64,000 bases of DNA from Xiphias gladius. Taxonomy: Eukaryota > Chordata > Actinopteri > Istiophoriformes > Xiphiidae. Position 1 is the stretch's first letter. Every line of letters starts with the position of its first letter. Shown here piece after piece: positions 1-64,000 of the stretch. Location: NCBI RefSeq assembly GCF_016859285.1, contig NC_053400.1, positions 13,902,046-13,966,045 of the forward strand, written 5' to 3'. Made by a program: the position numbers and the translations under genes. Below the pieces are notes generated by a model. It made no database searches. It was not told where the DNA came from and saw nothing but the letters and a program-made list of their open reading frames with translations.

Positions 1-162
1 AAAAGAGTAACATGGATTTAGTTGACTCTTGTGATCAAAAAGTTGATGCTTTGCAAGTTAGTTTACCATGCAACAGCGATGACAAAAAGAAAATAAAGCA
101 TTTTTGCTTGTGTTGTGTCACGGCAGCAAAAAGGTTACCACATGTTCCCTGTTGTGTTGCAG

Positions 163-321
163 AAGTGGACTGAAAGTGAGACCGAGAAGTTGAAAGAAGG
201 GGTCCAGAAGTTTGGAGAGGGGAACTGGAGTAAGATAAAGGCATATTACAAATTCAGTGATCGGACAAATGTCAACCTTAAGGACAGATGGAGAACACTG
301 AAGAAGTTAAACATGGTCTGA
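163..321 (+). CDS. terf2: Telomeric repeat-binding factor, final Myb/telobox exon (partial gene)
   Basis: This is the last coding exon of a shelterin TRF protein, which binds duplex TTAGGG telomere repeats through one C-terminal Myb/SANT helix-turn-helix. A pyrimidine-rich acceptor ends at 162 and the exon reads 52 codons to TGA at 319-321. The reading contains KWTESE, the GEGNWSKI turn, and the telobox core LKDRWRTLKKL, then ends LNMV. The rest of the gene (TRFH dimerisation domain and linker) lies left of the window. The Myb motif fits both TERF1 and TERF2. I favour terf2 because nip7 is the next gene, and NIP7 and TERF2 are neighbours on human chromosome 16q22. The short tail also resembles TERF2. 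The two genes are convergent. The exon looks intact. Confidence 0.8.
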   Translation, partial: KWTESETEKLKEGVQKFGEGNWSKIKAYYKFSDRTNVNLKDRWRTLKKLNMV

Positions 322-447
322 GAGGTTAAAAACAAGTTGAAGTGGACTTGATGCCACAAGATGGGATAATGTTATTGTTCAGCACAGTCCAGTCTTTTTT
401 TTTCTCCCCCTTGTTTTCCCCATTAATCATGTTTGGAAGTCTTGTAT

Positions 448-453
448 AATAAA
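448..453 (+). terminator. Poly(A) signal of the terf2-type gene
   Basis: AATAAA lies about 127 bases after the stop codon, with a second AATAAA-like hexamer near 466. The interval 322-620 holds only this 3' UTR and the gap before the nip7 3' end. Confidence 0.6.
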
Positions 454-632
454 ATGTGCTGGTTGAATAAATTTTCAGGGTTCAATTTGTAAGTTTACTT
501 CTCTCTTCATTATGAAAGCAGCAGTGATGTTGGATATGTATTACCACTGGTGTCAAATATACTGTATACATTCTTACTGCAGTCCTATATGTAGTAGCAA
601 GTTCACCATGACAAATACAAAGACATTATGGA

Positions 633-638
633 TTTATT
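633..638 (-). terminator. Poly(A) signal of nip7
   Basis: TTTATT on the plus strand reads AATAAA on the minus strand, about 230 bases beyond the nip7 stop codon at 866-868. This gives a compact 3' UTR facing that of the terf2-type gene. Confidence 0.5.
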
Positions 639-865
639 TGAAAGATAACATTTACAAAAGAAAAATACAAAAGCATTCTGCTTCATTTTGACAAGATTTG
701 ACTGAAAGTCAGGGTGGAATATCAGGAGGTTCTTTGACAAAGGAATACTGTAGACAGCAGATTATCCCAAGGTGAGTCAATGATGGTGTGAACTTCAGTG
801 ACTGTTACCAGGTTGGAAAGCAGTAAAGAAAAGGGGGGATTTGACAGTCTATTTGGTGATGCATC

Positions 866-3630
866 CTATGTTAGCGTATCTTCGTTCCTAATGAACTCTC
901 CCACATCAGCCTGGTGGAACACTACAATGGACATGGGGTCCACTCGCCGGCACTCCTGTGTGGACTTGGCTGCAACTCCAAAACCCTGAGAAATAAGATA
1001 AGTGGTTCAGACACGCCATTGGTGGACAAGAACAAAGTTAATCTATTTGGCACGGTAGAATCCAATTATCACCTGATTTTTATCTCAGCAGATACAGTAT
1101 TGTGAACTGAATGATTACATACAGAATGGCTGGATGCATTCAATTCAGAAATGAAACTGTTGGACGAAATATCACTTAAGGCCACACCTTAGCTCTTTTG
1201 TAAAGCATGTTGGCCACGTGCGCTTAAGTTTCAGCTCGAGTGGCCTCAGCAGGAATATAAGCAAGTGCTGTGCCCAACCATGTGAGAAATACAGCATTGT
1301 TGTTACAAGACTTACCAGGGGCACATCAGCCATGGAGTAGACCACAACTCCCTGGTACTGCATAGTGTTCTCAGTGATTCTCCCAAGCCCGGATTTTAAC
1401 ACGTGGTTCCCATAGAGGAAAGACTGCTCTGCTCCAGGCTTCACCCACACCTTGAACTGACCACATAACAGGAAGCTCCAGGTTATTCATACATGCATGA
1501 GTACCCCTAACTTAAAACATTTAATCTCTGCCACTAAGATTAACAGTTAAAAGAAGAATGTATATGGGACAAGTTGTGTGCACAGATATTAGCTTTTGCC
1601 CTGTAAATTTAACTGAAGGCAGGCACCCAAAAGATCCTGACAAGTACATCTACATCACACTGAAGTAGGACTGTCACAATATCAAATGTTCACTATGTAA
1701 TTATCATAGCCAAAAATAGAAGTAATACTGCCATTCCAGGATAATATCATTGGTGTAAATGCAGGTGTAAACATCAGGGGGCTGTCTCATAAGGCAGGAT
1801 TAAGATATCTGGTTGCTCAGTAAAACCTGGACAAGCTCTTTTTACTTCCGCCAGAGAAATGTTCAATATTTAAAGTGGTTTTCGGGGTTTTAGGTGACAT
1901 TTACCTCATTAATCCAGCTTCATGAGGGCCCCAGTGCAGACGTGTGTCTGACTTCGCAACCTACTTACAGCAACTGTAGCTTTGGTAAACAAGCTTACTT
2001 TACTGATGTTTTATACATATATACATATACACACACACACACACACATATATATAAAAACAAACCCACACACACCATCAAACAGACTAATATGACTAAAG
2101 GAGCTTTGTTTGAACATGTGACATTGATGTCAGTTGTGAGCAATACATGAAAAGTTGCCGGCAGTACCAGCGTTGCCGAAATCAAGGTGCGGCCCATGGT
2201 GTGCCACTCTAGGGGCATATGACGATTGGTGGTGGTACGCTGCAGCTGATCTACTTACATGCAGTGTGCCACTTGTGAATCGGTACATACCCATAGCATG
2301 AAACTCCTGTTTTAGTGTCACATGATGTTCCTACGCTTTCCTCTTATAATGTCATCTTTGGGGTAAACCACTTTTGGTACCAGCCTTTCACAGAAGAAAT
2401 TTTGTCATGTCACAGTGGGAGAACAGGTACATATAATAATGCCTCTGCTCTGGTTTTGTGATGTTTGACAACATAATCACTGCAAGGTTCTAGTGACAGA
2501 CAGTGACTCTGTGAAAGTTATCTGATCAGAATGTAAGGGGCATCTTTACATTGCACAGAGTAGAGGCTTGCACCAATAAAAGTCTGTGTATACAGGTGGA
2601 GAGGAGTTGAAACGATTTGTCAGTCTGCAAATATTTTGATAATTAATCAAGTCATTTATAGAGCTTAAATGCAGATGCTTGTTCCAGCTCCTGCAATGCA
2701 AGGATGTTCCATTTTTCTTTTTTATATAATTGCAAACTGAGTATTTTTGACCCCCCCAAAAAATACATTTAAAGACTTCACCTTGGGCTCCAGGAAACTG
2801 TGATGGACATTTTTTTTTTTGTGGCTATTTTCTGACATTTTACAGACCAAACTAATCAATTCGTCGAGAAAATCATCAGCAGACTGACTGATAATGAAAA
2901 TAACCGTCAGCTGCAGCCGCAGTGGCAAACGATCCCGCGGTGCAGCTGTCTTTTCACATCTGTTCAAGTTGAGAAGCACACTGTGCTTCTCAACTTGTTT
3001 GTATTGCCTCACTTCCTCTGTCTCCCCACTGCATCTCTTACTCCAGCCTCCACTGGCAGGAGCTACGGAGAGAGGAAGGTGTGCACATGATGGAAGCAAA
3101 GCTACAAATAATAATAATAAAGTGAGATGCCCACATAGTCACCTTTGCATAGGGGGCCAGAAAATCCAGAGCCGTGATGTGCAGGCGGAACTTGCTGGTC
3201 TTCGTGAACTTTCCAAAACACGTTCCCACTGACACGAGCTTGTCACGGGAAAAGTTCGTGGCCAACTTAAGAATTTTCTCACTGTGGAAAACAAGAAAAC
3301 GATGACACGGGAACTGCCGGGTGTAAAAGTGTTAGTAGATGAGAAAGCGTTTACGTTAATTTATCCTGGATTACCTCATGTAGTACACACGATCACTGTG
3401 CAGCCTGAAACAGTAGGTGCCGTCGGGTCGGTCCACAAGCAGTCTTATGTTTTCACCGATGCTGTTGTGGAGAGAAGGCACGGTTCACACACGCTAACAG
3501 GCCCGTATGCTAGTCATTTTTGGTATAATTTGAATCTCAATAGAAAAGCAAGAATATCCTCCGGGTTCACTTACTATTTCGACAGTTTCTCAAACATTGT
3601 TTTCGTCTCCTCGTCTGTTAACGGCCTCAT
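866..3630 (-). CDS. nip7: 60S ribosome subunit biogenesis protein NIP7
   Basis: NIP7 is a nucleolar factor needed for pre-rRNA processing and 60S assembly. I join five coding exons: 3575-3630, 3375-3461, 3143-3281, 1316-1450 and 866-985. All have GT-AG borders, and together they make 537 bases, or 178 residues (human NIP7 has 180). The protein starts [16 protein letters not shown] and contains [35 protein letters not shown], and the PUA-domain stretch [19 protein letters not shown]. It ends [17 protein letters not shown]. Conservation with the human protein as I remember it is very high throughout. The start ATG at 3628-3630 is the first codon of the conserved N-terminus. The gene is head to head with cdc42se2 and tail to tail with the terf2-type gene. 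It looks fully functional. Intron 3 (1451-3142) contains a perfect short hairpin at 2965-2997. Confidence 0.97.
2023..2052. repeat. (TA)/(CA) microsatellite in nip7 intron 3
   Basis: A short run of TATATACA and CA dinucleotides followed by TATATATA lies in the third nip7 intron. It is simple sequence and predicts no protein. Confidence 0.7.
2965..2997. repeat. Perfect 15-bp inverted repeat with 3-base loop
   Basis: CAAGTTGAGAAGCAC at 2965-2979 and its exact reverse complement at 2983-2997 are separated by ACT. The pair would fold into a tight perfect stem in the nip7 intron transcript. It is shorter than a typical pre-miRNA stem and no function is apparent. Confidence 0.85.
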
Positions 3631-3832
3631 GCTGAATATTTAAAAACAGCTTTTATCGGCGAATAATGGTGTCTCCTGTAAGCAACGTGAAAACGTGGGT
3701 CAACACGGAAGCCGTCACGCATTAGAAGGGAAGTCGTTTGACGTAATCAGCAAGCGCAGTTCCTGGTTTTTTCGCATTTTTTCATTTCAGTCGATCGTGT
3801 TTTTTTTACTCCGGCAAACCGGCTGCCATCAG
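3631..3832. promoter_or_regulatory. Divergent promoter between nip7 and cdc42se2, with cdc42se2 non-coding exon 1
   Basis: The nip7 start codon (minus) and a plus-strand non-coding exon ending at 3832 in a consensus donor (CATCAG|GTAAGT) lie about 200 bases apart. The two genes therefore probably share a divergent housekeeping promoter. The DNA after the donor (3833-4300) is rich in CpG and GCTAGC/GTTAGC words and looks like a CpG-island shore. I saw no clear TATA box. The cdc42se2 intron from 3833 to about 5656 holds nothing else I can name. Confidence 0.55.
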
Positions 3833-5843
3833 GTAAGTCCATTCATTTGAAAAGACAATAACTCTCGAAAATAGGTTTACTATACCTCTGGTAAACTGTG
3901 AACTTGGACGTCCGTTTGTTTTATATGTCGTTTCTGATGAGCATTCAAATCACTCTGACGGAAACGGGCTCGGTTAGCCTGGTTAGCTAGCTGTCAGTGG
4001 AAAAAAAACATGGAGCTCTTGCCGTTAGCGTGCTAGTGAACGTTAGCTTTCGAGCTAACGCTGCTGGCAGCTGATAATGCTAACGCTCGTTCGCTTTAGG
4101 CAACGGCGCCGCTCGGCCAAACCTATTCATTTTAAATCAGTTACGAAACGCTGGTGTGGTGCCACCGTTAAACACACCGATGAGCTCCCCGTTGTGCATA
4201 GAGCTCGGACTCCCGGACCCGCAGTGTGACGAGAAGTGAGTTTGCCGCAGCGGTGCGAAGTTACGTAACGTCCACTTGTTTGTAAATACCGATTACGGTC
4301 GTTTAATCCGAGATCAGAGTAAGTGATCCTTTAAGGATTTCAACGGTCATCAAGGTCAACATCAAGCACCTCTGCTGTGATTCTCTGCCACCTGATAATA
4401 TGATTCACCGGTATCATATTATGAGTGACAGTTCAATGTCAGCGATGGGTAACGTCAGCTGCAGAGCCAGAGTTAGAAATTAGGAAATCTACTCTGTCAG
4501 CGAGCTGTTTGCATTTGGCAGAGCATTTGATCCTCCTGGTTCCCCTTGTCTGAAATCAAGAGTGGCTCAATAAAAAGCCTCATCCTGATGCTGCAAGACC
4601 ATTATATTGACTGAGCTCACACACTTCGAAATATCTTACCACACTGATGTTTAATTTATACTCCAAAAGTTTGAACTGAGCCATATAAATTTACCTGCAG
4701 CACCTATGGTCTGACTACAACGTTACCTGTTGTATACATTGTGTGTCTGTGATATGCATCTTTAATATAAAAAAAGTGTCCTCTTACTCCCCCCACTATA
4801 TAGTATATGTAGCACTCCCAAAGTGACAGCATAGGCATTTTTAGTCATTTTGTCAGATGTTGCTCCAGATTTTCTGTTCCTGTCTTGTCAATGAAAAAAG
4901 CCTCTAGATTATTTCAGCTCCAGGGAGATATTAATTAACATGGATACCTTATCGAGGCTGCGCTGCTAATGACAGCGTGCTGAAAAGTGAAACACTGGCC
5001 GATCAGTAAAAAATGAGAGCCAAAGGTTATAATCAGATACTCTGTTGTTTACTGCAAGAGATGACCCACGTAAGGAAACGTGAAAGATACTTGTCGCTTG
5101 GACTGCCTGTCTGTTAGAGAAGGTGACTGCTCAGGATCCCACACTGAAACGCACACTGACCTAATTTTTCTATTCCGAGATTTCACTCCAAGACTTGTAC
5201 AATATCACAGAATGCATAAATATCAGCATTTAAAATAAGTAAATAAATAGTGTAGATGTGTGTTTGTGACAGCAGGTCATTTTGAAAGAAAGTTGCCTGA
5301 CTTTTAAGCAAATATCTGAAAGCTGACTTAAATCATTCACATGATGATATATGTATTTACACTGAGTGAGATAAAACAGAAATGGAAATATATAATAATA
5401 GTATTAGAAGAACTGTATGTACACCATTGTCCCTGCCTCCAAGGAAGTATGTTTGACTTCATTAGCTATGGGACCAGTGGTGCCCACAAGTTGCAAATCC
5501 AAATTGCTTGACAGGCAAAACAAAGACAAAACAAAAGTGTAGACATAGTGGATACCCATGACCATAATTGCTGATTTGACTAAATATTTCAGCATTTGAT
5601 TAAGATGTGTTTGTTTGTTTTTTTTATTTTCCCCTACATCTTCCTCATGTTGACAGGAGTGTGCTGCCCTGTGTCGGGAGAACGGTTCTTGTGCCGAACA
5701 CCTTACCCCATAGAAATCAGTGGCGTGTCTGTCATCAGTTTCCTGCGTGTGTTTGTGGCTCTGGTAAAACTGAACAGGAAGACAGACACAGAGAGACGTC
5801 TGAACTCAGAGGAAACTGCTGTGGCTTCTTCGTCAACCTCAGA

Positions 5844-6812
5844 ATGACTGAGTTCTGGGTTTGTTTCAGCTGCTGCATTGCAGAGCAGCCGCAACCTGTG
5901 AGTATGAAATTAACTTGGAAGACAAACTGGTTTACTTAGTTTTTTGTTTTTTGTTTTTTTTTAATGTAGCTGCCTTGTTCAAATGGAAAATTGTTATGAC
6001 TTATGTGGGTTAATAAACAGCGATTAATAAACTGAGGGGGCCAAAAATTCTTCAATTTTACTCAGGCTGTGATAATAGTGAATGTTCTTTATTCTTAAAC
6101 AGTTTCCTATAAAGATATATTCTGGTTGTGTCGTAACTTCCAAAATATAATATATATATACTGTATATTTTGATTACAGGTTAAATGCGAAAGTCGCAAG
6201 CCCTCCAGCTAACCACATCCTACTTTTTGGTTCAGCACTTAATTAGGTTCAGTAAGGTTTATTACCAGTTGTTGTGCCTCACTGTAATCAGCAAGTCTGA
6301 CTACTAACAGATAAGATAAATGAAATCACTAACGTCAACCTCTGCCTCAGTTTGAGCTCCACAGCACAGGTCCACTGCTTATGAAACAGAGTTTCAGAAA
6401 GGGAACAGGAGACAGGAGTTTGACTGTAGCTCTTCTCCATCCTCACTGATTAGTAATATTACCTTAAATATATTTAAGTTTTGAAAAAACTCAATGTTAA
6501 TGATGCTCACTTTCAGAAACGGCGGCGACGGATCGATCGCTCCATGATCGGAGAGCCAACAAACTTTGTTCACACCACACATGTAGGCTCAGGGGACATG
6601 GGCCTAGGACTGGCATCAGTAGGTTTTTTTTGTTTGTTTGTTTGTTTTGTTTTTTTGTTCCTCTCATCAGAATATTCAGCCAACAGAGTGTAGCAGTTAC
6701 AAGTTTTCAGTTAACATGGCCATCTTGATGTTTGTAGGTGGACCTTGTTCAGGCCCAGATGAAATCTAAAGGGGGCTACGCACATGGAGGGTCTGAAGGT
6801 TCCCAGTTGTAA
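5844..6812 (+). CDS. cdc42se2: CDC42 small effector protein (SPEC family, SE2-like)
   Basis: This is a small palmitoylated CRIB protein that binds GTP-CDC42 and acts at the plasma membrane in actin and T-cell-synapse signalling. Three coding exons, 5844-5897, 6517-6618 and 6738-6812, give 76 residues in frame. The N-terminus reads [18 protein letters not shown], whose paired cysteines are the family's lipid anchor. The second exon begins with the basic [14 protein letters not shown] and continues with the CRIB core [14 protein letters not shown]. The last exon encodes [10 protein letters not shown] and ends GSQL. The N-terminal exon matches CDC42SE2 better than SE1. A 5' non-coding exon ends at 3832, and the coding exon acceptor lies just before about 5657. 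After the TAA at 6810-6812 a donor (AACAAG|GTGAGG) opens a 3' UTR intron, and the UTR resumes at 7788. Confidence 0.93.
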
Positions 6813-7787
6813 CAAGGTGAGGCACGCTGTTTACTCAACTGATATTCAGCCACAGAATTTTCACTACCTCATACAAGCCACACAAGCCCAAGTCAGGCAT
6901 TTTTTTATGCAAATAGCTATTTGTGACTTGCAAAAGTTTAGAGTTTGTTTGTAAGGGATTCATTTATACCCAGGTTTTACATGTAAAGCTGTGCAGTATT
7001 CTTGGTAAACACTGATAAACAACCAGCAGTATGTAAATGGAACATTTCCAAAGAAAACAAGTACTTTTCCTGTTCCCCATTCTGTAATGGAGGTCAATCA
7101 AGTGTTTTTATAAGAAATCATAACCAAATATATAATTTAGGCTTTGTGAAATTTTTTCTTTTGGCCTCTGGTGAGACAGAAAATAAATATTTAAAATTTT
7201 GACTTTCCAGTAAACAACTTGAATCCACATGTGCTGTGTCATAAAAAATAATGAAGAATCATGCTTAAACAAATCGGCAAGCTTGGCTTGTGTGGCTTTG
7301 AAAGGAAACATGTTTTACAAGTCATGTTTTATCGGCGGAATTTATCCCTGCATGAAGGAATGTATGTCCTCCTCCTCTTGATTACCTTTGTTGTGCTGAT
7401 AATCACTTGCATTTTCCTTGTGACAGTCACTCAGCTGTCAGTTTAATGAGTGATTGTTGTCTTTTTTATTTGTAAGTTTTTTTTATTTGGACATTCGGTT
7501 TCGCTTTTTTCAACATTGTCTTGATTTGGGCAGTGGTGTGGCTTTCTACCTCTCTCAGGCTGGATGTTGCCATGGTTACTTTCAACTCTCAGTTTCGAAT
7601 CCCGTCACTTTACAGGTGCCTGAAAAGAATCCGCCGAACCTTATCAAACTTGTTAACTACTCCCCAAACTTTGACCAGTCGGGTTCAGATTTGATGGTTA
7701 AATTGTGTGTTTTGCACCTAACACACACCCCAGCTTTCAGCTGCTTTTGAAATCTTAACATTTTTTTTACCTTCTCTCCCCCCACAG

Positions 7788-8345
7788 CCTTTCACAGTCT
7801 TGTGGAAACTACTGTTGTTGATATGAGGAAGCGTTTTCAAAAAGCAGTTCTGTCTGTAATGGACACAGGACCAAAAGATGAAACTACTGCTTTTCCATAA
7901 TGTTGTATATATTTTTATTTTCCATTCCTTTTGTTTTTTAATGAAAGCACTGCTATCCATTTGCTGCCATACTGTTGCACTGTAAAGAGTAACTGTTAAG
8001 AGTAGATAAGAGGGTTTAGAAAGCTCATAAATCTCAGTCAGATGTATGCTTGTGTGTATGCATGAGGAAAATATTTTCACAAATATTTGCTGTTGTAGCC
8101 CATTTGGATGCCTGTATTTATTATCTGATTTGTAAACGGACCTCATGGTGGCTGGGCCACGCTGGAGATTTGGAACATTCAGTTTCCTTCTTTATTCTCA
8201 GAGGTTTATCAAAGGACAGGTAGCAGGTAGCAAGGCAAAAAGCGATATGTTCATTGTTTTATTCTGAAAAGTACTCACAATTCTCTGAGTTGCTTTCAGG
8301 GTGAAGATTGCTGTTTTGTAATAAACTTGAAATGAGTAGAGTACA
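7788..8345 (+). other. cdc42se2 terminal 3' UTR exon with poly(A) signal at 8320
   Basis: A long pyrimidine tract and CAG at 7785-7787 form a strong acceptor. The following exon has no coding frame that continues the protein. It ends near AATAAA at 8320-8325, with another AATAAA near 8463 as an alternative. Because the stop codon sits in an upstream exon more than 50 bases from a junction or close to it, correct choice of this UTR exon matters for transcript stability. Confidence 0.55.
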
Positions 8346-10334
8346 CTGGACCATACATTGTACACTCACACTTGCTTAGGAATTTCGCATTGATTTCAAC
8401 TGTTTTTTTTTTTTTGTCTGTTTTTTTTAAATATTCATTTAGATTGAATCATATAGAATTTTAATAAACTATGAACTTCCTAATCTGCCTTCTGAAGTCA
8501 TGTTCGTTATTTGTTTTACTAGAGTGAGTTGTAGCTTAGTGCTTTCAAAAAGATTCATATTTTTATATGCATTTTCTTCCTTTCAAAGCTCGTAGAATAA
8601 GAATTAAACTTGGAAGTAACCAAATTATCACTGCAAACACTGCCACAAATGTGGATCAGGTTTGATACAGTTAGTTTACCAACTATTTTTCCACCATATC
8701 CCTATTGGTTAATTGTGACTGTTCCTTTTAGCCAAGACAGTTTGTTACATATTGTGTCTTTTCGTGACTTCCTCGACGATTTCTCTTCTCTTCTCATTTA
8801 GCATTGATTTTTTTTTTTTTTTTGTCCCTCTGCTGGTCTTAATAGTTGAATATTTCTTTGAAAACTCAACTGCTGGTTCTCTTAAAGCTGACAGATGCTC
8901 CTAAATGGCATTCAGTCTAATCTGACCCACCTTTGCAGTAGTGTTTGCGATTACATTGCTTCAGTGTGAAAAGCTGTTCTCATGTGAAGTCAACATTATT
9001 TTGTCAGAAACATTTATCATGAAACATATTTTTTTAAAAATCCCCTTCTGACCCACTATTGACATTCAGAGAAGTTATTCTCAGTTTTTCTGTTTGTGCA
9101 AATGTTTACCCACCATTTTCAAGCTGATATGATTTTTTTTTAATACATGTTTCTTCTGTTTGGGTCAAATAAATGCAGCTCTTAATGCCTGATTACGTTG
9201 GTTGTCAGTTGTATTACTGGTCTGCTTAGACTTAATGTTTTCTTTTTTCATTGACCGGCTGGTACGTCTGTTTTCCCCTGGTATTGTCATATGTAGTCCA
9301 AATTTCTGAACCAGGCTCCATTGAAAATATCATTATCAGAAAGGTAAAAGACGTTGAGAAAACCAGCAGGCTTGGATCTATTAATACATGTGATTGTTTG
9401 TCCTTGATGTAGATCCTATGATTCAACAGCAGAGTGTGGTTGTATTAATAAGTCTGTGTAGATTGCTGTTAAATGAGTGCTATTGTAAAAACTATTAATG
9501 ACAAAAGAATGAAATCTTTGGTGTTGGTACCAGACAACAGAAAAACACCAGATAACAAAAACACCTAATATATATAGTCACATTTATAAAATCTTTTCAT
9601 TTACAGCCTTAGAACTGGTGATAACCACTTCCCCAACGTTCACTGACAGATTTAGTAATGTGATTCATCAGGCTAAAGAATTGTCACAGAGATCTAACGT
9701 TTTTGTTCAACTGTTTGTGTAGTAGTAATTCATGTATAGAGAGAGCTCCACGTATGTGTAGACTAATGTGTTTTTCCTGCTCTGGGATAAATGCTGTAAT
9801 ACTGTATGTGCAGACATACTGGGATTGCAGTATCTTATGTGACCAGCAGGCTGTGTTGGTGGACTGGTTGAATGTGACTTAAAAAAATTGTTTCCTTTTT
9901 GGATTCCTGTCACAGGTCTTATTTAGATTTTTATTATGATAGTACTGTAAATAAGTAACAAAAAATGGATCCATGGTTTATATGTATTCAGGGTCATACA
10001 TATTTTGGGTTACTTTCCTGTATAACATTACAGGGAAGGTAATGTTGGAGCAGTGTTTTCTTTTTTTTTTTTCTTTTTTTCCTGCAGATATGCCTGATAT
10101 GTATTTCCCACTTTGAGGGAAATTCATCTGTCTGCACTTTTCAGAATAAACGAAAAATAAATGTTATCTGTTGATGTTTGACCAACGGTGTGCTCCATGT
10201 TTTCACTTCAGGTCAAAACCCCACAGCTATGAGGTGAGAAAGGGGACGATTGAGCTCATTCTGGATAAAAGCACAGGCGATTTTAACACTAAATATACAA
10301 ATGCATCTTGGAAATAATCAGTGATAGAGGAAGT

Positions 10335-10505
10335 GCACAATCCTATTTATTTATCTAAAGGTACCAGTACAACAATGTAAAAATACTCCACTACAATTAA
10401 AAGTACTGCATTCAAAATCCTACTTAGGTCAAATTTGTTCTTTAAGTATCAAAATTTAGAAGTACTCATTCTGCAGAAGAATGGCCCCTGTAACTGATTT
10501 TTGTT
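10335..10505 (+). repeat. Dispersed teleost repeat with (AAAGTAC)-like words
   Basis: The stretch has the wording of a very common fish interspersed repeat: GTACAACAATGTAAAAATAC, then ACTCCACTACAA, AAAGTACTGCATTCAAAA and AGTACTCATTCTGCAGAA. I know this family only as a high-copy non-coding repeat and cannot assign it to a transposon class from memory. Confidence 0.55.
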
Positions 10506-10859
10506 TTTCAAGGTATTATGAGATAGTTAATACTGTTTCGTATGTATGAGTGTGTTCAGCGCATTTTTCTGTTGTAGCTGGTGGAGGTGGAGTTGTTTTA
10601 GCTAAACAGATGATTAATGGGAGAGGAAGGAGAACAAAAAAAATAGGTGTAATTAAAAGCTGCATTACGTTAAGGTGTGCCAATATTCCTGGAATGACAC
10701 TGGCGCTAGTGTTATTATTTGCACCCGTGCTTCTGCTGTGACAAGTCAAAATGTCTGCCAATAAAAGCAGCATTTAAAGTACAGGCACAAATCGCTGGTG
10801 TAAAATATGTATTTTGGGTTTTTAGTTTTAGGCCATTATAACAGATCAAGTAAGGCTGT

Positions 10860-10915
10860 TTTCATATGAAACTATACTGCACTCATTTTCATTCAGTGTA
10901 GAGTTTCATATGAAA
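10860..10915. repeat. Imperfect inverted repeat with TTTCATATGAAA at both ends
   Basis: The palindrome TTTCATATGAAA occurs at 10860-10871 and again at 10904-10915. The inner flanks (CTATACTG and CAGTGTAG) are nearly complementary, so the block can fold as one hairpin. It may be a MITE remnant. No target-site duplication was evident. Confidence 0.55.
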
Positions 10916-11333
10916 TGCAGTGTCCTCGTATACAGTGTATTAACCCTGTTTAACCTTTCAGCAGTTTTTTAAAAGCAGTGTTTTTGCAGTCAAGACTACA
11001 GAGATTAAATTTCATGAGATTACATCATGGATTGTGAGTTAAATTTACTTGCGGCTGTATTTATTTGGTACGTTGCAATGCCTTTCTTTCTACAGTTAAA
11101 GGATGAGTCTGACCACTTATGTTTATATAGTAAAGCACTCCTGACAAATTATATTTTATCTAATTACTTTTCTGTTGCCACAGTGAGTAATGTGTCACAT
11201 ACACAGACGCACACAAACAGAACAATGAAGGTTCTGTGCGTTAAAATATCTTTCTTAAAACGTTAAAAACGAGTAAATACACAAATTCTAAAAACTCAAT
11301 AAACAATAAAGGCAGGTTACAGTTTGGCTTCTT

Positions 11334-11339
11334 TTTATT
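11334..11339 (-). terminator. Poly(A) signal of the irf gene
   Basis: TTTATT on the plus strand (AATAAA in the gene's sense) lies about 930 bases beyond the irf stop codon. This implies a 3' UTR from 12264 down to about 11320. The UTR is AT-rich, with several A-tracts near 11470-11530 and 11640. Confidence 0.5.
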
Positions 11340-12264
11340 CATCACACCCATTCAGTGAAGAGTGGACAGTAGTATAATAATGACAGTGGATGACTGGCAA
11401 ATTTTCCACTGACAATCCATGTTCCAGAAGACAAGGTAATGTGCTTTACTAGCGTTTACATTTTGTTAAGGAAGGATTTTTTTTTTTTTTTTAAATCCAA
11501 AAAAACAACCGCAAAAAAAAAGAAAAAAAAAAACAGGTTGTACAGTATCATATAAATTGCACTGTTGGTTCCCTCAAAAAATTAAAACATACAAAACTAT
11601 CATGAGTATATAATGGAGAAAATCTTAAAAATTGGTTAAAAAAAAAAAACAGGCACAAAGGTATAAGAATCACACACACACTCTATATATGGACAAAAAA
11701 CACATATATACTGGAACTTAACTCGGCTTTGAACTCCAACCATAAACACACACCTACAAACCATTAAAGCCACATGACCGCCCTCTGTGCTCTGCACTTT
11801 ATTCTACTGTATTTTGGCTAAACATCCAGTAAAACTCAAAGAAACAGTAGAGCACTAACTGATCCTGCACTTAAGCGAAATTATATCTGTTTACTCTGTG
11901 AGCTGTGGTGTGAGCTTGGCATCAGTTTAGTGAGCTTGAGGCGGTGAACCATAGTGAACCAAAGTGATGATGACAGAGGTAAAGCTTGGCTTGGAACAGG
12001 ATCTTCATCTCAGCATGCTCACCAGGGAGGATGACCAACTGACTGACTGACAGAGCAATATATCTGTCCGCTTGCCCTCTCTTGTTTCTCTCGTTCAGTG
12101 GTCAGCTCAGCAGAAAGACAGCTGAAGGTTAGCAAGGAAGCCTGAAGAAAAAAAAAAACGCTTTTAATCAAATATGGGGTAAACACAAACAGTAGGAGGA
12201 CGAGTCGTTGGTGCACAGCTACGGCATCAGTGTTTGTCGATGTGTGGACCGGTCAGAGAGTTCC

Positions 12265-13187
12265 TTAAATGGAGTTTGGACCAAACAGATCACTGTAGTT
12301 CTCTGGGTGCAGAGAGTACGGGTTATCATCACCAGCACCTGCGGAGCAGAAAACGACGTTTAAACACACATGCAAAGACAGGAACAGATTTACCACTGCA
12401 GCATGTGATTATTCACCCACATAAACATTTGCCCTACACATCCAATCTGTGTTTTGCAGCTTGGTCAACTAAGAAAAATGTGCTTTTATTCTATTTAGTT
12501 TTCAAGGTTTATCTCACAGTAATACTCCCCACAAAATTATAATTAATGTTATATATTTCCTTTGTAGGTATGCATTTACTGTAACATTATTAAATGAAAA
12601 ACATGTTAAAAGGACATTTATTTTGCATTTCGTCTTTAATAAATGAATTTATTGCTTTTGTTGTGACTTGAATTTTCCATGCCACATTAAGATCAGATAA
12701 CATAGAGAACATGGTTAGAAGGTGTAATGCATTTTATGCATGTCCAACAGAGGAAAGTATAGACCTGCCATTACTAAATGAAAAGTGCTGTCATTAGTTT
12801 TCATGACGAGGTGTGAGGAAACGTTTTCTTTTTTGTGATGGAAACACATCCATGGCGAAATTATAATGAAAAACAATTCATTAAGGTATTAAAGAGAAAA
12901 TAGTTGAATATTGACCACTTACCATATGTTTTTCATTTAATTATGGCAGTGAATGCACACATAGAAAAGGAACTACGTGTAACAATACATATTTCCGTAT
13001 ATTGTTTGATTTGTTTTTATCTAGGCATTTTAAACCTTCTATATTTTGCATGGAATCATCTATGAACACACAATAACGGTGTACTGCTACCGCAGTTTGA
13101 CAGACTTTTGAATTAGCTCACAAATTGTTTGAAGAAAAGATGAGACTGTTAGCCAACTATGAATTCTGGGAATAAAACAACTACCAA

Positions 13188-13276
<89 letters not shown>

Positions 13277-16200
13277 AATGCATGTATATGTATATATTGC
13301 ATGTATATGTATAGTGCCTTACAGGGCCATTGGTCCCACAGTGTGTGTGTTTTCCATCTTCTCTGCTCCCCAGTTTGGTTCCAGAGGTCAGCATTGCTTA
13401 AGTGATCCATCAACTATGCCAGACAAAGCAGGATAAACCACACAGCGTTCACTCAGTAAAATAAAATTCGCTGCATTTAGTCAGTCAGTCAGTAAATTAT
13501 AGGTCTGATACCTTAAACACAGCCTCATTCTGTTCCTGGTCCTCAGGGTTGGCCTCCCACATCCCTGCACGACAACAATAACAATCATCCTTACAAGGCT
13601 ACAGAGGCAAAAGTCCTTTATAATAGACATCCACAGCAACAAACCCCTCACCATATGTTTGAGTGTTGCTAAATATGTCCTCTGCAGGGGTCTCTACCCT
13701 CTGTGGTGTGTCTGAAATGGGTCTTGTTGTTGTCGGTTGCCAAGTGTACATGGTGCATGTATCATCACCTAAACTCGCCTGTCTTTCTCGGGGCCTGCTG
13801 AACCGCAGCCCTGAGAGAGGGGGGGGCAGGACAGCACCGTCAATGCATGAGGTCTCCGAGAATACTGCACATGAAAAAATGTTTGCCATTGAAGTGATAC
13901 ATTTTACGTGCTTGTCCTACCTCTCCTGCGTCTTTGTGTTTGTGTGCTGGGCAGCATCCTGTAGACTCTGTAGGCATTGCTGCCTCTCTTCCTGCTGTGT
14001 TCCCGCAGCTCACAGATGTCAGGCAGAGAATTCAAGGCGCAGCGGAAATTCGCTTTCCACGTCTTGGGATCTGGCTTGTCTTTGCCTGGACAGTACCGTC
14101 CTGAAGCGAACAAGCATAGAGAAAAACACTGGTCTGTATGTATGTCTAAGTTTTTCAGGTTGTACCATTTTTAACCCCCAATTTTTTTCCCACTGTTTGT
14201 ACAGTTTTCTATGCGGGATTATCCGTCCCCAGATTTGCTATGCGGTAACTTCATTAAACAGGATACTTAACTTGCGCTGTAAACACAAAATTGAAAAAAA
14301 AAATGATACAGGTATGATCATCAAGACGGGGCCTCAAAATTAGTTAACAAATCAGGATCCATCCTAATAGATTTTATTATGTCAAGTGATATGGTGCTTT
14401 AATGGTGAATAGTTATTTGGTTACATTTGTCTGTTGATAAAAACACCCAGAAATGTGGGATTGCAAAACATCCAACATAAACTGCAACCCAAATTACTAT
14501 CAATGTGAAATGCAAATAAATCTGATTTGCATCTAAAATCACAGCTTGTTTTGCCTGTCTCCCATTCTCATTTTTGGCTTGCGTTTCTTTGAGTTCGATG
14601 TTTCCTTTGCGCTCCTCACACAAGGAACTCTGGGAAGCACCCGCCAGTTTTCATCGCCGATTTGTAAAACTTCACTGTGAATGATAGATAACCTTCTGGC
14701 AAGTAAGTGAAGACATCTCTCTGCAGTACTCTGCCGTTTATGGTGAGTGAACGCTAACTAGCTTGGTTGGAGTTTCAAGCGTGCTTCACCTCTGACCACA
14801 CCCAGCATGAATGATTGCTGTGCTTGGCTGTGGTCAGCACCTGCGGTCACGCCCACCAGTGTACATGACTGCAGCAAGGTGAGAAGTTAAACCACTGGAG
14901 GTCAGAAAAAAAAAAAGATTTTCGGGGATTGTTAAATTTCAGTACATTTCAACCCAGCGTGCTTCCGAGTCTCCTACGGCTTTGCCAATCAGCCTGACTT
15001 TTGCATGAATCACTTCAAACCCTTGTCTCTTACAGACCCAACGTAAACACCGAAAGTCATGCCCTGGGATATATATGCTGGCTAACTGCGTAGTGATACA
15101 CCTACTCCTTTAGGTTACTCTTTAAAGACTAATTAGATGTCACGTAAATCGTAGGTAACACTTTGTTTTGCCCTCCCCTTCATTACGTACTCCTGCTCCT
15201 ACTCGCACCGTTTGGTGTGGCTTTTAGCACCACTTGGGCGTCTAGTTTATTTTTTCTTTTTCTAAGTTAAAAGATATGTGACAAAGTGTTTTTTGTGTCT
15301 TTTCTTCCTGTTTTGAACTTTAAAAAAATCTTTCTAATGTTTGCTTGTCATTTTTTTGGTGATATTTTATACAGATATTATGTTTTGTGACACAACCACT
15401 GTTTATGTTTGGAAAGATTAAAAAAAAAAAATTAAAAAGCTACTTTGTTTACTTTTGCAATGCTCATACCTGCTGTCACCAAGGAATGTCTCGTAAGTTA
15501 TTCACATTCTGTGAGCATCATTAACATCAATAACATCACAGATAATTTCACTTCACTGTTCAGCGAAAATAAACAGCATGTATTGTGCAAACTACAATGT
15601 CCAATCATCCTCTCCTGAAAAGTGATCTATAGTTCACATTTTATCATCATTTATCTTTATTCATAAAGCATACATAGTGCACACTTTACTTTAGTTCCCC
15701 GTTCAGGCAAATTACTAGTTAACAACTATAATACTACTAGTCCTACTAATACAACTATATAACAAACACTATTAAGTGTTTATTAGTGCATGATTCTGGT
15801 TTACTGATGGATAAGTTGGCTGAGTCATCCAGAGAACAGGCTTTTATACATGAGTCCATGTTCCAGTTTTGCTGAGGTTCTAGGTTTTCCTTAACAAAGT
15901 TATCCAGATAACTAAAGACACAAGTGGGTATTATAAGCCTGTTATAAACCAATTATTAATTCTTTAATATAGTGTTTATAAATGCTAATCATTTTATATA
16001 AAATACAGACTCAGGTCAGATCTTTATCGTCCTCATTAACTTCAGGATTTATCACATTTTTTTTTATCTGCAGACATCACTATAATAACTAATAACTGTG
16101 CTACTACGCTTCCAAAAAAACAAAAAACAACAAAAAAAAACTCTCACCGGCCAACCATCTATCATCAAGTGTACCGTCAAGTGACTTCATCCACTGTCTC

Positions 16201-16421
16201 ATATTTAGCACCACAGTGTGATTTGGACCTCAGCCAGTCCTCAGAGTATAATCAGCAGCCTCAGTGAAAAAAATTACTGGAGCTTAAACAGATCCACTAT
16301 GGATCATTTACAGCAGACAAGGGCTAAGAAGCGCGTGTAAAGTAGAAGCAGCTATTTCACACATGCTGCAACCTCTGACAGCCATTAATGACTTGAAGAA
16401 AATCTTAATTTTTCTGTCAAA

Positions 16422-16471
<50 letters not shown>

Positions 16472-19400
16472 CATATATGTAAATATATATATATAAATAT
16501 TTATAAATATTTAATCTGATAACTTTGAGCAGTTCTGTGAACTTTGACAGCAATATGATCACCCGGCACATTCACAGCAACTGAACTGGAGCTTTCCCAT
16601 GTGATGTGATGCAGCTACAGTCACAAACCATGACTTTCCCAAGACAAAAATGTGTAATGGGTACCACACGTTTGCGTGCATGCAAGCGTAAGTGTGTTTG
16701 TGTGCGTGCGCGCGTGTGTGTGCATATGTATGTACCACATTTATACTCAACTCGTTGCTTAGAACAGATAAAGCAAATATATCTGGTTATGAGATTATGA
16801 AACAAAGTTTGCACAAGATAATTATTGAATTATTATAACATTATATTACATGGATATAAGTTTCTTATTCTGTGGATTCTGAACACAAATTAATCAATAA
16901 GAAAGCAAAATCCAATCAGTGTTATTTATCTGACTACTATAAACAGGTAATCAGTAATCTGACACAGATTACTTTTTTAAAATGTCCTGACGATGATAAG
17001 GCACCCATTGAATGAACTGAAAGGATTGCTATAGATTATTTGTACTTGCTTGTGAGTTTTACATGTCTTGTGAACATGTAAAATGTAAATACAAGTCTAG
17101 GCAGCAGCTGGGTTGGAAAGGTTTTAAATGTACAGTGTGTAGCTCACACTAAAAACCAAATGAACTGACCAATACTGATTGTTTTTCATCTTTTCCCAGT
17201 TTTACTCCTTTTATGTAAAGTTTGATTTTTGAGCTGGGGGAGTTGCACAGATTGGACTGAGATAACTATTTTTTTTCGTTTCTTTTCTTTTTTTTTTTTC
17301 TTTTTTTTTTTTACAAATAACTGTTGAATTGCTATACACTGGTCTTTTCTAGACTTGCTGTGCAACTCTCATCACTTATCTGGGGACTAGGATGATGCCA
17401 GGAATGTGGTAAATCTAGAAAGACATGCACTAAACAATAGAACATCTCATCCAAGGAGGAGGCAGGTCTGTCGGCCTGTCTTATCCTGGCGGATGACTAA
17501 TTTCCAAAATACACATTTTGACTTTAGATAACATTCAGCAACTTATTTCTTCCAGAGAGAATGTAATTTCAAGATATGATACGCTGTACTGAGGATTATT
17601 CTTTTGATTTAAGACCATTTATTCTTCAATGAAGTCATCCAGTAAAACCAGTCTTCTTGAAAGATTTTTGGGGGGCATTTCGAACCTTCATTGACAGATT
17701 CCTGGCCAAAACTGAACCAGGGATGTTGCGAACACATGGTACACTTCTGGCCGATCACCCTAGCAGGACACTCTGTCAAAACTGAAAAATGAATGCCAAA
17801 TTCGAAGTGAGGCAGGAGTCTTGGTGTATTATGCATCATTAATTCAATGTTTGTGCCTCTAAATGCTTAACAGGTGTAAAACAGTTACTGCAGTTTCTGT
17901 TTGACCTATGTGAAGGCTTTACAGTGGAACACAGTTAAATACACTGAACGCTGATGAACAAATTTGGCACACTGTGATAAATATTCTCATTATTGCCATG
18001 GTATTGATTTTAAGCTTAGTGCCCAGCTGTGGTGCCGAGGCTCCAACCCCAGCCGTCCATTCTGTTAGTTGTTTGTAAACGTAAGGTTTCTCTGCTGTGG
18101 TTTTACTGATACGTCGCCTCAAAGCATCAAAGCGCCAGCATGCAAGGTATCAGGCAGAGTGCCTCGGATTGAGAGAAGAAGAGCGGTCAGTACAAAAGAC
18201 AGGTTGAAAAAAAACAGTCCGGGAAAGCGCAGTGGTATTTGTGTGGGGCTCCTACCAGTGTGCATGGCCCAGCTCCGGAAGAGTGTAGCATCTCGGTCAA
18301 TACTCCAGCCATGACGAGCCGCATGCGTCCATGGGATTTGGAAGATACGCGCTGACTACAGAATAGAGTACAATAAAATAGCATTGAACAGGTTACATTG
18401 TTGCCAAGAGTATTTTTCTGATTCATGTTTTACTCTTTTTTTTTTTTTTTTTTTTGCACCCATGTCCCTACCAGTGTCAATGCCTCTGTGAGATCTACGC
18501 AGAGCTGCCAGATTTGTGTGTTTTCTGCAAAATGTTGGTTATTATGATAATGACTGAAAGACTGGGATATGGGGGATACTCGACGGTGATCTGGCAACCT
18601 TCAACTTCAAACGGCAGTGTTTGACCAGCTGCAACCTGTAGCGATGGGAATTCCGAGTCTTTTTAATGAGCCAGATCGTTCGGCTCAGCTCGGCAATAAT
18701 AATAGCTCTTTCGGCTCCCAGACAGCTCCTCATTTAGTACCACCATAATTCAGCCAAGTTTAGCAATATTTCGAGCTATGATTAGTATGTTTGGACGTAT
18801 ATCACTTAAATTATTCAAAGTAATTATACTAAACCTTATAATCTGCAGAATACCATGATTCATTATGTCTGGCATAAAAACATTGATGTCAAAACATCAA
18901 ACACTATTATACTTGTATCAAACGTTTTATTTATATTGAATGTTATATATTAGCGTTTTGCGACAAAACACTAAACACAGTGCATCTGGTCCTTGTGCAT
19001 AAATTTATGTTACAAATCTAATGCTAATATGATGTCTATATCACATAAAATAAAATAATAAAATAAATAATAAACTATCAAAATACAAACTATTCGAAAC
19101 AAATCCCACTCAATATGAGACACAGTGTACCACATAACAAAAAATACATAGCAATGTGCAAAACAGCAGCATCAAACCGCTTTAACAGTGAAACATGGTG
19201 AGACTGTCTTTAGGACACACTGTGAGCGTCCCCCTCCCTCCCCACCTCCCCCTTTAAACATGACAGTATGATCCTTGTCTGTCATCAGACATGATAGGTC
19301 GCACTGCAACATTCAACATTCAGTCAGCGCATGTCCAAGCAGTGTGGTGAAAAGATCATCCTATTATTCTGTCTTTTATAGAAAAAGAAAAAAGAAATCC

Positions 19401-20688
19401 GCTCTCAGAGCAGAGCCAGCTCCCATCGCTCGCGTAAAGGAGCCGGATAATAGAGCCGATTCGTTCTGGACCCACACATCACCAGCAGCCAGGCAGTAGC
19501 AGTAGTGGACTTCTAGATGAGCTGTGGTGAATCTCAAACTAAGGTTACGTATTTATGGTTTAAAAGTTTCAAATGTCACAGAATTGAGAATGTCTTCACT
19601 GGACAACATTAACATCAGCCGATATTCTCCTTAAATCTCAGTGGTTAAATGTTTGCTAACTTGTGAGGCAAAAAAGGCCTCCCAAAGAGAATAAAGGCAT
19701 CAGGTGTTTTTTTTAGAGAAGAACTCAAGTGTCAGTAACAGTAACTGAGCTTAGTTGGCAAGAATGTTCTGGAATCAATCCAAACATTTATCCTCTTTGA
19801 AATTAGTTGGAGAAATATTTACCATTTAACCCCATCCGTCCCCCCATGAGTGGATGAAGAGCAAAGTTCTTACTGCATATGGGTCATTAAGACATGAACT
19901 TAAGTAAATAAGCCACAGCTTGTCCCACCGATGTGTTTCTTAATGTCAGGCATCATTTTATTCTGAAAAATCCTGTCAGCGGCAGCCTGAGCAACACAGA
20001 CACACAGAAAGGTGAGCTCTGACGTCCTACTGACAGATTTTGCCAGAAGTTCAGGGTCTGGATGAGAAATAATAAAAGAATAATGTTTTTTGATCTGATT
20101 TAAAGATGAGATCGAGCATCGCGGTGGCTCTGTCATGAAACTCTGCCCAAAACAACAAGATGAATGACGCACCGACCTAAAGATCCTCAGGTGACATTCG
20201 AGAATGGCTCAGCAGTTGCCTCAGAGTAGCACACTTTATTTGCTAGTAACATTTTCTTGAAAATCTATCATGTAAAAAGATTCCTAGTAATTAAGATAAA
20301 AAAAATTACAACATCTGTTTAAAATCAGAGAAAGAAATCATGAAACAAGTTCAGTTTCAGGCAAGTTATATCAGGAAAAACACTCAATTCAAGTATACTT
20401 TCTGTCCTTATGTGCATACGTGGTTGCACAGATGTGTGCATATGAATAAGAAAAGAGAGATAGAGAGCAACTATGCATATTATTTTCGGCCATCTGACAA
20501 AAAATGTCCCTACCAAAGCCAAAACCAAACCTACGCCCTTGGTCTGTAGGTGTGTGTTTTGGTGTGTGTTGGGATGAGGCTGAGATGAAGGGGTCTACCT
20601 GGTCCAGCCAGCTGACCCCTGGATAACTCCCAGATTGTATCTGCTCCTCCAGCCACGGCCTCAGCCTCAGCCGGCCGGGTTGCTGCAT
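12265..20688 (-). CDS. Interferon regulatory factor, IRF1/IRF2 subfamily (teleost irf1-like, possibly irf11)
   Basis: This transcription factor binds GAAA-containing ISRE/IRF-E sites in interferon and antiviral promoters. I join seven coding exons in frame: 20599-20688, 18256-18355, 13921-14100, 13652-13864, 13512-13564, 13323-13413 and 12265-12338. Together they encode 266 residues. The DNA-binding domain fills the first 115 or so residues. Its tryptophan repeats are W12 (RPWLEEQ), W27, W39 ([13 protein letters not shown]), W47, W59 ([12 protein letters not shown]) and W78 ([19 protein letters not shown]), and it ends [10 protein letters not shown]. This pattern is diagnostic of the IRF1/2 branch. 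A basic QRRRR follows, then a poorly conserved acidic and proline-rich tail ending [10 protein letters not shown]. No IRF-association domain is seen, as expected for IRF1/2. The divergent N-terminus ([12 protein letters not shown]) suggests the fish-specific irf11 rather than canonical irf1. A non-coding first exon may lie upstream. Proximity to cdc42se2 recalls human 5q31. Confidence 0.9.
13190..13269. repeat. (CA)n(TA)n microsatellite beside an irf splice donor
   Basis: About 23 CA units at 13190-13236 run directly into about 16 TA units up to 13269. The tract sits in the last irf intron, starting about 53 bases inside the donor at 13322. In the sense transcript it reads (UA)n then (UG)n. 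The long frames across it are simple-repeat artefacts. Confidence 0.95.
16423..16467. repeat. (AT)n microsatellite in irf intron
   Basis: An uninterrupted run of about 22 AT units is followed by degenerate ATACATAC and ATATAA words to about 16515. It lies in the intron between the second and third coding exons of the irf gene. Confidence 0.95.
18639..19430. mobile_element. Non-autonomous hAT-like element in irf intron
   Basis: The left end reads TAGCGATGGGAATTCC and the right end contains AGCTCCCATCGCT, which is its inverse for about 12 bases. Both ends carry GAGCCG / CGGCTC words near GATTCGTTC. This is typical of a high-copy fish hAT-type repeat. The interior is AT-rich and no transposase frame is visible. 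I did not find a convincing 8-bp target duplication, so the exact ends are uncertain. The element lies in the intron between coding exons 1 and 2. Confidence 0.5.
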
Positions 20689-20777
20689 GCTTGCAGTCCA
20701 AGCGCCAGGTGTGCAGAAAAGGTGTTCGGTCTAGACGCGTCACCACCTACACAAGAGTTTCAGCGATGATAGAAAAT

Positions 20778-20786
20778 TTCTCAGAA
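20778..20786. promoter_or_regulatory. Candidate GAS (STAT1) site upstream of irf
   Basis: TTCTCAGAA is a perfect TTC-N3-GAA palindrome lying 90 bases upstream of the irf start codon. IRF1 genes in mammals are induced by interferon-gamma through such a GAS element near the promoter. Whether this point is promoter, 5' UTR or intron depends on an undefined non-coding first exon. Confidence 0.35.
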
Positions 20787-21261
20787 GCTCAGATTAAATC
20801 AGAGGTTACTCTGGGACGCTCTTGCTCCTCCCCTGGAGTCTTCCAATCAAAGACCTTACAGTTACGACAGTCCCTCCAGTAACCTTTTTCACTGCCTAAA
20901 TGGCTCCTCCAATTACAGGAAATACGTTAAATACTGTATATTGTTCACCTCATGAGTGCGACTGAGGTAGATTATGATGAAGTTGAGAGTTGTGACGGTC
21001 CTTGTACGGGTTTTTTTAACGTGTTTCCCGCAGTTCTACATTCTGAGTATAAAACTGTACAAAACTGTGGCTTATGGCCACCATAAGCATTTGTTCACAG
21101 TTCTTCAAGATCAAACCTGTGGGAAATGCACAGTACACTAGTTTGTTGCATTTAATTCCGGCATGCACGGGTCACCTGCCGAGGTAGAGTCAGTGCTAAA
21201 ATTTTTATGTGATCATGTTTTTTTTTCTTGTGGCTCTGCATGAAGTTACAAAGGCAGCAGT

Positions 21262-21362
21262 GAGACAGTTTGTGCTCTATGTTAAGACCACCAGGTGGAA
21301 GCAGAGTTAACACAGCGTGCGGCGGATGAGCTGCTTCACATGTTGCAACGCCACCTTAACTT
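21262..21362 (+). repeat. Dispersed repeat related to the il4r upstream region
   Basis: The wording here (GACCACCAGGTGG, a run with GATTAGC/GATGAGCTGCTTC, GTTGCAACGCCACCTTAACTT) closely parallels 30104-30203 and its duplicate at 35025-35123 in the il4r repeat units. The three are diverged copies of one interspersed family, which I cannot name. Confidence 0.5.
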
Positions 21363-22850
21363 TTGAATAAGTTATAATATAAAAGAATTATATTAAAAGA
21401 ATTTATATAAAAGAATTATCACCCATGTGTGCCTCGTTTAACACTATGCTCACATCCACATGTTTTGAACATGCAGAACATGGAGTGTGATAAAATGTTA
21501 CTTACAATGCAGTTACATTATCAGATGAGCCTCGGAAATGACGACGTATGGTATATTAATATATTTTATTTGTACATAACTCACTGTATATGACTGTCAG
21601 CACTACCGCCTCTGTAAAATATTGTCTTCATTTTAGTGGCAATGACTCAGTATTCTGCATTAAGTCATTTTCATGGTAAAACTACACAGGTACACTACTT
21701 GTACATGAGGCTCTATAATAAAATGACACATTTATTATAATTTTGTATCAATAGAAAATCAATTGATAAATTAAAAATCAAGATTTGATCATTAAAATTA
21801 CATTATGTTCAAAGATATAATGCATTATATTTAATGATATTTGCATAGTTAGTGATTTAACGCAATCCCGTCTCTCTACCCTTCCAATTAAATGAAACTT
21901 TTTTGCGCCAGTGTTTACACTTTTAAAATATTCCTCCATAAATGACGGCCTGCCCTGACACCCAGTTTCAACTGAGAATGTCAAATTAAAGAAGGACGTT
22001 TTTTTGTAGTCTTTTAATGAAATCTTTCACAATTTCCTTCCAACAAAGCTGTAAGTTGTTTTCAGATATGACCTGGCATTTTAGTATTTACAGTGAGACA
22101 CAATATCAAAAAAACTGCAAAAAAAAGAGGAACTGGGGTGAACTATACCCAAGTCTCAAAAGGCTTTTTCTCACTGTCTAGCCATGTTAGTGCCGGTTCA
22201 TTTTAATATTATTTGCAGAGATATCAAAGACGCCTTCTGTCACAACAATAACATTTTTAATGTTGTACATTACAACATTAACAACTCAGCGGCGCTACCG
22301 CGGCGACAGCTCAGAATAACCCCCAGGTCGCAATGTGAACAATAAATATGTTTAATAGTAACATTTACTGCTGACTCACACTTACTTAATATAAAAAAAA
22401 CCTTTTCCTTAGAATTACACATGGTCATTGCCTAGCTCGTCACTGTAGAGTGTGTTTCTGAAGTGCCACATCAATTTCAGAGAACAGCTTTAAGGAAGTA
22501 ATTTCACAACACAGAATAGCAACAGATTTGCATGTCAGCTGAGTGTTGGGGCTTGTTTAAGACACAGAATTCAGATTCAATATTAAATTGGCACCATGTG
22601 CTATTTCCTTGTGATGGCTCTCCTGATAAAATCAATGTCAGAGAGAGATTTAAATTATCTAACAGAGATGGCTCTTCAGTTAACTCAAACAACACTGGAG
22701 CCCTACATAGGCTTGATACATTTAATACAGACTTCAGACAGTGTGGTTCTCTCAGCATTCAAACAATATTTAAGAGACGCATTTCGCATGAGCTACACAG
22801 ATTTACATTTGTAAGACAAACAGCCTTAGTCGACTGTCACATGTGAGACA

Positions 22851-22958
22851 CAATTCAATTCAATTCAATTTGATGTATATAGCGCCAAATCATAACAGAA
22901 GTTATCTCAGGGCACTTATCATATAGAGCAGGTCTAGACAGTACTCTTTATAGTTATT
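22851..22958 (+). repeat. (ATTCA)n-headed teleost dispersed repeat
   Basis: CAATTCAATTCAATTCAATT is followed by GATGTATATAGCGCCAAATC, ATAACAGAAGTTATCTCAGG and GAGCAGGTCTAGACAGTACT. This is the well-known fish repeat found beside many genes. It lies just downstream of il4r. Confidence 0.7.
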
Positions 22959-23088
22959 TCATAATTGATTAAAGAGATAGAAATAAATGAGTTGACTGCA
23001 GCTGTTTTGTTCAAGAATTTGCAGCAAGCATACGCTACATTCAAAACAACTGCTTACTGTTCTCTCACAGAAATTTTACGTGAATGTT

Positions 23089-23094
23089 TTTATT
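23089..23094 (-). terminator. Candidate il4r poly(A) signal
   Basis: TTTATT on plus (AATAAA in the gene's sense) lies about 325 bases past the il4r stop codon. It is the first canonical hexamer I see downstream. Confidence 0.4.
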
Positions 23095-23419
23095 TACAAA
23101 CTTGGACTTTTCACATCAAAATCAACCACATGATCCAAAAACTGTAAAAAGTATTCACCAATTACGTGTTCTTAAGCTGCAAAAGTGTGTTTTCTTTGAA
23201 TCAAAGCAGCGACAAAAAACAAAAAAAATCCACTACATCCTTTAAAAAAAGTCACATCTTTGAACTTTGAAACTTAAGTCATATTACAGATTTGAACACC
23301 ATTGTCAGTGTCCGATGTCATTCCTCTCCCTCTCCCACATCCTCTAAGTTTCTCAACAATGTGTATTATTTAAACATGCATAAATCAGCGGAAAAACGTG
23401 ATTGCACAAAAATTCAGCA

Positions 23420-26400
23420 CTACACACTCTGATAGCCACTGTCCGGGATTAATGGCATAGGTTGGTTGGCAGTGATCAAAGGGAGAAAAGATCTTTGGAG
23501 CTCAGAAAGACACTGGCCACCCTGGACATCGTCAGTGAAAAGTTGAATCACTGGAGGGATCTTGGCGGATGATTCCGCCGGATATTTATCCAAATGTTCC
23601 TCTTTCTCGCCACTTCTTGCTTCCGAAAGGAAAAAATCAGGTTTCCCCACTAGATTTTGAAAGGCCTGGTAGTCGTCATCCACTGGAGGAAAGCTGTGCG
23701 AGCCGGCAGGCAGACAGCCATAGCAGGGATTGTCATCACATACGGTGGCCTCTTCCATTTTTCCATTTGGCTTTGTCGCACCGCTGACCACCTCGTCAAA
23801 ACTCTCAAGCCCCGCCTCAACTCTGTACACAGGATCACATGAGGCGATTGTGATGGTGCCACTAGAGAAGGAGGACAAACTGGAGTCCTCTGCACATGAG
23901 AATCTCTCAGAATCTGCATTGTGTTGCTGATATGACATGTCCGTTGGCAGAAGAGATGAAACCACCGCTGGTAAATTGAGGAGCGGACAAGCTGGTGCCT
24001 GCTGGTCAGAGCAGGTCACCACGTCACCCTCACTAGGATGGTATGCAGAGTCACAAACCATTTTAGCCTGCGTCTGGACGTCAGATCTGCCCATCACGAT
24101 CTGACCTTGGCAGCTGGGAATGAGAATGGAATAGGTTTTGTTGTCAAAACCTGATGATCCAGAGCTCATGTCATCAGCGCTGACAACAAAAAGATTGTTT
24201 GGAGCGGAGAATAAACCACTGTCTTTGTTGGATTCTGTGAGCAGATTGGTGGTCAGAGCTGATATCGGGCTGATATTGGGGAAGGCTTTACCAAGGGCAT
24301 CCTGAACACCGGCTATAATGTCAGCAGGTTCTGTGTTCGCATAACTGAGACAGGAGGAGTTAGTGCTGATTCCGCTGCTTTGCTGTGGGCTCCCACCGCT
24401 AGTGTCTGTCAGTGACCCCTTCGACCTGAATGAAGAGACACGGGTTGCAGAAAGTGCCAATTTTATCGCGCAGGGATCCTTACGGAAATGTGTTTTATTG
24501 TTGATGCGCTGGTGCAGCCATACTCACCACATTTTGCTGTCATCTGGAATAAGGGGCTCCACACAGACAGAGGAAATGATGGGTGGCTCGGGTTTCAAGA
24601 ACTGAAACAAGAAGGATCACCATGATTAAAACTACAGATGTGAAACATTTCAGTTAAAGGGGTCAGTTTAGAAATGTTCTTTTCCAAACGATTCTACATG
24701 AACTATGTAACATTGCAGAAAAGGATTTTTTAAATTGATCATGTTTTTGAAAGTATCTGGAAAGGTTTAAAGTTGTTATCCTTAGGATTTCATTCTCCGA
24801 TGGTTTGGTGACACCCGTGGTTACCGTGGTAACTGCAAATACAGTTTCACACTAAACTCAGTGAGCAGCTGGATTACTGGTTTATCCGTTTACAGTGCAG
24901 CCAAACAAACTCGGATTGTTTTAACTACGAAAATTACCGCAGCTGCGATTTGTTTTCATGCTGCCCATGGCATGAGTAGTTTTCCCTAAATAGAAAATTG
25001 GTAACGCCGGATTGCATGCTCCAATTGTTTCCTGTGAATCCCTCGTGCGATGTGAAGGCAATCTGAATCCAGTGTAGGAATGGCTGACCCTGCATCTAAC
25101 TATAAAAACGACTACATAGAGAAGTAAAAGCAGAATGTAGCTGCAGTGAATGTCTACTGCTGGAAAAAAATGCTGACGATAAATACTATGATTTCATGTA
25201 CACCATTTTAAGGATTATAACTTTAATGTTTAAGTGTAATTAAGTAAAATAAATAGATGCAATAATTGAATCTGTGAGTTTTTGATTTCTGACCAACCTC
25301 AAATTTACATCACTGGGTGTCTCACCTCTTGCTCATTTGGATGCATAATAAGAAGTTTTGGTTTTGAACATTTGGCAACCGTGTCCCACCACTTTGTCTT
25401 CAACCTAAAATCAAATGTACAAAAATTTAATTACTTAATTAAAAAATGATAATAAAAGCAAAAGAAAATGGACAAAAATGGCAAACGACACATCAACACA
25501 ACATGAGTTACAGCATTTAAGGGAAAAACCTTTCATATAATTCACAAACAGAGAAACATGGCAGACAATCTTTTATCTGCATGACTTACTTTACATAACA
25601 GCCAAATATAGCACTGCTGATTAACACTGCAGCAATACTGAGGCTGATGATGAGCGCAAAGATCAAGGCATTAGGGGAGGCACCTGTGAAGTAACAAGTA
25701 TGAAGTAAGTTGACGAACCACTCAATTTCTGTAGAGATGAAATACAACAGAGATAATCTAGGGAGGAGTACCTGGTGTATGCCTTTAAATCTAGAACCAG
25801 GCTTGTGTTATGCGAACCACAATGACAGCTTGTGTTACTATTCAACACCTGTAGATATGCTGCATCAGCAGATGTTGGCATTATCGGTTCTCTCAAGTGG
25901 CTCGTGATTAAACATTTATTTTGGTTTGAGCGGGGTGTGCCGCAACAACTAAATCAATGTAAATTTGGAATGTCCTTCATGACACTGCAAGCTAATGTTA
26001 ATACCAACGCACACAGCAGGCTTAACTGCAGATGTCACTGCTGTGTGCGTTGTGTAGCCGTTTGGTGACGGTATAAACTGCCATGGTTCAACAGTCGTGG
26101 TCACAGTAAATGAAACTCTATAAAGTAACTAACTAGATGTTTTATTATTGTGGAGCAGATTTTAAAAATTGACAAATAAAAAAATGGATATGGATAAACT
26201 GAAAATAATTTGCTGACTCCCGAAGACCGTTTTTGATTTTGAGGGTTACAGGGGTCTAAGATTTCACATAACGGCTCAGACACACTGTCCTCTGGTCCAG
26301 CTTTAACATTTGTGTGACATTTGAGACTCCTTTTTCTACAAATAAACTGCCGTCCTGCACTAGTCTCTGGCTTTCCTTTTCTTTTTCTATAACATACTGT

Positions 26401-27907
26401 ACAGGGTTTACTTGTTCTATGAATATCTGTCTGAGGTATTACCTTCTTGCATCACCTCTACAAGGAGAAATATAGACTATGTACTGCTTGAAAAGACAAA
26501 AAGGCTGTAAGGATGACACTTACGGGTTGTGAATTCCCACTCGTTGCTACTGTCACTGAATCTGCCACTCCAGCTTGTTTGGCTTTTCACGCTGACCACA
26601 TATGTTGTACTTGACTCCAAATTTCGACCAGGTATTTCATAGATATTCCATCCATCAATGGTAGTTGGTTTGAAAGACTGAACGACCTGCTATGGAGAAG
26701 CAGCAAATCAAATGCCCATGCCTGTGTCTACATCTCCAGGACAAATGATCTCAGCGTCATACGGTGCCTATGACATTGCTCCTACCTTTTCCGTGTCTCC
26801 CTTTTTATGGTACATCAAATGAGCAGTCAAGCTTTCCCTGAAAATGCCCGCATCAGTTGCTTTCCACGTCACCAGAAAATTCCCGTTGGTTTCTTTCACT
26901 GATGCGATATTTGGGGTTTGGGGCTTTGCTGTAGAGGAAACAGAGATAAGAAACAGTGAGAGGAAAGTATCTTAGGTGACCTCCATCTGTGCTGCACCTA
27001 TTCCCTGTTATTCTGGGTTCGGATCCATCTATTTCTGGCAGCTGCAGACTTGTGGACTTTCACGTAAAAGAAGTCCACTTACTGCTCGCTGAGACGTCGA
27101 TTTTTTTGGACTCCACACGTTCGTTCCCTCTCCAAACCGTCGCTGTATGGGTCTCCCCGAGAACAAGTATCATTTGGACAGAGCAACAACACCGTCCACT
27201 GTCACACTGCTTGAGAGCACAATGAGTCTCTCTGTGGAATACAAGAGTATATACAACATGCTCTGAGTGTATCCCGTTTACATTTCTGGCTTCCCAGACT
27301 GATTCAGTTGATTTTAATATTACATGTAGGCTACAATATAAATTATATATATACATTTTGTGTACGTATAAAATTTGAGTGAAAATCATCTTTATTATAA
27401 TTCTGTTTGATTTCACGACCAAGACTTAGATCAAAAATGTACAGCTTTAACTCTGTAACTTCACTGGCTCTGTAGTGAAACACACACTAAGTAAATAACA
27501 GCTCACCCTTCCCCATCGTCGCCCAGGAGAGTCAAAATGTATTCAGAGCAGTTTTGTGCTCCAAAGTCGCAAAACATCTGTGAAACAAAGTGGTTGGTAC
27601 AGTCGAGATCTGGGCCTGTTTCGTTACTGACTCCTGCACGGAACAGACATTGCACGAAGAGACTGTTAGTGGCAGTGAATTACAGCAGAAGTAGACCATC
27701 TAAAACTACTTATTCTCTATACGTACCAGAGCAAGTTATGACGGTGGCAACATTTCCTAAAATCATCAGGTAGAGAAACATCCTGCGGCGAACTCGCCTG
27801 AAAGCAAACACAACAGCAGATATTTCCCTTCCTTAAAGGGCAACACATTTGAAGATGTAGTTAACGCAGACATTTTCCGAGGATCTAGATTACCTGTTTA
27901 TCTCCAT
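23420..27907 (-). CDS. il4r: Interleukin-4 receptor alpha chain (complete)
   Basis: This is a type I cytokine receptor chain for IL-4/13-like ligands that signals through JAK and STAT6. Ten in-frame coding exons encode 639 residues: 27894-27907, 27727-27797, 27507-27633, 27083-27231, 26786-26928, 26524-26686, 25590-25683, 25326-25404, 24528-24601 and 23420-24425. Residues 1-28 form a signal peptide (MFLYLMILGNVATVITCS). Next come a cysteine-rich D1 domain (ALKQCDSGRCCC) and a fibronectin III D2 domain ending in the WSXWS equivalent WSGRFSDSS (W207). A transmembrane helix follows (about 229-250, FALIISLSIAAVLISSAIFG), then a Box 1-like stretch KTKWWDTVAKCSKPKL. The long tail has DDDYQAFQNL around Tyr557, resembling mammalian STAT6-docking sites, and a C-terminal SGYQSV. 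The exon layout matches IL4R. The family call rests on the D1/D2 pattern and tail motifs, so another gamma-chain-related receptor is a weaker alternative. Confidence 0.88.
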
Positions 27908-27939
27908 GCTGAGAAGATCCCTTCAGAGATCCAACTCGG

Positions 27940-27969
27940 TTACGCCTTACTTCGACTGACCGTGAACAT
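27940..27969 (-). promoter_or_regulatory. Upstream ORF in il4r leader
   Basis: A 9-codon frame, ATG to TAA (MFTVSRSKA), ends 32 bases before the il4r start codon on the same strand. Its ATG context (GCACCATGT) is better than average, so it could damp translation of the receptor. The duplicate leader keeps the same frame but with CACT in place of CACC before the ATG. It is relevant only if transcription starts upstream of 27969. Confidence 0.4.
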
Positions 27970-28086
27970 GGTGCGCGCCGCGTACTCACAACAAAGTGCC
28001 CGAGTCTCACGGTCTTCCTTATCCGGAAAGCTGCTGGACTGGAAACGTTGCGCCACCGATTCGCGGAAAGTGCGTCCCTCTCCCAT

Positions 28087-28096
28087 TTCCCCAGAA
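28087..28096. promoter_or_regulatory. Candidate STAT6-type site upstream of il4r
   Basis: TTCCCCAGAA is a TTC-N4-GAA motif, the spacing STAT6 prefers, about 180 bases upstream of the il4r ATG. IL-4 induces its own receptor in mammals, so such a site is plausible. The same motif is retained at 33324-33333 in the duplicate, inside a hairpin loop. Confidence 0.35.
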
Positions 28097-28796
28097 CGCA
28101 AGAAAGCGGCGTACGTGCGTACGTGGAGGAAACACGGGAAAACGATCCGCCCGAATACCAAAACAAAAGGGAATCGTTGTATTAAACGTGTTAACAGGCA
28201 GGGCCGTGCAGCTCTAAAGCGGTGGAAGAATCCATATTTAATGTGCCTGTACATATGTCACTGAAAGCATCAAGCACCACTGGTTCTCGTGTTATTTTTG
28301 CGCTGCCGCGCATTACTGAGGGCAGTTAACATCCCCCGTTGTGCTGTGCGGGACAGATACTCCCAGGGTGGCACGCTGGCGTTCGCCTCCTGCTTCACAA
28401 CACGGAGACGAGGCTCATCGTGAATGTCCCTGACCGGAAGTGGCAGGTGTAGCAGGTATGGGCTCGTGTGTGAGCGCTGCTGCTGTGAGGATGGTGGGAA
28501 TGGCCGATATCCGTGTTGACGAATTACCAGCTTTATCAAAGGCCTCTGTCTATCCATCTCGCCGACTAGAGAAGTGTACGGCGAGATTGCTCAGAGTGCA
28601 ACCCGATATTCACCAACATTTTGAATCAAGTTTTCTCTATGAATCATGACTAAGTAATATTTATCATTTGTTTTTATATTCTTCTTATTCTTGTATAAGT
28701 ATTTGAATATCTATGAATATTTCTTTACTGTAAATGTCAATATGTGTGGCTAACCTGTGTATGTCTCGATGTACAGTTATATTAAAGTAACCATAT

Positions 28797-29870
28797 ATAC
28801 AGTTAGGTACATAAGTATTTGGACAGTCATACAATTTGCATAATTTGGCCTCGGTACACCAACGTAATGGATTTGAAATGAAGCCCCCAAGATGTGATTG
28901 AAGTTTAGACTTTCAGCTTTAATTCAAGGGGGTTAGAATAACTGCCATTTCTATACATGGTCCCTCATCTTCAGAGGCTCAAAAGTAATTGGGCAAACCA
29001 ACATGATTATAAATATAAAGATTATTTTTTATATTTGGATGGAAATCCTTTGCAGTCAATGACTGCTTGAGATCTGGAACCTATGGACGTCACCAAGTAT
29101 TGAGTTTCCTCCCTTGAGATGCTTTGCCAGGCCTTTACTGCAGCCGCCTTCAGTTGCTGCTTGTTGTGGGTCTTTCTGCCCTCAGTTTTGTCTTCAGTAA
29201 TTGAAAAACATGCTCACATGGGTTGAGGTCAGGTGACTGACTTGGCCTTTTAAGAATAATCCATTTCTTTACCTTGAGAAGCTCTTCGGTTGCTTTCACA
29301 GTATGTTTTGGGTCATTATCCATCTGTACTGTGAAGTACTGTCCTATCAGTTGTGCAGCATTTTGCTGGATCTGAGTAGATAGTTTAGCCCTATACACTT
29401 CATAATACATCCTGCTACTTCTATCAGCAGTCACATCATCAATAAACAGCAGTGACCCAGTTCCATTGGCGGCCATACATGTCCATGCCATAAGACTGCC
29501 TCCACCATGTTTGACAGATGATGTGGTATGCTTTGGATCATGAACCGTTCCTTTTCTTCTCCATACTCTTCTCTTCCCATCATTCTGGTACAAGTTCATC
29601 TTGGTTTCATCTGTCCAAAGAATCTTGTTCCAGAGCTGGGCAGGTTTTTTAGATGTTTTCTGCCAGTGAATTTCTTCCATTTAAGAATGTAACAAATTGT
29701 TGATTTAATCCTAAAGTTTCTGTCGTCTGTCTGTTAGGTTTGTTTTGTTTTTTCAGCCTAATGATGGCATCATTCATTTGCATCGACAGCTCTTTGGACA
29801 GCATATTGAGAGTTCCCCTGTATAGCTACCAAATGCAAATTCAACACTTGGATTCAAATATCTAGTGGAA
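28797..29870 (-). mobile_element. Tc1-like (Tc1/mariner) element, 5'-truncated, unit 1
   Basis: The left end carries a Tc1-type terminal sequence (CAGTTAGGTACATAAGTATT, then GGACAGT). A minus-strand frame at 29150-29680 encodes the catalytic part of a DD34E transposase: WTDETK, GGGSLMAW, MDNDPKHT and SPDLNPCEHVF. The usual NPIEHLW is altered to NPCEHVF. The C-terminus continues in another frame (a frameshift near 29150). The N-terminal helix-turn-helix region and the right terminal repeat are missing. It is a dead DNA transposon lying upstream of il4r and copied with it. Confidence 0.85.
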
Positions 29871-30740
29871 CTGTGTGAGTGTTTGTGTGTCTGCAAAGAA
29901 ATTTTGCTCACCTTATTTCTCAAATCATACCAATATTTGTTATACACAGAGCAAAATCATTTGTTAAGGACATTATAAAGGTAAAGGTCAGTTTCCACAA
30001 TATGTTTATGTCATTTATGTAAATTATAATTAAATGTAGATGATCCATATTCTGTGTATAACAAGTGCAGAGAATACATGAGGTTGTTGCGACCACAGCG
30101 AGAGTTTGTATTCAGTCAGACCACCAGGTGGGATCATAGTTACAGTATTACGTGACAGATTAGCAGCCTCTTGTGTTGCAGTGTTGCCTTTACTTTTGAA
30201 GTTCACAAGAAGAAATGATTAACTTACTATTGCAAGAACATCTTTATAAATGTGTGTGAATCCTGTTGACAGTGTTCCCAGCAACACTGTGCAAATGCAG
30301 ATGAGTTACATTTCACAAGAGATTTTTATGTTGCAAGAGCTGTTCTGCTGACCTGTAATGACTTGTGTACAAATATACTGTACACAAACATTTCCAATGC
30401 CCAGTTCTGTCTGTTAATTTAACCATGTACAATATGCCGTACTTCTGCTGCATGCTTGCCAAAACAAGACTGATATACTAGTGCAATCTCAGTGTGAAAC
30501 TATTTGTTATACACATTTAACACGATTTATACATTTAAGTGCAAGGAAATTAATGTGATTGTAACATTTTTTATTGAAGGTTAAAGAATTAAAAAAAACA
30601 AAAAAAACAATGTTATGATCTCAGCAGCAATGTCTCTCTCCAGGTACAATGTCCCTGTTAGTCAGATTAATCCACAAACTTCAACGTGGACAATTTTAAT
30701 ATTTCTACATACTCTTCTTTGCGACATATCAGTCATGGGG

Positions 30741-33131
30741 TTATACCTCATTTTTGAAGAGTTTTGTAAGAAATAACCTTGGTGAAGTATTTTTCTGGTT
30801 ATTTATCCAGATGTTCCTCTTTCTCGGCACTTCTTGGCTCTGAAAAAAAAAAAAAAAAGGTTTTAGGCTGATGATGAGAGCAAAGATCATGGCATTAGGG
30901 GAGGCACCTGTGAAGTAACAAGTATGAAGTAAGTTGACGAACCACTCAATTTCTGTAGAGATGAAATACAACAGAGATAATCTAGGGAGGAGTACCTGGT
31001 GTATGCCTTTAAATCTAGAACCAGGCTTGTGTTATGCGAACCACAATGACAGCTTGTGTTACTATTCAACACCTGTAGATATGCTGCATCAGCAGATGTT
31101 GGCATTATCGGTTCTCTCAAGTGGCTCGTGATTAAACATTTATTTTGGTTTGAGCGGGGTGTGCCGCAACAACTAAATCAATGTAAATTTGGAATGTCCT
31201 TCATGACACTGCAAGCTAATGTTAATACCAACGCACACAGCAGGCTTAACTGCAGATGTCACTGCTGTGTGCGTTGTGTAGCCGTTTGGTGACGGTATAA
31301 ACTGCCATGGTTCAACAGTCGTGGTCACAGTAAATGAAACTCTATAAAGTAACTAACTAGATGTTTTATTATTGTGGAGCAGATTTTAAAAATTGACAAA
31401 TAAAAAAATAGATATGGATAAACTGAAAATAATTTGCTGACTCCCGAAGACCGTTTTTGATTTTGAGGGTTACAGGGGTCTAAGATTTCACATAACGGCT
31501 CAGACACACTGTCCTCTGGTCCAGCTTTAACATTTGTGTGACATTTGAGACTCCTTTTTCTACAAATAAACTGCCGTCCTGCACTAGTCTCTGGCTTTCC
31601 TTTTCTTTTTCTATAACATACTGTACAGGGTTTACTTGTTCTATGAATATCTGTCTGAGGTATTACCTTCTTGCATCACCTCTACAAGGAGAAATATAGA
31701 CTATGTACTGCTTGAAAAGACAAAAAGGCTGTAAGGATGACACTTACGGGTTGTGAATTCCCACTCGTTGCTACTGTCACTGAATCTGCCACTCCAGCTT
31801 GTTTGGCTTTTCACGCTGACCACATATGTTGTACTTGACTCCAAATTTCGACCAGGTATTTCATAGATATTCCATCCATCAATGGTAGTTGGTTTGAAAG
31901 ACTGAACGACCTGCTATGGAGAAGCAGCAAATCAAATGCCCATGCCTGTGTCTACATCTCCAGGACAAATGATCTCAGCGTCATACGGTGCCTATGACAT
32001 TGCTCCTACCTTTTCCGTGTCTCCCTTTTTATGGTACATCAATTGAGCAGTCAAGCTTTCCCTGAAAGAGCCCGCATCAGTTGCTTTCCACATCACCAGA
32101 AAATTCCCGTTGGTTTCTTTCACTGATGTGATATTTGGGGTTTGGGGCTTTGCTGTAGAGGAAACAGAGATAAGAAACAGTGAGAGGAAAGTATCTTAGG
32201 TGACCTCCATCTGTGCTGCACCTATTCCCTGTTATTCTGGGTTCGGATCCATCTATTTCTGGAAGCTGCAGACTTGTGGACTTTCACGTAAAAGAAGTCC
32301 ACTTACTGCTCCCTGAGACGTCGATTTTTTTGGACTCCACACGTTCGTTCCCTCTCCAAACCGTCGCTGTATGGGTCTCCCCGAGAACAAGTATCATTTG
32401 GACAGAGCAACAACACCGTCCACTGTCACACTGCTTGAGAGCACAATGAGTCTCTCTGTGGAATACAAGAGTATATACAACATGCTCTGAGTGTATCCCG
32501 TTTACATTTCTGGCTTCCCAGACTGATTCAGTTGATTTTAATATTACATGTAGGCTACAATATAAATTATATATATACATTTTGTGTACGTATAAAATTT
32601 GAGTGAAAATCATCTTTATTATAATTCTGTTTGATTTCACGACCAAGACTTAGATCAAAAATGTACAGCTTTAACTCTGTAACTTCACTGGCTCTGTAGT
32701 GAAACACACACTAAGTAAATAACAGCTCACCCTTCCCCATCGTCGCCCAGGAGAGTCAAAATGTATTCAGAGCAGTTTTGTGCTCCAAAGTCGCAAAACA
32801 TCTGTGAAACAAAGTGGTTGGTACAGTCGAGATCTGGGCCTGTTTCGTTACTGACTCCTGCACGGAACAGACATTGCACGAAGAGACTGTTAGTGGCAGT
32901 GAATTACAGCAGAAGTAGACCATCTAAAACTACTTATTCTCTATACGTACCAGAGCAAGTTATGACGGTGGCAACATTTCCTAAAATCATCAGGTAGAGA
33001 AACATCCTGCGGCGAACTCGCCTGAAAGCAAACACAACAGCAGATATTTCCCTTCCTTAAAGGGCAACACATTTGAAGATGTAGTTAACGCAGACATTTT
33101 CCGAGGATCTAGATTACCTGTTTATCTCCAT
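30741..33131 (-). CDS. Truncated il4r duplicate: ectodomain with broken membrane segment (decoy-receptor candidate or pseudogene)
   Basis: The six ectodomain exons of il4r are all present with intact splice sites: 33118-33131, 32951-33021, 32731-32857, 32307-32455, 32010-32152 and 31748-31910. The seventh exon starts normally at 30907 (ASPNAMIFALIISL), but the homology stops after ten membrane residues. A T-tract encoding KPFFFFFQSQ follows, and the frame continues (EVPRKRN...) to a stop at 30741. The joined frame gives 277 residues with signal peptide, D1, D2 and WSGRF, but without Box 1, the STAT6 docking tyrosine or a normal anchor. CTGAAAAA and the T-tract ending in CAG also resemble a splice acceptor, so the real 3' structure is uncertain. 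The product would be secreted or poorly anchored. No poly(A) signal was assigned. Confidence 0.55.
30797..30840 (-). pseudogene. Remnant of il4r cytoplasmic-tail exon
   Basis: The bases match 23578-23622 of il4r exon 10 with roughly 13 percent differences. In the original frame they read PRSAEKEEHLDK then a stop, where il4r has ARSGEKEEHLDKYP. This divergence is far larger than that of the adjoining duplicated ectodomain. The piece is therefore older than the 4.9-kb duplication and probably belongs to a decayed tandem paralogue. Confidence 0.6.
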
Positions 33132-33306
33132 GCTGAGAAGATTTTTTTTGTGTCCCCCTTCAGAGATCCAACTCGGTTACGCCTTACTTCGACTGACCGT
33201 GAACATAGTGCGCGCCGCGTACTCACAACAAAGTGCCCGAGTCTCACGGTCTTCCTTATCCGGAAAGCTGCTGGACTGGAAACGTTGCGCCACCGATTCG
33301 CGGAAA

Positions 33307-33350
33307 GTGCGTCCCTCTCCCATTTCCCCAGAACTGGGAGAGGGACGCAC
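33307..33350. repeat. 15-bp fold-back hairpin around STAT-like site in duplicate leader
   Basis: GTGCGTCCCTCTCCC (33307-33321) is followed by its exact reverse complement at 33336-33350, with a 14-base loop containing TTCCCCAGAA. Unit 1 has only the left arm (28070-28084). The right arm was thus created in unit 2 at the junction of a 347-base loss, as expected for templated repair by snap-back synthesis. Confidence 0.9.
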
Positions 33351-33716
33351 CTCTACCAGCAACAGGTGTAGCAGGTATGGGCTCGTGTGTGAGCGCTGCT
33401 GCTGTGAGGATGGTGGGAATGGCCGATATCCGTGTTGACGAATTACCAGCTTTATCAAAGGCCTCTGTCTATCCATCTCGCCGACTAGAGAAGTGTACGG
33501 CGAGATTGCTCAGAGTGCAACCCGATATTCACCAACATTTTGAATCAAGTTTTCTCTATGAATCATGACTAAGTAATATTTATCATTTGTTTTTATATTC
33601 TTCTTATTCTTGTATAAGTATTTGAATATCTATGAATATTTCTTTACTGTAAATGTCAATATGTGTGGCTAACCTGTGTATGTCTCGATGTACAGTTATA
33701 TTAAAGTAACCATATA

Positions 33717-34790
33717 TACAGTTAGGTACATAAGTATTTGGACAGTGACACAATTTGCATAATTTGGCCTCGGTACACCAACGTACTGGATTTGAAATGA
33801 AGCCCCCAAGATGTGATTGAAGTTTAGACTTTCAGCTTTAATTCAAGGGGGTTAGAATAACTGCCATTTCTATACATGGTCCCTCATCTTCAGAGGCTCA
33901 AAAGTAATTGGGCAAACCAACATGATTATAAATATAAAGATTATTTTTTATATTTGGATGGAAATCCTTTGCAGTCAATGACTGCCTGAGATCTGGAACC
34001 TATGGACGTCACCAAGTATTGAGTTTCCTCCCTTGAGATGCTTTGCCAGGCCTTTACTGCAGCCGCCTTCAGTTGCTGGTTGTTGTGGGTCTTTCTGCCC
34101 TCAGTTTTGTCTTCAGTAATTGAAAAACATGCTCACATGGGTTGAGGTCAGGTGACTGACTTGGCCTTTTAAGAATAATCCATTTCTTTACCTTGAGAAG
34201 CTCTTGGGTTGCTTTCGCAGTATGTTTTGGGTCATTATCCATCTGTACTGTGAAGTACTGTCCTATCAATTGTGCAGCATTTTGCTGGATCTGAGTAGAT
34301 AGTTTAGCCCTATACACTTCATAATACATCCTGCTACTTCTATCAGCAGTCACATCATCAATAAACAGCAGTGACCCAGTTCCATTGGCGGCCATACATG
34401 TCCATGCCATAAGACTGCCTCCACCATGTTTGACAGATGATGTGGTATGCTTTGGATCATGAACCGTTCCTTTTCTTCTCCATACTCTTCTCTTCCCATC
34501 ATTCTGGTACAAGTTCATCTTGGTTTCATCTGTCCAAAGAATCTTGTTCCAGAGCTGGGCAGGTTTTTTAGATGTTTTCTGCCAGTGAATTTCTTCCATT
34601 TAAGAATGTAACAAATTGTTGATTTAATCCTAAAGTTTCTGTCGTCTGTCTGTTAGGTTTGTTTTGTTTTTTCAGCCTAATGATGGCATCATTCATTTGC
34701 ATCGACAGCTCTTTGGACAGCATATTGAGAGTTCCCCTGTATAGCTACCAAATGCAAATTCAACACTTGGATTCAAATATCTAGTGGAAC
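33717..34790 (-). mobile_element. Tc1-like element, 5'-truncated, unit 2 copy
   Basis: This is the duplicate of the element at 28797-29870, with the transposase fragment at 34069-34599. Small residue differences (KHTAKATQELL against KHTVKATEELL, TTTSN against TTSSN) show both copies have drifted a little since duplication. It shares the same truncation, so it came from segmental duplication, not a second insertion. Confidence 0.85.
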
Positions 34791-35486
34791 TGTGTGAGTG
34801 TGTGTGTGTGTCTGCAAAGAAATTTTGCTCACCTCATTTCTCAAATCATACCAATATTTGTTACACACAGAGCAAAATCATTTGTTATGGACATTATAAA
34901 GGTAAAGGTCAGTTTCCACAATATGTTTATGTCATTTATGTAAATTATAATTAAATGTAGATGATCCATATTCTGTGTATAACAAGTGCACAGAATACAT
35001 GAGGTTGTTGCGACCACAGCGAGAGTTTGTATTCAGTCAGACCACCAGGTGGGATCATAGTTACAGTATTAGGTGACAGATTAGCAGCCTCTTGTGTTGC
35101 AGTGTTGCCTTTACTTTTGAAGTTCACAAGAAGAAATGATTAACTTACTATTGCAAGAACATCTTTATAAATGTGTGTGAATCCTGTTGACAGTGTTCCC
35201 AGCAACACTGTGCAAATGCAGATGAGTTACATTTCACAAGAGATTTTTATGTTGCAAGAGCTGTTCTGCTGACCTGTAATGACTTGTGTGCAAATATACT
35301 GTACACAAACATTTCCAATCCCCAGTTCTGTCTGTTAATGTAACCATGTACGATATACCCTACTTCAGGGGCATGCTTGCCAAAACAAGACTGATATACT
35401 AGTGCAATCTCAGTGTGAAACTATTTGTTATACACATTTAACACGATTTATACATTTAAGTGCAAGGAAATTCATGTGATTGTAAT

Positions 35487-35880
35487 GGATTTGAAATGAA
35501 GCCACCAAGATGTGATTGAAGTTTAGACTTTCAGCTTTAATTCAAGGGATTTACCAAAAGCATCGTATTGACCGTGTTAGAATAACTGCCATTTCTATAC
35601 ATAGTCCCTCATCTTCAGAGGCTCAAAAGTAATTGAACAAAGTAACACAATTATAAATATAGGGATTATTTTTAATACTTGGATGAACATCCTTTGCAGT
35701 CAATGACTGCCTGAGGTCTGGAACCCATGGACATCACCCAAATCTTAGTTTCCTCCCTTGAGATGCTTTGCCAGGCCTTGACTGCAGCCGCCTTCAGTTG
35801 CTGCTTGTTGTGGGTCTTTCTGCCCTCAGTTTTGTCTTCAGTAAGTGAAATGCATGTTCAGTTGGAATGAGGTCAGGAGA
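35487..35880 (-). mobile_element. Tc1-like fragment (C-terminal end), separate insertion
   Basis: This resembles the left portion of the Tc1-like elements at 28797 and 33717 (AATGGATTTGAAATGAAGCC, CTTCAGCTTTAATTCAAGGG, CAGCCGCCTTCAGTTGCTG). It has many more differences and a small insertion (ATTTACCAAAAGCATCGTAT). It starts abruptly at the end of duplication unit 2 and ends where il4r-like exon 3 sequence begins. It is an older or independent insertion. Confidence 0.7.
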
Positions 35881-36174
35881 TCTGGGCCTGATTCATATTC
35901 TGAAATTTAACAGACATTAATACACAGGTCATTGGGAGGAGTTACTATGTCGACTATTTAAGAACTGTGTGCATCACCACTGTACTGTATGTACCAGAGA
36001 GAGGTAATACCGTTGAAAGGTTTCCCGTAATAAAAAGCACATTTCAACACATCCAGTTACGAAGTCGCCTGAAACCCAACATGTTCCTTATTATCTTCAG
36101 TTGAATGCTGCCAACTGGGGCACAAATAGAGATTTTTTTTTTTTCACATTTAAAAATCACCTCTTAATCTCCAT
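35878..36174 (-). pseudogene. Remnant of il4r-like exons 1 to 3 (older paralogue)
   Basis: Three pieces lie in the right order on the minus strand. An exon 1 copy at 36161-36174 reads ATGGAGATTAAGAG|GTGATT (MEIKR; il4r has MEINR). An exon 2 copy at 35995-36068 has both splice sites kept (CAG|GCGAC and CTCTG|GTACAT) but an in-frame TGA after NWMC. Part of exon 3 lies near 35878-35907 (GATCTGGGCCTG). The divergence is much larger than in the 4.9-kb repeat. The remnant is non-coding as it stands, and is the 5' end of an old tandem il4r paralogue. Confidence 0.65.
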
Positions 36175-36790
36175 TTTCTCAAGGGGCAATGACATTCAGT
36201 CACGAGCACCTCCGGTTTTCAGGGATTTGATGAGGACGTTTACACCAACGCCACTGTCCCACAGTCTTCCTGTTTCAATGGGTGTGCGTCACATTACGGG
36301 GCATTTCCATTTTAAAGCAACGAGGGGTCAAGAAGTTTATCTTTTTTGACTTCAGTAATACCAAAGCCGGTTTTACAAGTTTATAATGGAACAATGGACG
36401 TATAATATTTCAAAACGTAATTTCAATTATTATCATTTTTCTTTCTAAAATAAAAAGTATAAGGATAAAAATTTTAAAGGAAAAAACAATACATTGCACG
36501 GACACACTAAATACATCAATAAAAAACAAATGGATGAAAAGGTGTCACAAAATTAAAAAAACAAAAACAAAAAACATAAAACAAATAACAAACACATAAG
36601 GTAACATGGGATATAGTTTAATGATTGAATGTAATGGTGGTGGCTATTTTTGCAGTTAATACTGTATTTCCCGATACTCCCGATAGGCACATCGGCGTGC
36701 AGCTAGACTTATAAAGCCTTATTTTGAAAGCCCCGACCGGATGTAACGGGTACCCTCTCGTCTGACCGCTGCTGCAGTGCGGAGATTAAA

Positions 36791-39700
36791 ATGTCTAACG
36801 CCGGTTTGGATAAGTCCTCGCAGGTATTAAAGGCCTGGATCGCTCTGAGGCGGCTTGACAAAAACGGTTCGTAGGTGTCTGCGAAGTTGTTGTTTTTTCT
36901 CTTTTTCTTTTCCTTTTTCTTTCTTCAGTGATTAATTATTTTTCAGCCACGGATGTGCCCGGTCTGTGCGTCCGTGTTCATGGCAACCAGCCCCTTTAAC
37001 CCATTGAAGACCACATGGAGATTTTTGCGCTCGTCTTTTTTTTCCTCACACCGCGGCAGAAATCCAGCATACACACGTTTTTCCTAACTGTGCATGAAGT
37101 TTTTCTCTTTCCCACAGCGAATGGGCAGGTGTAGCCGGTAACGCTCCTATCCGTAAATAGCTAGAGAGGATGGCGGCAGCTGCATCTGACTGTTGAGTGT
37201 TATTAGCACATCTCCGACTTTGTTAAGTGATTCAAAGATGGAATGAAACGCCTTTTTAATCTGAATATGGCATTACTGTAAAACAAAATTATTGCTTCCA
37301 GCTACCTGGTGGGTGTGTGTGTTTGGGGTTGTAACTTATAGCTTTCCTTTTTTTCATAAAAAACATTTGTCAAGGCTTCATAGATGAATAATAAACCATT
37401 GATAAGCACAGCTTTGGCCACATTGTGAAAAATCTCTGGCCGTCAAGCTATTAATGAATGCACAAGTCTGCAGATCTAAATGTTCATATGTCACTTATAA
37501 CGGGTGACGGACTGTCAGTTCTGCACTTACACGTGTTAATAAAGTCATTAATAATGGGTCATGAGTTTCCAGTGTCTAATGAGGAATCAGAAACACTTGC
37601 TATGTCACTGGCATGCAAATGTTAACAGATAGACAAAGATTTTTTTTTAAATAATCCATCAAGTCTGCAGATATAGATGTTCAAATTCCCTCCTGACATG
37701 TTCAAAAATTTATAAAATACTCTGTTTTGAACAATATTTTTTTTTGTCTTATGTAGTGTTTCCAGAAAAAAGCTCAGTTATCTCTTTTTAAAATTACATC
37801 TACTCCTTCTCCCTCATTGAAAAATACAGAATCAATGAAGAACACATTTAAATTTTAAATGCTAGACACAAAATGTCTCCTACTTGACTGCAAAGTCCCA
37901 TTCTTAGTTTATGTGCCCTGGAGGTTTACAGTTTTCACATCGCACTCGTCTAAGTTTCATACTTGACCATGATTGGCTTCTAAACTAGCTGTGGAGGGAG
38001 GCTTTAATAAATGGGCTTTTGTCCCGACGCCCTGCAGCACTTTTCCTTCAGATCTGAGGTCAAAATGTCAATTGAAGAGGTTTATCTGCGGAACATAAGA
38101 GCTAAAAATCAAAGAAATCAAGTCTCCAGGCACATGGACCTAAAGGTTGCTTTCAATAATGGCCTGACCTATTGAGAATTTGAAAATTATAATTGAATCA
38201 TCAATTAAGCCATTAGTTACAACGCATAGACCCTATTTAAAGTGTGACATACTAGAAAGTGGTAGCACCTCATGTTGTATGTGTTGTAGATGAAAAAGTG
38301 GTGGCTCTTCGAGAAGTGTCCTTTCCCCCGGCGGCTGACGTGGCCATGATTATTCAGGTGTGCAATTGTTCCACCTGTTGCTTGTATATTTTTACCTGCA
38401 CCGTATGTAATTACCCCAAATGTACTGGCTTTTAACAATCTCAGTGCAAATGTACCATTTATACATCTTTCTGTACACCCATCCATCCATCTACCCATCC
38501 ATCCATCCATCCATCCATCCACCTTAAACACTCAGTTCTGACTTTCACATTTAAAAGTCAGAATTTTTAAATTTTTATTTTAAATTTTGTATATTTTGAT
38601 ATGACATCTTTTATATTGTTTCTCTTTTCAGATCATCACCACTACCTTTGGGCTGAACTCTCCTGATGTAATATTCAAGGTACCACAACTCATTTGCCCT
38701 CACACATACTGTATGTCTAGAGAATATTATTAAAAAGAAAGAAAAATCTGTCTTTGTTTGTAGCTGAAACTATCAATATGGGGTTAGAGGTCTAACAACA
38801 GTGAGCTGGGTAACTTTTGCTTTCGTTTGTGTGCAGATAAGGAACCACCGTGGCTGTTTGATCCCGCTGAACAGCTCGATCCCTGCCAACAGCAAGCACA
38901 TGTAAGGAGTCTTGACTGTAGACATTGAGTTCTATATTTCTACACATCTATTCAGTGCATACTCCATTTATTAAGCACTCATTCATGTTAACTGTTGGCA
39001 CTTATTTTTCACCACAGGCCCTATGTGCTTGAAGTAGCCAAGATCTTTCAGCATGGTAAGGGCCTGGATCAACATCTGATCGCTTTGACGGCGTTTTCTT
39101 GAACTGTGGGTTAAGATCTGGAGAGGGGCTTGTTCCTTGGGCCTCTACATTTCACAACACTGTTAATACAGTAGTTTGATATTTTGGGAAATACACATAT
39201 TTGTTTTCTTTCGAAAAGTTAGATGAGAATATTGGTACCACTCTCAAGTCTGTACGATAAATGTAAGGCTTTTTAAGCATTGGGGCTGGAAACAGGGGGG
39301 CACAGCTAGCCTGGCTCTTTACAAAGGTAACAAAATCTTCCTACCAGCACCTATGAATCTTATAATTTAACGCACTATATCATGTTTGTTATTGAATTAA
39401 TTGTTTTTACACTTTGATTTTTGTTACGCGTAAGCAAACAAGATATGAAATGGTAATTGATAAGCGTTAGAGTTGCTGGTAGGTGGAATTTATTACACAT
39501 GGACAGAGCCAGGCTAGCTGTATCCCCCTGTTTCCAGTGTTTGTGCTAAGCTAAGCTAACTGGCCGCTGGCTGTAGCTTCATATTTATTTTACAGACATG
39601 CAAGTGGTAGGCGATCAATCTTCGAATCTAACCCAAAATGTCAAACCATTCCTTTAAACTACTTACAGCTTAAGTCAACGTGTTGAGGGTGGCGCAATCA

Positions 39701-41661
39701 CTGGCAGAGTTTTGGGTTTGATTTCTACACTGAGGCCACTCAAAATAAATTCACAGCTTACAGCTGTAAGATATGTCTACTAAATTGGATTACTGCGACA
39801 ATGACAGTCAAGTACTATTTTATATACTATAAAATAGATACAGGAACAGTCCGTTTGATAAAAAAGATGGCACATTTTCCTGTTCAAATATCCCCTTTAG
39901 ATACATAAATCCTGGTTTCAAAAATATTTAAATACATTTTTGGTTACAAAGGTGGAGAAAAGGCAACACAGTATCACAAATCATTGTTCGTGGCAAACCT
40001 TGTGTCAAAAACTGCTAAAGTACACATGGTAGTTGCTGCAGAAATGTAATAGTACTCCCCCACTTGTGCCTGAATCATACCATACCCATTTTTATGCACA
40101 TTACATCAGTGAAAACATAAATTCAACCCGAGGAAAAGGCAAATTTTTAGTATCTGTTATTTTTCTGTTCCCAGTGTGTCCAAAGCCCAGAACCATTCCC
40201 ATGACTGTGATCAACAAGAGCATGAAGACCAGGCTACAGAGTATTGACAGAAGGGTACGACACAGGATAATTAACTACTAGTGCTTTGGTCATGGTACAG
40301 AATGACTGGTTCACACTAATACAATACTGATGCATTTATTCAGCGGTGCAGGCCCACAGTAAAATGCCTCATTAATTAATAATGTTAAACTCTATTTCTC
40401 CTAAACAATCAACCAAAATTGGCAATTTAGTAAACTTTAAAGGGTCAGCGATGAAATTATCCAATGCAGAAAAATATAGCAATACATTTTCTCAGGTAAG
40501 GTGGAACGTTGTCCTTTTCCCTCAATCCAGTGAGAAATTAATGTATTAATCGTTTGTTAATCATTTTGTGGTGTTCAGAGTTTTTAAGATATTTTGATTT
40601 GCTCCTGAAAATTTAAGTTGGAGTGGATAAATGAAAATAAACACGCCAAAAAGAACATCCAAAGTCTGACCAGAATAAGCAGAACTTTTCTTGTTAAAGG
40701 TTTAGACTCTTTTTTCATCAAAAGGTTAATGCAGTAGTGCAATTTTTTTTTTTTTTTTTTTGACCAGCACGCTCATGTTTGCCTTTTTTTTGTGTTAATA
40801 TATTCATTCCTCTTTTACCTATGTACTGTTTCTTCATGCTATTTTCATTTTGTCTGGACCATAACGCTATTTTTTATCACCTGTCACAACATGAATTTAG
40901 ATTCCAGTGTTTTATTACAGATTCAGAGAATGGAGGACCTTCTGCCTCAGATCAAACTCAGGCGCAATGAAAAACTTGGCCAGGTATTTTAACGTTCCTC
41001 TAGGCCTTTTACAACAGTGGACACAATGCTAAACATAGCACAGCCATTCTTATAAATGTAACCCTGGCCACTTACTTTTTTGACTGCATTTATTTATTTA
41101 TTTACTTTGAAAATGTGACAGTTTGAATGGGATACTTTTTGTAATAATTAAACAGATTATTTGTACATCTCTACATCCCCCCTGACCCTGGCCTCTCTGT
41201 CCTGTCTCAGGAGATTGAATGTCTCAACCAGAAGCTGAGGTTTCTTCAAAAGAGAATGGAGGTGAGAGAGTCTGATTGAACCTAATAAGCATGCAACAAT
41301 GCAGCTATGATTTTAAGGTACTTCAGAGTTCAAGGCTTTTTGTGTGTGCCTTGTATCTGATATGGTAATTGTGGTTCAGTGCAGTTATTATGTCTTTGAC
41401 TAACAAGCATACCTTCCTACCTTCTTACAAATTTACTTATAAAACTGAGGTCTTCCAGACAGCAATTTTAACTTTTTATCTAATTAACAAAGCTTACATT
41501 TAGCCATTTTATAGAAAAACATACTTGAGTATTTAATTGTAGTGGTCTCAGAAACACTTCCAAGGAATGTTTTCATGTAATCTCCAAACTGTCCTGCTCT
41601 GTTGCAGGTTGCAGATTCTCGCAGCTGGAAGGGGGGGCTGACCAAAGCTCCTCTTTGGTAA
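36791..41661 (+). CDS. Unrecognised 143-residue protein with C-terminal coiled coil
   Basis: Eight small exons join in frame with clean GT-AG borders: 36791-36823, 38632-38679, 38837-38901, 39018-39055, 40175-40254, 40921-40983, 41211-41261 and 41608-41661. The protein starts [11 protein letters not shown]. It has a compact non-helical-looking half ([52 protein letters not shown]) and then a predicted coiled coil (about residues 77-124: [37 protein letters not shown]). It ends GGLTKAPLW. The regular phases and intact frame over 5 kb argue for a real, conserved gene. I do not recognise the family. Its start codon follows a GC-rich stretch (36660-36790) that looks like a promoter. AATAAA lies at 41815. 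Confidence 0.75.
38469..38521. repeat. (CATC)n microsatellite
   Basis: A run of CCAT/CCATC tetranucleotide units with one CTAC interruption lies in the first intron of the 143-residue-protein gene. Confidence 0.9.
39168..39655. mobile_element. Foldback MITE with long terminal inverted repeats
   Basis: The left arm reads GTTTGATATTTTGGGAAATA, TTAGATGAGAATATTGGTAC, GGCTGGAAACAGGGGGGCAC and AGCTAGCCTGGCTC. The right arm holds their reverse complements (GAGCCAGGCTAGCTGTATCC, CCCTGTTTCCAG, ATTTTACAGACATGCAAGTG, AAATGTCAAACCATTC). This is a very common non-autonomous fish element. It lies between exons 4 and 5 of the 143-residue-protein gene. Confidence 0.8.
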
Positions 41662-41814
41662 ACCACCACCCACATTTCCAGCCATTTCAGAAGACACAAG
41701 CCCTCTTTGGGACAATGCTTACTAAAACTCGTCATTCACTGCAGATTTCATCATGTCACTGTGTGAGGATGGATTATGATGCTGATGGCCCTAGGTCAAA
41801 CCTTGCTTATGTTG

Positions 41815-41820
41815 TAATAA
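41815..41820 (+). terminator. Poly(A) signal of the 143-residue-protein gene
   Basis: AATAAA lies 154 bases after the TAA stop and is followed by a GT-rich stretch (GTGTGTCC, TTGTGTTT), the usual downstream element. Confidence 0.65.
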
Positions 41821-41839
41821 AGTGTGTCCAACCACATTG

Positions 41840-43720
41840 ATCATTGTGTTTAAATTTCAGATACGCCTGTATTTATCAACCTTCGTAGACTGACGCTACA
41901 GAGGTCTCTAAAGTACCAGCTTGAGAGTAAAAAAGTTGTTGGCTGAGTGTGAGCAGTAAAACATTTAGCAAGAGTTTACTCCTTCTCACAGCCGAGTGTA
42001 AGAGTAACTTTTAAGAGCAACTCTCAAGTGATCAGCCTATCTGTTATATAGATTAACCTTACATCTGCCGCATTGAACATTCTTAAAAAAAATCCTTATA
42101 GTTTATTCATTGGTTTGTTATTCTGCAAGAGCATGCATAATTAAAACTGTTTAAAAAGATGATTTTATTTGTGTGAAATTGTTAAATTTCTGGGAATAAT
42201 TAACAACAATGTACTATATTTATAATATATAAATATACAAATAGGGACAAAATAAGCTGAGATCGGCTGCGGACTTAAATTTTTACTTTCAGCAGTTTAA
42301 TAAATACAGCCCTTGGACATGAGACCTTTAAACTGGGAACATAAACATCACAAAGCAATACACATTTTATTTTCATAGAACTACGTGTGCAAGAATCTGT
42401 TGCTGAGGTTTTACTACAACTGCACATATTGATATATATTTTATTATACCATACCGATGGTAAACCTCAGAAACATTCTTCCTACAAAGCAATTTATGGC
42501 CTGTAAAACCAGAACTTATAAATATTTTTTCTGCTCAAAAATGTAGTGAGAATTATATTGGTATAATTTAGGAACAACATATTTGTCACACCTTTGCATC
42601 AGGCCTTACTAGAACTTACTATGGCAGCCAGCCTATGGTTTGTCTAACTGATGATTGACCAATGACCACATGTGACCTGTGATGTAACCTAATGTTGTTT
42701 GCACCATTACATTAATTAGTTAAAGGAGAGAAACCGAGATGGTCTTTTCTTTTTTCTATTTTTAGGTTGTTTTGCAACCAGCCTATAGGAAACAATAGAG
42801 GAATAGTTGCCATGTTACAATTCTGGGACTGGATGCTTTGCAGGACTTAGCCCCCAAAGTGGATCCTTTAGTGGACTGGTTTGACATGCCCCTAATTTGG
42901 ATGTTAAATGTATTTTCAGCCAGATGCAGAATTAATACCCGTTACACCACCTGGGTATAGAGCCAGTGTTGGTCCTGGTATACAATATGGTATTTGTGAA
43001 GCCTTTCTTGCCTTGTACTATGAAGACTGCCAATTACAGTTTCAGAAAGTGTACCAGATGTCGAAATATATGCAGCGGCAAAAATGACTGTGACATGTGA
43101 TAAGATGAGAGAGTGCAATTTATCTGTAGAAATAATTTTAATGGTCAATCATTATCGGTACATGATTCTGAAGATGTTTTCTGATTTCATTGTGGAGTAA
43201 TCTCTATTTAACAACGTCCCTTTATTGTGGTTCTGTGTCAAAAAGTTCAGTATTGGTCAGTGTTGTCTGAAATCTCTTCCTCATTCTCCCTATTAAACAT
43301 TTAGCTGTTTATAGTGAACAGTAAATTTCCAGACACCCCTGAATCATTCTCTTATAACTGTAATTTACACATATATCTAAGGCAGAGTTTTGCATGTTGG
43401 GATTTACAGTATTGTACGTGCTATGGACACTACATTTTTCGTTTCATTTTGGAAAATTTTCAGGGTGCTTTCTAGTGCAAAAGTTTTCAGACACAAGAGG
43501 ACAGTGAAATCAAAATACATTTTACAGGTTCTTATCCTTTAAAAATGTTTAAAAATGTTTAAAAATTATTCCCTTTGATAATTTTTCTACTATATGTAAG
43601 TGAAAACAATGCCAATAAAAGCATTCTTAAAAAGAGAACAGAATTTGAACTTATTACACGATTTAAATACTTTTTTTTTTTACTGCCAATCTTCTAATCC
43701 ACATCACAGACTATATTATC
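41840..43720. other. Intergenic stretch, nothing recognised
   Basis: AT-rich DNA between the 143-residue-protein gene and ddias. I see no conserved coding frame, RNA gene or clear repeat. Confidence 0.5.
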
Positions 43721-43726
43721 AATATC

Positions 43727-43797
43727 CAGTAGGTGGCGGTAACGCACCTACAAGCTGAGTCGTCAACCGTCAGCAAATCAAAACTAAAGAAGAAGAA
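43727..43797 (+). repeat. AGTAGGTGGCGGTAA-type dispersed repeat in ddias upstream region
   Basis: CCAGTAGGTGGCGGTAACGC, then a middle with CGTCAACCG, then AAGAAGAAGAACG is the form of a widespread fish repeat. It ends about 245 bases before the ddias start codon, within the likely promoter. Confidence 0.55.
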
Positions 43798-44041
43798 CGT
43801 AGTGTCGCAGAAGAGTGATTTCTGATAACTAAGGAGACGTTAAGATTCATCTTTTTTATTTATTTATTTTTTACATTTCACATTTGGTATTCATTAATAA
43901 TTGTTGGAACCAAAGCTGCTACTGTTACTGTTAAGTTAATATAACAGCCGTGCGTTTCGTTTGAAGTCTCGGCTAGCCCGCGGTTAGCCTGCTAGCCGCA
44001 GCCAAGTGCCCGTGCCTCAGATTAAGCTCTTTGCAGGCTAA

Positions 44042-47000
44042 ATGTCTGCTAGACGGGCTCTGGTAGAGTGTGCTGTGTTGTCTGTGCGAGATACCTGTGT
44101 GTTTTATCCCTGCTGTAAAGGCTGCCTCTCAAGGATTGATGTTGAGCAGCAGGACACGACGAGGTAAAAAACACAAACAACCAAGCTAAAGGACTAATTT
44201 GTTTCACAAATGAAGAGGAAACAGTGGGTCTTTTGAAAGCACTTTCATAACTTCACTGTGACTAAATACCCTGTAAACTTGTCCAAGTTAACTGAAAATG
44301 AATGCCAATACTTTATTATGTCCCTGCCAAGTTCATACAGAAGCAGCTGTGTAAGGGTTGTATTTGAATGAGCAAAAAAACTGAAAATGAATTACTTCCC
44401 TCACTGATTTATGTTACCCAGAAAAACGCAAAACCTTTACCTACAATGCAGATGAACTCGATATAACTTTGTCTCACTCGCTTACACATGACACACCTTC
44501 ATCTGTCTTCTCTGTGTACCCACTGTAGATGCAGATGCTCCAAGTGTGGTTACAGCTGTCTGAGGGAACAGGTTGAGTACAGATATCGTCTCTCACTAAA
44601 GGTGGCCCGGGACAGATGCATATTTGGAGTAACAGTATTTGGAACCTGCTTGAACCCATTCTTTGGCATTCATGCAAGTGGACTACAGAGGTGAGAGAAG
44701 GAAATTATTTTTTAAGCAACTCCGCGTTTTTGCAATTAAATTAATCTGTTGATTAATTAATGTATTCTTTGTCAAAATCCGTCATATCCATTTTAAGCAT
44801 GCACATCCCTTTCAGCTTAATTTCATTGAAGGAAATTTAAAGGTATCTTAAACATTCTCTAAGTTCAGCAGTCAGTTCCCGTTGCTCTATATCTGAAGCA
44901 CAACATCATTCTCTGTGTTGAACATTTAGGCCACGTATTGAACATCGTACATACACAAGTCTGGTTTTAATGAACTTATCAGTAACTATCTGACATTATT
45001 TTTTGTACCAGTCTCGGTGTATATACCTCCATACTTACAACAAGATAGACCTGATCTGCATGCAGCATTATTCCTGGTATATGTTGCAAGGTTTTCCCAC
45101 AGGACATGGTTAAACAGAGATAGTAAGCCACCCATGTCTTGACATATCTTGTCTTATTATCAGTTTAGTGAAAAGCAGTGTGCATTTTTGTTAAGTTTGT
45201 GATTTTGTAGGTTGGTGGAGAACTCAGATGGATCACTTGGAACATCAACCAGAGCCACACTGTTGGCGAAGGCTGTGGAGGACTGTTTCATTGGCAGACA
45301 TTTCATCTTTGGTGTAAAGGTACTATTGCTATTGGGTATGGGATATTTCAATGGCTTATGCAAAATTTGTCAGTGTCTGTACCGTATTGACTGACATAAA
45401 TATACTTTTGTTTCTGATTAAATTTAAGATGATTTTTATGTATATAAAATACTGTTTTCCCACCTTAATTAGTCTAATAACCTTAACTAGTCTAGTCATT
45501 GTTTGCACTCTTGGCACTTTTGCAACAGCCAGTAAGTTGCCAGAATTTTCCATATTCTGCCCTTCTCCTTCTTTCCTGGTAAATCCAACTAGACAAGTAC
45601 TGCTAATTTATACATGTATTATCATCACACAAGTTAGATGATAAGTGAAATGCAGACAAATGTTAGCTAAAAAAACCACAAACTTGCCAGTTGGGAAACC
45701 CCACCAGCCTGGACAGTGGTAACAGTACAGTTCTGTGAAAATTCAGTGAAATTCCAGAAGACAGTGGTGAATCCACAGTATCTTACAATTTGTGAAAAAC
45801 CTGTTGATCGGTTGATTAATTTTTTAATCCATTTTATCCTAATCTATGTGTTTGTCTATTTATATTTGCTGATACTGAGTATGTGAGCTAGGGCTGCAAC
45901 TAATGATTATTTTCATTATTGGTTAATTTGCTGATGATTTTTTAGACAATCATTTGGTGTAACCAATCGACTAATTGTTTTGAGGTCTAATTTGAACAGT
46001 ATGTCCTAAATATGTGTATTATATAAATTTAATTTGCTTTTATGCTGCTTTATCTCAACCAACCCTGGTCTTGTCTGTATCCTTAAGGTAAGCAGAACAG
46101 AAAGTGGGCTTTGGTTTGGAGGGTCTGTTGCAAATGGCTCCAGCAGTAAAGACACAGTCCAGTATATCGCAAGTCAGATGATTCTCCCCAAAGCTGCAGG
46201 CCTGGGAGGCTGCACAGTGGTCAGTTATTATCGGATCCTTCTTCAGAAAGCTGCAGAGTATGAGCTCGGATCTACTGGTCCCAGCAAACCCTGCAGACCC
46301 CCAGAAACAACCCTGCTGCTGATTCATCATCACTCTTTAGCCAGTAGCTTCAGTAATGCCACACTGTCTGCCTCAGGTCTTCTTTCCCAGTCACTGCAAA
46401 GGTAATGCAATTAAGGAGCTACTGATAAATATTGCTTTCTATGTGATAATTCTCAGTATTGTATATCAAGGGCAGAGTCTGTAGGGGGCAGAAACAAATC
46501 ATGAACGGATGGGAGGTAGTGAGAATGACTTAGGAAATTTGAAATCAAAGTAAAAACAACACAAATTTTTAACTGTGCCTCAAGATTTTCCTCACTGGAA
46601 CGTGCTCTTTGGAGCGGAGGAAAATATAAATTTAAGGCACTGAAATTTCAAAGAATAAACTTAAAGATGTTAAAACAGGAGATGAGGCTATCTCAGCAGG
46701 GACAGTCCAGCATGCCTATACTGACGTCGTGTTTATGTACTGTAACACTCTTCTCGAACCCACTTTAAGTTTTCTCTTTGTCCTTCCTAAATAATGTGAA
46801 AACAAGTCTAGTTTTACATGTTTTTATTTTTCACATCTGCTTTTTCAAATTTTTCTTACTTTTGTGATATATCTTTTTTTTTTTTTTGGTAGATCACAGC
46901 ATGAAGACTGCACCCTTACTCCGACTCCTCCATGGCAACAGTCACTAGGACTAGTTACTTCATCAGCGGAGCAGGAGGAAGGCTACAGTACCCAGGACAA

Positions 47001-48738
47001 AACACCACATGTGCATCATCATGTGAGAGGCTGCCTGGAGAACCATAAAGCCACAGAGGAGAGAACTCTGTTGTCACCTCTTTCTTTAGAGCACAGGACT
47101 TACAGTAGTCCATCATTTGCCAAATACCCACACACATCTATTGAGAAAGCTGTTGAAAAAAACCCCATCCTGACCACTTGGTTCAGTCCCACCCAGCCTG
47201 GCCACAAAAGGGGTTTATCACTCAGCTATAAGGCAAAGAGGTTTTCTACCAGACAACTCGCCAAAACATTTTTGTCAAGCTCCTTGGCTTGGGATGATTT
47301 GCCTTTCTCTGAGAGTCTTGCAGAGTTTTTGGGTGAGGAAAACAAAGATTTTGACATTGTTAGTGAAACCGATCCACATCTAAAAGTGCAAAATCAGAAA
47401 GAAACAGTAAGAAACAACCTGGAAATCAGATCACAAGACATGAACTTGTCAATTGAGTCAACTTCTTTTTATCAAAGTAACACAGATATAACAGAGAGCC
47501 ACTCACTGATGTTACTGGATATCACTAATAAACCTGCACTGAACAATGGAGGTGATAAACATGATTTATCTGACCAGGTATGCAAGAACTCCGTTGGATG
47601 TTTAAACAAAAGTCAAGCCAGAAGCATTTGTTTCCATCAGTGTAATCAGGAGGACGAGGAAGCTAGTTCTCTGTCTTTTGAAAACAAAGAAGAAGAGCAG
47701 CTTGAAGGAGATACCTATAATTGTTCAGCAGACCTATTCGGTAGCTCAGTAATGATCGAAATGAACACAAAGACACTAAGCATGTATGCAGAAACCGTCA
47801 GGACAACTTCAGAAGCTTGCATGCTGCTTTCCAGTCCAGACAAACAACACCTGAGGAATGAAAAGGCTGGTGTCCCACATTCAACACCAGACAAACAGAA
47901 GCTGAAAAGTAATAAACACATTAACAGAGACAGTTTAATTCAACCAGGCACACAAGATCTTGACTTCATCCCTCCTGCTCAGTCTACCCCAATTGTAAAA
48001 GCAGCTGTTGTGTCAGGGTCACCTGCCTCCTCATACTCCCCCTCGACATTAGGTGAATTCAGTTCACAACCAGACTGTCAAGATTTGTGTGCTTTTTACA
48101 GTGATCTGCCAGAATTGGACAGTAGAAATCCAGCCAGAATCACCTCTTCTCAGTGTAGACTGAACACTGTCAGTGCTAACCAGCTGTCCCAGTGTGTCAA
48201 AGAGTCTACTAAAGAAAACTTGGTGTGGGGCATGACATCCAGCAGACACGACCACAGACTTACCCCAAAAAAGAGGTTCTGGGAATCAAACAAGCATAAA
48301 GATCATATGTTTCAGCAGCACCTGACGGCAAAGAGGGGGGATCTAAACCTGGGGTCAACATTAATGATTACCAACAAATGTGACTCAAGTGTTTGTGATG
48401 TGACTGTGTGTGAGTATAAGGACAATGAAGTAATTGTTCCACCTACTCCTGCTGCTAAAACACGACTGAATGTGAAGTTCAGAAGAAGAAGGCAGACTGA
48501 TAAGAGCAGTGGTGATTTGGAATCTACTTGGAAAGCGCAGCAGGGGGATGGAGTTAATTGTAAAAGAACTCTGTTGGATCAAACTTTCACATCATCACAA
48601 AGAGGTCTGATACAAACAGGAAATTGTGACAGTGAGATAGTTGATGAGGGGAGTCTGGATGGATCCAGTGGTTACCTCCTTGACGATGAGAACCAGGCAT
48701 GTGATTGGTCTAGAGATCTTTTCTCTAACTCGGTCTGA
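44042..48738 (+). CDS. ddias: DNA damage-induced apoptosis suppressor (Noxin)
   Basis: DDIAS is a nuclear/cytoplasmic protein induced by DNA damage that restrains apoptosis and supports proliferation. Five coding exons (44042-44163, 44529-44690, 45211-45319, 46088-46401 and 46893-48738) join in frame to 850 residues. The N-terminal half matches the family's OB-fold, RPA-like region: VLSVRDTCVFYPCCKGCLSR, a zinc-binding pair of CxxC motifs (CCKGC, CSKCG), YRYRLSLKVA, VTVFGTCLNPFFGIHASGLQ, and AVEDCFIGRHFIFGV. The large last exon is low-conservation, but holds the family motif WDDLPFSESL near residue 368 and a late PPTP motif. It ends WSRDLFSNSV, like human WSPELFS. Human DDIAS is about 1000 residues, so the shorter tail is normal for fish. 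The start codon follows a GC-rich promoter with GCTAGC words. The gene appears intact. Confidence 0.93.
45892..45986 (+). repeat. Dispersed teleost repeat in ddias intron 3
   Basis: GCTAGGGCTGCAACTAATGA, TTATTTTCATTATTGGTTAA, ACCAATCGACTAATTGTTTT is the wording of a high-copy fish repeat (AGGGCTGCAACTAACGATTA family). It sits about 100 bases before exon 4. Confidence 0.65.
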
Positions 48739-50330
48739 GAGGTTCTGTTGCAGATGGACTTTACTAATTGATCCAATAATGCAAAAGTTATTTAATGTAC
48801 TTCAGGCCAGCAACCCAGTTATGAGAGACCTTTTCCACTGAAAGAGTAGTACTACTGCGATCACTCGTACTGTTACTGGTACTCAAAATCTTTGCAGAGG
48901 GATATAAGAATAGAGCAAATATATTAAAAACTAAAAATGGGGGCTGTTGAAAGGCACTACAGGAGAAGCCTTAACTTGACCCGCCCTCTGCTATATGCAC
49001 TGTATCTGTAAACATACAAAGACACCTCTTCTGATTTGTGGGTTCAGCTGCCTCATGCACACCCGTTGCTAAAAAGTGCATAAAATCAAGCACCAAGCCA
49101 TGTAATCGCCTTTGACATTTGCAGTGGAATGGGTTATAGTGAAGATTTCAGTGCCCAACTTCAACTAAGTCTTTTGGAAAGCCTTCCCAGAACAGTGAAT
49201 GCTCCTATAGGAGCAAAGGTGGGGGCAACTCCTTATTAATGCCCATGATTTTGGAATGAGATATTCAACATTCAATATAGTTTTAATGTGTGGATGTCTA
49301 CATACTTTTAGAGATTAATTTTAAAGGAAGAATCTCCTTCACAGAGTTAACTTTAAAACAATTAAGGCTTTTATTGGTAACGTCTCAGTAACTGAAATGT
49401 GGATCAGATGAACTTTTAAACATTGAGGTGTAATTTTTACCTTGTCTGAGGTATTTGGACCATACCGTGTGACACATTAGTAACTCTGTTCTGAGCTGCT
49501 GTCTGCTGCTGTACCTCACTGCTCCACCCTCATAGCTGGCTTCATTGACTCATAACATGGTGTGTGCTCTGTTGCTTTTACAACTTTCTGAATGCTATTA
49601 AAGTGAAGAGACAGTAAAAGGATAATATATATATATATATGATTGGGTGGGTATCTGATAAATTTACTGCCTTAGAACCACTGGAATTTAAATAGTTAAA
49701 TTCTTGACAAAGACTTTCTTTCTGAATTACCCTTTTTAATATATAACATTATAACCTTTTTAAATATAAGTTAATAGGAAGGAATATGTTACGGAACAAA
49801 GGCCCCAGCTGGAACTGAACCATGGATTTTTAAATGTCTGTTTACAGTATGCATCCTATCCCCAAGGCCAGCAAGACACACTATCACTCTTGAATGCTCT
49901 CCAGTCTAATTTGACTCACTCTACTCCCTGGTACTTCTGTTGGCAGCAAAGTCCTTAAGCTGACTTTCTGTTCTGCTGCTACTGTGTGTGTGTTTTTGCA
50001 GGGGTGTTAATGTAGGGATCAGTGTGTGCAGTGCCATGCCAGAGAGCTAAGAATAGCAGCCACCAAATTCTATGACTCCAATGTTCTTGATATGTGAGTA
50101 AAAAAAAATGGGACAAGAGGTAAACAGCTGGATCTCTGTGCTGTATATGTTACAGAGGCAGGGCCGGTATGTAGTCAACTGGGCATGGCGTGATGTGTGT
50201 GTCTGTTTTCCTGTATGTATGTTACGATATCTTTTTTTTATCTGAAGTGCCGTGTGTTGCTTTTTTTTAGTAGAGGAACTCAGACTGTGGATCTTGGAGT
50301 AACCCTCAGGTACACTTCAGAACTATTTTG
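48739..50330. other. ddias 3' UTR and following intergenic DNA
   Basis: No coding frame was recognised. ATTAAA near 49598, in TGCTATTAAAGTG, is a possible ddias poly(A) signal. A short (AT)n run lies near 49625-49641. Confidence 0.45.
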
Positions 50331-50439
50331 TCATGACACAGGTGGGTGATGTATTACAGGAAAAGCCTGAAAAGTGAGTGGAGAAAATGCCCTCATCCAT
50401 AGGTCATGAGGGGTCACTGAATGGTTTGATGAATATGAA

Positions 50440-50670
50440 ATGATCACTGGATCTCAACCCATTTGAACACCTATGGGAGATTTTGGACCACCGTGTTAGA
50501 CAGCGCTTCCCACCACCATCATCAAAAGTCCAAATGAGGGAATGTCTTTTAGAGCAGCGGTGTTCATCCCTCAAGTAGAGTTCCAGAGACTTGTAAAATC
50601 TATGCCAAGGCGCATTGAAGCTGTTCGTGGTGCCCCAACGCCTTATGACGACACTTTATAATGGTTTTTC
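50440..50670 (+). mobile_element. Tc1/mariner-like transposase C-terminal fragment
   Basis: A plus-strand frame reads [20 protein letters not shown] and RFPPPSS, the region around the third catalytic acid of a Tc1-like DDE transposase. It is followed by decayed sequence. Other catalytic parts and terminal repeats are not visible nearby, so this is a small relic. Confidence 0.6.
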
Positions 50671-50969
50671 CTTTTACTTTGCAGCAGTGAAAGACAGCCA
50701 TCCCTGAGGTGATACAAGGAAAGCTGTAAAGAAAAGAACAAGACGCATTCGTACAAAACAAGTTACATGCTTTTGTGGTGTGTTGTTGCAGTGCTTCTTC
50801 TGCCAGAGAGATTAGATTATGTTGAATCCACCTTGTGTGTGGAAAAAATATCTGTGCTGAATGGTAGTCCAGAACATTAGCTATGGGAGAACTCAGAAGC
50901 TCAACAAAAGTGTCCCTGTGGTGGCTGTTTTAGTGCTATGTCCCATTGGCAGTGCATTCGTTCTGATGT

Positions 50970-50972
<3 letters not shown>

Positions 50973-51013
<41 letters not shown>
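50973..51013. repeat. (GT)n microsatellite
   Basis: About 20 uninterrupted GT units, followed by GCGTGCC. Confidence 0.95.
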
Positions 51014-51017
<4 letters not shown>

Positions 51018-51697
51018 CCAGAGAATTTTGGCATCAGTTGTTTCAATAATAAAAATAGCAAATATAACCTTGAGTGTTAGTACGTATAACCACAAATGTC
51101 ATTTTCATGCACTTTGGAATACCAAGTGCAAATATATAAAATCCCAATGGGCATTTGGGCATTTTAAGATTTGAGTGTAAAGTCTGGCCTGATAGTGGCG
51201 CTAAAAGAAAATACCCACACATCTGAAGAAATACCCTTTTGTTTGACCCAGTTATAAAGCAGATTTCCAGCATTAGCCACTTTTTCTGACTCTTTCTTAT
51301 TTGGTCTTGCTAATTTCACTGTGTTCACTACCTATTTGGACTACCTCAACTTTTAACTGATTCAGCAACCATGTCAGTTCTAAAATGCTGTGTTATTTAC
51401 TGTTCTCGTTTAAAAATAGAGGATTTTTGAACAAGGTTTGACAGAACCTTTTTCAATTGGCCATGAGCCTTCACATGTTTCATGAATACAGTCCCAGAAA
51501 GTGATGTGTTTCCAAAAGTTGCAGCTGTGTTTGTGTGTGTGCCAAGGGAGACCCTCTCTCCTTTGTATTCAACTAGTTCAGTACGTGAGCTATGTCACCA
51601 GGCACCCAGTGAATGGAAACACTCAAAGCCACTATGTTTCCAGCATACATCTAGTACTTTGTCATCATTGCTTAAATTATAACAGAATTTGGAGTTC

Positions 51698-51868
51698 TCT
51701 GGGAGCCGAATGGTTAGAGTGCGTACCACATAACCACAATGTGTGCCGTTTGATTCCAGCCGGGAACCTTTGTTGCATGTCACACCCCATTTCTCTCCCC
51801 CATGTTTCCTGTCTGCCACTCCACTTCTCCTGGTCAAATAATAGCAAAAATAATCTTAAAGGATTTAT
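51698..51868 (+). mobile_element. tRNA-derived SINE
   Basis: The head shows an A-box-like TGGTTAGAGTGC and a B-box-like GTTTGATTCCAGC, the RNA polymerase III promoter of tRNA-derived SINEs. The body then reads CCTTTGTTGCATGTCACACC and CTCTCCCCCATGTTTCCTGT, typical of a common fish SINE. The copy is diverged. Confidence 0.75.
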
Positions 51869-51949
51869 AGAAATAGGCAGAATTATAACATAATTTCTTT
51901 CATTATTATTATTTTATATTTAATTTGGGTTTTTTTTTGTTTTTGTTTT

Positions 51950-52100
51950 TTTAAGATTATTTTTTGGTGGTTTGCCTTTATTTGACAGTCACGGTGTAGA
52001 TAGTGTCAAGAAAAACAGGGAGAGAGAGGGGTACAGAATAAAACCGAATGTTGCAATTGCATGGTAGGCACCTTAACCATTAGATCACCGGAATGCTCCA
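51950..52100 (-). mobile_element. tRNA-derived SINE, opposite orientation
   Basis: TTTGCCTTTATTTGACAGTC, AACAGGGAGAGAGAGGGGTA and a final GGCACCTTAACCATTAGATC are the inverse of the same SINE type seen at 51698-51868. The two lie 80 bases apart in inverted orientation. Confidence 0.65.
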
Positions 52101-52807
52101 TTTCGTTATTTTTTAAAGTTATTTTACTTGTATTTCATTTTGGCACCTTTTGCACACACAATACACCCAAATACTGAAAGCACTATATTAAATATAAAAA
52201 TGATAACTCTATAACGTGCATCTGCAGCTATGCACAGTATAAAGCAAAATACTGGTATTCTACTTCTGTATAAAATATTACAATTGAATTTGATTAAGTC
52301 TGTTAAATTAGTTAATTCAAAAAACAAGCGACTCAGTGTGTTCTGTCTGTTTTTGAATGGATATCCCACCTAAACAACTACAGGTTTTAACTGTTGCTAT
52401 ATTTTTAAAATACATACTAAACATATATAAACATATAGACATATTTTTGATATACTTTTTTTTTACATACATTTAGTTGGCACCAAAATTAATTTTGCAA
52501 AAAGCTATTAACTTGTTAGTACCACAAGACTAATATTAAATGGTTCATTGTGTGATGGTGTGTGTAGTATTTCCATTGCAGAGTTATGAGGGAAAATGTA
52601 TTACCGCCCTGTGGGCAGCTGGAGGAGTGGCTGTAACATTAGAGTGCTGTGGAGATGAAAAAGCATGACAAGCACATGGTGTGGAAGGGTGGAGAAATGG
52701 CTTAGTATGGAGTTGTCAACAAAGCGTCAGCCGGAGGGCCGGCTCTTACTCCTTACACTGGGGAAACTTCCCTGTGTAGAATTGAAGCAGATAGAAATGT
52801 TTACAGA

Positions 52808-52857
52808 TACAGTGGGGTCCAAAAATTCTGGGCTCAGACTTTTTTGACCCCACTGTA
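52808..52857. repeat. Short foldback repeat (TACAGTGGGGTCCAAAAA type)
   Basis: TACAGTGGGGTC at the left and GACCCCACTGTA at the right are exact inverse complements, separated by about 26 bases containing CTGGGCTCAGA. This looks like the two terminal repeats of a transposon brought together (a minimal MITE). Confidence 0.75.
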
Positions 52858-52859
52858 CG

Positions 52860-53598
52860 TGACAGATTTCTTAGTCACCGCATCCACTATGGCTTGTGTG
52901 TAACTGTAACAATGGAGTGGAAAACGCTGGTGAAGCCTTAAAGTTGATAAGTCAATTAATGCTTTAATAGAATCCTTTTTGACATGTATACCGCACCGTC
53001 AGAAATGGGTTCAGATATTCACACATAAACTCCACAGACCATGATCATGACCTCTGACCTCCCTGCAGGAGACAGACAAAAACAGGAAGCTCCCCAAGAG
53101 AATTCAGTTGTTATTCTAATTATGAAAGACAGACCCTATGCTGTGCTCATCTTTTGTTTTTGGTTTTTTTGGGATTTTTTTCCTGCATATTTGTGTAATT
53201 GAAAAAAAATGACTCCCCTGATACCATTACAAACCATCTTGTGATGTGATTAGAAATAGTGTATCTATTTGCTGCAGCTCTGTGGTCTCCTGTTGGTTTT
53301 CTGTCGACTGGTCTCAGTCCCCCTTCATAACAGGCCATGGAGATTCTGACGTTAGATGCCAGCGCTCCTTATAAGCACCTGTCCCTGTGCGTCACGCCCT
53401 GCTCCCAGTATGAAAAGCGTGTGATTGTTTTCCGAATGAGACAGTGTGCGTAGATAGTAGACTGATACTATATAGCCTCCATGGAGGTTCTTTTCTCCAT
53501 TCAACTGCAAGCAAGACCTGGTACAACTCTGCACACGAGGAGCCTCATACTGTACACCACAGGATAGTGGGGATTTGTTGCTCATCTCCCAATATAAA
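52860..53598. other. Upstream region of the BTB gene
   Basis: No further coding frame was recognised. The stretch just before 53599 ends in CCAATATAAAATGG, which contains CCAAT/TATAAA-like words but may be simply the 5' UTR. No promoter element can be assigned with confidence. Confidence 0.35.
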
Positions 53599-56500
53599 AT
53601 GGAGGTAAGAGAATATTTATTAGTACATGATTTACATGTTCAAGCCGCCTACTGCTATAAAGATAGTAAAGACTATTATGACTTTACTTTCACTGATATG
53701 TTAAATAACCAAGTAACTTTACTCATCATTGGACTCATGGCTTTTTATTTTTTTATCTTTATCTTTATAGTAGCCAACTGTAAACATGTATTGACAGTTG
53801 TGCATATTGAAAGTATAAATTAATTTTTTTCTGAGAGTGCTTAAACTACAGAGTAGTTTTTAGATAGAAAACGTAATCCTTGAAAATGAATGTTTCTACA
53901 TGATTTAAAGTTCTTGTGCATGTACATCCCTGGAGTTTATTTGATGGGTTTTTTTTTTAGTGCCATTCTTTTAATCTTGTTACTTAAGCAAAAATAACTA
54001 TTACTGACCAAGCTCTGTCCTCTCCAGGCATTACCTTGTGCCCAGGAAGTTAGTAGTCACACAGCATCACTGTTGATGAGTCTTAACCTCCAAAGAGAAC
54101 AAGCTCAGTTCTGTGACTGTGTGGTCAGACAAAGACAGAGCCCAGGTCAACTCTACCCTGCACACAGGTACGCAACATGAACTGGTTTTATTATTGCAAA
54201 TGCCCCCCCCCCATGTACATATTGAAGAAATATTAGAAAGTCTTTGTTTATATTGGTAGTGTTGTGTCTTATTTGATGATCATGAATTTATACAGCCTCA
54301 CAATTTAGTTCTTTTTGCTCCTGCAGGTGTGTTCTGGCAGCTTCCAGTCCAGTGCTGGCATCTATCTTGTCTTCTACTGGTGCCCTGGTGGAACTGCAAG
54401 CACCATGTCTGTCCGGTTCTGTGCTGTCACTTATTCTGGACTACATCTATACAGGGACCTTGCCGTACACACGTACCCAGCAATATTATTACGGTCTGCT
54501 CAATGCCGCCTGCTACCTGCAGATGGATGAACTGCAGGGTTCTCTCAGGGCTTGGCAACAGACTCAGGCGAACAATGCAGATAAAACAAATGCTTCCACT
54601 GGAACTGAGAATCAGCCATATGAAGACATCAATACCCATAGTAAAAGTGCGAACTCCTGTAGTAAGTGTCTACCTTTAACATGCAGTATAGATACATTTC
54701 AAAGACGTGGGGAAACAGACACTTGCAGCGTGAAAAGTACTGCAAGTTCACTGCAGAGAGAGGATCATCAATATTCAGCCAAAGTAAAAACCTGTGATGA
54801 AGCTCAGATGCATTCAGCCAGTATAGATCCCTGTATTAAAGGTGGGAAAACAGATACATTTGGATCTAGCCGTATAATTGGTGCAAACCACTGTAGTAGA
54901 AAAGATGTAAGCACTTTAAGCCATGTGAATACCTGTTGTAGTATATCTGAGCGCTGCACTGAAAGTAGTGTAATTACACGTAACTGCAGACAAGTATCTT
55001 ATCCGACGCCTCATGATTTGATTCAAAATATCCCTTCCGCCACTGAAGTGCGCGGAGTGTCTAAAGTGGACAAAGAGGTGCAAAAGGATCAGCTCCATTC
55101 ACGAGGCACTGTAAAACCAGAGACTTGGCAGAAGAGAACAGAAGAGGAGCCCGTGAACACAGCTAAGGACAGGAGGAACTCCTCATCCTCTTCCTCAGCA
55201 CCACATCCGTGCTGTGGGGCAGTGCCTGTCATCTGTCACAGCAGTAGAGCAACTATGCTCCAGCTGGCAGAAGAGTCTACAATGCCTCCTCACCATGCAG
55301 TATCCCAGGCCTCGGTCAACTCCAGCAGTGCCCCTGTGTCACGATCAGCAAGCACAGACAATGACATTATTGTTGAAGGTATTACTGCTAAATACAAAAA
55401 TCACCATGGGGTAAAGAATCAGGATTACAGAAACATTAACGACCACACTGGAACACAGAATTGGGATTACCAGAATAGTTCAGATCAATGTGCAATACAG
55501 GATTTATTTTACAAATCCAGTGCAGATCAATCTGACATGCTAGAACAAGATTACAACAGCAGCAATGCAGATTATTTTATGAAACAGAATGATGAATTTA
55601 TGGACAATGAATTATCCCACATTACACATCATAGTGATCACCAAGCTCATTGTGACTCATCTCAGAATAAGAATCACACAAAACATTTTAGAGATGATTC
55701 AGTGCCACAGCGTAAGGTTCACAGCAGTTTACTCAAGGGATTAAGGTATAAAACTGAGCTCAGTTTTGATGATTTGCCTTCGAAACATCAACGACTGGAT
55801 AGCCACGATGTCTCAGTGTCAGCTGCAGCAGAGGATTTCTCACAACATCCAACAGCTGTTGTTCCACCTCCTTTGGAGGACTTGGACAGAGGAAGTGACT
55901 CTCACTGTGAAGACTTGTGTCCCGAGGAAGAAGCCAAAGAGGAACACAGTTACTCTGACAGGTTTCCAACTGACGTGGATAGACAGGACCCCCGCTGTAA
56001 CCTCTATGGACCTAAGACACATTGGTACCCAAACCTGCGTAGAGCTGAGACGAGCACACAAGACACTGCTTCAATGCCACATGAACATGACTCAGACAAC
56101 AGAGACACATCTATGGAAGACAAAAGACACAGTCCTGATGTTTGTCTGCCTATCTCCACCACACCAGAATCAAGTTTGGATAATGTCACTTGTGGTCTCT
56201 TTGTCTTTGAACGCTGCAAATCACTGGAACTTGAAAAGATCTCAGACACTGAAATCCCAGAGCCACACTTAACCTTCACAGAGATTGTGAACAGCAACAG
56301 TTCTGACCCCATGTATAGTGTTGTGGGGCAGTCATACCGTGGACATCTTCATTGTCACTGCCTACCCCAGGAGGACAAGCACTTGTTGCACAGAGACTCT
56401 GATCACAAACACTCCCACCTTAGCCACCCTGATTATTCAGACCAGTCCAGTGACGAGGAGGAAGCTGGGACCTTTGCCAGTCCAGGTCACAGTTCTCTGA

Positions 56501-57216
56501 GGCAGCAGTTTGCTACAGGGACGAATGACCAGGTTCTACTGCTGGACATTAATGCCAAACCTTCTGAGTTGCTTGTATCCTACAAACACAGATCGGAAGA
56601 AGAAGAGAAAAGCGTCGCATTGGGCAAAAATGAAACATTTGGGACTTGGATCAGGAATAATGACAGAGAAAAAAGGAATGAATCAACATCTGTAACGAGG
56701 GTTTACAAGAGAAAAATTAGATGTAGGACAAAAATTGGGTCAAATGTTGAAGAAAGAAAATCAGTTGGTAAAGACCAAAGAACGCTAAGAGGTGATGTCA
56801 CACATAAAGCTGGGGTTGTGGAGGAGGTTTCTAACCCTAAAGTGTGTGAGAACCAGAGCAGTACCGTGACAGTCTGTTCACTTCCTAGTGTGCCAGACTC
56901 TGTGCAAGCCTCCATGTCGTCTGCCTCGTCTGTCTGCATACCCTCTACCGTTTCAGCCAGCATGCCAACAAATATATCAGCTGATCTGTCAACTCCTCCT
57001 CACCACCCTTTCCAGTGTTCTCTTTGCGACCGTTCTTTTAGCCAGCGAGGCTCTCTGAATAGACATGTGCGGAGCCACCTTGGTGTACGGCCTTTCCCCT
57101 GCCCCTGTTGCCCTATGACCTTTTCACGCCAGTACCGTGTCACAGAGCACATGCGGGTTCACCAGCGGTGTACCTTAGGGAATGACTTTCACAAACCCCC
57201 TGCCTCTTCAATTTGA
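53599..57216 (+). CDS. BTB/POZ protein with two C-terminal C2H2 zinc fingers (ZBTB-like)
   Basis: This is a probable nuclear transcription regulator: BTB/POZ for dimerisation and corepressor binding, zinc fingers for DNA. Three coding exons join in frame to 1011 residues: 53599-53604 (only ATG GAG), 54028-54167 and 54327-57216. Residues about 10-110 form the BTB domain (SLLMSLNLQREQAQFCDCVV, AHRCVLAASSPVLASIL, LILDYIYTGTLPY, LLNAACYLQMDEL). A long, serine- and histidine-rich, disordered middle follows, with degenerate repeats around residues 405-470 (NQDYRNIND, NWDYQNSSDQ, EQDYNSSNADY). Two C2H2 fingers close the protein from about residue 944: FQCSLCDRSFSQRGSLNRH and FPCPCCPMTFSRQYRVTEH, joined by the linker SHLGVRP. 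I cannot assign a specific ZBTB orthologue. The six-base first coding exon is inferred from the phase and the ATGGAG|GTAAGA donor, so an alternative start is possible. Confidence 0.85.
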
Positions 57217-57266
57217 GACGATACATTAAGCAAATGATTACTGTAGTCCCCAGCATAAGTGGTATA

Positions 57267-57272
57267 AATAAA
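57267..57272 (+). terminator. Candidate poly(A) signal of the BTB gene
   Basis: AATAAA in a run of ATAA words 51 bases after the stop codon. Longer 3' UTRs are possible, since further hexamers occur downstream. Confidence 0.45.
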
Positions 57273-60045
57273 ATAATAATAATAAAGAAAATTTTGAAAA
57301 AGTTATGACCAGAGGTATACATACATGCAGACATTTACAGATATGCGCTTATTTTAAACAAAGCTGTTGCTTCCTACCTTAGCACGTTAACACAATGTCG
57401 GTAACTAATTCTTTGGCAGATTTACGCTCTGACTCCATTCCATTCAGTACTATAGAGTACCTGAATTCAGTACGCACTACAGTCTAACTAATCAGGAGGA
57501 CAGTCCATGGACTGTGTTCTCACTGGCACCTGATAGTTGCAACAAATGTGAATACTGTTTTTTTCCTGAAGTGACAGGAAGGACAGCGGGACTCAGAGTG
57601 ACTCATCAAACCCATGAACAGAGAACAGACAGGGTCTCAAACCATGGTAAATATACTGTTCCACCACAGTCCACCACACAAATAGATATAATAACAGTAT
57701 TACAAATTATGTAATTGCATACTCCTGTATTGCTCTTGAGTTTACACAGTACATCTTACAGTTATAAGGACCTTTTAAACCAGTTGCCTTTCACATGTCA
57801 TTAATGTGACTAATATTCCCTTTTTAGGCTGTCTAGGATGTCAAACTCTTTAAGTGCTTTTAAAGGCAAGTGTAATTATCAAATGATGAAAACAATTTTA
57901 ACAACATTTCCATTTCCTTATTTATGCATGTCATTGTTTTGTTCATTGGAGGCCTTGTGGTGTTTAATCTATGAGACATTCAAAATTAGAGATTCATTAC
58001 AGGTGCACATTTTGTAAAATTGATAGAGAAAAGGAGCTTGTCCTCATAGATTTATTGTTTTGTATGTCCGATGTACAGTGTGCATATGACAAGATGTGGT
58101 GGACTCAATTCTAGGGAAATTTTTTTCTTGTTTTTTTCTTAGGTATATTTTTGTTATGGACGCATGAACTTCATATGTGTTTGTATGTATTTTTGATTTG
58201 TTTTATTCTGTACTCAAAGTCTCCACAGACATACTCAAAGTGAAAATGCGAAATTGACCCTTTTTTTTCCCTGATGTTATGACCGTGTTAAATTAAAAAA
58301 AAAAAAAAAACACTACCAGAAACTGTTCCTTCCAACGTCCCTTTTGTAAAAATTGTAAGACAGATGTATTGTAAGTTGTAGTCTGTTTTCCCTTTGTTTT
58401 AGTAAACTGATCCAAAATCAAAATGTCACTTAAAATGCTTTTTGCAAACTTATGATAACACTTGCACAGGATGGATGGATACACATGTCAGAGTTTGAGT
58501 AACATCGCACTCCCTGTTCTCTCTGTTTACAGAGAAAACTATTAGTGATACTGTTCGTCTCATATGCTGTCCTCTGTAAGCAAGGACAGTACATTATGTG
58601 TCATAGTGTTTTTATTTGATGGAGCTGCCACTGAAACAAGAGCTGACATGGTTTAAAAAAAAAAAAAAAAATCAAAGTGCCAAGGGGAGCCATGATGTTC
58701 TGTGCATGTTCTGCCAAAACTTGCCAAGTCTCTTTTGAGAGGGACAGGAAGTTGGAAAAGGATCACATCATTCTGTGATCAACACTTCAGAGAGTAAAAA
58801 CAGAGAACGGATCCCCAGAGCTGACATGCTTACTTTTGGGGTTGGTGACATTACATTTGCTCATTTTCATGTTCAGATTCTCCCACTCCCACGCTTTCTT
58901 TCTTTTCTCTCTCTCTGCTCATAAAATGTTTCAGGATTAGCATGGCTGTATGTTTCCCTTTGGTAATAATGCAGTTTAAGATGTTGGCAAAACATTAATC
59001 AATACTTTGTAATGAACTGTCATGTTCTAAGCCAAAAGCACAAGTTTGTAACTCTGCTGGAATTTTAAATGTTAATTGGTCCTTAAAGGTTAATAATTTA
59101 GGGTTTTAGAACATACATCAAGTCTGCAATTAAATCATTAAGTTGTTCATAATTGAATTCTGGTATGCTGCACAACACTTTCAAATGGGAGTCAAACAGT
59201 AACCTGATAACAAGAACGAATTTCCAATTTTATTACACTATTTGAAATGCTGGAAAAATTGGGAGACGTGGGAAGTGGTTCAGAAGTCTGGAAGCAAACT
59301 GGTCAAACAGTCCAGCTTGCTTCCAGCTGGAGTGGTCTAAGACAAAGCTAATAATGTCATACTGGCCGAGGATAAACACAAGCCAGAAAGAGAGTTTTTT
59401 CATTATTGGCTTATAACTGGTCTATCAAGCATTAGTAAATGACTGAAAAACATTTATAAAGCCTTTAGTAAGAACTTGTAATAAAATAACTGACCAAAAA
59501 ATAACTACGAAATAACTATTTACAAAGGTTGTCTTATTAAAATCTGGTACCTTTTTACTGTCAGAGGACCAGCACCCTTATCCCAGTTTAGGCCTGCTTG
59601 ATTACTTTTCAGAAATTATTATAGTCAACACAAGGTTGGTTTTTATTTCATTTTTATTTATTTATTATTTTGTCATGTGGTGTATTAGTGTAAACATTCG
59701 GTGGAAATAGGTCAGCCTATGCCAGACTGAAGAGTAAGTAGCAGTTAATTGCCTAGGTGGGGGGGGGGAAGTTCAATGCCACCATCCTGTTGATTCTGGT
59801 GGCAAATGTTCAAAAGAGGGAATTATAGTAATAGATGACAGAGACACTAAAAGGCAACACATATCAGACATATGTATGATCTGTATTGCATTGTACATAA
59901 TGACCACAACATGCTGTCGTGCACTGGTTAATGTTTAGCAGTCAGGTATCATGATGTGCCCAGAGAGAGAAATACTTTGCTGTCTTTGTATGCTTCATAT
60001 TTCTTCTCTCTGCTCAATTTGTCCCACTTCTTCGTCCCGTGCTCG
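57273..60045. other. Intergenic region between convergent BTB and ms4a genes
   Basis: AT-rich DNA with A- and T-tracts (58291, 58655) and a G-tract near 59760. TTTATT hexamers near 59650-59665 could be the ms4a poly(A) signal on the minus strand. No conserved coding frame was seen. Confidence 0.45.
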
Positions 60046-62666
60046 TCATTCAACTGGAGTTTCAGTTGGCGCGGTAGTCATCACTATAATGGCCTTGAAG
60101 AGAAGAGAAAGAAGAGCAATCTAATGATTGACTTAACTGGTCTTAAGTTATACTGCAACTCTGTTTGAGCTTAGGGACATGCACCGTTCTCAGCACTGTC
60201 TGTAATGTGTGTGGAAGTGGTTTTTCATGTCAGTTTACCTGGCTCTTTGTGGAACGCAGGGCAGCCCCGGCCAGAGAGGACATTACAATGAAAATAATTG
60301 CACCAACCAAACTGTAGAATAAATAGATCACCTCCATCATTGCCCCCATTGCCTGGACAAGCACACATATGCACATATGTCAAACACATAAAAACATACA
60401 AGTGATTTCCATCAAATTATGTTTACACATACTATCAGCCTTGGGCCAAACTGAAATGTTTTACAACTGGGGTTACAGATTGAAAACATTATTTCTGTTA
60501 AAAGAAAAGAGAAACTCAAGCGTGCAAAGTGGTGAGCATTCTTTGACACTGATGGACACACTGCTGTGGAAATGAACGTTGACTGAATTTAACATGTGAC
60601 CCCTTGTGGTAGGCTGCAGGTAATTTATCAGGTAATTTGCTTCTACTATTATTTGAGACTCTGCCATTGCAGTATTTGAATACCAGTTTTTAGGAGAGTT
60701 CATTTTATATTGTAACAATGAAATTGTGAAATATTCCTCTCTCTTTTTCAAAGTTATTATGAAATGTTTCTTCTATTCTGCTTCTTTATATCATTTCATT
60801 TTTATAAATTTAATTCCAGCAATTCTTATTTGAAATTTTCCCCAAAATACCATTTTATTTCCTAATGCCATTTTTCATCTTCATCAAGTTTTTGTCTGTC
60901 AACCAAGACAAACAGGGCAGAGCCAGCTATAATGTTGGTGTCATTGGGAAATATTATTATATATTCTATTTTATTTTGTTATGTTCTTATTTTTTAATTA
61001 ATATTGAATACTTTGTGTCTCAGTTAATAGCTAAACAAATTAATAAATAACAGAGAGATAAAGATGTGACACACAATTGGGATGACAATTAGGACATGTT
61101 TTATTAAGTAAAGAAATTATTAAATGTGTTTCTTGGAGTACCTGTGCTCAATAAATACCAGTTTACTCTTTTATATGTTGGATAAGTGCTATGACCCAAC
61201 AATAAATCAAACATTTAAAATGTATTGTGTAATGTTTCTCAGTCTTCAACTGTCACAAATCCTGAAAAGCTGAGCATTTGAGCGTGACGTTTTCATTTGA
61301 TACCAACATTTTATATCAAGACAAGATACACAAAGTGTACGTCGTTTGTATAGATTGTTCAATGGCATATAACAAAGCCGTAATTCAACATAGAAATCTA
61401 AAAGGTAAAACTTGCTTCAGATTAGATAATAATCACCTCATAACATGCTGACCATGCTGCATCATCAGTCTCTGTGCTACTGTCTTCATGAATGTCATAG
61501 TGTGTTAAGAAGTTGGCAAGTAAGACTTCGGGCAGGATTTGCAACACAGTCCAAAATGCCCCCAGTATGGTCACAACACTCACAGCCAATGATATGGTGA
61601 CCTACATGTAGACACCACCAGAGAGAGGTGAAGGTCAAACAGACAGAAACTTACATGGTAATAGTTCATACGGTATAGACAACATGGAGAGCCCTGCAAC
61701 CAAACCGTCAGTTCAATTATGTTTAAATGGTCCAGAAAAAGGAGGGATTGATTGATACCTAAATAAATGGTGTAATTTTCTAATCCTAGTCTTAAAACAT
61801 GTCTGGAGGGGATTTTGGATTCAATTGTTTTATCTGCAGGGCTCTCTTTGGTCCTTCTTGGAAAACTTGCTTCAGAAATATTACAATAGAGCTTACCGTT
61901 TTCTTGGTTGGCTTGTGCTCTGTCAGAATATACAGAATCCCACATAGGATGAACTGTGAGAGGAGGAGGAGGAGAAAATCTTTTTTATTATTCATCTCTC
62001 AAAATGTTTTGGGATATCACAATGGTGCATTTTGTAAACAGCACTATTGTTGGTACTTAGCTACCGAACTAAATTCAAATTACTATCAGTTCTCAATCAA
62101 ACCCTATACAGATTTTAATCATTAATCATTTAATCATTTTTATACATTGACTGCTTAGAAAAGAAATAGTTGAGTAAAATTCTGACTCCATAAGCCACTA
62201 TGAGCCTCTTGTCGAGCTACCAACCAGCATTCCCAGCAAGAAGCTGGGCGGGATGACTGTCCTACTGAGTTGTCTAGTGCTTTCCCCCACCATTACGATG
62301 GAAAGGATAAAGGACGTGCCCAAGACCAGCACAATGATCTGAGAGAAAATCAAAAACAACGTGTGACATGACCTCTTCTGTTCTTCTTTGTTTAAATTTC
62401 TATTGTCTGTGACATTAGAATCATTAGTTGTGACTTTAAATGGTTCTCAAATTTGTGAACTGGGAAAATACTGTGGCACATTAAAATCAATAAGTATTTG
62501 ATTAATAATAATTTGAGCGCGCGTGTTTGTGTGTGTGTCTCACGCCAACAATCTTGGGTTGCCCTTTAATGAAGCGGTGTAAAGGTTTGCTGCCCCCCAC
62601 TGTGGTGCCTTGAAGACTTGCATTATTCCCTTCTGGTCCACTTGCAGAGCAGAGCTTAACAGACAT
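60046..62666 (-). CDS. Membrane-spanning 4-domains subfamily A (MS4A/CD20-like) protein
   Basis: MS4A proteins are four-pass membrane proteins that modulate receptor and calcium signalling, often in leukocytes or sensory cells. Six coding exons join in frame to 206 residues: 62544-62666, 62225-62338, 61897-61953, 61437-61601, 60239-60352 and 60046-60093. The cytoplasmic N-terminus ends PLHRFIKGQPKIVG. Four hydrophobic segments follow: IIVLVLGTSFILSIVMVG, PSFLLGMLFILCGILYIL, VTISLAVSVVTILGAFWTVL, and YLFYSLVGAIIFIVMSSLAG. A loop of about 28 residues with NFLTHYDIHED lies between the third and fourth, the usual large extracellular loop. Segment order, the GQP motif before the first helix and the total length are typical for MS4A. 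The donor of the second exon (CTG|GTTGGT) is weak. The C-terminal tail is short, and the exact fish paralogue is not assigned. Confidence 0.8.
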
Positions 62667-64000
62667 CTTATGGACAAACACACACAGAGACAGACTGAAA
62701 ACATTAACATGGGCATTCACCTGTATTCGCTGCATCCATGTTACACGAAAAGGATTCAAGTTAGGTGTCATTTTGATTTCACCGAGTCTGATTCACATCT
62801 TGATTCTTTTTGAATCCTGGATTCTATTCTTGCCCCAGTATTTGAGTAGCATAAGAAAAATATATTGAACACATAAGCTATATTTAGTTTCTGGAGATTT
62901 AGGCATCAGTGAGCAATATTTCATTCCACATGATAAGATGTTTTGTGGCTCTTTTGGTAAGATTTAAATTCGTAGTTTGCTGTTTTACATTTCTTTTTGA
63001 TTGAGTTGGATGTCCTAGGATTAGTTGTCTGCCTGTTAATGGGCCATTATGACTGTAACTGGGTACATATAAAACACTGCACCTTCTTCTCATGCAGATG
63101 TACTTCCACCCTGGCAAAAAAAAAAAAAAAAGTATCTGCACAGAGATGTAATTTAGTTGTATCAAAGCTGTATTTTGTCAAGCTTTTAGCACAATGTTTG
63201 CGTGGGTATTGACGCATGAAATCCAAAGCACTGACAAATTCACAAGTGTATTTATGAAACTCGGCTTGGTCAATGAGCTCCCATGAAGCTCTGACAGCAT
63301 AGCAATTGGCTAAGACTCACGGGACATGATGTCGTTTAAAAATATCCGTCATTTTTTGCCGGATTAAAACAAGATGTAACTGTCCGGTACAGCAGCAGAA
63401 GCCAATTTATTTTAGAACACGGACAAAATGCCACTTGCATTGACGAGCTTATCAAAAAGACCTGTTGGTGTGGAAACCCATGGGGGTTACGGGCTAGTTA
63501 GAAAAGAGCAATCTGTGTGTTAAATAAGCGATATCTCCGACAAAATCCCGATGCTGACATCAAGCAAAACTGACAATACTGGTGCCGAGAAAAACACCAA
63601 ACGTCTGTCTCACAGGGGGGGAAAAAAAAAGTCTATTCTTCTGCCAAGCGACCGAAGTTGCCAACAAGTTTTGGCGTTTTAAGTCACACGTCGTGAATCT
63701 CGGCCGGCTGTCTGCTAATTACATACGAACGTAAAGCGGACACGGTTATTCTTTGAGTGTCACGTCCCGGGCGAGGCCGTTAGAAACAAAAGGAGAGCCA
63801 GACCTTGTGCAGCTGTGCGGTCGGTGCCGTGGTCCGGTGTTAGCTCGTGTAAGGACTCGCAATGCGTTCACATCTGGAAAAGCAGCGTAACCCTGAGGGG
63901 GGCTTCGTGAACGACCGGCTTCCCGCGAACTGACCGAGAGCAGCCATTTGCATCACGAATGGTTACTATTTATTCGATTAAATTCCTTTACTGATGTCTA
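62667..64000. other. Upstream region of the ms4a gene to window end
   Basis: The stretch 63640-63960 is rich in CpG and GC compared with its surroundings. It may contain a promoter, either for a non-coding ms4a first exon or for a gene beyond the window. I could not define an exon. 62667-63600 is AT-rich with one A-tract at 63117-63131. Confidence 0.35.

Follow-up and report, generated by a model that had tools for sequence, protein, structure and literature searches.

The swordfish (Xiphias gladius) genome holds, directly upstream of a complete il4r gene (copy A), a second copy (copy B). Its ectodomain is 99% identical to that of copy A and is joined to a 3′ end that appears to stem from a much older copy of il4r. 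Such a join suggests that an older, truncated tandem copy was overwritten from copy A, by gene conversion or through an unequal exchange. Taken as a whole, copy B is on balance probably a real, truncated tandem il4r copy whose parts differ in age, and its mosaic origin can be proposed with fair confidence. Both copies lie within the window, the whole 64-kb stretch of DNA that was analysed, whose positions are used throughout:

27907..23420, minus strand: copy A, complete il4r (10 exons, 639 aa, TM and cytoplasmic tail)
33131..30865, minus strand: copy B of il4r, exons 1–6 and the start of exon 7, a repeat of copy A
33131–33118, minus strand: copy B exon 1 (14 nt)
33021–32951, minus strand: copy B exon 2 (71 nt)
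32857–32731, minus strand: copy B exon 3 (127 nt)
32455–32307, minus strand: copy B exon 4 (149 nt)
32152–32010, minus strand: copy B exon 5 (143 nt)
31910–31748, minus strand: copy B exon 6 (163 nt)
30907–30865, minus strand: copy B start of TM exon 7 (first 43 nt)

The assignment of copy A to il4r depends on a search of PDB sequences with residues 1–253, in which all seven matches (up to E 10) were to IL-4R alpha. The score is weak, with the best match reaching E 0.013 over residues 40–222. Pfam returned no cytokine-receptor match for either copy, and the WSXWS position reads SWSGRFSDSSNEW in both, a degenerate form. The cytoplasmic tail of copy A terminates in the residues GYQSV. The ends of its exons 8 and 9 were picked by eye out of several open splicings.

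Copy B is a direct repeat of copy A (30865–33334 and 25641–28097, respectively; 99.0% identity). Exons 1–6 are of equal length in both, lie 5224 bp apart and have intact GT/AG sites, in agreement with the preliminary description, which had placed a repeat of the six ectodomain exons and their splice sites 5224 bases upstream. Across the leader, exons 1–6 and the start of exon 7 there are 11 substitutions in 2457 bp. The same description had reported the repeat to be free of indels; this holds from the start codon onward (33131 to 30865) and fails for the 5′ leader, where copy B carries a 13-bp insertion. The repeat also extends 2.1 kb further upstream than had been thought. As the introns of exons 1–6 and the intron preceding exon 7 are kept at ~99%, a processed pseudogene is ruled out. 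Lacking exons 8–9 and nearly all of exon 10, which copy A possesses, and with at best a marginal TM segment, copy B is by its predicted structure a truncated relative rather than a signalling IL-4R alpha. As far as the sequence tells, the signal peptide (judged by eye) and the ligand-binding ectodomain are kept and the membrane-proximal and signalling parts are lost, as had been proposed.

The 3′ end of copy B is of a different character, and its features are as follows:

30802..30864, minus strand: old tail, a diverged piece of the il4r last exon fused to the TM exon, recognised by homology to the last exon of copy A
30843..30858, minus strand: run of 16 T (T16), which on read-through encodes 5 Phe
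30842–30840, minus strand: CAG completing a 3′ splice site with T16; the first exon base is 30839
30801–30799, minus strand: TAA stop in the ancestral tail frame
30741..30743, minus strand: stop codon of the 277-residue read-through frame, from translation
30570..30575, minus strand: AATAAA, a hexamer resembling a poly(A) signal, where the old tail ends

Identity with copy A stops within the TM exon after ...ATCAGCCT, at the junction ATCAGCCT/AAAACCT. The DNA that follows in copy B reads AAAACC, T16 and CAGAGCCAAGAAGTGCCGAG..., the counterpart in the last exon of copy A being AAACCTGATTTTTTCCTTTCGGAAGCAAGAAGTGGCGAG.... Homology to this exon begins at the junction itself, on the same strand and in the same order as in copy A. 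The match, a short one adjoining T-rich sequence, comprises at its best 39 identities in 44 ungapped nt, with no more than 27 reached in 200 shuffles, and a genome search with the tail gives two matches, the tail itself and 57 bp at 86% in the last exon of copy A. A chance breakpoint into unrelated DNA is ruled out, the downstream DNA being il4r last exon on the right strand and in the right order. The T-tract had been described as running to a stop, which it does; it is, however, part of a diverged last-exon piece and not random sequence.

The reading frame AAA CCT is common to the last exon of copy A and the tail of copy B, and therefore the TM exon and the last exon were probably first fused without a frameshift. 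Because of its length, the T run of copy B is now out of the old tail frame. In that frame the TAA stop follows ...EPRSAEKEEHLDK. Up to this stop 5 of 42 nt differ from copy A, 3 of the differences being silent. Beyond it the proportions are 9 of 23 and then 15 of 33 nt (p 0.024 and 0.0015), in windows picked after viewing the data, longer ones overrunning the local alignment. The pattern is no more than suggestive of a tail that was coding or constrained as far as its stop. The AATAAA hexamer starts at 30575, 11 bp ahead of the start of the repeat unit of copy A (30564).

The tail differs from copy A at 12% of positions at least and the ectodomain at 1%; the tail therefore cannot be as young as the ectodomain. 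A recent duplication of the whole gene followed by deletion is likewise ruled out, since the tail differences before the stop are followed by 34 in the next 60 nt, against 1% elsewhere. The earlier designation of copy B as a young duplicate thus applies to the ectodomain and introns (~99% identical) and not to the 3′ end, which is old. Within the young part, the differences between the copies are unevenly spread, with two islands:

32043..32312 (copy A 26819–27088), minus strand: difference island of 270 bp, with 7 of the 11 substitutions found between leader and exon 7, 6 coding and 1 intronic
35320..35370 (copy A 30399–30449), minus strand: second difference island, 8 substitutions in 51 bp, noncoding

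Altogether 35 differences are clumped, with 16 neighbour pairs within 30 bp where 7.1 are expected (p 0.00025). This count leaves aside 15 substitutions placed by the aligner in the replaced site (28099–28443), differences outside the repeat edges and all indels; before exclusions the aligner gave 178 differences. Taken between the two copies alone, the changes are unpolarised. Such clumping would fit patchy gene conversion, with clustered mutation as the alternative account, and unequal crossing-over fits as well as gene conversion does. The proposed sequence of events begins with an older tandem il4r copy, which would have undergone an in-frame deletion reaching from the TM exon almost to the close of the last exon. 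This truncated copy would have gained a stop of its own and retained its poly(A) signal. More recently, copy A would have overwritten the part of copy B from the upstream region to the TM exon, patchily, by gene conversion or unequal exchange, and the overwriting would have stopped where homology ended.

No further old il4r exon was found in the 64-kb window, the best other ectodomain match being at E 1.2. Elsewhere in the window, Pfam recognises BTB and C2H2 zinc-finger domains in an open frame of 976 residues at 54286–57216; beside it are open frames at 46010–48738, which have no Pfam match and are presumably ddias.

Upstream of the leader the repeat is interrupted once and then continues:

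33307..33362, minus strand: replaced site, where 346 bp of copy A (28098–28443) are missing and copy B has a 28-bp filler
33363..35485, minus strand: continuation of the repeat upstream, matching 28444–30564 at 98.8%, with a Tc1-like transposase remnant inside

The 346-bp stretch adjoins the leader of copy A on its upstream side; its CpG observed/expected ratio is 1.08, and no STAT-like TTC-N3/4-GAA site is found in it. The filler in copy B copies the adjacent leader in inverted orientation, giving a 20-nt inverted repeat or hairpin (33307–33350). This resembles a scar of templated repair and is read as the trace of a break that was mended. The CpG-rich leader of 203 bp is retained in copy B (observed/expected 1.17), and a promoter may therefore still be present. 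Remnants of a Tc1-like transposase occur once per repeat copy, at 28864–29236 and 33783–34155. Their ORFs span 29150–29680 and 34069–34599, the former matching Pfam DDE_3 in a Pfam run made on the version of copy A only. A third Tc1-like stretch (35482–35880), ~85% identical, starts at most 4 bp from the outer edge of the repeat (35485).

If copy B is expressed, more than one product can be predicted. The first is the read-through form, whose joined frame of 277 residues, described previously, is confirmed by translation; it requires T16 and the proximal acceptor of exon 7. A further acceptor lengthens it:

25728 (copy A) and 30952 (copy B), minus strand: second exon 7 acceptor, 45 nt upstream, adding 15 residues before the membrane (frame checked in copy B)

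Use of this site yields 292 residues in frame. The read-through segment, MIFALIISLKPFFFFF, has a Kyte-Doolittle value of 1.73 over 19 residues (2.60 in copy A) and carries Lys-Pro mid-segment. Its summed insertion energy is +1.08 (−3.71 in copy A), on an approximate scale without position weighting. The TM prediction that had been suggested for the joined frame is divided, with a segment that is still hydrophobic and an insertion energy that speaks against an anchor. The segment would be a marginal membrane anchor at best. Runs of 16 T are liable to error and slippage, and with T17 or T14 the frame enters the old tail. The 277-residue form is one plausible product among several, and hangs on T16.

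The second predicted product joins exon 6 to the T-tract acceptor. It has 235 residues and no TM residues, keeps the old tail frame and is independent of the number of T because the run lies inside the intron. This acceptor scores 9.1, against 0.2–7.2 for the 17 other acceptors scored in copies A and B, on an approximate matrix of which the rank alone is trustworthy. The soluble 235-residue splice form would be at least as plausible as the read-through. Both products are without the exon 8–9 region of copy A, where box 1 is presumably placed, and the rest of its tail. Transcription of copy B would consequently give an IL-4R-alpha ectodomain devoid of juxtamembrane box and tail. Whether secreted (235 aa) or at best weakly anchored (277 aa), it could bind IL-4/13 without signalling.

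The two ectodomains are distinguished by 6 substitutions in 5 of 222 whole codons (A119G, A129T, T141M, I149S by two substitutions, and H157Q, from A to B). All are nonsynonymous (p 0.18 for none silent), and purifying selection therefore shows no sign. Exon 7 adds two differences, one residue change and one silent. From the leader to exon 7 the coding sequence differs at 8 of 710 positions and the noncoding sequence at 3 of 1747 (p 0.003; as events 7 and 3, p 0.008). For clumping, the noncoding upstream island gives p 0.00002 and the D2 island 0.002–0.003 (0.01–0.03 as events). Positive selection on domain 2 is not claimed, as the exon 7 pair is mixed, the noncoding island clumps more, counts are very low and an outgroup is lacking. 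A129T creates an N-I-T glycosylation sequon in copy B in place of N-I-A in copy A; the aligned residues of human IL-4R alpha are N-L-T. I149S falls in an alignment gap directly before the human D2 loop, of which D125 and Y127 are taken here to be the contact residues.

There is an even chance that copy B is a non-functional duplicate, weakly or never transcribed, which is recent and looks intact through youth. For 0.25%, 0.5% and 1% change on the branch of copy B, the frame would survive unselected with probabilities of 0.69, 0.48 and 0.23, under an assumed indel rate. Intactness is thus expected at the age of copy B, and an intact frame says little on function. The exclusively nonsynonymous ectodomain changes agree with such a copy, as do the missing 346 bp upstream, the insertion in the leader and a read-through C-terminus that is a frame accident of the T16 run. 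Against it, the splice sites of exons 1–6, the start codon and its context (by eye), the poly(A)-like hexamer and the CpG-rich leader are all kept, and the old tail appears constrained up to its stop. Should copy B prove non-functional, the locus would still illustrate clearly how truncated copies of a receptor come into being and undergo renewal.

A soluble IL-4/13 decoy in present use, made by splicing exon 6 to the T-tract acceptor and secreting the 235-residue ectodomain, is a possibility of lesser standing. The acceptor outranks the 17 others, preserves the ancestral tail frame and gives a product indifferent to the length of the T run. Upstream of it, however, are the acceptors of exon 7 at 30907 and 30952, to which splicing may turn first. 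The scoring matrix is approximate, and binding may be altered by the D2 changes close to the loop that contacts IL-4 in the human receptor. A precedent exists in zebrafish, in which alternative splicing is reported to yield a secreted IL-4R alpha (PMC7274943). In the same species, administered soluble rIL-4R ablated the effects of recombinant cytokine (PMC4929537).

A more elaborate form of the decoy reading is speculative and rather unlikely. Here an old truncated paralogue would serve as an IL-4/13 decoy whose binding exons are repeatedly refreshed from copy A by conversion, with its own non-signalling 3′ end kept and the D2 difference island retained. If this is true, a cytokine receptor and its decoy would be evolving in concert. 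Decoy receptors must keep pace with fast-evolving cytokines, and a binding part copied from the true receptor would show how.

It is improbable that copy B is an assembly error, i.e. an allele or chimeric artefact from two haplotypes placed in series. A divergence of 1% falls within the range of fish heterozygosity, as such an error would predict. However, the terminal 300 bp of copy B match, genome-wide, just the 57 bp in the last exon of copy A, copy B has a private rearranged upstream site, and the window contains zero Ns. A search of the swordfish genome (690.8 Mb, 1298 contigs) with the DNA of copy B finds three places, namely copy B, copy A and the tail piece in the last exon of copy A, and no copy on another of the 1298 contigs. 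Searched as protein against the genome, full-length copy A gives 14 matches among the best candidates scored, all in copies A and B, which leaves room for a distant third gene, and a scan of viral contigs found no relative. An exon cassette, in which exons 1–6 of copy B are spliced into exon 7 of copy A to yield a complete signalling receptor carrying a variant D2, is allowed by the equal lengths and hence equal phases of these exons, but is very improbable, as it needs transcription past the poly(A)-like signal and skipping of the first six exons of copy A.

Copy B as an age-mosaic, truncated tandem il4r copy can be compared with several known systems. A separate truncated il4r copy with a converted ectodomain was not found among the best-ranked matches in the openly searchable full-text literature. 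Both a soluble IL-4R alpha and a second copy of il4r have separate precedents in fish. The secreted zebrafish form resembles copy B, judged by its sequence, in being a non-signalling teleost ectodomain; it differs in arising by alternative splicing, whereas here a separate truncated gene copy is involved, if it is encoded at all.

Two il4r copies in one fish, as here, occur in sea bass and zebrafish. The zebrafish second il-4r-alpha (BN000885) was omitted from a mutation survey (PMC1963337). In sea bass, IL-4R-alpha1 and -alpha2 share ~65% of residues (PMC5440397), in contrast to the swordfish pair, in which 5 of 222 ectodomain codons differ and only the short old tail is diverged. One published primer for sea bass alpha1 (PMC5440397) has a 16-nt core that matches both swordfish copies exactly; of the full-length sea bass primers, 0 of 4 matched at ≤3 mismatches.

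IL-13R-alpha2 is a presumed decoy in mammals and trout (PMC4905449). Like the predicted product of copy B it would bind type-2 cytokines without signalling, although it is a different receptor gene. A likeness in architecture is seen in the CEACAM paired receptors, which are kept alike by gene conversion and recombination (PMC2832619). As in copies A and B, their ligand-binding and upstream parts are near-identical and their 3′ signalling parts differ. The CEACAM pairs, however, are adhesion receptors with opposite signals, followed across 27 mammals, whereas the present pair belongs to a cytokine receptor in one genome.
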